From the IMG/VR virus record IMGVR_UViG_3300034072_000997, positions 1 through 46,503 of that record: a stretch of 46,503 nt of DNA; one strand, written 5' to 3'. Below are positions 1 through 46,503 of the stretch, piece by piece. A program made the position numbers and the translations under genes. Under the pieces are notes generated by a model. That model saw only the letters and a list, made by a program, of their open reading frames with translations. It ran no database searches and was not told the origin of the DNA. Position 1 is the stretch's first letter. Each line of letters starts with the position of its first letter. The DNA comes from a virus.

Positions 1-2222
1 TGAGCGCTCGCTCTGCGGCGCCTGAGAAGATGACTACCCAAGAGTGGCAGATGTTTCTGATCACTGCTTTGCGTACACGCGGCGCTACGGATGACGGATG
101 GCCTTACATGCTGATGGCTGGTCGACTGTACACAGTGTACCTGATGAAGCTGCTTCATGGTGACAAGTATCCTTCCCTGAAGGACCACCTGAAAGAAGTT
201 CATGCCGCTGGCCTGTCCCGTAACCTGGGATACCGTGATGAAGAGCTGGACTACATCGACAAGTTCATCTTGAACCACGAAGCCAATCTGACCATGGCTT
301 ACCCCCAAGTCGAGCAGTACTACAAGAAGTATTCGTTGCGTGACCGCGTGACTGACAAGGTGTATGAGACACCACAATTCACGATCATTCGCATGGCCAT
401 GGCTGTATGTGAAAACGATCAGCCTGTGGTTCGCCTGTCCCGCATCAAAGAGTTGTATGACTCGTTGGTCAAAGACACAGTCAATCCTCCCACACCTAAC
501 TACTCGGCACTGGGTACCAACCACTACGGTATGGCTTCTTGCTGCCTGATTGCATCCACTGACGACGCTAAGTCGATCCTGGTGGCTGGTGTGATTGGTT
601 ACATGATGACTTTGGCCTCCGGTGGTCTGGGTATCCAAGCATCGGTACGCGCACCTGGTGATCCAGTTGACGGTGGACGAGTGGAACATGCTGGTCGATT
701 GAACTACGACCGATTCTATATCGGTGCGACAACTGCCAATAAACAAGGCATGCGCGGTGGTGCTCTGAATCTGTACGATACCGTCTTCAATCCTGAAGCT
801 GAGCAGAACGCCATGCTGCAAAACCCTCGCACTCCTGTGGAAGTGCGTGAGCGTCGCGTCAATGTGACATATCAAACCAATGCCTTCTTCATTAAGAAGG
901 CTGTTCGTGACGAACAATACTTCACTTTCACTGAGTTCTCGGCTCCTGATCTGTATCAGGCTTTCTTCAAGGCAGATCAAACTGAATTTGAAGAACTGTA
1001 CGCTAAGTACGAAGCTGATCCCAACTTCAAGAAGGACTACCGCAGTGCTCGCAAGACACTGAATCTGTTCTTGGCTCAAGAGCTGGAAGTCTCGACGGTG
1101 TTTTGGAATAATCCCGCTGAGATGAATCGTCACACTCCTTTCAAGGACATTCTGCGTCAGTCCAATCTGTGTGTGGAAGTGATGACACCTACCAATCCCT
1201 GGATGGATCTGCAAGATCTGTACGATGCGGAAGGTAATCCTGAAAAGGGTGAAGTGGGCATTTGCAACATCGGCTCGATCGCTATTCATAATCTGCCTTT
1301 CGATCCTCGTGATCCAAAGCTGGGTTTCAATGAATACAAACGCGCAGTGCGCTCGATGATGGAAATCATTGACTACGCTATCGACAACAGCGAATACCAC
1401 TTCCCTGCAATTAAGACTCAAGCCATCTCTCGTCGCAACTGCTCGGTAGGTATGTCTGGCGTGGCCACGCTATTGGCCAAGCTGGGACTACGAATCAACA
1501 CTCCTGAAGGTCTGCATGTTTGGCACATGCTCAATGAGCGTCATATGTACGCTTGTATCGAAGTGGCTCTGGAGCTGGGCGTGGAACGCGGCAACGCTCC
1601 TTGGATGCATCGCACCAAGTGGGTGGATGGCTGGATGCCTATCGATTCCTACAACAAGAACATCGACAAGTACGTCGACAACACCCTGTACTTCGATTGG
1701 GAGAATCTGCGCGGTCGCGTGGTTGAGAACAAGGGCATTCGTTTCTCGTGCTTGGTGGCACATATGCCCGGCGAGCAAGCTACTCGTAAGGGTAATGGCT
1801 CGAACTCGATTTACCCATTGCTTGGTTTGTCGATGGATAAGTCGGATGGATCGTCCGCTACCAGCTGGGCGGCGCTGGATAACGACATCATGGGACATGC
1901 TTACGGCAATGCCTATGATTACACCGATGAGGAAATCTACATCTACTACGGTGTTTGCCAGAAGTTCACAGACCAAGGCATTTCCGCAGACGACTACATG
2001 AACCGTATCGTCAATACTGAGGTGACTGAGGAGATGCTTCTCAATCGCGCAGTCTGGCGTCATCGCGTTGGCATGAAGTCCAAGTACTATGGTCGTTCAC
2101 TGACGGACCAAGGCGGCAAGCAAAAGGAAATCCAACTGAATCCTGCTGTCGCTGAAAGTGTACAGGACGACGGTTTCCAAGCTGGAGCCTCTTGTACGCT
2201 TGATGGGGTCTGCGGCGCATAA
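1..2222 (+). CDS. nrdA: Ribonucleoside-diphosphate reductase, alpha (large) subunit, 5' truncated by window edge
   Basis: Class I ribonucleotide reductase catalytic subunit, which reduces ribonucleoside diphosphates to deoxy forms for phage DNA synthesis. Numbering from the Met at base 30: first redox cysteine in ASCCL (C171/C172), radical-site motif NLCVE (N379, C381, E383), partner cysteine C412 in GICNIGS, radical-transfer tyrosine pair Y686-Y687, and a C-terminal cysteine pair C722/C728 that would be regenerated by a glutaredoxin or thioredoxin. The frame stays open upstream of base 30 to the window edge. Alignment by eye with T4 NrdA places that Met well inside the protein, so the start lies outside the window and the visible 730 residues lack the N-terminal ATP-cone region. 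A hairpin terminator follows. The enzyme assignment is very secure; only the N-terminus is unknown. Confidence 0.96.
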   Translation, partial: SARSAAPEKMTTQEWQMFLITALRTRGATDDGWPYMLMAGRLYTVYLMKLLHGDKYPSLKDHLKEVHAAGLSRNLGYRDEELDYIDKFILNHEANLTMAYPQVEQYYKKYSLRDRVTDKVYETPQFTIIRMAMAVCENDQPVVRLSRIKELYDSLVKDTVNPPTPNYSALGTNHYGMASCCLIASTDDAKSILVAGVIGYMMTLASGGLGIQASVRAPGDPVDGGRVEHAGRLNYDRFYIGATTANKQGMRGGALNLYDTVFNPEAEQNAMLQNPRTPVEVRERRVNVTYQTNAFFIKKAVRDEQYFTFTEFSAPDLYQAFFKADQTEFEELYAKYEADPNFKKDYRSARKTLNLFLAQELEVSTVFWNNPAEMNRHTPFKDILRQSNLCVEVMTPTNPWMDLQDLYDAEGNPEKGEVGICNIGSIAIHNLPFDPRDPKLGFNEYKRAVRSMMEIIDYAIDNSEYHFPAIKTQAISRRNCSVGMSGVATLLAKLGLRINTPEGLHVWHMLNERHMYACIEVALELGVERGNAPWMHRTKWVDGWMPIDSYNKNIDKYVDNTLYFDWENLRGRVVENKGIRFSCLVAHMPGEQATRKGNGSNSIYPLLGLSMDKSDGSSATSWAALDNDIMGHAYGNAYDYTDEEIYIYYGVCQKFTDQGISADDYMNRIVNTEVTEEMLLNRAVWRHRVGMKSKYYGRSLTDQGGKQKEIQLNPAVAESVQDDGFQAGASCTLDGVCGA

Positions 2223-2231
2223 GCAAAAACG

Positions 2232-2259
2232 AAGGGTCTAGGTAACACTAGACCCTTTT
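2232..2259 (+). terminator. Intrinsic terminator after nrdA
   Basis: A perfect 10-bp stem (2232-2241 with 2248-2257) closes a 6-base loop, GTAACA. The 3' arm runs into TTTT. It lies 9 bases after the nrdA stop and before the next gene's ribosome-binding site. Read-through to the nrdB cistrons is possible. Confidence 0.75.
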
Positions 2260-2282
2260 CATAACCGACTCTCAGAGGTGAT

Positions 2283-2666
2283 ATGGAATTTGCCATTTTT
2301 ATTTATTTAGCAGCCACTGCTAACAAAATTATAGGTATTCTGGCTTTGGTTGGAATAATGATATTGGTGGTTATCTTACTTATTTCAGGCGTAGCATCGA
2401 TTGATAATATCAGTCAGCCTACCCGTGAAAAATATCCCCTTGAGAGTCGCCGTGGTCAGATCGCTACGATGATCGGAGTTATTCTGATATTACTAGCGAT
2501 CATATTACCGACAGAGCGAACATTGTATATGATGGCTGCTGGATACTTAGATCAAAAAGTACCTCAATCATCAATCGGCGAAAATATCGTTAAATTAATC
2601 AACCAAAAACTCGATAGTTACCTTGTCAAGGAACCGTCGTCCAGTGGTAAAGGAAGTAATAAATGA
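2283..2666 (+). CDS. Two-TM membrane protein between nrdA and nrdB, unknown function
   Basis: A 127-residue protein not recognised as any family. Two strongly hydrophobic stretches are visible: residues about 5-38 (rich in I, L, V, ending LLISGV) and about 59-80 (IATMIGVILILLAIILP). A short polar region separates them, and a polar, serine/lysine-rich tail ends the protein. It probably sits in the host inner membrane. GAGGTGAT upstream of the ATG is a plausible ribosome-binding site. The stop overlaps the nrdB start in an ATGA arrangement, so it is translationally coupled to nrdB. It is unusual for a membrane-protein gene to separate the two reductase subunit genes. Whether it acts with the reductase or is a passenger cannot be told from sequence. 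Confidence 0.85.
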   Translation: MEFAIFIYLAATANKIIGILALVGIMILVVILLISGVASIDNISQPTREKYPLESRRGQIATMIGVILILLAIILPTERTLYMMAAGYLDQKVPQSSIGENIVKLINQKLDSYLVKEPSSSGKGSNK

Positions 2667-3769
2667 CTCAAGAAAATCTGGCCTTTAATCAGAACGCAAT
2701 TTACGAGTTCCAACGCGGCTCTATGTTCCTACAGGGACAACGCGGACTGATCGACTCTGTTCATCGTGTACACGAAGATGTCTTCAGTACATATAAATTG
2801 CTCAAGCGCCAAGACTGGGACGAGCTGGAGTTTGAGCTGGTCAATGCCCGTGCTGACTTTGCACGCTATCCCAAGCATGGCGAGATGATGAAGAACAACA
2901 TCGGCTGGCAATGGTCGGGTGATAGTGCAGCGGCGAATTCCCTGGTTCCCATGGTCGCTCCATTCCAACCCTGCTCGGATGCGTGGCTGTGGTTTGTCAA
3001 GCAAGGCGAGAACGAGAACCTGCATGCGCTGTCGTACTCCGAATGCGTGAAGATCTCGGTGCCTGATGGCATGCGTGAAATCCTGCGCATCCACCGCGAC
3101 CAAGACACTATGCGTCGTGTCAACTACATCACTGAGGTGTTCGATCACGTCATGAAGGTCGGTGCCAAGATGCAACTGGGTATGGTCGATTGGCGTAGCG
3201 AAGAAGCATCGGATGCACTGATGCTGATGCTGTGCGCTATCTTCTGCCTGGAGCGTCAGCAGTTCATGCCTTCGTTCGCCAATACGGCTGCTCTGTTCTT
3301 CCAGAGCATGTTTGTGCCTATTGGTCAAACTGTGCAGAAGATCGCTGTCGATGAATGGGGTACCCATATCCCTCAAATTCGTCGCATCATCCAACATGAG
3401 CTGACGATCCCCGAGCGCCGCGCATCCATGAAGCGTATCGAACCTCTGGTTCGTAACCTGATCGAAGAAGTTGCTCACAATGAAGTGACTTGGAATACTC
3501 GTCAATTCCAGATCGGCGGTGAGCAAGTCGGAATGACTGAGCAAATGGGCGCTGATTACGAATACTACGCAGCTACTGATGTGGCTAATGAGCTGGGTAT
3601 CGTGACGAATGTACCTGTGATCACACGCAATCCTTTGCCTATGATGGATAACTTCCTGAACCTGAACCGTGAGCAAAAAGCAGTCATGGAAGGCAAGGGC
3701 GGTAATTACCAAACTGTGGCTGTCAAGAAGAGCGGCACACTGACCAGTCTGAATATCGACGATCTGTAA
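2663..3769 (+). CDS. nrdB: Ribonucleoside-diphosphate reductase, beta (radical) subunit
   Basis: The small subunit of class I ribonucleotide reductase, holding the di-iron centre and tyrosyl radical. Residues line up with E. coli NrdB at a constant offset: D87 (for D84), E118-x-x-H121-x-x-x-Y125 (for E115, H118, Y122), E197-x3-F201-x3-F205 (for E204, F208, F212) and E231 (for E238). The radical tyrosine is present. The last iron ligand is odd: the usual E-x-x-H is written E231-W-G-T-H235, one residue longer, with Thr at the expected His position. At 368 residues it is of normal length. It starts within the upstream stop (ATGA) and is followed by a small membrane-protein gene after a 12-base gap. 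Confidence 0.95.
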   Translation: MTQENLAFNQNAIYEFQRGSMFLQGQRGLIDSVHRVHEDVFSTYKLLKRQDWDELEFELVNARADFARYPKHGEMMKNNIGWQWSGDSAAANSLVPMVAPFQPCSDAWLWFVKQGENENLHALSYSECVKISVPDGMREILRIHRDQDTMRRVNYITEVFDHVMKVGAKMQLGMVDWRSEEASDALMLMLCAIFCLERQQFMPSFANTAALFFQSMFVPIGQTVQKIAVDEWGTHIPQIRRIIQHELTIPERRASMKRIEPLVRNLIEEVAHNEVTWNTRQFQIGGEQVGMTEQMGADYEYYAATDVANELGIVTNVPVITRNPLPMMDNFLNLNREQKAVMEGKGGNYQTVAVKKSGTLTSLNIDDL

Positions 3770-3781
3770 AAGGAGTTAGCT

Positions 3782-3922
3782 ATGCTTGAGATTTTGAAAT
3801 TCTGTTTCTCCAGTGGCTGGAATCTCATTTGCACTATTTTAGTAATACTGGCTCTTGGGTACTCGATCCGGGAAACACTAGAAGGTGTAGCGTCCGTCAT
3901 TGCTGCTAAAGTAATGAAATAA
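3782..3922 (+). CDS. 46-residue single-TM protein downstream of nrdB
   Basis: A short gene preceded by a very good ribosome-binding site (AAAAGGAGTTAGCT before ATG). The product begins MLEILKFCF, has one hydrophobic segment (about residues 14-26, LICTILVILALGY) and ends with a short amphipathic basic tail (VIAAKVMK). It is predicted to be a small inner-membrane protein. It sits directly after nrdB and before a strong hairpin, so it is the last cistron of the nrd unit. No family is recognised. The strong SD and tight spacing are the main reasons to call it real. Confidence 0.7.
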   Translation: MLEILKFCFSSGWNLICTILVILALGYSIRETLEGVASVIAAKVMK

Positions 3923-3929
3923 TCACTCT

Positions 3930-3963
3930 CCCTACTACCACGGCACAAGCCGTGGTAGTAGGG
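3930..3963 (+). terminator. Hairpin terminator closing the nrd unit
   Basis: A perfect 14-bp stem (3930-3943 with 3950-3963) with loop CACAAG. No uridine tract follows immediately; TTTT appears only at 3976-3979, where the next candidate promoter begins. It belongs to the set of long hairpins found at transcription-unit borders in this window. Confidence 0.65.
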
Positions 3964-3975
3964 AAGTTTGATGCC

Positions 3976-4004
3976 TTTTCTAAAAATATATAGACGCATA
4001 TACT
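3976..4004 (+). promoter_or_regulatory. Candidate phage promoter, copy 1 of a repeated motif
   Basis: AAAAATATAT (3982-3991), five free bases, then CATATACT (3997-4004), preceded by CCTTTT. The same two blocks with the same five-base spacing occur at 35067-35089. TATACT resembles a sigma-70 -10 box; the -35 (TTTTCT at 17 bases) is poor. A start near 4011 would give a leader of about 60 bases for the gene at 4070. The site lies directly after a terminator hairpin, as a promoter should. Confidence 0.55.
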
Positions 4005-4069
4005 CTACTTGAGATATCGCGGCGTATTGCTGCATATCTGACAGCTTCAAAAACTAGAAAGTGTTTTAT

Positions 4070-5296
4070 ATGCAGCATTACTCTGAACTGAGCGAACACG
4101 AACGCCAGCTTATCGAGATCAACCGCTCCATCAATAACAATGTTTTGCTAACAAGACATTGCCGCCCAGTGGCGCTAAGCGCAGCTGAGGCCAAATCGAT
4201 CGAAATCGGTCATGTCAATTCTGGCGTGATCTACGCAAACACTTCCGAACAGAACCTTATTATTAAGGACGCTGTCGGTATGCCGATCATTATCGCCGCT
4301 AAGAATGTAGATCGCAGACTTAGCGGTATTCCTCGTCTACCTTGGATGAAGCCTGACAATCTTTATGTCATTCGCTTCAATAGTTTTGATGCATCTGCAT
4401 TGATTCAGCACCACCGAGGACGTATAGATGAGATTGCGACGGACACGGTCAATGCTTACACTGGTTTGTGCTCTCGCAGTCCAAGTGCAGAGTCACCTCA
4501 CCAGCAGTTCATAGAACACGGCCTGAGACAAAACATCTACAAAGAGGTAAAGCCCATCGCTGACGGCTTACCTACTCCTATAACTGGTTTCACAGTACAG
4601 GAGATCAAAATCACCGATCTATCCAAAGATAAGGCCACGTATATCGAAGCAGCGGATGTTGTCGTTGCTATGATCGAGTATCGCGAGGTTCATGATGGAT
4701 TGTATCGGGAGCTGAAGTATCGCGGAGATCTTTACCATCCCAGTGTGTGTGGTTTGACTTCTTCGCAAATGCATATGCTCAAGAACTCCAAGGATGGGGG
4801 TACTTATTTCCGCGAGATCAAAGTGCTTGACAACAAGCGCAGCTACGAAAATATGTACGTCTATGTTTCTGACTTTAACGGCATCACACCTTTGATCGTG
4901 CAGTATGACAGTTCTGTCACGGCACCGACGATTGTTGTGACTGAGAAAGATAAAGAGACTGGAGCACTTTCAACCAGACTTGTCTCTCTTGAAGAGGGTC
5001 ATACGGTCGGCGTATTTAAAACTGAAGCAGCTGCTCAGAATTCTTGCCCGACGTATATCAAGAACGCTACTGAGAAAATCAAGGAGGCTGAGAAAACCAT
5101 CTCAGAAGCCGAGCACCGAATGAAGGTGCAAGATATCAGGGAGCGGATCAACACAGCAGAGCGCAAGGAGTTTATTAATAAAACGAGTGAGCGCGCTAAT
5201 CATCATGAAGGGCTCAAAATAGCCGCGCAATTGGCTACGTCATTTGCCGCAATTCTTGCAGCCCTTGCCACAATTATCAAATTGGTAAATCAATAA
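4070..5296 (+). CDS. Unknown protein with C-terminal coiled coil and membrane segment
   Basis: A 408-residue protein of no recognised family. The first ~300 residues look globular and mixed alpha/beta. About 325-385 is charged, heptad-rich and alanine/glutamate-rich (likely coiled coil, for example KIKEAEKTISEAEHRM), and the last ~24 residues are a hydrophobic helix (QLATSFAAILAALATIIKLV). The order suggests a membrane- or virion-anchored protein. The frame also allows GTG at 4061; ATG at 4070 is preferred because AGAAAG sits at better spacing. It is the first gene after the candidate promoter at 3976 and is followed 11 bases later by the next gene, which has a good SD, so it heads a three-gene rightward unit. 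Confidence 0.8.
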   Translation: MQHYSELSEHERQLIEINRSINNNVLLTRHCRPVALSAAEAKSIEIGHVNSGVIYANTSEQNLIIKDAVGMPIIIAAKNVDRRLSGIPRLPWMKPDNLYVIRFNSFDASALIQHHRGRIDEIATDTVNAYTGLCSRSPSAESPHQQFIEHGLRQNIYKEVKPIADGLPTPITGFTVQEIKITDLSKDKATYIEAADVVVAMIEYREVHDGLYRELKYRGDLYHPSVCGLTSSQMHMLKNSKDGGTYFREIKVLDNKRSYENMYVYVSDFNGITPLIVQYDSSVTAPTIVVTEKDKETGALSTRLVSLEEGHTVGVFKTEAAAQNSCPTYIKNATEKIKEAEKTISEAEHRMKVQDIRERINTAERKEFINKTSERANHHEGLKIAAQLATSFAAILAALATIIKLVNQ

Positions 5297-5307
5297 AGGA
5301 GTGATCA

Positions 5308-6981
5308 ATGAGTCATCGAGTCCACAGTGTCAACGAGATGATCTGCCGAGAGATTACACCCAAGCTAAACCCCGATATCATGCGAGGTTTAGCAACGGTG
5401 ATGCTCAAGGGGTCGACCGAATATATCGACGCTGTTGCTCGCCGGAACTTTCACGGCTGTGTGCCTGGTGTGGAATATCTGGGTTACGAATTGTGTACTC
5501 CTGAAGAGGAGTTCCGCGAACGAACCAAGATGAAAACCAATCGACGCCAATATGACTATGCGCCGTCTGATCTGTACATGATCAAACTCAAGCTAGGCAT
5601 GTGGGTCGGTGGACGCCTGGAGCCATTCAAGCCCAAATACATCGAGCTACCATTTTGCCGTGACGGCAGCTTGATCAATCTTGGCGGGACGCTGTCTCAT
5701 ATCAAGATGGTCTTGACCAACAAAGTGATTTCCCCTGGCAATCGTTTGTTGTTTGTGCGTATGCTCGGCACTCGCAAGAACTTCTTTCGCAACGGTTACT
5801 CCATTAAGGTTGACGGTGAGACCAAGACTACGTTCGTGGTGCACTCTGCAATCTATGATGCGAAGACTTCTGCAAAGAAAGCCGCTCCTGGTACCTTGAC
5901 CACCAAGGCTGTATCCGTGATGACGCACTATCTGCTGATTCGTTACGGATATACCGAGATGTTCAAGAAATATCTGGGACACGTCCCAGTGATCGGAACA
6001 GCCCAAGAAATCACAGAGGAGAAATTCCCCGCTAGTGATTGGGTCATCGTCTCTACTGCACACACTCACATCAAGCCAGCTGGCGTGGTGGAGTCGCTGT
6101 ACGAGCCGACGAACATCAAAATGGCTGTACGCCGGGACAAGTGGAACCAACAGACGATCTCCTTGGTCTCTGAGCTGTTCTACATCATCGACCACTTCCC
6201 TAGTCATGTGACTGTGGAAGATATGGATAATACCAACAACTGGATTCGCCTGCTGGGCTTTATCTTGGTTGGTGGTCAGTACACCATTGGTCGTATCTTC
6301 AGTCAGATGACCGAACATCTGACATCTCTGGATGATTTCGTTGATGAGTTCGCTATAGACAAACTGTCTGAAAAGGGTTATGAAGTTCGTGACTTCTATG
6401 ACCTAGCCGCGATGCTCTCGATGCGATTCCCGGATCTTCTCGCAGAGAATGATCGAGCAGGTAACATCTACGAAAAGTATTATGACGTGATGTATCACGT
6501 CATGCGACATGTGACTTATGCGTTGACTAAAGCGCGATATGCGATGCAGCATGCTGCAAAGCGTAAGCGTCCGGCCCAGGATGAAACTGGCAACGGTGGA
6601 TTGTTTACGAATTTGGAACAGGTCTTATCCCGCAAACTAAACTCTGGTGCTATCTTCAAGTTGCAAGGGGACAACACAGTACTAGAGCCGGTATCTTACA
6701 GCGCAGATTTGTGGTACCCCCGTATCACGTCAAAAGTATCTGAGCAGGAAAAGGTCAACGGTGCAAAATCCTCGGGACGCCGAGGCATGAGTGAAGCGGA
6801 TTATCTAGATGTCTCCCAGATCGAAGGCGGCTCATTGCTCTTCTTGCCAAAGGGTAATCCGGTACCAACCGCTAACGGTAATCCTTATATGAGAATTGAT
6901 CTCAAAACAGGATCGATCATTCCCAACCCAGAACTCGCTGGGTTGTTGGCAGAAACAAAGTCTAAGCTTGACGACAAATAA
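5308..6981 (+). CDS. Unknown 557-residue protein, middle gene of three-gene unit
   Basis: Starts at ATG 5308 behind AAAGGAGTGATCA, a clear ribosome-binding site. No signal peptide or membrane segment is visible. The N-terminal third holds a beta-rich patch around residues 112-175 (ELPFCRDGSLINLGG followed by FVRMLGTRKNFFR). The central part is helical with many aromatic residues. A basic stretch near 415-425 (AAKRKRPAQ) precedes a Gly/Ser-containing C-terminal region. I do not recognise the family. Its neighbours are two other large unknown genes and then, across a hairpin, the portal gene. A virion or head-assembly role is possible but is only context. Confidence 0.85.
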   Translation: MSHRVHSVNEMICREITPKLNPDIMRGLATVMLKGSTEYIDAVARRNFHGCVPGVEYLGYELCTPEEEFRERTKMKTNRRQYDYAPSDLYMIKLKLGMWVGGRLEPFKPKYIELPFCRDGSLINLGGTLSHIKMVLTNKVISPGNRLLFVRMLGTRKNFFRNGYSIKVDGETKTTFVVHSAIYDAKTSAKKAAPGTLTTKAVSVMTHYLLIRYGYTEMFKKYLGHVPVIGTAQEITEEKFPASDWVIVSTAHTHIKPAGVVESLYEPTNIKMAVRRDKWNQQTISLVSELFYIIDHFPSHVTVEDMDNTNNWIRLLGFILVGGQYTIGRIFSQMTEHLTSLDDFVDEFAIDKLSEKGYEVRDFYDLAAMLSMRFPDLLAENDRAGNIYEKYYDVMYHVMRHVTYALTKARYAMQHAAKRKRPAQDETGNGGLFTNLEQVLSRKLNSGAIFKLQGDNTVLEPVSYSADLWYPRITSKVSEQEKVNGAKSSGRRGMSEADYLDVSQIEGGSLLFLPKGNPVPTANGNPYMRIDLKTGSIIPNPELAGLLAETKSKLDDK

Positions 6982-7007
6982 CCTAGGTTAAATAAAAGGA
7001 AACCAAC

Positions 7008-8999
7008 ATGCGACTCCCATTCGACGTTGACCGATTGTCCAATAGTCCCATCATGTATGATGAGCGGACATGGCGTCAAACACCCCGCCTGCGTATCTCG
7101 CGGGACATCGATCCATTCCTTGACATCATCGCGATGGAGACAGCGAATGAAGTGACGGAAAAGGCCGAGCAAAACCTGCTGCGAACTTTCCATTACAATA
7201 TGATGAGCGATCGCGACTTCATGAACCGTGACTTTGAACGTCTGGTTCAGTTCGTGGCTGAGTTCATCGACATGCTGTATGCGACACGTCGTATCCGGAC
7301 TCCTGATCAGGACTTGATCCGAAACATCGCCGACGCTGTGTCTTTGCACAGCTGCAAGCAGGTTCTGGATTTCCCTGATCTGGAAGAGATCTGCGCGCGC
7401 TCCGGTGACGCACGGATGATGCGGGCGCTTGACACCAATATCGGTCAATATCAGAAGCTGGTCCAAGACCTGGATAACATGCACAACGCAGATGCGCGCG
7501 ATATTCGTACGACAGCCTCCAGCAGTCGTGGCGACTTCCGTTCGCAATATGCCGGTGCCTCTTCTGGATCCAGTATGGGTTATCGCGGCAGTCGTGAAGT
7601 CGCGCGTAATGTCTCGGCTCGCGATGCCGGTGGTGAGTATGCGGTGGAACCCCGCGCTTTCCGCCGAGATGATCTAAACCCGACAGATCGCCCTATGCAG
7701 CGTCGAATGATGGAAGGCTCCCGCTCTTTCATCGATCGTCAGCGTGTCGATGACAATGGTTATCGGTTTGTTCCGCAACAAGTGGACAATCGAGACTATG
7801 GTGGTGTGCAGCGTGATGTCATGAATAACCGGGCGACCAGTTATGAAGCAGCTCCACCTGCGCCGCCTCCACCAGAGATGACACCACCCCCTCCCCCTCC
7901 ACCAGCACCTGTGGAAACTACCAGCACTGTTCAACCAGGGCGTTGCGTTGAGCCTATCCCGGCTTTCCGCGGCATCATCGGTAGCTTCCCAATTTTGAAT
8001 GAAACAACTATGAACCAGCAAGAACATTCCCGCGTTTACGGCCTAGATGAGGACACCCCTAAGACCAGCATGAAGGAAGAAGTCCTGCGTACTTTGTCTT
8101 TGGCTCAAGCAGTCACTGACGGCAGCACTGACTCCGAAGCAATCAAGGACCATGTGGTTGTCCTGGATGAAGCGATCGTTTGCTCGAACGTGGAATCTCT
8201 GACCAACTTCGTGTCTGACGAAGCAGCGCATGAGATCATCAAACGCTCCGGTGAAAACAAAGCTGGTGAGCGCAAGATCATCCATACGTTCGGTATCGTG
8301 GATAACTCCATGTCCGGATTCACTCATCTGAGCGATATCCGCAAAGTGCTGGGCAAAGCGGGAACTCTCAAGGAGGTGGTACAGGGTTTGCGAAATGTCA
8401 AGGCAGCGGCAGCGCAAGCTCCTCGCGAAGCTGCGTTCGCTACGGATATCCGTGCAGCCGTGGCGTTCTATGATCGCATCTTGACACGCGAGGTCAATGC
8501 TTACTTCCGAGATGTCCTCAAGGTCACAGCTGGCGATGTCACAACCTCGATCGTTGAAGACTTCGATGAGCTGCTCAGTACCATCCAGGCAACTGGTAAC
8601 AATGAGTTGATCAATGCGATGCTGGTGTTCTTCACTCAGCTCAACGGCAATCTGCGCGAAGCTCTGCTTCCCGAACATGAAGTAGTGGAAAGCGTCAAGA
8701 AAACCCAGGACATGGAAGAAGGGGTCGGTGGTTTCTGTGTGATGCCGCTGTCCTACATCGTCACGCATATTCCATTCACCATGGAAGAGCTGGGCTTTGA
8801 GCTGAATACCAGTAAGGCCATCATGGCGACCGACGGCCAAGGCTTCATCCGAGCTGCTCTGGATATCAGTGCCCTGCAGGCAACTGGTAAGCTGGAGAAC
8901 TCTCTGCGTCTGATGGTCACTCGTGATCGCAATGTCATGCGTGTCAGTACCTATCCGGGACGCAAGGATGTTATCATCCTGAGTCCGTATAAACATTAA
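7008..8999 (+). CDS. Unknown 663-residue protein with central low-complexity, proline-rich linker
   Basis: Starts at ATG 7008 behind AAAAGGAAACCAAC. Three regions are visible: a helical N-terminal domain (about 1-160); a disordered centre rich in Ser, Gly, Arg and Asp (about 165-275) running into a polyproline stretch at about 280-303 (runs such as PPPPPPPAP); and a C-terminal alpha/beta domain (about 320-663). This domain-linker-domain shape is common in proteins that bridge complexes. No enzyme motif is recognised. It ends just before the convergent hairpin at 9011 and is the last gene of the unit from 4070. It could be an internal head or regulatory protein; the evidence does not decide. 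Confidence 0.85.
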   Translation: MRLPFDVDRLSNSPIMYDERTWRQTPRLRISRDIDPFLDIIAMETANEVTEKAEQNLLRTFHYNMMSDRDFMNRDFERLVQFVAEFIDMLYATRRIRTPDQDLIRNIADAVSLHSCKQVLDFPDLEEICARSGDARMMRALDTNIGQYQKLVQDLDNMHNADARDIRTTASSSRGDFRSQYAGASSGSSMGYRGSREVARNVSARDAGGEYAVEPRAFRRDDLNPTDRPMQRRMMEGSRSFIDRQRVDDNGYRFVPQQVDNRDYGGVQRDVMNNRATSYEAAPPAPPPPEMTPPPPPPPAPVETTSTVQPGRCVEPIPAFRGIIGSFPILNETTMNQQEHSRVYGLDEDTPKTSMKEEVLRTLSLAQAVTDGSTDSEAIKDHVVVLDEAIVCSNVESLTNFVSDEAAHEIIKRSGENKAGERKIIHTFGIVDNSMSGFTHLSDIRKVLGKAGTLKEVVQGLRNVKAAAAQAPREAAFATDIRAAVAFYDRILTREVNAYFRDVLKVTAGDVTTSIVEDFDELLSTIQATGNNELINAMLVFFTQLNGNLREALLPEHEVVESVKKTQDMEEGVGGFCVMPLSYIVTHIPFTMEELGFELNTSKAIMATDGQGFIRAALDISALQATGKLENSLRLMVTRDRNVMRVSTYPGRKDVIILSPYKH

Positions 9000-9010
9000 T
9001 CAAACATAGT

Positions 9011-9042
9011 CCCACACACCCAGCTTGCGCTGGGTGTGTGGG
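9011..9042. terminator. Bidirectional hairpin between convergent genes
   Basis: A perfect 14-bp stem (9011-9024 with 9029-9042) closes loop TTGC. It lies between the ends of the rightward 663-residue gene and the leftward portal gene, so it can stop transcription from both sides. A T-rich run (TTTCTTTTTT) lies a few bases further right. Confidence 0.7.
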
Positions 9043-9060
9043 ATATGCTTTCTTTTTTGC

Positions 9061-11886
9061 TTAGATTGTTGGTTCTGGTGGTGTGGCGTCTTCTCCAGGA
9101 GGAGTCTCACCTGGGTCTTCACCTCCAGCCTCACCTTCTTTAGCGGGAGCATCCAGACTCATGTCCATGTCTCCTAGACCGAAGTCATCGCCTCCGCCAC
9201 CGGAAGAACTACCACCTCCGGAATCACCTCCCCAGCCTCCGCCACCTGCGGCAGCATCGTTACCTAGGTTCAGTGTCTCCGAGTCTTTACGGACGCTCTC
9301 TTCAATAGGAGCCAGTGCCTTAGCAAAGCTCATGACGTTGACAGCCAGTCCAGACAGATAGTCTTCAGTGATTTGCAGCAGATCGAACATGGGTCGACCT
9401 TCTTCATCCACTTGACAGATCTCAAACAGCTCAGGCAGGATGTTATTGTCCGCCATGTACTTACGTTTGATAGCCGCAGCAATGACTGGTTGCATAGCTG
9501 TGATCTTACCGGCCAACTCAGGAGCAATATCAGGAGAGATAATAGCATCCGAGATGAAGTTGTTCAGTGCATTGTCCACAAAGTCATTGAACTCTTGGAA
9601 GCGCTCACGTTGGTTTTCCAGCGTAGTTGCATCAGGAGCAGGCAGACTCACTGTGATTGAAGTCACAATAGTCTCCACCAGGTCAATGGCGAAACGCATC
9701 GGATCATGTTCGAACGCAGTCTTTTGCTCATCAGGCAACTTGCTAGTGATCTCACCCCACTTGGACTTCACCACACCAACGATATCATTGAGCATGATAC
9801 CATCAGACAGGATCAGACGGTGATGGTCTTCAGTCATCAAACCAGAGGCTACCTTTTGGTGCTCCAGGATGGTTTGTGTGAACATGATGTTGCGAGAAGC
9901 CACAGCAATAGCGAACTCAGGATCGTAGGTCGAGTCCATCAGCTCAGGAGGAATGCCGAAGCCCATGTAGATCTGACGACCCAGACCATCGTAGAACTCC
10001 TTGTCAGGCAATGGGTTCTCATGATGAATCTTCTCGAAATCAAAGCCTGTATCAGGGATGCGTGGGTGGTTTTCAAACGACCACACAAAGCCAGCACGAT
10101 GCACCCAGTCCATCAAGTCATTGATAGCCAAGGTGGACAAAGGGTATTGCGGTTGACGCGTCTTAGTGATCGCATCAGCTGCTTCTTCCCATGCCTTCTC
10201 CCAATCCGCATCATCGTCATCGAACTTCATTGTGATCTTGGTCAGAGGAATCGAGTTCCGCATCTCACCAGTCATACGAGTCAGCAACAGACCTGCGCGG
10301 AAAGCGATCAGCATCTTGTTGGCATCCAGCAAAGACTTACCCATGCCGTTAGAATGGAAGTCAAATGCGAAATACGTGATCATTTCAGCAGGCACAAACA
10401 CCAGACGAGTACGCATAGAGCACAGTGTACGGCTGAGCATCAATGTGTACAGGTCAGCGGTATCGGCGATCTCAGCGCCTCCTGGATAAGCACCAGCCAT
10501 CAGACGCGGCAGGATGTTATCCTCCACTAACTGTTCAAAGATCTTGGACAGCTCACGGAACTTGGTAACTTGCTGGCCACCGGTCAGGTTACGTGCTGCC
10601 TTAGAGATGATCATCGAACCCATGGCATCCTTGCCAGTAGAGTTAGAGCCATTGAGGCTATTGAACATCGCACGACCACGAGCAATAGTTTGATCCGCTG
10701 CTTCCAGAGAGATGGGGTGACCATTTTCTCCGATCATGATCAGATAACCCAGCTTGCGGCGTGGATCACCAGGAACGTGAATTGGGATCACTGCCTCAGG
10801 AGGCAGAGACAACACCAATGGACGCCCCACAGAGCGGCGCTTGAGGGAATCCCGGCCAGGAATCTGCAAGTGAGTCACCATGTTGTTTGGTGCGCCCTTG
10901 TAGACTGCGTTGCGGAACTCATTGGGTTGGAGCTTAGCGTGCTTGGACTTGGGTTCAGGTTTGATGAATGATTCGTTCGTGGAGGAACCAGTCGCGAAAC
11001 TCATATCACCGAAGTCGATCTCAGGTCGCCCAGCCAGTTTCTGACGCTCACTAGCAGCGATCACTTCCAGATAAGAAGGCAGCTTTAATGCTTCGAAGTT
11101 GTCAGTGATGCTTATAGATTCCAGCACCACAGATGCGATCTTTTTATCACCTTCTTCAATGGGTTTGTCCAGCTCAATGATGAATGCTTCGTCGGAAGAC
11201 TCAGACCCATTGATGTTACGAGCCTTGGCGTATGACTCCATGGTCACGAAGCCAGGACCAGATACCTCGGACGAACGAGGATGAGGTCCAAAGTAACCCT
11301 TGCGCTTGAGTGTCTTTTTATCCTTGTCGTACAGAGTACTCAGACTCTCCATGGTCAGTGTCTCACCGCTGTTGATGATACGGTCCACAGCAGCTTCTGG
11401 GAGCACCAGGCGAGGATGAGAGCCCTTGGTGAACAAGGCGTCCTTGAAGATGGAGTACAGACTGTCTCCGTAGTCATAGACACGTTCCATGTCTTTCTTG
11501 ACTTGCTCCAAGATAGCAGACTTTGCACTGGGAGGAATCCAATCGAGGTCGATGTTATAGATCAACTCCCGCTTGGTCATATCTTTTGGCGATAAGATCG
11601 AGCTAACCAGTACCCGCGATGCCCACTCAATTTCGGGCATCAGGTTAATGGCGTTCTCATTATCAATGGTCCGAAGCTGCTGCTCTTGACTGATAGTCAT
11701 CATGTCAGATTGACTGACAGAACCTGTCAAGAGAGAGGGAGCGTTCTTATTGTGATGCTGCGCGTTACCGTCGCGCAACTTACTGACCAAAGCAGCGGTA
11801 AGAGTGCGCGAACCGACGACGTCATACGCCTGCGCCCTTTGGGCTGCGGGTGTAAGTCCTGTATTTGGCAAATTACTAGCGGCCAT
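9061..11886 (-). CDS. Portal protein (probable)
   Basis: A 941-residue protein taken to be the head portal, the ring through which DNA enters and leaves the capsid. The best evidence is the segment reading GLGRQIYMGFGIPPELMD around residues 635-655, the GIPPE-type element typical of portal proteins, followed by a helical region (FTQTILEHQKV). A long helical C-terminal half follows, then a glycine-rich and acidic tail (GGGGWGGDSGGG and later Asp/Glu/Pro). The frame is open for 50 codons further upstream, but ATG at 11886 is chosen: it has AGAGAGAAA upstream and avoids overlapping the divergent gene. It is larger than T4 gp20, as in jumbo phages. Only 25 bases separate its start from the rightward gene at 11912. 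Confidence 0.72.
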   Translation of the reverse strand: MAASNLPNTGLTPAAQRAQAYDVVGSRTLTAALVSKLRDGNAQHHNKNAPSLLTGSVSQSDMMTISQEQQLRTIDNENAINLMPEIEWASRVLVSSILSPKDMTKRELIYNIDLDWIPPSAKSAILEQVKKDMERVYDYGDSLYSIFKDALFTKGSHPRLVLPEAAVDRIINSGETLTMESLSTLYDKDKKTLKRKGYFGPHPRSSEVSGPGFVTMESYAKARNINGSESSDEAFIIELDKPIEEGDKKIASVVLESISITDNFEALKLPSYLEVIAASERQKLAGRPEIDFGDMSFATGSSTNESFIKPEPKSKHAKLQPNEFRNAVYKGAPNNMVTHLQIPGRDSLKRRSVGRPLVLSLPPEAVIPIHVPGDPRRKLGYLIMIGENGHPISLEAADQTIARGRAMFNSLNGSNSTGKDAMGSMIISKAARNLTGGQQVTKFRELSKIFEQLVEDNILPRLMAGAYPGGAEIADTADLYTLMLSRTLCSMRTRLVFVPAEMITYFAFDFHSNGMGKSLLDANKMLIAFRAGLLLTRMTGEMRNSIPLTKITMKFDDDDADWEKAWEEAADAITKTRQPQYPLSTLAINDLMDWVHRAGFVWSFENHPRIPDTGFDFEKIHHENPLPDKEFYDGLGRQIYMGFGIPPELMDSTYDPEFAIAVASRNIMFTQTILEHQKVASGLMTEDHHRLILSDGIMLNDIVGVVKSKWGEITSKLPDEQKTAFEHDPMRFAIDLVETIVTSITVSLPAPDATTLENQRERFQEFNDFVDNALNNFISDAIISPDIAPELAGKITAMQPVIAAAIKRKYMADNNILPELFEICQVDEEGRPMFDLLQITEDYLSGLAVNVMSFAKALAPIEESVRKDSETLNLGNDAAAGGGGWGGDSGGGSSSGGGGDDFGLGDMDMSLDAPAKEGEAGGEDPGETPPGEDATPPEPTI

Positions 11887-11911
11887 TTGTTTCTCTCTAA
11901 AGGTAATAAAA

Positions 11912-14122
11912 GTGGTAACTGAAAACACAACAAGTGCTGTGCAGCAATACATCAACGACACCATCATGCTGGCTCGGTCTTTGTCTATCAAATCCGAGAT
12001 TGCGGCAACGCGCTTGAATGAATGGGTCGTCAACAAGTATGGTGAAGGTTCGGTTGATAAGAATCAACCACGCACCTGGAAGTACTATCTCAACATTTGC
12101 GGCCAATATCACTTCTCTGACCGAATGATGAAGGTCATATCATTGGACACACAAGAAGAGATTGATTTCACTCCTGAGAATATGCGCATCCATACCGCCA
12201 CAGCCGAGGCGTACAAGTATGGAACACGTTATTACTTCTCTTTGGTGCGTCGTTTTCCTGATCAAGAGTTCCTGATTCTGGCAGTCACTAATCCAGCCGA
12301 CATGGATGTGGCTGTCAATGCCGAGGACGGTACGATTTTGGCTTATTACCAAAACTACGTAGAGCCTCAGGAATCAACACTGATTTACGAACTAGAACAA
12401 TATATTAAAGCTTATATTGCTCGTTACACAGTCGTTGGCTTTAATAACATCTGGAAGAATTATCCTGTACTGAATCTCGCAACGATGTACAGCTCGCTGC
12501 CCGCTCAGATCATGAACATCCGTCTGGGTGCAGTGAAGACCGAAAAGACACACAGCTTTCACATCGGACAGTATTTAGCTTCGCACCAGCGCCTAGATAA
12601 ATACATCCCTTATATGACGCTCAAGCAAAAGCTGTACCTATACCACAACATCGATCACATCGAGAAGTATGCAGGCTTTAATGAGACATTTGAGGAATTG
12701 ATTCAGTGGATCTTGACGGACCGCTTCATTCCTCTGTCGAGTTACAGTGTCAGACAGCTCCAGGAGTTCACTGATGACTTGTATCCTGAGATCAGAGCAC
12801 GTCGTGTCCCTATTAACCCGACTGTTAACTCTGGTTCTGCGGAATATCTTCCCATGCAGGCTCTTTATAACAAAGAATCTCGCTTGGAGCCAGGTAACGA
12901 GAAATATCTCCAGGACAATCTCTCAGCCATTACACATAAGCTGAGCACAGACGATTCCTCTGTTATCCAGACCAAGGACTTAGAGTCCTCGATGATCGAC
13001 TATACGGATGCAGTGCCTGATACTCTTCCTGAAGTGCTCTTGCGGCAGTGGATTTATATGTCCGGTTCTGGTCTGTATAATGTGGCTGTGAATTTCAATG
13101 ACCCAGAGACAGGCGATCCCATATCCCTGCTTTCGAAAGACGCATTGATCTATTATTGCTATGTCTACATGACAGCTATGGGCAAGGAGCCTGAATTTGT
13201 TCCCGATATCGTCAACGTCAAGTATCGACTGCATCCAAGACCACCTGTGTCTTTGTTGTACCGAGATGTACTCAAAGACCGCTTCCTGGATTTGAAGGAT
13301 ATCGCCAATGAGCTGGTTAGCGCTCAGCCCATTATCACCCAGTGCTTTTCTATTTCAGCGTTTTTCAAACTGAATTACAAGATCTATGAAGAGTGCCAAA
13401 AACAATGGAAGCTCAAAGCCAGTATTAATGATCCTCTCAAGCGCGGTATCGTCGCTAAGATGATCTCCAGACTCTTTGGGATCACCTGTCTACAGATGGC
13501 TCCTCCTAACACAAGCATGGGTGCCTGGTTGGAAGAGAAGGGATTATCTAAGTTCGAGGGAACCTATCAAGACGGCTTGAAGTATTGTCAGACCATTTTT
13601 GCTGCTGCTACTGGATACATTGTCGACGACACTAAGAGTCTTCGTAATATCCAAAAAGCGATGGTGGAGATGTTTACGCAATTGTCGAGCTACTCTATCC
13701 AGGTCATTCGTGAGATCAATGACTCCGCCGTGATACCTTTGAACTGGGCTGCTATTCGTATCGGGGTCGAAGGTCAAGACGGTAGTGATGATGTGAATAT
13801 CACCGCGCCAGTCAGAGTGCAAGATGTGGAACAAACCTCGATTGATGATGTCGTTATCGATGACAACGGAGACCATATCCTGGTCGATCGGGACATCTTC
13901 ATAGAGGACGTAATTCTTAGAGACCCGATCAGTGTGAAAGTTTGCCAAGGCGAAGGAAACTCCGTCTTTGATGTATCGATTCAGTTACCTCGTCTGACTG
14001 TATCCGATCCATTGAGCACCACTAATCAAAACCTGCCGTTTCAACCAATGGAATACTACGATGCGTTGACCCAAGAGCAACGACAGAGTATTGCCGATTA
14101 CTTCTTAACAAGGAATGCATAA
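11912..14122 (+). CDS. Probable virion structural protein, 736 residues
   Basis: The start is GTG 11912 with AAAGG eight bases upstream. The frame runs back to ATG 11804, but that would lie inside the portal gene on the other strand with no ribosome-binding site. The protein is rich in Tyr and Asp, largely alpha-helical to about residue 600, with a beta-rich and acidic end (about 610-690, many V, I and D). No signal or membrane segment is visible. I do not recognise the family. Its stop overlaps the next start (TAATG), so the two are coupled. Its position beside the portal gene and the lack of enzyme motifs suggest a structural (neck, tail or baseplate) role, by inference only. Confidence 0.8.
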   Translation: MVTENTTSAVQQYINDTIMLARSLSIKSEIAATRLNEWVVNKYGEGSVDKNQPRTWKYYLNICGQYHFSDRMMKVISLDTQEEIDFTPENMRIHTATAEAYKYGTRYYFSLVRRFPDQEFLILAVTNPADMDVAVNAEDGTILAYYQNYVEPQESTLIYELEQYIKAYIARYTVVGFNNIWKNYPVLNLATMYSSLPAQIMNIRLGAVKTEKTHSFHIGQYLASHQRLDKYIPYMTLKQKLYLYHNIDHIEKYAGFNETFEELIQWILTDRFIPLSSYSVRQLQEFTDDLYPEIRARRVPINPTVNSGSAEYLPMQALYNKESRLEPGNEKYLQDNLSAITHKLSTDDSSVIQTKDLESSMIDYTDAVPDTLPEVLLRQWIYMSGSGLYNVAVNFNDPETGDPISLLSKDALIYYCYVYMTAMGKEPEFVPDIVNVKYRLHPRPPVSLLYRDVLKDRFLDLKDIANELVSAQPIITQCFSISAFFKLNYKIYEECQKQWKLKASINDPLKRGIVAKMISRLFGITCLQMAPPNTSMGAWLEEKGLSKFEGTYQDGLKYCQTIFAAATGYIVDDTKSLRNIQKAMVEMFTQLSSYSIQVIREINDSAVIPLNWAAIRIGVEGQDGSDDVNITAPVRVQDVEQTSIDDVVIDDNGDHILVDRDIFIEDVILRDPISVKVCQGEGNSVFDVSIQLPRLTVSDPLSTTNQNLPFQPMEYYDALTQEQRQSIADYFLTRNA

Positions 14123-14997
14123 TGGATAAGTCCGTACGTACAGCGATTGGAGCTAAACTCCAAACTGCACAAAAACTCAAACTCCCCTACACGTTCGAGC
14201 CCAATTCGGTAATGAATGCTCAGCTGAATATTCTTCCCAATGAAGTACCGGCTGAGACTCCCTGGTGTCAATACGTAGCTATCGGTATCGGCGGTATGGC
14301 AGTCCAGCTCTTGGACAACAATCGCCGAGTGGAGTTCCAACCCATTCCCCATGACCCTCGTCACACTGGCATGTACGAACAGATCCCATTTGTCGTGCGA
14401 CCTGTGACTGCCGACTTGGAAGTGGCTGAACGAGCACGGTTTCGCTTGCGGCGCCTGCGTGAAATCAACGGCATCTTGTATGCTGAGTATTTCCTGCGCA
14501 AGATGGACTTCACTGACACTGTGGTGAATCTGGAATACCGACAGATCATTGATGGCCAGGTCAAATCGGATATCTGGCACCCCAGCGCCGACGACCAGTA
14601 TCCAGTTGCTCCTCGTGTCAATCCCGGTCAAGTTCTAGTTACCGGTGACGACTACGTAGCCTCTTCGGCAAAGAACACTTTCCGTTTCTCTAGCTGGGAT
14701 ATGCAAGAGCTACTGAACGTAGGTCGTGTGCTATTCCAATCGGAAGCTGCGATCACTTTGACAGAACTGGCAGTGTGCTCCGGTGTGGACTTTCAGACAC
14801 GTTATGACTTCAATGGTCTGAGTCTGCCATTTACTGAAAGTATCGGCACTCAGATCACTGACTTCGTCTCTACGCTGATTCCTGTACAGTTCCAGCAGTC
14901 TGGCGCAACAGTGAATCTGGATATCGGCAGCACTGAGCCTTTGCTGGCTATCAAGAACGCAACGAGTGCCAATCGTAGCAGTCTGACCCAAGGCTAA
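14122..14997 (+). CDS. Probable virion structural protein, 291 residues
   Basis: Begins at ATG 14122 inside the stop of the previous gene (TAATG), so it is translationally coupled. The 291-residue product is soluble and beta-rich, with no membrane segment or recognised catalytic motif; a notable segment is the Arg-rich helix RARFRLRRLREI (about residues 94-105). A strong hairpin follows, so it ends the two-gene unit. Coupling to the 736-residue gene suggests the two products work in the same assembly. The specific function is unknown. Confidence 0.8.
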   Translation: MDKSVRTAIGAKLQTAQKLKLPYTFEPNSVMNAQLNILPNEVPAETPWCQYVAIGIGGMAVQLLDNNRRVEFQPIPHDPRHTGMYEQIPFVVRPVTADLEVAERARFRLRRLREINGILYAEYFLRKMDFTDTVVNLEYRQIIDGQVKSDIWHPSADDQYPVAPRVNPGQVLVTGDDYVASSAKNTFRFSSWDMQELLNVGRVLFQSEAAITLTELAVCSGVDFQTRYDFNGLSLPFTESIGTQITDFVSTLIPVQFQQSGATVNLDIGSTEPLLAIKNATSANRSSLTQG

Positions 14998-15023
14998 ACG
15001 CTTAAAAAAGCAAACATATGAAA

Positions 15024-15055
15024 CCTAGCAAGCTCCTTTTTTGGAGCTTGCTAGG
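15024..15055 (+). terminator. Hairpin terminator with all-T loop
   Basis: A 13-bp perfect stem (15024-15036 with 15043-15055) whose loop is TTTTTT. It separates the structural pair ending at 14997 from the resolvase and lysis operon starting at 15095. No T-run follows the stem directly. Confidence 0.65.
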
Positions 15056-15094
15056 AATTGTATGGTACAATTTATAAAAATGAGGTGTTAAGGT

Positions 15095-15691
15095 ATGCCG
15101 TTATACGTAGATGATAACTGGAAGACATTTAATATGCTCTGCATTGACCCAGGTAAACATCATCTTGGGGTATCGGTTCATGAACTGAACACACGCACTG
15201 GAGCATATGAAAATATTTCCATCCACAGCATCGCAGTGGATAAGACTTATGGTTCAAGAATCTTTGATCGAGAGTTTGTTTCTGGCACAGACATTAATCT
15301 AGGACGTATTCGCCACCATATTCAACAGCTGTGTTATGACTACGATGTCAAAGCACTGATGTATGAAGCGCCGTTCTATAATCGTTTCATGCCTGCTGCC
15401 TATGGCTCATTGTGCGAAGTAGTTTCTTGCATACGCCAAGCAGCTTTAGATGAAAAGCCCTATATCCTGATCGACTGCATGTCTCCGCAGAATGTCAAGA
15501 AAGGAATGGGAGCCGGTGGTACAAAGGGTAAGGAGATTATGTACGATAAAGTAACTGCTTGCGAAGAAATGATGAGTGTATTAAGATACCCAGTCTCCGC
15601 ATTGACAGAACACTGTATCGATTCACTTGCAATTGGATGGAATGCCAGAAAGACAATCCTGGCTCCTATGGAAGGATGGAAATTATGTTGA
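15095..15691 (+). CDS. RuvC-like Holliday junction resolvase
   Basis: A 198-residue RNase H-fold resolvase, which would cut branched DNA so that replicated phage DNA can be packaged. Acidic residues sit in the expected order: D18 in LCIDPGKHHLGVS, E91 in MYEAPFYN, and H173/D176 in EHCIDSLAIG, the H-x-x-D end motif. A Lys/Gly-rich segment before it (SPQNVKKGMGAGGTKGKE, about 130-147) matches the basic substrate-binding part of RuvC relatives. The length is close to RuvC. The last seven bases overlap the i-spanin start. It is the first gene of a rightward operon after the hairpin at 15024. The family is secure; cleavage specificity is unknown. Confidence 0.88.
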   Translation: MPLYVDDNWKTFNMLCIDPGKHHLGVSVHELNTRTGAYENISIHSIAVDKTYGSRIFDREFVSGTDINLGRIRHHIQQLCYDYDVKALMYEAPFYNRFMPAAYGSLCEVVSCIRQAALDEKPYILIDCMSPQNVKKGMGAGGTKGKEIMYDKVTACEEMMSVLRYPVSALTEHCIDSLAIGWNARKTILAPMEGWKLC

Positions 15692-16164
15692 CTTCATTGA
15701 GTCCTGTAGCTTTTCGAAATGATGAGCGTTTGAATATGCTCAAAGCTTTTGTCATTGGTTTCATTTTCATTGCTTTATTCAGTTTTTACGGCAATGTCAG
15801 TGAGACTATCTCTGGTTGGTTCGGTAACTCCAAGGCTGATCTCATCGAAAAGAACGTCACCCTGGACAAAGACAACAAGCAGTTGATCGAAATCAATAAA
15901 GAGATCGAACAAGACCGAAAAGTTGACAACGAGATAGCCAAAGAGCAGATCAAAGACATCATTGATTTACAGGAGACAAAAAAGAAGACCGCTGACCAGG
16001 TAGCTAAAAAGAAAAAGGCTACTCAGGTAAAGTCTGATACCATTCAAAGCTCTGATAAAACAGAAGCCGAGAAAGATGTAGAGCATGCTACGATGATCAT
16101 CGAAGATATCTGGGCGTCGCACTGCGAAGTATTTACTTGCGTACAAGGAAAGTCAAATGTTTAA
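15685..16164 (+). CDS. Inner-membrane spanin (Rz-like)
   Basis: A 159-residue protein with one N-terminal membrane helix (about 19-37, LKAFVIGFIFIALFSFYG) followed by a long, highly charged Lys/Glu/Asp helix of about 100 residues, the i-spanin design. With the outer-membrane spanin it would link and fuse the two membranes in the last step of Gram-negative lysis. The frame extends upstream, but ATG 15685 is preferred because GGATGGAAATT precedes it and the TM is then N-terminal. It overlaps the resolvase end by 7 bases and the o-spanin start by 8. The overlap with a small lipoprotein gene is the strongest support. Two cysteines near the end could form a disulphide-linked dimer. Confidence 0.82.
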   Translation: MLTSLSPVAFRNDERLNMLKAFVIGFIFIALFSFYGNVSETISGWFGNSKADLIEKNVTLDKDNKQLIEINKEIEQDRKVDNEIAKEQIKDIIDLQETKKKTADQVAKKKKATQVKSDTIQSSDKTEAEKDVEHATMIIEDIWASHCEVFTCVQGKSNV

Positions 16165-16468
16165 ATTCATCACCGTGATTTTTGTCTCTTTGTTTCTGGT
16201 AGCTTGTGGAACTACGGCTCCCATCGTGGCCAAGACAAAGAAAGAAGCTGTCGTTGTGCCTGATAGCTTCTTCAAAGAGCCAGATGCCCCGACTCCTCCT
16301 GACCGTGAGGCTTACATCAAAGCCAATCCGAAAGAGCGAGAGACAATGCTAGCTCAATATATCCAAAGCCTACACGGAGTGATCAAAGACTACAAGGACA
16401 CACTCAAGAGTGTCTATGACTCCATGAAGACTTCGGAGAAACTCATCAACGAAGGAACAAAGCCATGA
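16157..16468 (+). CDS. Outer-membrane spanin lipoprotein (Rz1-like)
   Basis: A 103-residue lipoprotein. The signal sequence MFKFITVIFVSLFLVAC ends in lipobox LVAC with the lipidated cysteine at C17. The mature part starts GTTAP, contains a proline-rich patch (PDAPTPPD, about 43-50) and a charged helix, all typical of Rz1-type o-spanins. AAGGAAAGTCAA gives a good ribosome-binding site. It overlaps the i-spanin gene by 8 bases, an overlapping Rz/Rz1 layout rather than fully embedded. Its stop overlaps the next start (ATGA). The neighbourhood has no endolysin or holin, so these must lie elsewhere in the genome. Confidence 0.85.
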   Translation: MFKFITVIFVSLFLVACGTTAPIVAKTKKEAVVVPDSFFKEPDAPTPPDREAYIKANPKERETMLAQYIQSLHGVIKDYKDTLKSVYDSMKTSEKLINEGTKP

Positions 16469-17304
16469 GTGTGACTAAAGAAGAAACCGAAATCACCTTG
16501 TATGCCAAACTCGATGATCCTGAATCTCTCAAGGAAGCAGAGAACATCGAAGATCATGTCCAGTTGGAGGTGATCGTTGCAACAGGCGCCAAGACTCGTG
16601 TTCGTAAGATCGTCCCAGTCAAGGGACAAGACGCAGAAACTGGTGAACGGTTCGAGTACACCATCAAGCAAAAGCTGCCCGACGACGCAGGTGTTCCTTC
16701 CTCTTTGGAAACCACTCAAGATGTGGACCGTAACTTCTATGTGAACTTCGCAGGTATTGCTCATCGGGCTATCGTCAAGCGCCGCTATTCGTTCCAGGGA
16801 GCTGCTCCCAAGATGAATGAAGAACTAAACTTGGCTTTGCCAGCAGTCAAGTACGAGGTGGATCAGTTCATCAATCCCAATACCAAGAAACCTTCCGAGT
16901 GGATCAAGATTGATATTGAGATTGACGAAGTGCTCAAAGCACTGCGTGAGCAAAACATCGACACCACTGGCCTGAAGCAAAGATTCAATCTTTCCAACCT
17001 TCCATTCATCGCAGCTGATATGTTCTCTCCCATGAACATGGATGAGCAGCAAAAGAAGTTGCTTGGCGACCTTTGGGAAAAAGAGTTTGCACAAGTTCTC
17101 GCCCCTGAAGTCCTGGTCAAACCCAAGGAGGATCAAGGTATCCAGCAACCACTCAATAATCCGCAGGCTGCCCAAGCGACTGAACAAGTCTCTAAGCAGG
17201 AAGATCAACAACCCAATGATCCGGCTCGCGGCGACACATGGAGCGAAGGTGATAATCCCACCAGTGATGCCGGACTAGCACCCGAGGAAAGGAGTGATGG
17301 ATAA
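16465..17304 (+). CDS. CYTH-like (triphosphate tunnel fold) protein with disordered tail, tentative
   Basis: A 279-residue protein. The first ~165 residues have the strand order of CYTH proteins (class IV adenylate cyclases, thiamine and inorganic triphosphatases): EITLYAKLDDPESL near the N-terminus resembles the E-x-E-x-K strand, then RVRKI (about 46-50), EYTIKQKL (about 63-70), the basic strand VKRRYSF (about 102-108), KYEVDQF (about 127-133) and WIKIDIEID (about 144-152). The N-terminal signature is degenerate (Thr and Tyr at expected Glu and Lys positions), so it may be inactive. About 215-279 is Gln/Pro/Asp-rich and probably disordered. It is coupled to the o-spanin gene by ATGA. The fold call is by eye; structural prediction would settle it. 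Confidence 0.45.
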   Translation: MSVTKEETEITLYAKLDDPESLKEAENIEDHVQLEVIVATGAKTRVRKIVPVKGQDAETGERFEYTIKQKLPDDAGVPSSLETTQDVDRNFYVNFAGIAHRAIVKRRYSFQGAAPKMNEELNLALPAVKYEVDQFINPNTKKPSEWIKIDIEIDEVLKALREQNIDTTGLKQRFNLSNLPFIAADMFSPMNMDEQQKKLLGDLWEKEFAQVLAPEVLVKPKEDQGIQQPLNNPQAAQATEQVSKQEDQQPNDPARGDTWSEGDNPTSDAGLAPEERSDG

Positions 17305-17320
17305 GAGTCACTAACTCCCA

Positions 17321-17806
17321 ATGAGTCAACAAGAACCAACAATCAAGCTCAACGACTTGATGGCTAAGTTCTACAATATAGGAAAGCGTGACTATAGAGG
17401 CAAAGTCTATGACAACGTGATGAGTATTTTTGACGAGCTTAGTCTTGAGGAACAAAAGCATTTTCTACGAGGGTGTCTGGGATTGTATATCGCAGCGTCT
17501 TCTTCGGTCATTCATGATCAAGAGCTTATCGACATTGGTAACATTGACGACATGCTTAGGGAGATCAGATACGCCAAAAGAGCCAGGGAGCCCTCGATGG
17601 AACAAGACACAGTCAAAGATGTGAAGAAACCAGAGCCTACCTCTGAGGCAGGACAGCTCACAGTTTTCAAAGCTGGGGCTATCGCCATCTTCTTCGTGGT
17701 ACTTATGCATTTGCTCTTGATCGCAAGCACGGACGATCCGGATGCGATTCAGACAGCTAAGGTGTATAAGAACATGTTCGACATCATTCAAGTTTTCGCT
17801 AAATGA
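17321..17806 (+). CDS. Unknown C-terminally anchored membrane protein
   Basis: A 161-residue protein with a soluble helical N-terminal part, a polar Lys/Pro/Glu linker (about 85-110) and one clear membrane helix at about 115-134 (GAIAIFFVVLMHLLLIAS), then a short charged tail. It is not recognised. No good ribosome-binding site lies close before ATG 17321, so translation may depend on the preceding gene, whose stop is 16 bases upstream. It is the last gene of the resolvase-spanin operon; a lysis role (such as a holin or antiholin) is conceivable from context, but a single C-terminal TM is weak evidence. Confidence 0.75.
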   Translation: MSQQEPTIKLNDLMAKFYNIGKRDYRGKVYDNVMSIFDELSLEEQKHFLRGCLGLYIAASSSVIHDQELIDIGNIDDMLREIRYAKRAREPSMEQDTVKDVKKPEPTSEAGQLTVFKAGAIAIFFVVLMHLLLIASTDDPDAIQTAKVYKNMFDIIQVFAK

Positions 17807-17819
17807 CGAAACAAACGAC

Positions 17820-17855
17820 TATAGACTCTGCTCCCACAAGGGAGCAGAGTCTATA
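17820..17855. terminator. Bidirectional hairpin between convergent genes
   Basis: A perfect 16-bp stem (17820-17835 with 17840-17855), loop ACAA, between the rightward gene ending at 17806 and the leftward gene ending at 17859. TCTTT follows on the plus side. Confidence 0.7.
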
Positions 17856-17858
17856 TCT

Positions 17859-19112
17859 TTATGTCGTTTTCTTTTTGCCAGTGATGTTGAGCATATACCC
17901 ATCGGTGCGCAGGTATGGCTTCCATGTCACCCAATGATCAGTCAAGACCTTCACATTGCGTGTGGGTGCAGTGTTGAAAGCAAACTGCTTATACCAAGCA
18001 TCAGCCACTCGCAAAGCCCAATACTGAGTCTCCTGGATCTTGGAGTATTCGACTTGCTTACCATAACCCATGACCAAGGGATAGTCGGGCTCTTGGTAAG
18101 AAGTGATCAGACCAGGAATATTGCTGACTCGCACATGAATGCGATCGTAATATAACTCAGGAGTATCGACGATCGCGATATAAGTCTGAGATAGCTGCAA
18201 GTATGCTGAGATGACTTCGTCGCTAAGCAAAGACTCCTGTACGAGAGCATGGTCTTTGTTTGTGTCAAGTGACTCCAATTTCAAGCTACTCAGATCGATC
18301 TCTTTGCGAGATTCAAAGATACGCTGGAAATAAGGAAGCCCTTGAATATTCAGCACCCATGAAGTTGGTGAGTTTGGAAAGAACACACTCTCTTCTGGCT
18401 GGATCATGTAACCACCCAAGATAAAGATGATCGATTTACCTTCTGCCTCTGGGGGTAAATTAATAATGACACCTTCTCGCAAAGGAGCACCTTCAGTCAA
18501 CGACATGAAGTCTTCAGCAGTGAGCTGACGCTCTTCAATAGAGCCAATGTCCAAGAAGCTAACAATCCCTGTGTGAGAGCATCGCTTCATGGCAGCGGTG
18601 ACACCACCATCCAAGATAAACGCTTTGGTGCCATCATAAGCAGTGCGATGATAATACCCATTGACTTTTGTCAGGCAGTGGGTATGGATCAAAGACAAAT
18701 TAGTTTGGTATTGAGGCCGTGTCAAAGCCAAGTCTACCAGTTCAGTGACCGGCATGGCTTCTGTGTAGCCGTAACCCGCTTTAGCCAATTCGATCTTATA
18801 GCCCGACAAAATAGCATTGGCGTACTTAGCGGAAGCGAGATCTTTGTTAGGAAGCTCTGGAATCGTCTCCAGTGTCACTCCTGACATACTCTCTAGCCAT
18901 TGTCCGACAGTTGAACTAGATGTAGCAAGGGCAGTTCGGTAGGCGTCCATAGGTACGTAAAACTGATTACCAGTGATGGATTCTTTCACAGTCAGATACG
19001 TTTGACGGTATTTGGTATACATCAAACTCAAAGCCATATCAACCACATCCGTGGTCTGCCATTGAGCGCTAATCGATGTTGTGAGAGACAAAGATGTGAT
19101 ATATTGATACAT
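17859..19112 (-). CDS. Probable virion protein, 417 residues, unknown
   Basis: A leftward gene starting at ATG 19112 with only a weak ribosome-binding site (GGAC about 9 bases upstream). The product is rich in Thr, Ser and Tyr and looks beta-rich in its second half. No signal peptide or catalytic motif is visible. It ends in a short basic tail (TGKKKTT). It sits beside a divergent fibre-module operon starting at 19200 and ends at a bidirectional hairpin. A tail or baseplate role is inferred from that context only. Five cysteines or fewer are scattered without a metal-binding pattern. Confidence 0.78.
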   Translation of the reverse strand: MYQYITSLSLTTSISAQWQTTDVVDMALSLMYTKYRQTYLTVKESITGNQFYVPMDAYRTALATSSSTVGQWLESMSGVTLETIPELPNKDLASAKYANAILSGYKIELAKAGYGYTEAMPVTELVDLALTRPQYQTNLSLIHTHCLTKVNGYYHRTAYDGTKAFILDGGVTAAMKRCSHTGIVSFLDIGSIEERQLTAEDFMSLTEGAPLREGVIINLPPEAEGKSIIFILGGYMIQPEESVFFPNSPTSWVLNIQGLPYFQRIFESRKEIDLSSLKLESLDTNKDHALVQESLLSDEVISAYLQLSQTYIAIVDTPELYYDRIHVRVSNIPGLITSYQEPDYPLVMGYGKQVEYSKIQETQYWALRVADAWYKQFAFNTAPTRNVKVLTDHWVTWKPYLRTDGYMLNITGKKKTT

Positions 19113-19199
19113 TGCGTTAAGTCCAGATCTTATGGTGTTTTAGGAAATTTGCCTAAAATTAAACAATTTTGTTATTGAAAGACAAGGAGTAAATGATCC

Positions 19200-19970
19200 A
19201 TGGCGGTTGTCAATTACCCAATAGACTATACAGGAACAGCCGCGAGCAACCTGGTAGTTAATGAACCTCAGGTTCTGACCATCATCAATGATGATCCGTT
19301 CAGGTATTTCATACCCAACTTCGCACCATTTTATGTCAACAACTTCAAGATTGTCGGCAAGAATGCAACCGGTGCTGATATCACACTCAAGTACGGCATC
19401 GATTACGATTTCGACCTGAAGTACATTGGCGCAACCCGAGCCATCGGTCTGACTGTCTATGGTGGTGTAACCATCATCAACAAACAGATCCAAGGAACGG
19501 TCTATGTGACCTATCAATGTTTGGGTGGTAAGTACTCAGCGGATAGAAACTATGTGATCCAAACGATCGCAGAGAATAACTACAATCCACGCATGGTGGC
19601 TTGGGATCAAGTCACTTCGATTCAAGAGACGTTTCCTCCCACTCCCCATGCTCAAGATCTGGATACGTTCACTGGGTATCGGGACCTGATTGACTCGATC
19701 AACGGCTTGACTGCTAAGATCGGCACCACTCCTGATCCTCTCAAGGACCTTCTGTACAGGCACATCTTGGATGAAAACGATCCTCACAAGACACTGCGTC
19801 TGGTGGGCGATACATATGCTACGAAGGAATATGTGCAAAATACGATGCGCAATCACATCGACAACCCCGACCCCCATCCTCAGTACTTTAACCTGGCTCG
19901 TCTCAATATGTTCGTTGAAAATCGCTACAAAGACAGCCAGCCTGTCGAATTTTTCAAAATGAATCTGTAA
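19200..19970 (+). CDS. Tail fibre or baseplate-adaptor protein
   Basis: A 256-residue beta-rich protein, first gene of a four-gene fibre operon. Near the C-terminus it has NPDPHPQYFNLARL (about 222-235), containing the DPHPQY element common in phage tail-fibre and baseplate attachment proteins. An earlier related patch, LDENDPHKTL (about 190-199), repeats the D-P-H theme. AAGGAGTAAATGATCC precedes ATG 19200. No signal or membrane segment is present. It likely forms a trimeric or attachment part of the fibre; the assignment rests on the motif and on the fibre gene downstream. Confidence 0.7.
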   Translation: MAVVNYPIDYTGTAASNLVVNEPQVLTIINDDPFRYFIPNFAPFYVNNFKIVGKNATGADITLKYGIDYDFDLKYIGATRAIGLTVYGGVTIINKQIQGTVYVTYQCLGGKYSADRNYVIQTIAENNYNPRMVAWDQVTSIQETFPPTPHAQDLDTFTGYRDLIDSINGLTAKIGTTPDPLKDLLYRHILDENDPHKTLRLVGDTYATKEYVQNTMRNHIDNPDPHPQYFNLARLNMFVENRYKDSQPVEFFKMNL

Positions 19971-19985
19971 TAGAAGGAATTCATC

Positions 19986-20306
19986 ATGACCGTGCAAGCA
20001 TGGAAAACCAATATCGTACAAATCAGCCAATGGGTTCCTGTGGCTGATGCTGCTCCCGTGGGAGGCATGACTGTTAACATCTGTGTGGTTAACAAAAACA
20101 CTGAACAGGCAGCTCATGTCGATGTCGCTGTATCTCGAACCATGGGTGTTCCTGATCTAGCGGACTATATCGAAGAATACACTGAAGTTCAGCGAGGAAC
20201 TCCTCTGATCCGAACCGGTGAACCCATCGGTGAAGGAGAAACCGTTTATGTTCGAAGCGACACCCCGAACATCAGTGTTCGAGTAGCAGGCTTTAACAAG
20301 TTGTAA
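19986..20306 (+). CDS. Small beta-sandwich virion protein
   Basis: A 106-residue protein with good SD (AGAAGGAATTCATC). All-beta character: an N-terminal strand pair (ISQWVPV, MTVNICVVN), a linking helix (PDLADYIEEY, about 56-65) and a C-terminal half ending in GEGETVYVRSDTP and SVRVAGF. The pattern of a Gly-Glu turn, a V-x-V strand and a final V-x-V-x-G strand is usual in small phage tail-fibre and decoration proteins. It sits 15 bases after the fibre-adaptor gene and 10 before another small virion-like gene. A structural role is inferred; no precise homologue is named. Confidence 0.7.
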   Translation: MTVQAWKTNIVQISQWVPVADAAPVGGMTVNICVVNKNTEQAAHVDVAVSRTMGVPDLADYIEEYTEVQRGTPLIRTGEPIGEGETVYVRSDTPNISVRVAGFNKL

Positions 20307-20316
20307 GGAGAAACAA

Positions 20317-20661
20317 ATGGCGCGTTATAATGAAATTCCCTGTGGCGGCGGATCCGGAGGTCCGACGACAGGCACCAACTTTTTGAAATCAGTCAACGGC
20401 TTTATTCCGATCTCCACAGATCTGACAGCCACAGCCAATAACCGTTACTACGCCACGGCATCGTTGACACTGACTCTACCAGCAGTGGCTGACAATGGTG
20501 ACAGTGTCACACTGTATCGCGAAGTGGGCACTGAGCTTACCGTAAAGGTATCGAATAACTCCACCATTTTGACGTCTCGCGGTGATTACGCTATCGTCAT
20601 CGTGGATGTTCCAGAAGAGGTGATCTTCTCTTATTCGTTCGGTAAGTGGATGGTCTTGTAA
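20317..20661 (+). CDS. Small beta-rich fibre-associated protein
   Basis: A 114-residue protein behind a strong SD (AAGGAGAAACAA). A Gly-rich N-terminal patch (CGGGSGGPTTG, about 9-19) is followed by an all-beta domain in which TLTLPAVADNGDSVTLYR resembles the TLP-x(n)-GD strand-turn common in phage fibre and tail-needle domains. The end, SFGKWMVL, also fits that domain class. The third gene of the fibre operon, 13 bases before the large fibre gene. Likely virion-associated. No catalytic motif is present. Confidence 0.7.
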   Translation: MARYNEIPCGGGSGGPTTGTNFLKSVNGFIPISTDLTATANNRYYATASLTLTLPAVADNGDSVTLYREVGTELTVKVSNNSTILTSRGDYAIVIVDVPEEVIFSYSFGKWMVL

Positions 20662-20674
20662 ACAAGGAATAGAA

Positions 20675-22213
20675 ATGGCAACTATACGTCTAAGCACTAT
20701 TCGAGCTGAGCAGCGACCCATGGTCGGTGTCTCTCTCGATGGTCCAGCCTCCGTGACTGCCGGAACCAGCGCAGTTTACACGATCACCGACTACGACACC
20801 TTCAGTGCATACGCAGTGACGACCACAGTAGGTACCGCGTCAATATCTCGCGATAAGATCACACTGACCATTCCTCCTACAGCTATTGCCACCCAGACTA
20901 CATTGTCGGTAAGTATCAACAAAGTAGCTCGGGAATTCATTGTTTCCCTGAAAGCCGGTAACACGATTGCTCGTCCAAGCATTCAGTCACCAGTCACAGG
21001 AACTACAGGTATCAGTACCAGTGTGACACTCCAGGCGTCCTCTTTTGCAAGTCTGCCTGTCGGCTCCCTGACACACACGGCTAGCAATTGGATGATTGCA
21101 TTGGATACTGGATTCACCAACGTAGTGAAAACGGAAACAATCACTACTGGTGATTTGGATGTTTTGACAGCAGACCTTAGTCTGAACACCAAGTACTATG
21201 CCAGGGTTCGATATATCAGTAACTCTGTGACGAGTGAATGGTCGAATGTGATCAACTTCACGACGACCAGCACATATGTACAGAAACCTGTGGTCAGCGC
21301 CCAAAATGGACAGACGACTAACATCGGTATCGATCCGACATTCGTCAGTTCTACGTTCATCGCTGTCCCAGCTAACAGTGACACACATATTTCATCGACA
21401 TGGATTGTACGTAAAACTTCAGACAATTCAATTGTTTACCAGGTCAGTAATTCGACAGCTAATAAACTGTCCGTAACTATACCTGTCAGTAGCCTGGCGG
21501 TCTCCACTAGCTATTCGATCGAAGTCAAGTACACTGGGCAACTTGGTGTAAGTGCATTCAGCGATAAGCTGACTTTCACAACAGCATCTGCATTTGTTCC
21601 TACGGTAGTGGGTACAGCCTATCAGGGTGGCTATTATGCTGGGCGAATCAATATCGGTGGTATACTCTACGCTTTGATTGTCGCTCCTAAGTCCGGCGGT
21701 GAGACGAGTATTAAATGGACCGATGATGCAGTTGCGACTTCGCCAGTTAACATGAATGACGGCTTGGCCAACACCAATCAACTGGCCCAATTCTCTTCCA
21801 CCTATCTCATCGCAGCTTGGGTGAAGGGGTTGAGCATCGGTGGCTATCGCGACTGGTATATCCCGTCGGTAGATGAATTGGAAATCTGCTATCGTAATTT
21901 GAAACCTACAAGTTCAAATAACATAGTGCAGTCTTCCGGAGGCCCCCGTGGCGCCATGGGATACAATCCTTCGTCTATTCCCTCTGGACCTGCATATACG
22001 ACTACATCTCCGTCTCAAACAACGAGCACGCTATTCAAGACTGGAGGTGCCCAGGCGTTCAATGCAACCACACCTTATTGGACCTCGGTTTACGCCGGGC
22101 AGTCGCCGCTGCCTTCTGGCTGGAACCAAGAGTTCACATACGGTCAACAAGGAAAAGCGGGCATAGCAACCGCTCAGCTAGCACGCGCTGTGCGCCGAGT
22201 TCGCATCAGCTAA
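20675..22213 (+). CDS. Tail fibre with two Fn3-like repeats and a DUF1566-like receptor-binding tip
   Basis: A 512-residue probable adhesin. Residues 1-103 form a beta-rich attachment part. Two ~100-residue fibronectin-III-like repeats follow (about 104-205 and 206-305), each with an S-x-F start, a THTAS-W or THISS-TW segment, a Y-x-(A/I)-x-V-x-Y strand and an FTT end. The tip (about 311-512) begins GGYYAGRI, contains GYRDWYIPSVDELEICY and GYNPSSIP and ends ARAVRRVRIS, the closing pattern of DUF1566/Lcl-type domains. A related tip is encoded at 39465-40136 on the other strand. SD AAGGAATAGAA precedes the ATG. Receptor binding is inferred from the architecture. Confidence 0.8.
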   Translation: MATIRLSTIRAEQRPMVGVSLDGPASVTAGTSAVYTITDYDTFSAYAVTTTVGTASISRDKITLTIPPTAIATQTTLSVSINKVAREFIVSLKAGNTIARPSIQSPVTGTTGISTSVTLQASSFASLPVGSLTHTASNWMIALDTGFTNVVKTETITTGDLDVLTADLSLNTKYYARVRYISNSVTSEWSNVINFTTTSTYVQKPVVSAQNGQTTNIGIDPTFVSSTFIAVPANSDTHISSTWIVRKTSDNSIVYQVSNSTANKLSVTIPVSSLAVSTSYSIEVKYTGQLGVSAFSDKLTFTTASAFVPTVVGTAYQGGYYAGRINIGGILYALIVAPKSGGETSIKWTDDAVATSPVNMNDGLANTNQLAQFSSTYLIAAWVKGLSIGGYRDWYIPSVDELEICYRNLKPTSSNNIVQSSGGPRGAMGYNPSSIPSGPAYTTTSPSQTTSTLFKTGGAQAFNATTPYWTSVYAGQSPLPSGWNQEFTYGQQGKAGIATAQLARAVRRVRIS

Positions 22214-22219
22214 AGACTA

Positions 22220-22257
22220 CTATACACTACCGGGGCTTTCGCTCCGGTAGTGTATAG
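22220..22257. terminator. Bidirectional hairpin between convergent genes
   Basis: A 14-bp perfect stem (22220-22233 with 22244-22257) that can extend inward by a G-T and two G-C pairs to a TTTC loop. It lies between the fibre gene (ends 22213) and the leftward spike gene (ends 22263). Confidence 0.7.
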
Positions 22258-22262
22258 ATAGT

Positions 22263-23162
22263 TTAATTGTTATGTGGTCCGTGTCCACCCTTGAGATCAC
22301 TGTAGCCATAGACAGTCAAGCCGCTACGAATAATTACGTCGCTTCCAAACTCAGCCTTACCTCCACCTTCACCTGCCATGGAGATACCACCGACGACACC
22401 GATGTTCTTCTTGAAGGTGACGTTGTCTTCAAACGTCGTTGGTCCTTTGACGTTGACTGAACTAGCGTCTACATTCATCCCACCTGGTGCTTTTACATTC
22501 ACCACACCAGCGATGGTTTCAACCAAGCCACCAATTGCGTCTTGCATAAAGACACGATTAGATTGACTCTCAATACCTGCTTTGTTTCCGACAGTGTCCT
22601 CCAGTATCGCGAAGCTGTCTTTACCAGACATAGTCAGTTTATAACCAAATGCCTCGCCATCGGACGTAGTTGTACGAATAATCAAAGCTTTACTAAGAGT
22701 GTCAAAATCGATGTAGTAGAGACTATCTAAATCCACTACACCCGATTGACCTGCTCTGATATTGGATGCTCCAAAGATGATTCGCTCCACTCGGCGCAAT
22801 TCTGGTTCTGGATTGATCGTCTTCCAAAACAATTTACCAGTATCCTTGTAGCGGTAGAGTTGCACACTCTCACCTGCTCTGACCATAGGAGATGTCCAGA
22901 TATGCTCAGCGTCACCACGCAGCCAGTCGGCTTCCTGGAACTGAGATTCATTGCTGGTCTCAGTCTTAGCATTGCCAAAGGAGTCCGTAAAAGAAACCTG
23001 AGCAGTCTTATCCCCGTCTGAAATGGAGCCGCTAGACATGGTCAACTTACCTGAGGGCCACGCTAAGATGGTATCGACACCAAACGGCTTATCCTTAACC
23101 ACTAGTCCGATGCAGTAAGGAACATATCCGTCAATTTCAGTTTCATTAGTGCTTGGTTGCAT
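22263..23162 (-). CDS. Baseplate spike-like protein with C-terminal beta-helix
   Basis: A 299-residue protein. The N-terminal half (about 1-110) has short strands and a WKTINPEPELR segment. The C-terminal ~90 residues are repeats of hydrophobic-polar strands rich in V, N and G (VNVKAPGGMNVDASSVNVKG, then DNVTFKKNIGVVGGI), the short beta-helix pattern of membrane-puncturing spikes. It ends GGHGPHNN with two histidines, compatible with the metal-binding tip seen in spike apexes. ATG 23162 is preferred over the upstream in-frame TTG because AAAGG lies eight bases before it. Role: baseplate spike that pierces the outer membrane, inferred from architecture. Confidence 0.6.
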   Translation of the reverse strand: MQPSTNETEIDGYVPYCIGLVVKDKPFGVDTILAWPSGKLTMSSGSISDGDKTAQVSFTDSFGNAKTETSNESQFQEADWLRGDAEHIWTSPMVRAGESVQLYRYKDTGKLFWKTINPEPELRRVERIIFGASNIRAGQSGVVDLDSLYYIDFDTLSKALIIRTTTSDGEAFGYKLTMSGKDSFAILEDTVGNKAGIESQSNRVFMQDAIGGLVETIAGVVNVKAPGGMNVDASSVNVKGPTTFEDNVTFKKNIGVVGGISMAGEGGGKAEFGSDVIIRSGLTVYGYSDLKGGHGPHNN

Positions 23163-23234
23163 ATCCAATACCTTTTTGTAAATGCCACAGTATGCTTCGA
23201 TACTATGTAAAATATTCGAATGAGGGAGTGCGTT

Positions 23235-25718
23235 ATGTCAATACTTAATTTTGAGTTATCAGGGTGCACCCGGTTATCCCTGAGAAACATCAAGACAGTC
23301 AAAATGACTCCGGCTCAAAAGCTCCAGATGATCTTGGGTACAAATGGTTCAGGTAAATCCAGCCTGCTCCATGAACTGTCACCTATCGCATCTAAACCAG
23401 CTAATTTTGAGCGAGGAGGTTATAAGAAGATTACCTTGCATCGTAAGAATTCCGTCTATGAGTGCATGAGTGATTTCACAGGACCTAAGAACAGGTTCTA
23501 TTTAGCCCAGGATTCCAAAGTACTCTACGAGGGTCATTCCTCGGAGATGTATAACTCTTTAGTCGCCCAGTATTTGAAAGAAACACCAGAAGTCCATGCT
23601 ATCCGAACCGGCAATCGCCGACTGACGACGATGGATACAGACGCCAGACGCAAATGGATAACTAAATTATGTCCACAGGACTATAGCTACGCCATTGGTT
23701 ATTACAAACGTCTAGGCGAAGCCACACGAGATCTCTCGGGAGCTATCAAACGCATCAATACTAAACTGATGCAGGAGAAAGCTAAGTTGATTGATGAAGA
23801 CATGGTGATTCAGCTCACCAATGAAATCAATGAACTGAACAAGCAACGCCTAGAGATGATGCAATACTGGCGGCCTCGGTCTGAGAGCTTTGAGACCATC
23901 ATGCAAAAGATTCGCATGATCGATCAAGACCTCCAGCATCAGAGTACAGCAGTTGCGACTAGTCTGAAATCTTACTCGAATACGCCTGGGTTTCAGGACA
24001 CTACCCAGGTCTGGACAAAGCTGTCTGAACTACAAGCTCAAAAGGCGGTAATTGAAAACGAGACTTCAGTTTTGTTCGAACAGATCGAAGAGATCTATAG
24101 CAATCTACGTCAAGCGCAAGATGCCTCGGTTAAAGATGTGTCCCAATTGAACTCAGAGTTAGCTGAAATCGCCAGAGGGCTTATGAGCCTGTCTGATAAC
24201 TCGGACTGGGGTAATACAGGAGAAATGGCTTTGGCCTCGTACGACGGCATCTACGGGCCTTTCAGTGCCATCTTGGATGAACTAGAGCCAGACCCTGAAC
24301 TGAAGTACAGCAAAGAGAACTACCATGACCGTAAAGAGCAGCATAAAGTCCTGACCTTGCATATTGCTGAATTGGAAAAGATCTCACGAGCACTCAGCGA
24401 GAAGAAAAGTGTGATGCTCCATCAAAAGGAACAGAACCACACTGAGTGTCCCAAGTGCCAACACGTATGGAGCAAGGGTTACGATGAGGCGATCTACAAA
24501 GATGTCTGCGAACGCTTAGATGAAAACCAATCACGTTTGACCGAAGCTAACCAAAAGGAGACTGAGTTATTCGAGTTCTTGGAAAAAGCAGCACGTCAGT
24601 TGCAATTGCTTGATCGACTAAGCGGTATTGCTATGAGTACTCCGCTTCTGGGACCGATTTGGACTTCACTGATCTCTAGCAAGATGGTGAGAACCAATCC
24701 CCGGGGAGCATTGGAGATGTTCAAACAAGGTCGCGGTGACATCATGAACGCGATCGAATACAAACGACTGAATGACCAAAAGAAAGAGTTGACTGAAGCC
24801 AAAGAGTTAGCCCAGAAAATGTCTGGAGTTAACCAGCAAGAGCTAATCACAAAGAAAGAGTTGATTGAAGCGGAGCTTTTGACTAAGCAAAACCTCAATC
24901 GAGAGCTGACCATACAAATTGATAGTCTTAAAACCATTATCAAGAACATGGAGCTGCATCAGAACTTTGTTCTCAAAGCTAATGACGCACTCAGCAAACG
25001 CAATCAGCTTATACATGATGCGGAGCTGGCTAACCAGCACGAAGCGATCAATGAGATCGTGATGCATCTGGACATGATCATCAACTCCAAGCAAAAGCTG
25101 ATCAGTCAAATTGACACCCAAAAGGGAATCATCGCCTCTTTGGAAAATGAAGTCAAGGAGTATGTGACGAAAGAAGCAGCCATGAAGGCAGCTATGAAGT
25201 CTTTGTCTCCAGCCACTGGTCTTATTGCAAGAGGTTTGACTGGTTTCATCAATCACTTCATCGCTCAGATGAACGCCATCATTGAGAAGGTCTGGTTGTA
25301 CCCACTGGAGATTCAGCCTATCGCCATGGATGACGATAAGCTGTCTTTGGATTATGACTTTGCTTTCACAGTGGATGGTAAGAAAGCGGGAGACGATGTA
25401 GATCAGGGCTCTGGTGCTCAAAAGGAAATCTTTGATCTGGCATTTATGCTAGTGTCGATGATTCACCTGGGTCTGCAAGACACGGAGATCTTCCTCGATG
25501 AGTTTTCCATCAAGATGGATTATGCTCACCGCAAGGAAGCAATGAAGATGGTGATGGATCTTCTTAACAACTCCGACTTCTCGCAGATTTACATGATCTC
25601 CCACTATGAAAGCAGTTACGGAACACTTAGTAACGCAGACATCACGGTGCTGTGCCCTGAGAATATCCTACTGCCTTCTGATCTGAAATACAATACCCAT
25701 TCAGAAATTGTGACATAA
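23235..25718 (+). CDS. Rad50 / SbcC / T4 gp46-like recombination ATPase
   Basis: An 827-residue SMC-type ABC ATPase. Walker A is GTNGSGKS (35-42). A long coiled coil occupies about 175-640, with a zinc-hook motif C405-P-K-C408 in its middle. The ABC signature-like sequence is QGSGAQ (724-729) and Walker B is IFLDEF (752-757). This is the T4 gp46/Rad50 plan: dimer with a Mre11/gp47-type nuclease that resects DNA ends for recombination. The start is ATG 23235 behind GAGGGAGTGCGTT; the upstream ATG 23220 lacks a site. No nuclease partner gene is in the window. It is flanked on both sides by leftward virion genes, an unusual setting for a DNA-metabolism gene. Confidence 0.9.
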   Translation: MSILNFELSGCTRLSLRNIKTVKMTPAQKLQMILGTNGSGKSSLLHELSPIASKPANFERGGYKKITLHRKNSVYECMSDFTGPKNRFYLAQDSKVLYEGHSSEMYNSLVAQYLKETPEVHAIRTGNRRLTTMDTDARRKWITKLCPQDYSYAIGYYKRLGEATRDLSGAIKRINTKLMQEKAKLIDEDMVIQLTNEINELNKQRLEMMQYWRPRSESFETIMQKIRMIDQDLQHQSTAVATSLKSYSNTPGFQDTTQVWTKLSELQAQKAVIENETSVLFEQIEEIYSNLRQAQDASVKDVSQLNSELAEIARGLMSLSDNSDWGNTGEMALASYDGIYGPFSAILDELEPDPELKYSKENYHDRKEQHKVLTLHIAELEKISRALSEKKSVMLHQKEQNHTECPKCQHVWSKGYDEAIYKDVCERLDENQSRLTEANQKETELFEFLEKAARQLQLLDRLSGIAMSTPLLGPIWTSLISSKMVRTNPRGALEMFKQGRGDIMNAIEYKRLNDQKKELTEAKELAQKMSGVNQQELITKKELIEAELLTKQNLNRELTIQIDSLKTIIKNMELHQNFVLKANDALSKRNQLIHDAELANQHEAINEIVMHLDMIINSKQKLISQIDTQKGIIASLENEVKEYVTKEAAMKAAMKSLSPATGLIARGLTGFINHFIAQMNAIIEKVWLYPLEIQPIAMDDDKLSLDYDFAFTVDGKKAGDDVDQGSGAQKEIFDLAFMLVSMIHLGLQDTEIFLDEFSIKMDYAHRKEAMKMVMDLLNNSDFSQIYMISHYESSYGTLSNADITVLCPENILLPSDLKYNTHSEIVT

Positions 25719-25725
25719 GCACCTA

Positions 25726-25755
25726 CTACACATAGTCCGCGAGGACTATGTGTAG
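25726..25755. terminator. Bidirectional hairpin between convergent genes
   Basis: A perfect 13-bp stem (25726-25738 with 25743-25755) with loop GCGA, between the Rad50-like gene end (25718) and the leftward gene end (25762). Confidence 0.68.
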
Positions 25756-25761
25756 ATGGGT

Positions 25762-26376
25762 TTATTTGCTTTCGATGTAATCTTCCAAAGCCTTGATACG
25801 AGCTTTTTGTTGTTCGATCACAGCTTGAAGTTGCGCCACTTGTGCAAACGCAGTCACATTGCCGTTGATGGTGACCAGACGGTCAGCAACGATTGTGTCT
25901 GCCAGCTGTCTCTCGATAGAGCGTACGTCACTGGTTTGAACTTTGTCCACCTGCGACTCAACACCTAAGCGTTGAAGGGTGAGTTCTCTCAGTTCACTTT
26001 CGAATGCAGTTGTGTTTTGGTCCACGGGAAATGGAGGAAGGAACAACTGTATGACGTAAGAGGCAAAATCGACACCGTCCTGAATAGGATACTTACTGAT
26101 GTACCTTGCGGGTACATAGATACTGTAGCCTTTATCATTACGCAGCGTAACGATCTGCATATCAAGAGCAGCATCTTCCAGATAGTCGTCTTCCGTTAGT
26201 TGAACGGGAACATAGACCACCGAAAGAGGATCTTCACCTGCCGCCAGATACGCTGAGATGGTTCGAACAGCGATGCATTCGTAGACCTCATTGTTCTCTG
26301 TCGTGAACGGTGCCAAGAGAGTGTAAATCCCTTTGGTTCCGATGCCTGGAACTTGGTATTTATACAGTTCAGTCAT
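25762..26376 (-). CDS. Probable virion protein with C-terminal coiled coil
   Basis: A 204-residue protein. Residues 1-115 are beta-rich (strands such as YKYQVPGIG, VVYVPVQL, YSIYVPARYI). About 120-204 is helical with a heptad-like end (QVAQLQAVIEQQKARIKALEDYI), a likely trimerising coiled coil. Its ribosome-binding site GAGG overlaps the stop of the upstream leftward gene (gap 7 bases), so the two form an operon. Not recognised; a virion role is suggested by the coiled-coil fibre-like shape and by the surrounding structural genes. Confidence 0.75.
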   Translation of the reverse strand: MTELYKYQVPGIGTKGIYTLLAPFTTENNEVYECIAVRTISAYLAAGEDPLSVVYVPVQLTEDDYLEDAALDMQIVTLRNDKGYSIYVPARYISKYPIQDGVDFASYVIQLFLPPFPVDQNTTAFESELRELTLQRLGVESQVDKVQTSDVRSIERQLADTIVADRLVTINGNVTAFAQVAQLQAVIEQQKARIKALEDYIESK

Positions 26377-26383
26377 AAATACC

Positions 26384-27694
26384 TCACACCACTTCCAGCA
26401 AAGACTTGCGCAGCACCACTAGGTAGTTGGCCTTGTTGAAGTTACCCGACAGATATGTCAGATTACCACGCTTGACTCGGCGGAAGCCTTGAGAGATGGC
26501 ACTGGTGTAGTTAGCAGTTTCGGCTTCCGATACCAGTCGAATCATAAAGTGCACCCACTCCTTTGTCAAAGGCTGCATGCGTTCGAAGTCTGGACTAGAT
26601 GTATCGACGCAGATATAGTCTTTCCACAAATCAGCCAGATTCTTTTGGTCATCCATGTTGTTGTAGCCATTGACAGCCACCACGCTCACAGACTTATATG
26701 TCACTGGGAAGATATTGACGTTTTGTTCAATAAATACCTGAGGATAGAAGCTGGTCCATTCCACTGCCTTGGTGATAGCCTCTCGTGCAGGTGTGAACGG
26801 AGAGTACAGCGCTGTCAGATTGGAGACGTTAGGAATCGACAGGCGGTCCCAGCGTGGGTACATCACGAATTCAGTACGTTTGAAGAGTTCAGGGAAGATG
26901 GGTTCCCAAGCTGTCTCCGGATAACCTGTTTCTGTCACTAGTTTATCGATGATCGCATCTTTGACAGCATCTTCGCTGTTACCGCTTTCACCGTAGACCA
27001 AAGCAATCCAAGTTACTGGAATCTTCTGTGTGGGATTGACACGGTTGACAAAGTCATACTGGAAACTCAGGGTGTAGGTTTCAGGATTTCCCTGCTTCTC
27101 TACTTGAGCCTGTGCCAAGAGTTTATTGAAAGGCCAATCCGCTAGTTTATTAACAGCTTGTTGCCAGTTACCCGCGAAGTCAGCCAGATCAGGAAGAGGA
27201 TTAACGATGGTGATGTCGTAATCAGGATACTCAGCCTTAAAGTATTCATCGGCTGTCCAGACGTGATATGTGTTAGCTACTGCACCCTTGGCTGTGAAGC
27301 TGACCCAAGCGGGGAGTTGTACTGAAGAAGTTACCTGGAGTTCACCAAAAGACAACTCCTGGATTTGTTCAAACATCTCTGCTTGGACGCTGTTGCGAAA
27401 ATCTTCTGGATCTAGGGGCAGCGGATGCGTGGTCGCATAGCGGTAGCATTGATAAAAGACTTCGATAGCCAAAGACGACTCAGCAGTGGTCAGAGTGACA
27501 TCTGCGCCAGTGGTGTCATTGGTGCTACTGAAGCTCACTAGTGTGAAGTCGGGTCGGGTAGCACTAAAGTATTCGCCTTTGGTCTTGCTGTAGGTCCTCG
27601 ACCATGTAGAGAGTTCACCTACCTTAGCAATAACGCCAGGGGTGTTGTCAATCAAATTGGAGATCGACATAAAGCCCAAGATATTTTTAGCCAC
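26384..27694 (-). CDS. Probable virion protein, 436 residues, unknown
   Basis: A mixed alpha/beta protein with many Trp and Tyr residues, no signal peptide, membrane helix or catalytic motif. Two GTG codons could start it, 27700 and 27694. GTG 27694 (product beginning MAKNILGF) is preferred because AAAGGA then lies eight bases away, whereas for 27700 the gap is about two bases. The first of two leftward genes. Its start lies 40 bases from the start of a rightward membrane-protein gene, so divergent promoters must be packed into a very short space or lie inside the genes. Function unknown; tail or baseplate component by context. Confidence 0.78.
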   Translation of the reverse strand: MAKNILGFMSISNLIDNTPGVIAKVGELSTWSRTYSKTKGEYFSATRPDFTLVSFSSTNDTTGADVTLTTAESSLAIEVFYQCYRYATTHPLPLDPEDFRNSVQAEMFEQIQELSFGELQVTSSVQLPAWVSFTAKGAVANTYHVWTADEYFKAEYPDYDITIVNPLPDLADFAGNWQQAVNKLADWPFNKLLAQAQVEKQGNPETYTLSFQYDFVNRVNPTQKIPVTWIALVYGESGNSEDAVKDAIIDKLVTETGYPETAWEPIFPELFKRTEFVMYPRWDRLSIPNVSNLTALYSPFTPAREAITKAVEWTSFYPQVFIEQNVNIFPVTYKSVSVVAVNGYNNMDDQKNLADLWKDYICVDTSSPDFERMQPLTKEWVHFMIRLVSEAETANYTSAISQGFRRVKRGNLTYLSGNFNKANYLVVLRKSLLEVV

Positions 27695-27733
27695 AGTCAC
27701 ATTCCTTTGTTAAAGTTGAAGAGGTTATTCATT

Positions 27734-28072
27734 ATGGGATTCTTACCAACTATCCTACGAGAAATTCTTTCCGTTCTCAAGCTGGACTCAGAAGTAGAAG
27801 TATCTAAGCTGGACAAGCAAAAGATGCTGATACGCAAAGCCTTGACCATCTTGACAGTGACGACTTTAGTCATGATGACTTATCGTCTCATGATCGTCTC
27901 TGACGAGTACGCCAAGTACCGCAAGGAACATGAAGAATTGCTCGAAACATGCAAGTCAAAAAATAACCGAGACGGTCCATCAGATAGCGGAACCGGCATA
28001 TCCTTAAAGGATAATTGGTTGAAAAGAGGGTCGACCGAAACAACAGAAGTCTGCTTGACTTCTTGGTGTTAA
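27734..28072 (+). CDS. Unknown single-TM protein upstream of RNase H gene
   Basis: A 112-residue protein from ATG 27734, preceded by GAGG about nine bases away; an earlier in-frame TTG (27707) is less likely. It has a charged amphipathic N-terminal part (VLKLDSEVEVSKLDK), one membrane helix at about 41-61 (ALTILTVTTLVMMTYRLMIVS), then a charged heptad-like segment (EYAKYRKEHEELLE) and a polar tail ending in two cysteines (CLTSWC). The layout resembles small inner-membrane phage proteins such as spanin-like or holin-accessory proteins, but no assignment is justified. It lies in an operon with the RNase H gene 23 bases downstream. Confidence 0.7.
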   Translation: MGFLPTILREILSVLKLDSEVEVSKLDKQKMLIRKALTILTVTTLVMMTYRLMIVSDEYAKYRKEHEELLETCKSKNNRDGPSDSGTGISLKDNWLKRGSTETTEVCLTSWC

Positions 28073-28095
28073 AAACAAATAGGGACTTAGAAACA

Positions 28096-29625
28096 ATGAA
28101 CACTGAAATAGTGCTGGACACAAACAAAAAGTGGATGATGGTTGCATATACTGACGGAGGTTGCCGCCCTAATCCGGGTAGCATCGGTTCTGGTGTCCAT
28201 GCATTCATCGCTGAGGACGTCGAAGACACCAAGATGAAACCCTTGAAAATAACGAAGGATGATATCACTCGATATTTTCTTCCGACAACTCAGGGGTATC
28301 AGTATTGCTCCAAGGATGGAGTGCTTTCGACGTCTTATCAAAAGAAAGGCATGGTAGTCAAACCTTCGTATGTCGTTGAGTTGGCGGAGTCCTTTTCCAA
28401 TGTCTATACGAACAACTATGCTGAGGCTAACGCAGCGCTTAATGCTTTGCGATTAGCGCGGCGATACAATGTGGATTCTGTTCACATCATCGCTGACTCG
28501 GAATATGTACTCAAGGCCATCTCTGTTTTCCGAAGCAAATGGGAAGCAAACGGTTTCATGACCCAACAAGGACTGCCTGTTAAGAATCAGGAAGTTCTCA
28601 AGGCAGTGTTCAAGGAATACGATGCCTGTGTGCATATGGGTGTGATTGTGACTCTGGCTTGGATCAAGGGACACTCTGACCATCCAGGCAATCATGACGC
28701 TGACCAACTGGCAACTATCGGTGTTATTAAATCCCAACAGGGTATGGATGACTCCGGCATCAAGACATACACACACAAGGAATACTGGGAACCCAAGAGA
28801 GATCGACATCCGCTCATGAGCTTGAAACGGATGTACTTCAATCGCCACGCCGAGCGCAATAGGCCCGGTGTGTACTATATGGGTGATCCTGGTAAAGACG
28901 ACGCACTGATCGGCAAGCCATTGCCTGAAACAGTCTACGCCGTCGTTAAACTGAAAGAACCTGACCCGATCGTTGAATCGGTTCTCAAAGCCCAAGGTCG
29001 ATACGAGCAAGAGTTCAATGTAACAATGATGATGAAGATGGAATCAGTCTTTCAGCCTGACGCCTTCAGAATGATCAGTGCCCATAAGGAACACTGTATG
29101 CTCAAGGACTTGAAGAGTTCAGGGGTTGTTCTGCCAGATGGCCGTCCGATGACCATTGAGCGCAACCCTATCGGCATCACTATGCGTGCCGTAGACGCTT
29201 TGAATGCACTAGAGAGCATCTTGGACAGCTACGAAGTAAACACAGGTATCTCTGATCTCGGAGATCCCGCTAAGCATCTGGAATTCACCATCAATGATGT
29301 CACTGAACACTTCTATGATATCGTCACCAAAGGCGATACAACAAAGAAGGTATTCAAGAAAGATATCGTTGTTGGACAAAAGGTTTTGGACGTAACTCTT
29401 AAGTTTGGTGATATCGAAAGAAAGCTTCCCCTACGACTGGGTCTGGACATCATGGACCGCAATGGCTTGAAACAACTGGAAACAAGTGATCCCGTGTTAC
29501 ATGTCATCACTTGGAGAGAATCTTCGGTTTCCCTCCGATACGCGAGTGTGCTCCTTTGTGATGAAGGACATGCTATTTGGTCCAACTTCTACGCAGATCG
29601 AATCATGCTTCCCAAAGCTGAGTAA
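28096..29625 (+). CDS. rnhA: RNase HI domain protein with long C-terminal extension
   Basis: A 509-residue protein. The N-terminal ~210 residues are a complete RNase HI domain that would degrade RNA in RNA-DNA hybrids (primers, R-loops). The catalytic set is D20 (AYTDGGCRPNPG), E110 (NNYAEANAAL), D134 (IIADSEYVL), H193 (IKGHSDHPGN) and D203 (DADQLA). An insert of about 45 residues separates the first two strands from E110. The remaining ~300 residues have no recognised domain and contain alternating helical and beta-rich stretches. A standard RNase HI is near 155 residues, so most of this protein is extra. The start is ATG 28096 behind AGGGACTTAGAAACA; the frame is open further upstream but without a good site. 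Confidence 0.88.
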   Translation: MNTEIVLDTNKKWMMVAYTDGGCRPNPGSIGSGVHAFIAEDVEDTKMKPLKITKDDITRYFLPTTQGYQYCSKDGVLSTSYQKKGMVVKPSYVVELAESFSNVYTNNYAEANAALNALRLARRYNVDSVHIIADSEYVLKAISVFRSKWEANGFMTQQGLPVKNQEVLKAVFKEYDACVHMGVIVTLAWIKGHSDHPGNHDADQLATIGVIKSQQGMDDSGIKTYTHKEYWEPKRDRHPLMSLKRMYFNRHAERNRPGVYYMGDPGKDDALIGKPLPETVYAVVKLKEPDPIVESVLKAQGRYEQEFNVTMMMKMESVFQPDAFRMISAHKEHCMLKDLKSSGVVLPDGRPMTIERNPIGITMRAVDALNALESILDSYEVNTGISDLGDPAKHLEFTINDVTEHFYDIVTKGDTTKKVFKKDIVVGQKVLDVTLKFGDIERKLPLRLGLDIMDRNGLKQLETSDPVLHVITWRESSVSLRYASVLLCDEGHAIWSNFYADRIMLPKAE

Positions 29626-29646
29626 GATCTCAGAAAATGATAGGTT

Positions 29647-30093
29647 ATGCAGCAAACTCTTAACCCCACAGGAGTTAATTCGCTCACGTTACCCAAACTG
29701 CTAATTTCGATGCTGGGCTCAAGACTCAGTGAGCATCTCAAGAGAATCATATTTGTTTTTAGCGTGTACGCTGTTATTGATAAACGCAAGGGCTCTAACC
29801 AAGCCATCATCTGTGACATTAATAACACGCTCAAGCTAGCTAAGAATGCAGACATCTGCGTGACTAGCGCGAAAGCACATAATGATATCTGGGCGCACAC
29901 GAGTATGGGCGGGTCCACTTATAGTGAACTACCAGTGTTGAAAGCTTCCACCTCCCGAGTGGAGCGGGACATGATTGCGCAGTACTATTTGCGCAATTGC
30001 CCGGACTGGTTGCGATATGGAGACGGAGATGGCTGTGACATGCGACGCGACCTTCAACGATTGTTCAGCGCCATTGTCACCAAGGACGCATAA
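29647..30093 (+). CDS. Unknown 148-residue protein
   Basis: Starts at ATG 29647 with only a weak site (GATAGG) two bases upstream. It includes a moderately hydrophobic segment near 34-44 (IIFVFSVYAVI) that could be a buried strand or helix, and a C-terminal acidic patch (YGDGDGCDMRRD, about 124-135). It could resemble a small regulatory or metal-binding protein, but no motif is convincing. It lies 21 bases after the RNase H gene and ends before a bidirectional hairpin. Confidence 0.65.
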   Translation: MQQTLNPTGVNSLTLPKLLISMLGSRLSEHLKRIIFVFSVYAVIDKRKGSNQAIICDINNTLKLAKNADICVTSAKAHNDIWAHTSMGGSTYSELPVLKASTSRVERDMIAQYYLRNCPDWLRYGDGDGCDMRRDLQRLFSAIVTKDA

Positions 30094-30116
30094 GACCACT
30101 GACGACAGACATACAC

Positions 30117-30150
30117 CATAGACTCTTGGCTCTTCAGCCAAGAGTCTATG
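30117..30150. terminator. Bidirectional hairpin between convergent genes
   Basis: A perfect 15-bp stem (30117-30131 with 30136-30150), loop CTTC, between the rightward gene ending at 30093 and the leftward gene ending at 30161. Confidence 0.7.
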
Positions 30151-30160
30151 AGTGTTATGT

Positions 30161-31021
30161 TTAAGCACGCATTTGCTTAGAGGCCATTTCGGACATGATG
30201 GAAGTTGCAGCGATAGCTTCCATGATACGGTAGCGCAGAACGCCAACGAATTCCACGTAGCGAGCAGCCACCATAGCTCCTTCAGCAATGGCTGTGGCGG
30301 AAGGACCAGATACCTCAGGCATCTTGTCGTCTTCACTGGACTCAACAATCAAATCCAGCAACTGAGAGATACGTTCAGTCAGACCCAGAATGTTCTTGGT
30401 GTCCAGAGCCAAACGCTGGCGATTGAGATCCTTCGCCAACTTCACTGCAACTTTGATGTCAGCAGAGCGATCGAATAAAGTGTCAGCTTGACGTAGTGCC
30501 GTAGTGCTTTTAGGGTCAAAGAAAGAAGCCAGTCCATCTTTCATGTCTTCCAGGGATTGTTGAAGTTTAGCGTACATCTTGGCCGAGTCTTTTTGGCTCA
30601 GCTTAGCGTCTTTGCTAGAGATGAAGATACTCAGTTCTGTGTAGTAAGCTTCCAGGAGAGCAGAAGCGCCATTGATAAAGCCTGTGCCATCTTTGATCAG
30701 CCACTCCAGATAGGGGACGTATTTGTCCTTGAAGCCTTCTGGAGTTTGCAGTAGCACATGACCATACTTAGTGAACTTGATATCCCCATCGGAGCTGTTA
30801 GCAGCGGCATCGAGCTGGCGAGCGGCTTTATTGATATCGAAATCCACCTTGTCACGCGTCTTGACTTCCAGAATCACATCCTGGATGTATTCCTTGACAG
30901 CGGGGATGGTGTTGCGAAAGATGTTGATCACATTGGCGGTGTTGTAAGACTCCACCGTCAGACGCAAAACGGCGCCAGTTGCAGTGCCGTGCGAGGAGAT
31001 TGTCTTGTCGTTCAGTTGCAT
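30161..31021 (-). CDS. Probable virion protein, helical, 286 residues
   Basis: Leftward gene. ATG 31021 is chosen: the frame is open further to 31090, but AAAGG lies before this ATG and the upstream residues look unlike the rest. The product is mostly alpha-helical with alternating charged and hydrophobic residues (segments such as AKMYAKLQQSLEDMKD), and ends in a helix with Ala and Met (SIMSEMASKQMRA). No membrane segment or enzyme motif is visible. It is divergent from the UvsX-like gene. A structural or internal virion role is a guess from composition; function unknown. Confidence 0.78.
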   Translation of the reverse strand: MQLNDKTISSHGTATGAVLRLTVESYNTANVINIFRNTIPAVKEYIQDVILEVKTRDKVDFDINKAARQLDAAANSSDGDIKFTKYGHVLLQTPEGFKDKYVPYLEWLIKDGTGFINGASALLEAYYTELSIFISSKDAKLSQKDSAKMYAKLQQSLEDMKDGLASFFDPKSTTALRQADTLFDRSADIKVAVKLAKDLNRQRLALDTKNILGLTERISQLLDLIVESSEDDKMPEVSGPSATAIAEGAMVAARYVEFVGVLRYRIMEAIAATSIMSEMASKQMRA

Positions 31022-31184
31022 GGTAATTGATGACCTTTGTCGATTTATTGATTCGAAATGTCCGAATATTTCCCAGACCACCAAGGCCATATGGAAAGTT
31101 TAGTACGTGACGCCATAGTATGAGTTCAGAGCATGCCGTCTAGTTTTGGACAGATAACAAATAACGTAAGTGAGGAATTTTCGT
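31022..31184. promoter_or_regulatory. 163-base divergent intergenic region
   Basis: The largest gap in the window. It lies between the leftward helical protein gene (start 31021) and the rightward UvsX-like gene (start 31185) and must carry promoters for both unless they lie in the genes. It holds TAGTATGAG near 31117-31125 as a possible rightward -10 region, but no matching -35 and no copy of the AAAAATATAT/CATATACT motif. GTGAGGAATTTTCGT before 31185 is the ribosome-binding site of the rightward gene. Confidence 0.4.
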
Positions 31185-32666
31185 ATGTTTCAAAGAAAAG
31201 CGCTTCCTGTCAAATCGAATATGCCTACATCCGCAGCAGCATTGATTATGCTCAACATCGGTGCCGGTTTGGATATTCCTACTGGTTCCTTCCTACCCGG
31301 CAAACACGGTGAGTTCATGCTCAATGGTGGTCTGGGTATTGTCTGGGGTGTGACAGGTAAGGGCAATAACTTCAAGACAACGATTCTTGAATGGGCCATG
31401 GGTCGCGCAGCGGCGCGATACTCCTATGACATGGAGACGGATATCACAACGTACGACACGGAGATGAACAAAGACTCCAATCGTATCTTGCGCCTGCTGC
31501 AGCGCAATCCTGAATTCGCTGAGCGCAATCCTTTCGAAGAAGGTATCTACACCATCACTGGCAAGTCCGAGATGTATGGTGACAAGTGGTTTGAAGGTCT
31601 GAAGGAATTCTTGCTGGAAAAGGAAAAGAACGCCAAGGCTCTGATGCAGCCTACGCCTTTCTTGTCTGTGGACAAACGCTCCTTAATCGAGATCATGCAG
31701 CCTACGTTCAGCTTGATCGATTCCTTCTCCGAATTCGAGACATCTGACATCGCCAAGATCTTGGATGATAACCTTCTGGGTGAAGCTGGCGGCAACACGG
31801 TATACATGCGCCAGAACTTGGCCAAGAACCGTCTTTTGATGGAATATCCACGTCTAGGCGTTGGTAATCAACACTATCTTCTGAATTCTGCTCACTTCGG
31901 TAAAGAGCTGCAAATGGCCAGCGGTCCATATGCACCTCCTCCTGAAAAGAAGATGAACTCGATGCGTCCTGGTGACAAGGTCAAGGGCGTACCAGATAAA
32001 TACTTCTATCTTGTGCATTGGCTGGGTCATGCATCCGGTTCTACTGTGCTCAAGAACAAAGACAACGTGGTAGACTATCCCCGTGACACTGATGACAAGC
32101 GCGTCGGTGACACTGATCTATGGGAAGTTCCAGTGAACACACTGCGCTCCAAGTCGGGCTCGTCCAGCTGGAGCACTACACTGGTGGTGTCTCAGACAGA
32201 AGGCGTTCTGCCATCTCTGACTGAATTCCATATGCTGCGCAAATCTCGCTTTGCCCTGGTCGGTAATGATCAGAACTACGTTAACTGCTTCTTGCCTGAT
32301 GAGAAGCTCTCGCGTTCTGTGATTCGCCGTAAACTGGATGCTTCGGCACAGCTGCGCCGCGCTACCAATATCGCATCTGAGTTGTATCAGATGACATTGT
32401 ACCATAATGTGATCGAACGTGACATCCTCATGGATGGTCCCGAGTTGTTCGCGAAGATCAAAGAGCAGGGTTATAATTGGGAGATGATCCTCAACCGCAC
32501 ACGCGGCTGGTGGAAGACTTACAATGAGAACCATCCTTTGCTGCCTCTGTCGACCAAGGACTTGCTCAACATGGCCAAGGGTCGCTACCATCCTTTCTGG
32601 CTGGAGGCTGACAAGCAAACCATCAAAAAGGAATTCGATAATCCTACAGGTTATCAATTCTACTAA
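31185..32666 (+). CDS. UvsX/RecA-like recombinase ATPase
   Basis: A 493-residue RecA-fold ATPase. The nucleotide-binding loop is G58-x4-F63-K64-T65 (GVTGKGNNFKTT), with Phe in place of the usual Gly before Lys-Thr, the same feature as T4 UvsX. After it, TTYDTE (88-93) matches the YD(S/T)E element holding the catalytic glutamate of RecA/UvsX. Hydrophobic strands in the middle (SFSLIDSFSEFE, about 168-179; TLVVSQTEG, about 330-338) fit RecA core strands 4 and 5. The C-terminal part is charged and helical. It is longer than UvsX. Role: strand exchange in recombination-dependent replication, or a related DNA-motor role; a DnaB-type function is the main alternative. SD GAGG precedes ATG 31185. Confidence 0.72.
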   Translation: MFQRKALPVKSNMPTSAAALIMLNIGAGLDIPTGSFLPGKHGEFMLNGGLGIVWGVTGKGNNFKTTILEWAMGRAAARYSYDMETDITTYDTEMNKDSNRILRLLQRNPEFAERNPFEEGIYTITGKSEMYGDKWFEGLKEFLLEKEKNAKALMQPTPFLSVDKRSLIEIMQPTFSLIDSFSEFETSDIAKILDDNLLGEAGGNTVYMRQNLAKNRLLMEYPRLGVGNQHYLLNSAHFGKELQMASGPYAPPPEKKMNSMRPGDKVKGVPDKYFYLVHWLGHASGSTVLKNKDNVVDYPRDTDDKRVGDTDLWEVPVNTLRSKSGSSSWSTTLVVSQTEGVLPSLTEFHMLRKSRFALVGNDQNYVNCFLPDEKLSRSVIRRKLDASAQLRRATNIASELYQMTLYHNVIERDILMDGPELFAKIKEQGYNWEMILNRTRGWWKTYNENHPLLPLSTKDLLNMAKGRYHPFWLEADKQTIKKEFDNPTGYQFY

Positions 32667-32691
32667 GAAGTAATTAGCTTCAAAACCAAAA

Positions 32692-32719
32692 CCATCTCTT
32701 GCTTCATAGCAAGAGATGG
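32692..32719 (+). terminator. Hairpin terminator after UvsX-like gene
   Basis: A perfect 12-bp stem (32692-32703 with 32708-32719), loop TCAT, in the 94-base gap before the next rightward gene. A CTTTCTTTTT tract follows after about 20 bases. Confidence 0.65.
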
Positions 32720-32760
32720 ACTTTCCATTAACAACACTTTCTTTTTAAACGGAGACTATC

Positions 32761-33156
32761 ATGTCCGAAGTTCAAACCCAAGCCGACGCTATCCGCTCGG
32801 AAATCCCCGCCAATCCCTTCGAAGCTGGTATGCGTCTGTATGAGACTCCTCGCAGCGAAGAAGACCGCGACCTGGTTCCTGAGGTGCGTCAGATCCTAGG
32901 TGAAGCCGGTATCACTGAACAATCCCTGACAAGCTACTACGACGCCAATCGTTTCGTGCAGGGTGCCGTCGGTCGAGTGCCACTGGTGCAACGTACCCAA
33001 CTGAACCGCTTCTTCTCGATGGCTATCCAGATCTCTCCTGAAAACACCACAGCCTTGCGTTCGGAGCTGATCCCTCAAGGTCCCACTGACCAATGGGTTG
33101 ATCTGATCCGCAACAAGGTCGCTCCCTTCCTGGTCGAAAAGAAGCTGATGGAGTAA
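32761..33156 (+). CDS. Unknown 131-residue soluble protein
   Basis: Starts at ATG 32761 behind ACGGAGACTATC. The product is mostly helical and acidic, with no membrane segment, cysteine cluster or catalytic pattern that I recognise. It is followed after 3 bases by the next gene. Downstream of a recombinase-like gene, a small accessory protein (loader or single-strand binding partner) is possible but not visible in the sequence. Confidence 0.75.
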   Translation: MSEVQTQADAIRSEIPANPFEAGMRLYETPRSEEDRDLVPEVRQILGEAGITEQSLTSYYDANRFVQGAVGRVPLVQRTQLNRFFSMAIQISPENTTALRSELIPQGPTDQWVDLIRNKVAPFLVEKKLME

Positions 33157-33159
33157 GAC

Positions 33160-33831
33160 ATGGGTAATCGCAGAGCTTATGAACAATTGGTTTTGCAGAC
33201 TATCGATAAATTAACTGAGCACAAAGAGAACGTCCAGTTCTATAAAGATAAGTTCGCTAGCTTGAAGACAGATGCTGAATTCGAGCAATTCGTGAACTCC
33301 ATCAGGGATGGCGAAATCTCTTTGACGATCGTTGAGCCTAACTTCTCCAAAAAGCCTGTCAAGTCCACTAAGGAAATCATTGACATCGCTGAGTCGCTAG
33401 GTGTTAAGATCATGCAAAAGCTCTATGTCGAAGGTAAGAAGGGGATGCCGACTTACCAGACAGAGGTGGAGTTCCCGGTAATCCCGGTTTATATTCGCCG
33501 AGCTTCTCAGTTACTCTCTAAGAAGATCTCAGTGCCTCCGCATACCCGAGTGCGTGACCTATTGACTGGTCAAGTGACTGGGGAGTCCAAGGGAGCTACT
33601 GTGTCTGGTCCTGAAAACCAATTACTCGGTGGCATGGGGGCATTGTCCTCGGCTATTGAGATGAACAAGTTTCGGGGCGGTGACTTACGTGGCGAAGCCG
33701 CATTGGTAGCCATGCTATCGAAATACGGACGAGCCTCGCAGTCGGTCCTTGATCAATTCGCATCCGGAGTTCAAGCTGCCTCCGCTGTGAAGACTTTCCT
33801 AACAGCAGCGATGCATCGGACAAACCTATGA
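33160..33831 (+). CDS. Unknown 223-residue protein; faint resemblance to RNA polymerase beta C-terminus
   Basis: Starts at ATG 33160 behind GGAGTAAGAC. The N-terminal third is helical. The C-terminal two thirds read LYVEGKKGMPTY, then IPVYIRR (about 108-114), KKISVP, then FRGGDLRGEAALVAMLSKYG (about 167-186). That order recalls the end of bacterial RNA polymerase beta (L-x-DG-x-TGE; YM-x-KL; GG-x-RFGEMEVWAL-x-x-YGA). The match is short, made by eye, and lacks the QQPLGG element, so I report it only as a hypothesis. Otherwise unrecognised. Its stop overlaps the next start in an ATGA. Confidence 0.75.
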   Translation: MGNRRAYEQLVLQTIDKLTEHKENVQFYKDKFASLKTDAEFEQFVNSIRDGEISLTIVEPNFSKKPVKSTKEIIDIAESLGVKIMQKLYVEGKKGMPTYQTEVEFPVIPVYIRRASQLLSKKISVPPHTRVRDLLTGQVTGESKGATVSGPENQLLGGMGALSSAIEMNKFRGGDLRGEAALVAMLSKYGRASQSVLDQFASGVQAASAVKTFLTAAMHRTNL

Positions 33832-34604
33832 TAGCCGCACCTGAGCACGGACAACAGCTAGCATGTATGCTAGTGGAGCTAGATACGATTTACGACACTC
33901 GCGCTGGCACTCTTGCCAGAATGGGCAAGGACGTCTATGTCAAAGCTATTGCTCAGGGCTACTTCGGTCGAACAAGTGATCATTTTCCAGATGTAAATAG
34001 TGCGGAGTTTCAAAAACTTTACAGAGAGCGTGACGCAGTCACGCTCTCTCGCTCTATGACCACGCAAATCATTTCTTTGATCAAAGATTTCGTAGCCCGA
34101 GTGAACGTAACGTCGCTGTCTGCTCCTGTCAAGAAAGTTCCCAGAATAGATATCAACATCTATCCGTATGAGATCCCGGAGCCGATCATTGATAACATCG
34201 TCAAGGCTCTTAAGGCCGTGATCAATGACCGAGTGGAAGTGGGTTGGGTGAGATACTCTCCGGAGGACTTACACTATGACCTACTGAAGCACACCTACGA
34301 TCACGCCATCATGTACTCGATTGGACCATTGATCGAAGCACAGGCTCAGGATTGGGAAAAGCGCAATCGCGGTATTCCTGACCTGACAATCTTTACTCCC
34401 GTTCTATGTCATGCTCCTGATAAGGAGGATGTTCCTGAGGACATCACCGCTATGGCTTCGGAAGTTGAGAGATCTTTGGCCCCTGTTTTGAATGTGATGC
34501 AAATTCCCGTTCAGTTTTTCTGTACTGTTTTGGATCCACGCATGTTAGCAGTCTCCAGTGCACCCGAAGGTGCACCGGAGAAAGCATCGGATCAATCTTC
34601 TTGA
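33828..34604 (+). CDS. Unknown 258-residue protein
   Basis: ATG 33828 overlaps the upstream stop by four bases (ATGA), so it is coupled. Mixed alpha/beta; an Ile/Pro-rich segment (PRIDINIYPYEIPEPIID, about 105-122) separates a helical N-terminal region from an alpha/beta C-terminal region. No catalytic motif is recognised. The last 13 bases run into the end of the leftward gene at 34592-35041, the only convergent junction in the window without a hairpin. Confidence 0.75.
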   Translation: MIAAPEHGQQLACMLVELDTIYDTRAGTLARMGKDVYVKAIAQGYFGRTSDHFPDVNSAEFQKLYRERDAVTLSRSMTTQIISLIKDFVARVNVTSLSAPVKKVPRIDINIYPYEIPEPIIDNIVKALKAVINDRVEVGWVRYSPEDLHYDLLKHTYDHAIMYSIGPLIEAQAQDWEKRNRGIPDLTIFTPVLCHAPDKEDVPEDITAMASEVERSLAPVLNVMQIPVQFFCTVLDPRMLAVSSAPEGAPEKASDQSS

Positions 34605-35041
34605 TTGTTTTGAGCAGCGCGAGACAAAGCGGTTGTATTAATAGGAAGGGTTCCGCGGTCCATGTGACCGGGTACAACAGTGGGCTCCAGCTTAGGGACC
34701 ACGCGTTCAGCAACAAGCGATTCACGGTTAGCAGTTGAGCGATGGCTTTGAGCCATACGCACAGCTTCCACCAAGTTTTGAACTTGCTGGGCTTGGCTGA
34801 CCACGGCTTCCTTGTCGAGCTTGAGTTTCTTGCTCGCCAAAGCACTGCGCGTGGCTCCGTCCATCAGGCTGAGCAAAAATGCCCGGTCATCTTTATCCCC
34901 GGGAGCCTTTCCATCTTTGACAAGGTCAGAAATGAATTTCTCTCTCAGCGTATTCATCGACGCTATGATGCGATCGTTGTCATCTAGCTTCGGTGCGTCT
35001 TGGTCTTCTGTGTCGGTAATCAAGCTTTGGTTCTCAGACAT
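34592..35041 (-). CDS. Unknown 149-residue acidic helical protein
   Basis: Leftward gene with a clear site (AAGGAACCACTA before ATG 35041). The N-terminal part is acidic and disordered (DTEDQDAPKLDDND), then helical with a Lys-rich heptad-like stretch (ASKKLKLDKEAVVSQAQQVQ, about 69-88). It is not recognised. The length and shape would fit a small DNA-binding or scaffold protein. It is divergent from the operon starting at 35094 and convergent, with overlap, with the gene ending at 34604. Confidence 0.72.
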   Translation of the reverse strand: MSENQSLITDTEDQDAPKLDDNDRIIASMNTLREKFISDLVKDGKAPGDKDDRAFLLSLMDGATRSALASKKLKLDKEAVVSQAQQVQNLVEAVRMAQSHRSTANRESLVAERVVPKLEPTVVPGHMDRGTLPINTTALSRAAQNNQED

Positions 35042-35060
35042 AGTGGTTCCTTATAAAACC

Positions 35061-35089
35061 CTTTTGAAAAATATATGTTTCCATATACT
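35061..35089 (+). promoter_or_regulatory. Candidate phage promoter, copy 2 of a repeated motif
   Basis: AAAAATATAT (35067-35076), five free bases, CATATACT (35082-35089), preceded by CCCTTTTG. Block content and spacing equal those of 3982-4004. It lies in the 52-base gap between divergent genes. The TATACT box ends only four bases before ATG 35094, so a transcript starting at normal distance would have almost no leader. Confidence 0.55.
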
Positions 35090-35093
35090 TAAC

Positions 35094-35603
35094 ATGAAGG
35101 ACCCCTTCAAGAAAATTGAAAAGGAGAAAATTTATGAAGTAAAAGTTAATCTACCCATTTATGACAAAGTATTGGAAGCTATCGATAAGATCGATCTCGA
35201 CCGGCTTTTGCCTAGGCGTCCACTGGATACATCGGTTTCTCCGGTGTTTACCTATGGAGACACGTATTGGCGACATCAGAACTACATGGACGTCCTAATT
35301 AACTTGATCAAAAATGATCACACGTTAAAGGCCAGACAGATCATGAGTGACCGTCGCTTGTACACCTATGCAACATTCTTCGTAGCTCCTGACAATTGCT
35401 ATGAGGATCCAAGAACTGTCATACGCATGTTGCTAGCGCAATTCGAAATACTGGCGAACCTCGCACAGGAGATTGATTGCCGACAACACAAAACAGTGAC
35501 GACTAAACACAACCTCAAGCTCTTGCAAGATTACATACTTGCTGACGCGCTTACGTTTTTGGAGAGTATCCTCCGTGAGCCCAACGACTTACCCGTTCAT
35601 TAA
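35094..35603 (+). CDS. Unknown 169-residue protein with unusual translation start
   Basis: The frame is open from inside the divergent gene. ATG 35094 (product starting MKDPFKK) is the first start after that gene but has no ribosome-binding site and sits four bases from the promoter box. An excellent site AAGGAG (35121-35126) lies seven bases before another ATG (35134) that is in a different frame and stops after two codons. So the true start or mode of initiation is uncertain. The protein is helical and soluble with no recognised family. The next gene begins inside its 3' end. Confidence 0.62.
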   Translation: MKDPFKKIEKEKIYEVKVNLPIYDKVLEAIDKIDLDRLLPRRPLDTSVSPVFTYGDTYWRHQNYMDVLINLIKNDHTLKARQIMSDRRLYTYATFFVAPDNCYEDPRTVIRMLLAQFEILANLAQEIDCRQHKTVTTKHNLKLLQDYILADALTFLESILREPNDLPVH

Positions 35604-36327
35604 GTCAGGCACAGCTGATGCTGTCTTGGCTGGAATATGGAGAAAGATCTGTTATGACTTGGATATTGATGACGCCCGGTTAGACGACCTGATCATGGGC
35701 TATACCAAGAAAATGACGTATAACGACCCTCAGAAAAGAGCCCAGGACTACGGTAACTGGTCTTCCGATCTGAAGCAAGGTCAAATGACTTGGACTACGT
35801 TCTTGCGTGGCCCTCGTTGCTTGAACGTCAAGCGCATGTCGATGGAATTCCGTCTTCATCATTTTCGGTATACCTCAGTGCATACTCTTGTGAAAGAGTA
35901 CCCGGAGCCTGATGTCCCTACAGAGGACGCAGAGACTTCGGAGACCGTGACAGAGTTGTCTCGGTTCTTGATGCAAATCATGCATGAGCTTGGAGTCACC
36001 ATCTCTAAGATCAGTGAGTTGCTCAACGTGTTTGTCCGCAGGCAAACTCGTCTAGGTGGCGCTAAGCCATTTCTGAAAGGCAATGTCAAGAAAGAGTTTT
36101 TCCACCCTCGACTGTCTTGGGCAAGTTTCATACGTGCTCTGGACTTCTTGACCATCCCGTCTTTTGATCTGAAGATCACACTGGAGTTCTATGGTAGGCG
36201 AAAGAAAGTAACCCATCATCGAATGTCGATTGTCATCAACACCATTGAAGACCTTTTGGCCTTCATGGATGAAAGTGAGTTCCTAATCCCAAATGTCACT
36301 ATTTCTACAACCGAAGATAAGCTTTGA
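35575..36327 (+). CDS. Unknown 250-residue protein
   Basis: GTG 35575 is chosen as start, with GGAGAG eight bases upstream; it overlaps the end of the previous gene by 29 bases. Product helical with basic and aromatic patches (WTTFLRGPRCLNVKRM, about 75-90; FYGRRKKVTHHRM, about 205-217). No enzyme motif is recognised. The basic surface could suit nucleic-acid binding. The next gene overlaps its end by 35 bases, so the three genes from 35094 are tightly coupled. Confidence 0.75.
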   Translation: MSPTTYPFIKSGTADAVLAGIWRKICYDLDIDDARLDDLIMGYTKKMTYNDPQKRAQDYGNWSSDLKQGQMTWTTFLRGPRCLNVKRMSMEFRLHHFRYTSVHTLVKEYPEPDVPTEDAETSETVTELSRFLMQIMHELGVTISKISELLNVFVRRQTRLGGAKPFLKGNVKKEFFHPRLSWASFIRALDFLTIPSFDLKITLEFYGRRKKVTHHRMSIVINTIEDLLAFMDESEFLIPNVTISTTEDKL

Positions 36328-36889
36328 CGATCTGTGCCGAAAACTCCATTCGTTGATTGAAAATGAATACGCCATGGAGTTCATCTTTGCAGGAAACGAA
36401 ACAGCTAGTAACTGGAGAACCCAGGCCACAAAACTGATGACTTTGTGGGGGAACATCTCTCCCGGTGATATGCTCTCTGACGTAGCCCGGAGCAAGATTG
36501 TTTCTGACTACATCAATGACCGCGAGTTTCAAGAACGCTGGTACTCCATCGGGGTACGTATGGCTAATTGGATTGAAGCGTCGACTGACATCAAACTGCA
36601 TTCACTGTGCGATTTCATCAAAGGTCAATTGACTCTGCCAATACATCAGACAGTCCCCGGAGGTACACTGCCAGTACAAATGCTCTCTCCGCGAGTTGAA
36701 GCAGGCTTACTGGATGCCAACTGGCTGCGCTCCGAAGAGATGTTCTGGTATGTTTGCCTGATCATGGCTCGAATGAGTCTTGAGCACAGTAAGCTGATGA
36801 CTGTGTTTGTGGAGCAATCCCAACAGCCTCAGACGAAAAGCGCTATTCGGCGCGAAGCAAAGCTGAAACCAGCTGAACAAAATAACTGA
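36293..36889 (+). CDS. Unknown 198-residue helical protein
   Basis: ATG 36293 overlaps the preceding gene by 35 bases and has only a weak ribosome-binding site, consistent with coupled translation. The protein is mostly helical with several Trp, without membrane segment or catalytic motif. The tail is polar and basic (SAIRREAKLKPAEQNN). It is not recognised. Part of the operon that ends with the NADAR-like gene. Confidence 0.72.
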   Translation: MSLFLQPKISFDDLCRKLHSLIENEYAMEFIFAGNETASNWRTQATKLMTLWGNISPGDMLSDVARSKIVSDYINDREFQERWYSIGVRMANWIEASTDIKLHSLCDFIKGQLTLPIHQTVPGGTLPVQMLSPRVEAGLLDANWLRSEEMFWYVCLIMARMSLEHSKLMTVFVEQSQQPQTKSAIRREAKLKPAEQNN

Positions 36890-36920
36890 CCCTTCACTAC
36901 CTTAAGACTGGAAAAACATC

Positions 36921-38249
36921 ATGGCTTCTATTCGCGACTCTATCAAAAACAAAGGCAATGTTCAACCTGGCGTGGCCAAGATGCTGGACAAACATCAACA
37001 ACGTGAAAGTACCCGTGACCGCAATGAGTCGCGTCGTGGAAATGAAACGCGTCGCGCAAATGAGCAATCTCAACGTGGTCGCAATGACAACCGTCGCAAC
37101 GGAGTGTATCCCTATTTCAAGGACGGTATCGATCACATCAACATCTGGACTCGCGGAGAGACTCCCCTGGGCCGCGCATTGAGCATGGAAGCTCCGATGC
37201 ATATCGAAACACAATACGGCAAGTTCCGGAACATCTATGCACTGTGGGTGTTCTTGACAACCAAGGGTCACCCTGTGGACATCGCTTCGTGGGATGACAC
37301 CGAACTGCGCCGTTGGGTTCGGGCTCGTGTTGACATCGATCGCGAAGTGTCTTTGCCCAATACGGCATATGTCTGCATTCAGGAGCTGGCCAACTACATC
37401 ACTGCTAATAAGGAGTTGGTGAATTCTCTGATCCTTTCGGGTGACGCATTCTTCGATAGCTACATCAACCATGAAGCTCATGGTCCCTTCCCTCACCAGC
37501 ATCGCGATTGGTGGGTGGGTGGTATCAACTTGATCCGCGCTCAGCTGCAAGCTGGTCAAAAGGTCAACGTCTCGGCTTTCCTGGAAGACGAAGAGAATCC
37601 TTACCCCGTGATCGAAGCCAATCAGCTGCCACGCCTGGGTGAAATCGTGAAGGCTCCTTCTAGCAAGGAAAAACCAAAGGGTAAGACCAAAGCTAAGAAA
37701 GGTCCTATCACTCAGGAAGAGCGCGAGAAGATGCGTCAGGAGTGCCGCGTGGACCACGAGAAGTTCGTCGAATCGCTGAATACTCCAAATCCTGATCGGA
37801 CTATGTATTTCAGCACCGAACAAGAGCGCCGGGAAGTCATGATCAAACTGGTCCTCAATCCGAAGACTGAACTGTCCTCGGATATGGCGACAGAAGGCAC
37901 AGGTCTACCGTTGTTTGTCTGGCTGACTGAAGACGGTCAAGCTATCAAGATGGTGTCCACGTCGATGTTCGGTAATCCTTATCGCAAGGACGCCGGTCAA
38001 GTCGTGACTGTGAACGATATGGAGACCTTCTACAAGGAAGTTCGTGAGATGCTCTGCATCCCTGATGCAGTCCCTAACGAACTCATCCATTACTACGTTC
38101 TTCAGTCTCCTGAGCCCAAAAAGCCCGAGGAGCAATTGACAATTCGTCACGACGTCGTCAGCAATGAAAGCGATGTGACGCTCTTGCCGATCGCTGAACC
38201 AGCAAAAGCTTGGCTCTATCCTGATGACATTACTCCAGTCGCTGAGTAA
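36921..38249 (+). CDS. NADAR-like domain protein with Arg-rich N-terminus, tentative
   Basis: A 442-residue protein. Residues about 21-60 are Arg/Asn-rich and disordered, a possible nucleic-acid contact. About 66-215 follow the order of NADAR proteins (YbiA type, acting on ADP-ribose-linked bases or nucleotides): INIWTRGETPLGRALS (73-88), then KFRNIYALWVFL (101-112), a Leu-Arg helix (ELRRWVR, about 128-134), and later FFDSYINHEAHG with HRDWWVGGINLIRAQL. The phage version of this family reads IN-x-YS-x-G-x-T-x-LG-x-x-LS. The C-terminal half (about 255-442) starts with a Lys-rich linker and is unrecognised. It follows 31 bases after the previous gene and ends before a strong terminator. Enzyme activity is not demonstrated. 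Confidence 0.55.
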   Translation: MASIRDSIKNKGNVQPGVAKMLDKHQQRESTRDRNESRRGNETRRANEQSQRGRNDNRRNGVYPYFKDGIDHINIWTRGETPLGRALSMEAPMHIETQYGKFRNIYALWVFLTTKGHPVDIASWDDTELRRWVRARVDIDREVSLPNTAYVCIQELANYITANKELVNSLILSGDAFFDSYINHEAHGPFPHQHRDWWVGGINLIRAQLQAGQKVNVSAFLEDEENPYPVIEANQLPRLGEIVKAPSSKEKPKGKTKAKKGPITQEEREKMRQECRVDHEKFVESLNTPNPDRTMYFSTEQERREVMIKLVLNPKTELSSDMATEGTGLPLFVWLTEDGQAIKMVSTSMFGNPYRKDAGQVVTVNDMETFYKEVREMLCIPDAVPNELIHYYVLQSPEPKKPEEQLTIRHDVVSNESDVTLLPIAEPAKAWLYPDDITPVAE

Positions 38250-38255
38250 TTGATC

Positions 38256-38308
38256 CTCCCCCAGTACCCGAAAGGGTACTGGGGGAGATGATCTTTTATT
38301 TTTTTTTT
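38256..38308 (+). terminator. Strong intrinsic terminator with GAAA loop and T-run
   Basis: A perfect 14-bp GC-rich stem (38256-38269 with 38274-38287) closed by GAAA and followed by ATGATC and TTTTATTTTTTTTTT. It is the most classical terminator in the window and ends the operon from 35094. Confidence 0.85.
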
Positions 38309-38348
38309 GTCGAAAATGGTATGGTCTATCTATTTATAGAAAAGGAGG
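38309..38348 (+). promoter_or_regulatory. Leader with candidate promoter and very strong SD
   Basis: The 50 bases after the terminator are AT-rich, with GGTATGGTCTATC and TATTTATAG as possible promoter elements, and AAAGGAGG (38341-38348), a full-length Shine-Dalgarno ten bases before ATG 38359. The SD is clear; the promoter boxes are uncertain. Confidence 0.4.
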
Positions 38349-38358
38349 TAACAGTTAT

Positions 38359-39414
38359 ATGTTTCCAGCACAAAGATTTCAAAGCCTAAGCTCAGCCGAA
38401 AACATCGGTTTGGCTTCTTTGAAAGACATCAAAGGCTCGGCTGTATATAACACAGTCAGCAACAAACTAGAAGAAGTATCAACCGGTCTCAAAGACTTGG
38501 TTAGCTCACTAACAGGCGGTGCTACTCCGCCGCTGGATGAGATCCGTAGTAAAGTCGATGACGGTATTCGCGCAACCAAGGATGTTTTCAGTACCATGCA
38601 GGATATGACAAAGCTGTCTCCTGTTGATATTGAAAAAGCCGTAAGCGATATGCTGCCTGCTGATCCGGTACTACAAAACGCTTTTCGTCAGCTTTCCACT
38701 CAGTGTCGCGATAATGCACTAGGCACGGTTCCTGGGTTCCGAGGCTTCCAAGACAAACTCAATTGCGGTCAACCAGGTGACGGTCGTTGCTCCTCCTCGC
38801 AAGTATCTGGGTTTCTGGATAAGTTCACAGGGGGAGCTATTGGGTTTATCGCTAAGACTCTAACGAGCATGTTGCGTTCATTAACTGCTTTGGCAAACAT
38901 GGGATACACCGCTGGTCTGTGTAAGATCTTCGGTGCATTGGCCAGCGGTATGCCTGGTTCTGTGGTGCAAAAAGCAGCGGCTAGTACCATGGCTTTAGCA
39001 GCAGGTCGCGGAAACATGAATGCGATCTTTGATATCGCCTCGGGGATGGGGTCCTCTATTCCTTCTTTGGAGATACCATCATTGGTGGGTCGAGTCACAC
39101 AAGGCTTCAAGATACCCAGTAACTATGAATCCAAGGGTAGTAGCGATCTCTATGAGGCAACCATGGAAACCTATTCACTGATTGATCCCAATTACTCTAC
39201 CAGCTCTACTGGTCTGAAGACCATTAGTAAAATGGCTCCGAGTAATTACAACAGCGAATTTGGAAAAGTTAGCTCCTCGTATTTATCCTCGGGATTTAGC
39301 TCCGGTGGTTTGAACACAGTCGTTAGAAAAGATAACGATATGTTAGCCGCTGCTTACATCGGTAGCAAGTCCGTGGCTAAGGTCAATGACTCATTATCTA
39401 AATACGGGTTTTAA
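38359..39414 (+). CDS. Probable virion protein, 351 residues
   Basis: Starts at ATG 38359 behind AAAGGAGG, the strongest ribosome-binding site in the window, which suggests a well-expressed product. Composition is Ser/Gly/Ala-rich. The middle (about 155-230) has several amphipathic and small-residue helices (GGAIGFIAKTLTSMLRSL, KAAASTMALAAGRG). The end is Ser/Tyr-rich. Three cysteines lie close together at about 116, 136 and 144. No signal peptide or enzyme motif is visible. It stands alone between a terminator and a 20-bp hairpin. A structural virion protein is the best guess from composition and expression signal. Confidence 0.78.
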   Translation: MFPAQRFQSLSSAENIGLASLKDIKGSAVYNTVSNKLEEVSTGLKDLVSSLTGGATPPLDEIRSKVDDGIRATKDVFSTMQDMTKLSPVDIEKAVSDMLPADPVLQNAFRQLSTQCRDNALGTVPGFRGFQDKLNCGQPGDGRCSSSQVSGFLDKFTGGAIGFIAKTLTSMLRSLTALANMGYTAGLCKIFGALASGMPGSVVQKAAASTMALAAGRGNMNAIFDIASGMGSSIPSLEIPSLVGRVTQGFKIPSNYESKGSSDLYEATMETYSLIDPNYSTSSTGLKTISKMAPSNYNSEFGKVSSSYLSSGFSSGGLNTVVRKDNDMLAAAYIGSKSVAKVNDSLSKYGF

Positions 39415-39420
39415 TTATAA

Positions 39421-39465
39421 ACACTAATGCACATAGACCCGATAAGGGTCTATGTGCATTAGTGT
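39421..39465. terminator. 20-bp bidirectional hairpin between convergent genes
   Basis: The longest perfect stem here: 39421-39440 pairs with 39446-39465 across loop GATAA. The right arm reaches the stop codon of the leftward gene. It separates the 351-residue gene from the fibre-tip gene. Confidence 0.75.
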
Positions 39466-40136
39466 CATACATATGACTCAATTAAAACTCTTCGGACAGC
39501 TCGCACTGGTCTAGCGGTTGTCTTAAGACTAGTTCCAGGGACTCCTGTGGAAAATGCCTGCATCCAATTCAGTGCTACTGCGTTCTGACTAGAGGCATGA
39601 TGATAATTTGTATTGAATGCTTCCGATCCTCCTGATATGAAAGGAGATTCGGATGTCTGAGCCGGTGAGGTAGATGTATAAGCTTCTCCAACTGGAATAC
39701 TGGAGGGATTATAACCTCTGGCTCCATATGGGCCACCTGATGGTCCTACCGAGTTAGCGGTCGTCGTTGGCTTAAAAACACGATAGCACATCTCCAATTC
39801 ATCCACAGACGGAAGGTACCAATCTGTGTAACCACTGATGTTCAAAGACTGACAGTATTTGGCAGCGGGATGCAGATCCGCGCCAGCAGTGATCATGGCC
39901 TGGGTGTTACTCCAGCCATCATTTAAGCTTCCAGTATTAGGAGTATCAGTGTCACTGGTCTTCCATTTAAGACTAATAGTTGACTCCCCCTCTGCTTTAG
40001 GAGCCAGCACAAGTGCGTAAGTATCAACACCGACTTTAATCTTTCCTACGTAATAACCGCCTTTATAAATTACACCAGGTGTCTCAGGTAAGACATCTTT
40101 AGTAATACTCGTTTGATTCAGTAATGCTTCTAACAT
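39465..40136 (-). CDS. Stand-alone DUF1566-like fibre-tip protein, paralogue of the large fibre's tip
   Basis: A 223-residue protein consisting almost entirely of the receptor-binding tip seen at the C-terminus of the 512-residue fibre (20675-22213). Shared elements, in order: GGYY-x-G-(K/R)-I, YAL-x-(V/L)-APK, GY-x-DWY-(I/L)-PSVDELE-x-CYR, SGGP-x-GA, GYNPSSIP, AYT-x-TSP, and a final RAVRRV. The Fn3-like repeats are missing. The ATG at 40136 has GAAGGGAAAGAT upstream. It lies downstream of a duplicated hairpin and of two large tail genes on the same strand. It could be an alternative or accessory tip, or a fibre cap. Receptor binding is inferred. Confidence 0.75.
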   Translation of the reverse strand: MLEALLNQTSITKDVLPETPGVIYKGGYYVGKIKVGVDTYALVLAPKAEGESTISLKWKTSDTDTPNTGSLNDGWSNTQAMITAGADLHPAAKYCQSLNISGYTDWYLPSVDELEMCYRVFKPTTTANSVGPSGGPYGARGYNPSSIPVGEAYTSTSPAQTSESPFISGGSEAFNTNYHHASSQNAVALNWMQAFSTGVPGTSLKTTARPVRAVRRVLIESYV

Positions 40137-40163
40137 ATCTTTCCCTTCATAAAAGTAACAACC

Positions 40164-40241
40164 ATAGGATGGCTCCTATACTTGCGGCTTTACGCCGCAA
40201 GTATAGGATGGCTCCTATACTTGCGGCTTTACGCCGCAAGT
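40164..40241 (-). repeat. 39-bp tandem duplication of a terminator-like hairpin
   Basis: Two exact 39-base copies (40164-40202 and 40203-40241), with four further bases of the unit after them. Each copy contains a 13-bp stem (arms CTATACTTGCGGC and its complement) around loop TTTAC. Each also has a small ATAGG/CCTAT stem joining one copy to the next, so alternative pairings are possible. It lies in the 114-base gap between two leftward genes and would act on leftward transcripts. Confidence 0.85.
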
Positions 40242-40250
40242 ATAGTGTGA

Positions 40251-42341
40251 TTATTGTCGTCCGTAAGAGGTCTCTGCTCCCCGTACAACAGCTTCAAGTA
40301 CATTACCTGCCCCGAGGGTCAAGTATTGCATCACGCCCTGTGTAGAGGAGTTATAAGTGGCACTAGCCCAGAATGCAGGAGAAGTCCACTTACCCACATT
40401 CATTGCCAACTTAGCCAAACGCAAACGCGCAGCGGCCATCGGGTAGATCTGGGTGTAAATATCCTGGGATGCCAAAGTCGCCAGATAGTCAGACAAGATG
40501 TTGTCTTCGTCCATGGTGATATCCACATCCCCAAATGTACCGCTGGAGACAGGCATATGCATCACAGAAGAAAGATCAGCTACGGTAAAGGAGACCTCGA
40601 AGGCCAATGGGTTGCCACGAGAGTCAAACCCAATGTTCGATCCAGCACCTGCAGTAATACTCAGAGACTTGATCATCCCTAAGCGAATCTGAGCGCGGCC
40701 TTTGTCGAAGATCTGGCACAAGAACGGAGCTGTATATGCCTGCTTACCAATCGAGCGAGGTAAGGCACCCGCCATGATCATGCATAGAGGAATATACAGA
40801 TTCAACATTCGGGACATCGGCGTATTGTAAGTCGCCATCAAAGTCATGGTGTAGGTGGTCTCAGGTAGTTGGACACCCGAATTCATCCAGTGATCTGGGA
40901 TATCCACAAAACCATCACCCATGATACCCTTGAGGAAAGCACCCATGTCCATGGTTACACCAGCGAGCAAACCAGAGGCTGCATCCATCAGACTGTCTTG
41001 AATGTCTTTGACCAAGCCACCGATGATGTTACCCTCAGCCAAAGCGAAGCGTGCTTCGCGCACAGTTGCGGAAGTGCTATTGAGCTTTTGTGCCAATTGA
41101 GACTGACCTGTCTGGTTAGAGAAACTAGTAGTCACAGGACCCGTGTAGTCTACGTTGAATGTAGCGAACTGGGAACCCATACGGAATTCAGCATCGAAGT
41201 ACCTGGCGTAATCTTCGAGCCACGAGGGCTGAGTCTGTTGTCCCGTGGCTGGATCGATACGTGGGTCCATCGAGGTGACCTGAGAGTCAGTCGATTCCGC
41301 CTTGTACAGATTTGAAAGTTTCAGTGTTTCATCGATCAAATCAGCTAGTTTAAATTTACCGCCTTTATCCATTACTTTATGCGATCGAGTTCCGTCACCG
41401 GACATCTCCCGCATCAAAGTACCAGTAAAGTCAGTCGGAGACCCAGCATCCAAGCTATTGAATTCCTGTGTATGGATCTGGTTAGCTAAGCGCTGCGCTC
41501 GGTTAGCGATGGAGTGGATATCGAAGTAGTTCTCTTCGCCGAATACATCAGGAATGATCTTGCTCAAAGAGCTAAGATAGGCTTGGTCAATCGTGAAAGG
41601 GCGACCCAGCTTTTGCGTATCGTCCTTATTCATATTAGTGATCTTCGGAAAGATACCCAAATTGATAGCCAGTGTGTTGACCAATGTATTCACTGTCGAC
41701 CAATACAGATGCATAGTCGGGCGCATGGTGTAGAACTTACTAGTCGAGCGGTTAAAGAAGAATCCAATTACACGCCCAGACAAAATTGTAATAGCGATCG
41801 CTGGTGCCGTAGTGACAGCTAAGTAAGTGCCGACATATTTCGCGGCATCGTAGAAAACACTAGGCATGCGACCTGTACGGGCCAGTGTTGACTGAGCTGG
41901 GTCAAAAGCTCTCAAGAAATAATTCAGCAAAGAGTTGAACTGAGGTACACCAAAACGCATATAGATCATCTGTTTGGTGTCGTCGATCGCTTCGCTGTAA
42001 TACGGACCCCATCCATAGTTGCCGCTTGTGTCAGAGGGAGAAGGTATGCGTCGCCCTTCTAGTCGCCCGGGAATAGGGAAGTCACAGTACGGTGTGTATT
42101 GTGGTGGATTGTTGATACCGAAGTTACCGCCGATTCGAGAATCAGTGAATTTAGCCGAAGCAGTACTCCAGTATCGGTTGGCTTTGTCGTAGGGATTACT
42201 CAACTCAGCGTCAGTAATCATGAAAGAAGTACGAACCCAAGACTCATCCAAGAGGTCATAGGGATTGTACGGATTATCAGCAGCTGTCTCTGGAGAGATA
42301 GCTTTTCCGTTGATAACGGACTCACGGTAAGAAGAAGACAT
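40251..42341 (-). CDS. Probable tail or baseplate structural protein, 696 residues
   Basis: The start is ATG 42341 with AAGGAAATCAAAA upstream; the frame is open to 42392, but the extra residues would overlap the hairpin. The product has a Pro/Tyr/Asn-rich N-terminal part, a helical centre with a hydrophobic segment near 172-190 (YLAVTTAPAIAITILSGRVI) and a C-terminal beta-rich region (about 555-610). That region's pattern RLGMIKSLSITAGAG then PLAFEVSFTVADLS recalls tail-tube or baseplate-hub initiators. No enzyme motif is visible. It lies immediately downstream of the giant lytic tail protein on the same strand, which supports a tail role. Family not named. Confidence 0.72.
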   Translation of the reverse strand: MSSSYRESVINGKAISPETAADNPYNPYDLLDESWVRTSFMITDAELSNPYDKANRYWSTASAKFTDSRIGGNFGINNPPQYTPYCDFPIPGRLEGRRIPSPSDTSGNYGWGPYYSEAIDDTKQMIYMRFGVPQFNSLLNYFLRAFDPAQSTLARTGRMPSVFYDAAKYVGTYLAVTTAPAIAITILSGRVIGFFFNRSTSKFYTMRPTMHLYWSTVNTLVNTLAINLGIFPKITNMNKDDTQKLGRPFTIDQAYLSSLSKIIPDVFGEENYFDIHSIANRAQRLANQIHTQEFNSLDAGSPTDFTGTLMREMSGDGTRSHKVMDKGGKFKLADLIDETLKLSNLYKAESTDSQVTSMDPRIDPATGQQTQPSWLEDYARYFDAEFRMGSQFATFNVDYTGPVTTSFSNQTGQSQLAQKLNSTSATVREARFALAEGNIIGGLVKDIQDSLMDAASGLLAGVTMDMGAFLKGIMGDGFVDIPDHWMNSGVQLPETTYTMTLMATYNTPMSRMLNLYIPLCMIMAGALPRSIGKQAYTAPFLCQIFDKGRAQIRLGMIKSLSITAGAGSNIGFDSRGNPLAFEVSFTVADLSSVMHMPVSSGTFGDVDITMDEDNILSDYLATLASQDIYTQIYPMAAARLRLAKLAMNVGKWTSPAFWASATYNSSTQGVMQYLTLGAGNVLEAVVRGAETSYGRQ

Positions 42342-42365
42342 TTTTGATTTCCTTAAACAACGAAA

Positions 42366-42400
42366 GATATAGCTTGTCCCTTGACGGGACAAGCTATATC
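42366..42400 (-). terminator. Hairpin between two leftward tail genes
   Basis: A perfect 15-bp stem (42366-42380 with 42386-42400), loop TTGAC, between the end of the giant tail gene (42413) and the start of the 696-residue gene (42341). It may end or process the leftward transcript. Confidence 0.65.
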
Positions 42401-42412
42401 TGCGTGTGTTAC

Positions 42413-45400
42413 TTACAGCACACGCCGATTATCAAAGGATGACGTATCGGCTTTGCGCGTTGGGTTACTGTTAGCGAAATTCCTCACGCTAGGTCCAGAG
42501 CTACCGCTACCGGAACCTTGCTCAGGAGACTTCATACCAGCCAGTCCCTGCGTATTTTCAGCGATGCGCTCCAGCAATGGAACGACCTTCTCAGTGATAC
42601 TAGTATCCATCGACGACAGATGCTTGATCTGATCCTCAGCAGATTTAGTAAACCGATCCAGTACTTGCGCAGTCAGCTGAATAGATGTATCCCGTGCCCC
42701 GTTGGTCGCGTAGCCTGGAGCACCAGGCACTGCTGCGGGAACCATGCTCCTAGCGGGTCGCACAGCAGTTGCGGTGTCGCCACTAGAAGTCAGCATAGCT
42801 ACAGGATTGTAGTCAGGTAGATCGTATCCAGCGATAGACTTTGGATCATACGTCTTAGGTGCAGTGGGGTTATAGGAAGCCTTCGAGAGTCCTCCGCCCA
42901 TGATCGAACCACTAGCAGCTGTCGCTGCGGGTGTATCCGAACCTCCACCCATGGCGATACCAAATTCATTAGCTTTCTTCGATACGCGTTTAGCCATGAA
43001 CTCCTTGACTTCTTGGACTGTTCGTGGTCGCGAACCATCGAAGAATATCTCGCGATTCTTTTCAGCTTGCTTAGGTGACAAGCGATAAGCCAAGTCTCCA
43101 GGGTTGGCGCTATTGAGACGATTAGCACCGCCTGCGCCCAGCAAATGCGTCATGTACCTGCTGGTAAAGTCTGCCCCACCCTTGTTACTCTTCATGTATT
43201 CATGGGCCAAGATGACGTTAGCACGAATATCGTCACGAGGAGTATTCGCATCCAATCCATACTTACCGCCGTGTTTACCGATTTGCTCTTTCCATGTGCC
43301 ATCGATGAAACCCATCAGACCGGTAGCTGAGGTCCCATTAGCCTTAGCCTTTGGATTCAAGCTACTTTCCATGGCAGCCAAAAGCATCATGTCATTGGGA
43401 TTGGCTCCGATCTCAGCTGAGACCCGTGCAATCTCTTTCTTGATGTCCTGGTGAGGACCGGATCCCAAAGATGCAGAGGCATCATTGTTACCAGAGAACT
43501 CCACATTACCGCCACTGGAGCGACCCATGGAAGAGAAGCCCTTGGAAGCACTTTCCTGGACAGCCTTAGCAGGGATAAGATCCTTGCCTTGAACCACAGG
43601 GGAGTTTAAGTTACTAGCAGGAGAAGGAGGAACACCTTGTGCATCCGACAACTTGACAACAGTTCCACCGGACTGTTCGTACAGAGCTTTCGCCAATGCA
43701 GGATTGCGTCCTCCCACAGGAGAGCGAGGAGTAGCGCCTGCTCCACCGCCACCTCGACCGAGAGACGCCAAAATGGCACTGTCGGCAAAGTTAGGATCAC
43801 GCTTGGCCTGGTCGATGGCTGTCTGAATGCCAGCTGGTTCAATGTGCCAGGTCTCACCGTAAATAGGACGTGTAAATCCATACTTACGCAACAGGCCCAG
43901 CTTCTCCAATTCGTTCAAGTCTTGAGTCGACAAGTCCGCAGCCAAACCGTATTCATGCAAAGATCCACCGGGACGAGCAGCGCGACCTGGGCCGTACTTA
44001 GCATACATTCTCTGTTGATCTTGGAACGAACGATAGGCGGACGTCACGTTCAATTGCTTGCCAGTAGCTTCGCCATATTCCTGAGCCATAGCGAGCAACT
44101 GTTGCTTCATGCGAGGATGCAGACCCTCGACATTCACACCGTTACCCAGCTTCAGATACTGCATACCACTTTCACCGGAAGCCAGTGGTCCATCAGCTAT
44201 CTTCAAGGAAGCAGCTCCCATGCTCAATGTCCCAGCGCCTTGATTGCTAGAAGGTTTACCCAATGCCGCTGGATCCTCTACATCACCATTGGCGATCGCT
44301 CGACCCAAATGAGAGTTGGGAGGAATGGCTCGGCGCTGAGGCGCCGTCATTGGGGCTTGAGTAGGATTGTTAACATCCGTCTTAGGTGCATTAGGAATAG
44401 CGCTCTTGACAGCTTCATTTGCCATCTTAGCTTCCTGAGGCGATGGCTTATTACCGCCAGCTTTAGCTTTCTTCGCTGCTTCGTCTTGGATCTTCTTACC
44501 AAGGGTTTGAATCTTAGCGTCAATGATCTTCTTGACTGGTTCAGGATTAGAGCTGAGAATATCCAAGCCCTTGAATGGACTTGTAGTATTTTCCCAGATG
44601 CTGCGAGGAATCTCAATCCCCGACAGATACTCCAGTTTCTCCGAATCAGTCAACGAATCGACCTTCTCCAAGGAAGCCTTGTTATTGACACGATACAATG
44701 CGGCGACGTGTTTTAGGAACACAGGCGAGAAACGATCCGTATACCACTTCGAGAACTTCGATGCAGTTTCAGTATCATCCGCAGCTATATCAAACAGCTC
44801 CGCAATCTCTTCAGGTTTAGCTGCGCGGCTATTGATAGTAGGGATACCGCCATTGAAAGCCAACTTACCATCGAGCAGATACTTCTCCAAGGCGATGACC
44901 TTGCTGTTGTATTGCTTCGTGGCATCGGTACCGTCTAGACCGTACTGCATCACACGGATGCGTTCCCATTCATCGATGTTATTGCGAGTCAGGTATTTAT
45001 AGAGCTTATAGCCACCATAACCGACACCAGCGATTGCTGCTGCACCGATTACGACAGGTGCACTCAAAGCGCTACCAATCAAAGAAGCTGCCCCAGAGAG
45101 CATACCTCCTGCTCCACCAGCAGCCAAGCCTACTACCTGTAGTGCTCTCACTGCGGTAGTACCCACCCGAGCAACGCCTGCTGCTCCTGGAAGCGTACCA
45201 GCCACACCCTTAATAGCGCTACCCACTCCAGCTACCGCAGTACCGACTCCAAGTATTCCTCGACCAGCCCACATAGCACCTTGACCTAATGCTTTTACAC
45301 CTGACCAGATACCCTTACCAGCTTTACTGATAAGTTTACCCGGACGACGAATACCGCCGAGTAGATCAGCCGCTCCACCGATCAAGCTGCTTGCCATTCC

Positions 45401-46503
45401 GGCAATGGAGCTAAGACCAGCAGTTGCCATGGCGATCATCTTCTCGATGGCATTATCAGCGGGAGAGTTACGAGAAGCCTTTTGCTCTGCTCCCTTCATG
45501 GAAGCTTCAACTGCGGCTTTCTTTCGCTCCTCATTAGCCATTTGGTTAGCTTGCGCGTTTTGCATGCGGTCAGCCGTACCACCGTCACGCTGCCCATCGC
45601 CGTCCGAGTCACCGAACATACCACGAATACGTTTGTAAGCGTTAGATGCTTTATTGCCGCCTAACTGAAGCAAGCGCATAGCGTGATCACGAGCGCTATA
45701 GGTATTAGCGCCTTGGTCAGCAGCACGCTCTTCGCGTTGCTGATTAGGATCCGCATTGGGGTTACTGAAGAAAGCGCTCAGCATATTAGCTGCGCCACCT
45801 ACTGCAGAACCAATAGCTCCGAGACCGGTACTCGCCATTGTGCCCAAACGGGAACCGCGCAAACGACCACCCCAACGTCCAAGGCGACCTCGGGCTCCAG
45901 GGAAGCGTTGACTGAACGCACCTCCTAGGGAACTAGCAGCTTGCTTACCTGCTCCGAACAATCCTCCTAGTGCGCCTACGATACCACCCATCCCGTTATT
46001 ACCCATGTAGTTACGTACTTGAGCTGGTTGCTGTGGTCCGACCATTTCAGGAGCAGGACCAAACATCTCGGGACCCATCTGAGCCATTGCATTTTGAGCA
46101 CCGCCGATGCCCTTGATCTTTTCAAACCAAGACTTCACTGATGCACCATAGAGCGGAGCGTTCATGAATGCACGAGCATTACGAACCCGACCATAGATGT
46201 TATCAAGGATCTCTTTAGGCTTATCAGCGGCGGCCAAATCACGCAGCTGCGTCAACAGCGATGCATTGACCTTATCGGGATTTTCCTCGATAGAGTCTGC
46301 GCCACTTGACGAAGGCGGCTTGTAGCTCGTTGTGGTGTCTGAATCAGTAATCGAACGACCCATGATCTCTTTGACCTTCTTGCCGGATTTACCGACAGCC
46401 AATAAGTCACGGATCTGGATCAAGATAGGCACCACACGAGGATCGGTTCCACCAATGCCAAAGCGGAAGTCACTGAACTTGTCGATCACTCGGTTCTTGA
46501 TAC
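42413..46503 (-). CDS. Tape-measure-like tail protein with M15 peptidase and lytic transglycosylase domains, 5' truncated
   Basis: At least 1,358 residues; the frame stays open past the window edge, so the N-terminus is missing (numbering from GTG 46489). The N-terminal ~600 residues are Gly/Ala/Met-rich with hydrophobic stretches about 410-500 (such as VIGAAAIAGVGYGGYKLY), a tape-measure-like character. An M15/VanY peptidase domain at about 785-890 has SLHEYGLAADL, with metal-binding His and Asp, and TWHIEP with the second His. An SLT-type transglycosylase at about 1015-1165 has AAMESSLNPKA with the catalytic Glu, then SATGLMGFIDGTW. Together they would cut both peptide and glycan of peptidoglycan at DNA injection. 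Confidence 0.85.
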   Translation of the reverse strand, partial: IKNRVIDKFSDFRFGIGGTDPRVVPILIQIRDLLAVGKSGKKVKEIMGRSITDSDTTTSYKPPSSSGADSIEENPDKVNASLLTQLRDLAAADKPKEILDNIYGRVRNARAFMNAPLYGASVKSWFEKIKGIGGAQNAMAQMGPEMFGPAPEMVGPQQPAQVRNYMGNNGMGGIVGALGGLFGAGKQAASSLGGAFSQRFPGARGRLGRWGGRLRGSRLGTMASTGLGAIGSAVGGAANMLSAFFSNPNADPNQQREERAADQGANTYSARDHAMRLLQLGGNKASNAYKRIRGMFGDSDGDGQRDGGTADRMQNAQANQMANEERKKAAVEASMKGAEQKASRNSPADNAIEKMIAMATAGLSSIAGMASSLIGGAADLLGGIRRPGKLISKAGKGIWSGVKALGQGAMWAGRGILGVGTAVAGVGSAIKGVAGTLPGAAGVARVGTTAVRALQVVGLAAGGAGGMLSGAASLIGSALSAPVVIGAAAIAGVGYGGYKLYKYLTRNNIDEWERIRVMQYGLDGTDATKQYNSKVIALEKYLLDGKLAFNGGIPTINSRAAKPEEIAELFDIAADDTETASKFSKWYTDRFSPVFLKHVAALYRVNNKASLEKVDSLTDSEKLEYLSGIEIPRSIWENTTSPFKGLDILSSNPEPVKKIIDAKIQTLGKKIQDEAAKKAKAGGNKPSPQEAKMANEAVKSAIPNAPKTDVNNPTQAPMTAPQRRAIPPNSHLGRAIANGDVEDPAALGKPSSNQGAGTLSMGAASLKIADGPLASGESGMQYLKLGNGVNVEGLHPRMKQQLLAMAQEYGEATGKQLNVTSAYRSFQDQQRMYAKYGPGRAARPGGSLHEYGLAADLSTQDLNELEKLGLLRKYGFTRPIYGETWHIEPAGIQTAIDQAKRDPNFADSAILASLGRGGGGAGATPRSPVGGRNPALAKALYEQSGGTVVKLSDAQGVPPSPASNLNSPVVQGKDLIPAKAVQESASKGFSSMGRSSGGNVEFSGNNDASASLGSGPHQDIKKEIARVSAEIGANPNDMMLLAAMESSLNPKAKANGTSATGLMGFIDGTWKEQIGKHGGKYGLDANTPRDDIRANVILAHEYMKSNKGGADFTSRYMTHLLGAGGANRLNSANPGDLAYRLSPKQAEKNREIFFDGSRPRTVQEVKEFMAKRVSKKANEFGIAMGGGSDTPAATAASGSIMGGGLSKASYNPTAPKTYDPKSIAGYDLPDYNPVAMLTSSGDTATAVRPARSMVPAAVPGAPGYATNGARDTSIQLTAQVLDRFTKSAEDQIKHLSSMDTSITEKVVPLLERIAENTQGLAGMKSPEQGSGSGSSGPSVRNFANSNPTRKADTSSFDNRRVL

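Follow-up and report, generated by a model that had tools for sequence, protein, structure and literature searches.

Can a phage protein that resembles a CYTH enzyme, and has exchanged the lysine of the motif that marks such enzymes, still be expected to act on triphosphates? The question is raised by a gene in the viral record IMGVR_UViG_3300034072_000997, positions 1 to 46,503 of which were analysed as one stretch (the window). An earlier note, drawn from the sequence alone, had described the product as a CYTH-like protein with a degenerate active site, linked to spanin genes, and had suggested that it might bind or hydrolyse a nucleotide messenger or triphosphate, for example as a sponge for a defence signal, or be a re-used fold. 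The gene, its parts and its neighbours are listed in Table 1.

Table 1. The CYTH-like gene, its parts and its neighbours, in window coordinates.
Feature	Position	Strand	Basis
RuvC-like resolvase of conserved gene block	15095..15691	+	PHROG, flank homology
i-spanin-like protein, one N-terminal hydrophobic segment and charged helix	15685..16164	+	read by eye
o-spanin-like lipoprotein, 103 aa, lipobox LVAC, ATGA overlap with CYTH start	16157..16468	+	read by eye, weak PHROG
TTM/CYTH-fold protein of jumbo phages (phrog_14791), 279 aa	16465..17304	+	ORF, PHROG match, AF2 model
Tunnel domain and C-terminal helices, residues 1-210	16465..17094	+	pLDDT blocks 80-97, mostly at least 88
Strand 1, E7-x-E9-x-T11: putative metal-binding ExE kept, Thr for Lys of ExExK	16483..16497	+	alignments
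R45-x-R47, putative phosphate-binding RxR	16597..16605	+	alignment
K68, equated with SaTTM K69, AtTTM3 K76, YgiF K69	16666..16668	+	alignment, equivalences made here
K105-x-R107, equated with SaTTM K110/R112	16777..16785	+	alignment, equivalence made here
E131-x-D133, strand 7, common to NeuTTM-like short TTMs	16855..16863	+	alignments
Strand 8, K148-x-D150-x-E152: apparently relocated Lys and acidic metal pair	16906..16920	+	alignments
C-terminal tail, disordered, acid- and Q/N/P/G/A/S/T-rich	17113..17301	+	AF2 model
Small protein, one hydrophobic segment, with homologs in L017 and L018	17321..17806	+	flank homology

Predicted fold and family

An AlphaFold2 model of the window protein, built from 34 sequences, has strands at residues 3-16, 27-39, 42-53, 62-74, 77-87, 101-111, 129-136 and 143-152, followed by helices and a disordered tail. 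All eight strands fall within residues 3-152, in agreement with the CYTH strand order that the earlier note had read in the N-terminal part. The eight-stranded tunnel of the CYTH/TTM superfamily is also seen in a second model, that of the divergent relative L058 (the Moabite gp020 protein, 22% identical to the window protein; pLDDT 95.5, pTM 0.90), which draws the same kinds of structural match, with 2gfg ranking first.

Structural comparison of the window model, with VIA-align run on Foldseek's top 1000 PDB chains, supported the predicted fold: its best matches among solved structures are triphosphate tunnel metalloenzymes (TTMs), SaTTM (7nsf; Z 11.4, rmsd 3.2, 148 residues) and AtTTM3 (5a68; Z 11.3), with YgiF (5a60) at Z 9.7 and NeuTTM (2fbl) at Z 8.9. 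Two entries titled ‘putative adenylate cyclase’, titles that are annotations, scored Z 11.0 (3sy3) and 10.4 (2gfg). CyaB-type structures gave Z 8.1-8.6, and the capping triphosphatases Cet1, mimivirus and vaccinia gave Z about 7. A Mediator chain, which we take to be Med18, matched at Z 9.6; Med18 is not known to be an enzyme. Foldseek alone returned AtTTM3 at E 7.5e-6, and YgiF and the vaccinia capping complex at E 2.6e-4. Within the BFVD library of viral structures, the Ralstonia phage RP12 ‘CYTH domain-containing protein’, which already bears the CYTH name in UniProt, was the second-ranked match; this protein and the RSL2/RSF1 proteins, compared by structure, matched at E 9e-14 to 2e-12.

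Searched against Pfam by itself, the window protein has no CYTH match, and its assignment therefore comes through its relatives and the structure. Five of the 34 family members matched PF01928 at E ≤ 1, and the curated cut-off was passed in two of 12 phage records (LucasX and one viral contig); no CYTH model is among the 13 NCBIfam families listed for the 34 members. When the family profile was searched against the PDB, the CYTH protein NE1496, present as two entries at E 0.0012 and E 0.0013, was the sole match up to E 10. Comparison by hhalign gave 96.9% with 11 cellular short TTMs and 96.0% with all 31 cellular CYTHs.

The sole PHROG match of the window protein is phrog_14791, a family of unannotated function (E 7e-12) that was matched by all 14 members of the first family alignment. 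Searches with tblastn, partly via intermediates, link the family to LucasX, FLC6, FLC8, FLC9, SURPRISE13, SNUABM_DT01, Goslar, PhiEaH1, SPLA10, PCH45, Klebsiella jumbo phages and the Moabite group; phrog_14791 is a family of phiKZ-like jumbo phages. Among seven phage records searched with the family profile, Goslar and PhiEaH1 matched strongly and SPN3US weakly (E 1e-4), and phiKZ, 201phi2-1, EL and OBP, which may still carry a diverged copy, gave no match. The window protein alone, used as a query against viral contigs, found none. Scanning bacterial and archaeal genomes (genome_contigs, 84,980 species) with a sequence pattern gave one relative, on a Paraburkholderia contig. This assembly contig (L073, NZ_CAAJGK010000011.1) carries the same gene block as the viral loci, and its frame includes the protein encoded by L022, a viral contig.

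Identity to the window protein among the relatives in the 34-row alignment is 22-31%. The family is under purifying selection, with dN/dS of 0.06-0.24 in nine of ten relative pairs and the tenth not computable (whole genes, tails included). The tail varies in length: in the FLC9 protein it comprises about 400 aa. Acidic, Q/N/P/G/A/S/T-rich tails of about 310-400 aa are fused to the CYTH domain in L002:7800-9764, L006:5914-7524 and L035:4677-6680.

Tunnel residues and the lysine of strand 8

Conservation in the tunnel was read from an alignment of 51 distinct family proteins, 11 short TTMs and 21 other, mostly YgiF-like, cellular CYTHs. Every phage protein (51/51) and every short TTM (11/11) has E7, E9, R45, R47, K68 and D133. 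E82 is found in 49 of the 51 phage proteins (Gln in two), and K105 and R107 in 50 each; the short TTMs have all three (11/11). Each basic tunnel residue of the superfamily (RxR, K and KxR) is accordingly present in 51 or 50 phage rows. The strand 8 acidic pair of TTM tri(poly)phosphatases is present as DxE: position 150 is Asp in 50 of 51 and Glu in one, and position 152 is Glu in 47 and Asn in four (FBKp24, KpLz, Moabite and Totoro), where the short TTMs have Glu at both positions (11/11). The change from Glu to Asp is a real departure. In the 34-sequence alignment, 12 of 168 columns are invariant, and eight of the ten tunnel positions derived from SaTTM are among them (hypergeometric P 1.6e-9). 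L075, from among the 21 longer cellular sequences, departs from this pattern in having Asn in the place of E7, Lys in that of R45 and Tyr in that of K68.

Since these residues are near-invariant across the family, the active site is not broadly degenerate. What holds of the degeneracy first proposed is the loss of the ExExK lysine and the replacement of the metal-1 Glu by Asp; the other metal-binding and basic residues are near-invariant in 51 relatives. The alignments make the catalytic tunnel look largely intact, apart from one Lys that has apparently moved.

Strand 8 reads KLDIN, with Asn for the metal-2 Glu, in L010, L011, L012 and L013, from Klebsiella and Serratia jumbo phages. To judge from this substitution, the Asn-152 sub-lineage may have lost metal 2, or lost or changed catalysis.

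The altered signature was correctly noticed: strand 1 of the window protein reads E7-T-E9-I-T11, with no Lys at position 11. Across the family, ExE is kept in 51/51 proteins, and position 11 is V (19), T (14), C (6), A (5), E (3), I (2), M (1) or D (1), never Lys or Arg (0/51), whereas cellular CYTHs have Lys or Arg there in 32 of 32. The family is called a variant for this reason. Position 148 shows the converse pattern, with Lys in 51/51 phage proteins and in 0/32 cellular CYTHs, which have V, I, L or M in short TTMs and E in others. Sequence-pattern scans supplied 33 of the 51 proteins, and K148 is part of one pattern of the first scan and of the only pattern of the genome_contigs scan; the 18 proteins found otherwise (window included) all have K148 (18/18) and no Lys or Arg at position 11.

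A structural rationale for this exchange can be drawn from SaTTM, in which E7 and E135 are the ligands of metal 1, and E5, E7 and E137 those engaged in the two-calcium state (excerpts of PMC8233210). With strands 1 and 8 paired antiparallel in that register, the Lys at SaTTM residue 9 lies opposite residue 133, which corresponds to K148. K148 would thus face the lost strand 1 Lys, and the swap would be geometrically reasonable. The same excerpts state that SaTTM F133 helps to shape the pocket near the alpha-phosphate, and that AtTTM3 E167, equated here with the K148 position, is paired with the plug-helix lysine K200. An alternative strand 8 alignment, placing K148 on the metal-1 Glu, was set aside because hhalign of the mixed set puts K148/D150/E152 on YgiF-type E158/E160/E162, and joint MAFFT alignments agree. 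YgiF E160 is a metal-1 ligand (excerpt of PMC4641920; YgiF numbering counted here). Against the chosen register, strand 8 was misplaced when hhalign was run against only the 11 short TTMs, and in one alignment series two of three settings did not reach this strand.

Beyond these positions, the family resembles the short bacterial TTMs (NeuTTM NE1496, CthTTM; PF01928) in its ExE, Gln33, RxR, TxK, Glu82, KxRY, WEVDxF and strand 8 acidic pair. At residues 33, 105, 131, 133 and 135 it agrees with the short TTMs and differs from the YgiF type, and the SNUABM_DT01 copy is annotated as CthTTM-like. Unlike the short TTMs, the phage proteins have V, T, C, A or other residues at the end of ExExK, a Lys two residues ahead of the strand 8 pair, Asp for Glu at metal site 1, Tyr or Phe at position 13 (50/51, one Trp) and a longer C-terminus. 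SaTTM, from Sulfolobus acidocaldarius, shares the fold and the set E5/E7, R56/R58, K69, K110/R112 and E135/E137, but has F133 in the place of K148, Glu for D150 and an intact ExExK (excerpts of PMC8233210; equivalences made here). The AtTTM3 and E. coli YgiF tripolyphosphatases share the fold and two metal sites, and the latter has E158 (counted here) at the K148 position. Ordinary phage CYTHs (Astolliot, Vibrio 2.275.O, PhiXhv-12 and others), found in 26 records from large phages and metagenomes, belong to the same superfamily and form a lineage separate from phrog_14791. The six that were read keep EIERK and have a residue other than Lys at position 148; the lysine change is therefore not general to phages.

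Gene neighbourhood

The ATGA coupling that had been reported is present: the start codon of the CYTH gene (ATG, 16465-16467) overlaps the stop codon of the o-spanin-like gene (TGA, 16466-16468). The best PHROG match of the o-spanin-like protein is phrog_20914, of unannotated function (E 0.0013), and Rz-like spanin families match weakly (E 0.014-0.12). Two other proteins near the CYTH gene match PHROGs without assigned function (phrog_3222 and phrog_3315). Further upstream, at 3-6981, lie the large and small subunits of ribonucleotide reductase and a ‘polymerase’ (phrog_2943), and the window also encodes SbcC-like and UvsX-like proteins.

Iterated HMM searches of the flanks of 57 loci, which are redundant and have flanks of unequal length, found homologs of the RuvC protein in 27, of the i-spanin in 22 and of the o-spanin in 23. 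The order RuvC, i-spanin, o-spanin, CYTH is listed for 22 of the 23 o-spanin loci, the i-spanin not having been found in L050; some o-spanin loci have a further small gene ahead of the CYTH gene. Small proteins with one hydrophobic segment adjoin the spanin and CYTH genes in the window (17321-17806), L002:7272-7775, L006:5578-5898 and L016:5676-5954. With their short, helix-like C-terminal ends they are possible holin-like partners, homology having been shown for the window, L017 and L018.

Other lineages have other neighbours. The CYTH gene of PhiEaH1, SPLA10, FBKp24, KpLz-2_45 and Moabite has a transglycosylase gene upstream, at a distance of one to six genes, and PhuZ downstream, at four to ten genes. 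In LucasX, DHFR lies downstream of the CYTH gene and an endolysin-like gene of the Hydrolase_2 type stands five genes upstream; a 39% identical counterpart of the latter stands four genes upstream in L015. Helicase and RNAP genes are found near the CYTH gene of Goslar, and an nvRNAP gene near that of SNUABM_DT01. Among 122 neighbour proteins of non-spanin loci, Pfam gave one LysM match, its locus not given; the PHROG reading covers 25 of 92 families. The proposed spanin linkage thus describes a conserved gene order in one lineage (23/57 loci) and does not extend to the others. As the gene stands elsewhere in those lineages, it is not obligatorily a lysis-module gene; it is widespread and mobile in position.

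Proposed function and its significance

On the conserved residues and the models, the family is probably a catalytically competent, divalent-metal-dependent triphosphate tunnel hydrolase, forming a phiKZ-like jumbo-phage clade related to NeuTTM/CthTTM-like short TTMs. Triphosphate hydrolysis is a plausible, and the leading, reading of the enzyme function, and hydrolysis of inorganic tripolyphosphate or an NTP seems likelier than cyclisation. The triphosphate would thread the eight-stranded tunnel, its phosphates held by R45, R47, K68, K105 and R107. Metal 1 would be held by D150 with E9, and metal 2, held by E7, E9 and E152, would activate water against the terminal phosphate. K148 on strand 8 would take over the role of the ExExK lysine. 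Against an active enzyme, the ExExK Lys is gone, and 50 of the 51 phage proteins have Asp at the position of AtTTM3 Glu-169, a metal-1 residue whose change to Asp strongly lowers activity (excerpt of PMC4641920).

These same departures, together with Asn for E152 in 4 of 51 proteins and a Mediator chain of the same fold, would suit a fold re-used without catalysis, whether to bind or to scaffold, or to soak up a triphosphate-bearing signal as a sponge, the tunnel being kept to hold the ligand. Such a role is unlikely: metal-binding and basic residues that stay near-invariant in relatives as distant as 22-31% identity form the pattern of a working site, and E7, E9 and E152 need not be kept by a pure binder. 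The superfamily also contains class IV adenylyl cyclases, and CyaB-type structures and the two ‘putative adenylate cyclase’ entries, one of them the first match of the second model, lie among the structural matches. In those cyclases ExExK is preceded by HF, a small residue stands in the place of the first Arg of RxR, and the second strand 8 Glu is replaced by Ala (excerpts of PMC8233210). The window protein has M1-S2 in the place of HF, R45 is present in 51/51, and position 152 is Glu or Asn and never Ala, so that synthesis of cAMP deserves hardly any credence. The aromatic residue of the ThTPase motif W/YxRxR is likewise absent, position 43 being Lys in the window protein and non-aromatic in all 51 rows. 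By the rules in the excerpts of PMC8233210, the absence of the cyclase and ThTPase residues tested and the presence of the triphosphatase ones make the family TTM triphosphatase-like.

Within triphosphatase chemistry, phage transcripts could be the substrate, the protein acting as an RNA 5'-triphosphatase, by analogy with the step that TTMs carry out when eukaryotic mRNA is capped. The capping triphosphatases belong to the same superfamily, and a single gene separates the CYTH gene from an upstream RNAP beta-like gene in Goslar and from the nvRNAP gene in SNUABM_DT01. This is nevertheless improbable, as tripolyphosphatases match the structure better (Z 9-11), PHROG and Pfam revealed neither a guanylyltransferase nor an RNA-binding part in the protein, and adjacency to RNAP genes is not consistent. 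A function in lysis, for which the o-spanin homologs, the transglycosylases and the Hydrolase_2 genes would speak, is very improbable: of the 16 non-spanin loci scanned, the remaining 14 (Goslar and SNUABM_DT01 included) gave no further cell-wall hydrolase by Pfam among the 122 neighbour proteins, and late genes cluster anyway. Returning to the tunnel hydrolase, a rather speculative extension is that the family is a TTM clade of its own, with the Lys moved to the facing strand 8 position, Asp at metal 1 and a new substrate made during infection, such as the 5'-triphosphate end of phage RNA or a defence signal that bears a triphosphate.

CYTHs of jumbo phages are already known. Triphosphatases of the superfamily occur sporadically in every jumbo phage group, the breakdown of unmodified nucleotides being a possible role (excerpt of PMC7824862), and weak CYTH matches occur in the T4-like phages RB49 and Aeh1 (excerpt of PMC1524935). 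For the active-site map and the apparent Lys relocation of phrog_14791, no description was found in the open-access literature searched. Searches of that literature found nothing joining CYTH and the phage nucleus and, among the papers listed, no mention of Ralstonia phage RP12; judged by their titles and the opening of their abstracts, the papers on CYTH ExExK do not deal with phages, and for tripolyphosphatase with phage one plant paper was listed.

Consequently, phrog_14791, which is carried by Goslar, PCH45 and Moabite and has so far been without assigned function, can now be given a predicted fold, a map of its active site and a chemistry open to test. If K148 replaces the ExExK lysine, the hallmark motif of CYTH proteins is not essential, and annotation based on this motif misses active members. 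Because nearly all members read keep the tunnel residues, the family is a candidate for a conserved step in the way these phages metabolise nucleotides or RNA.
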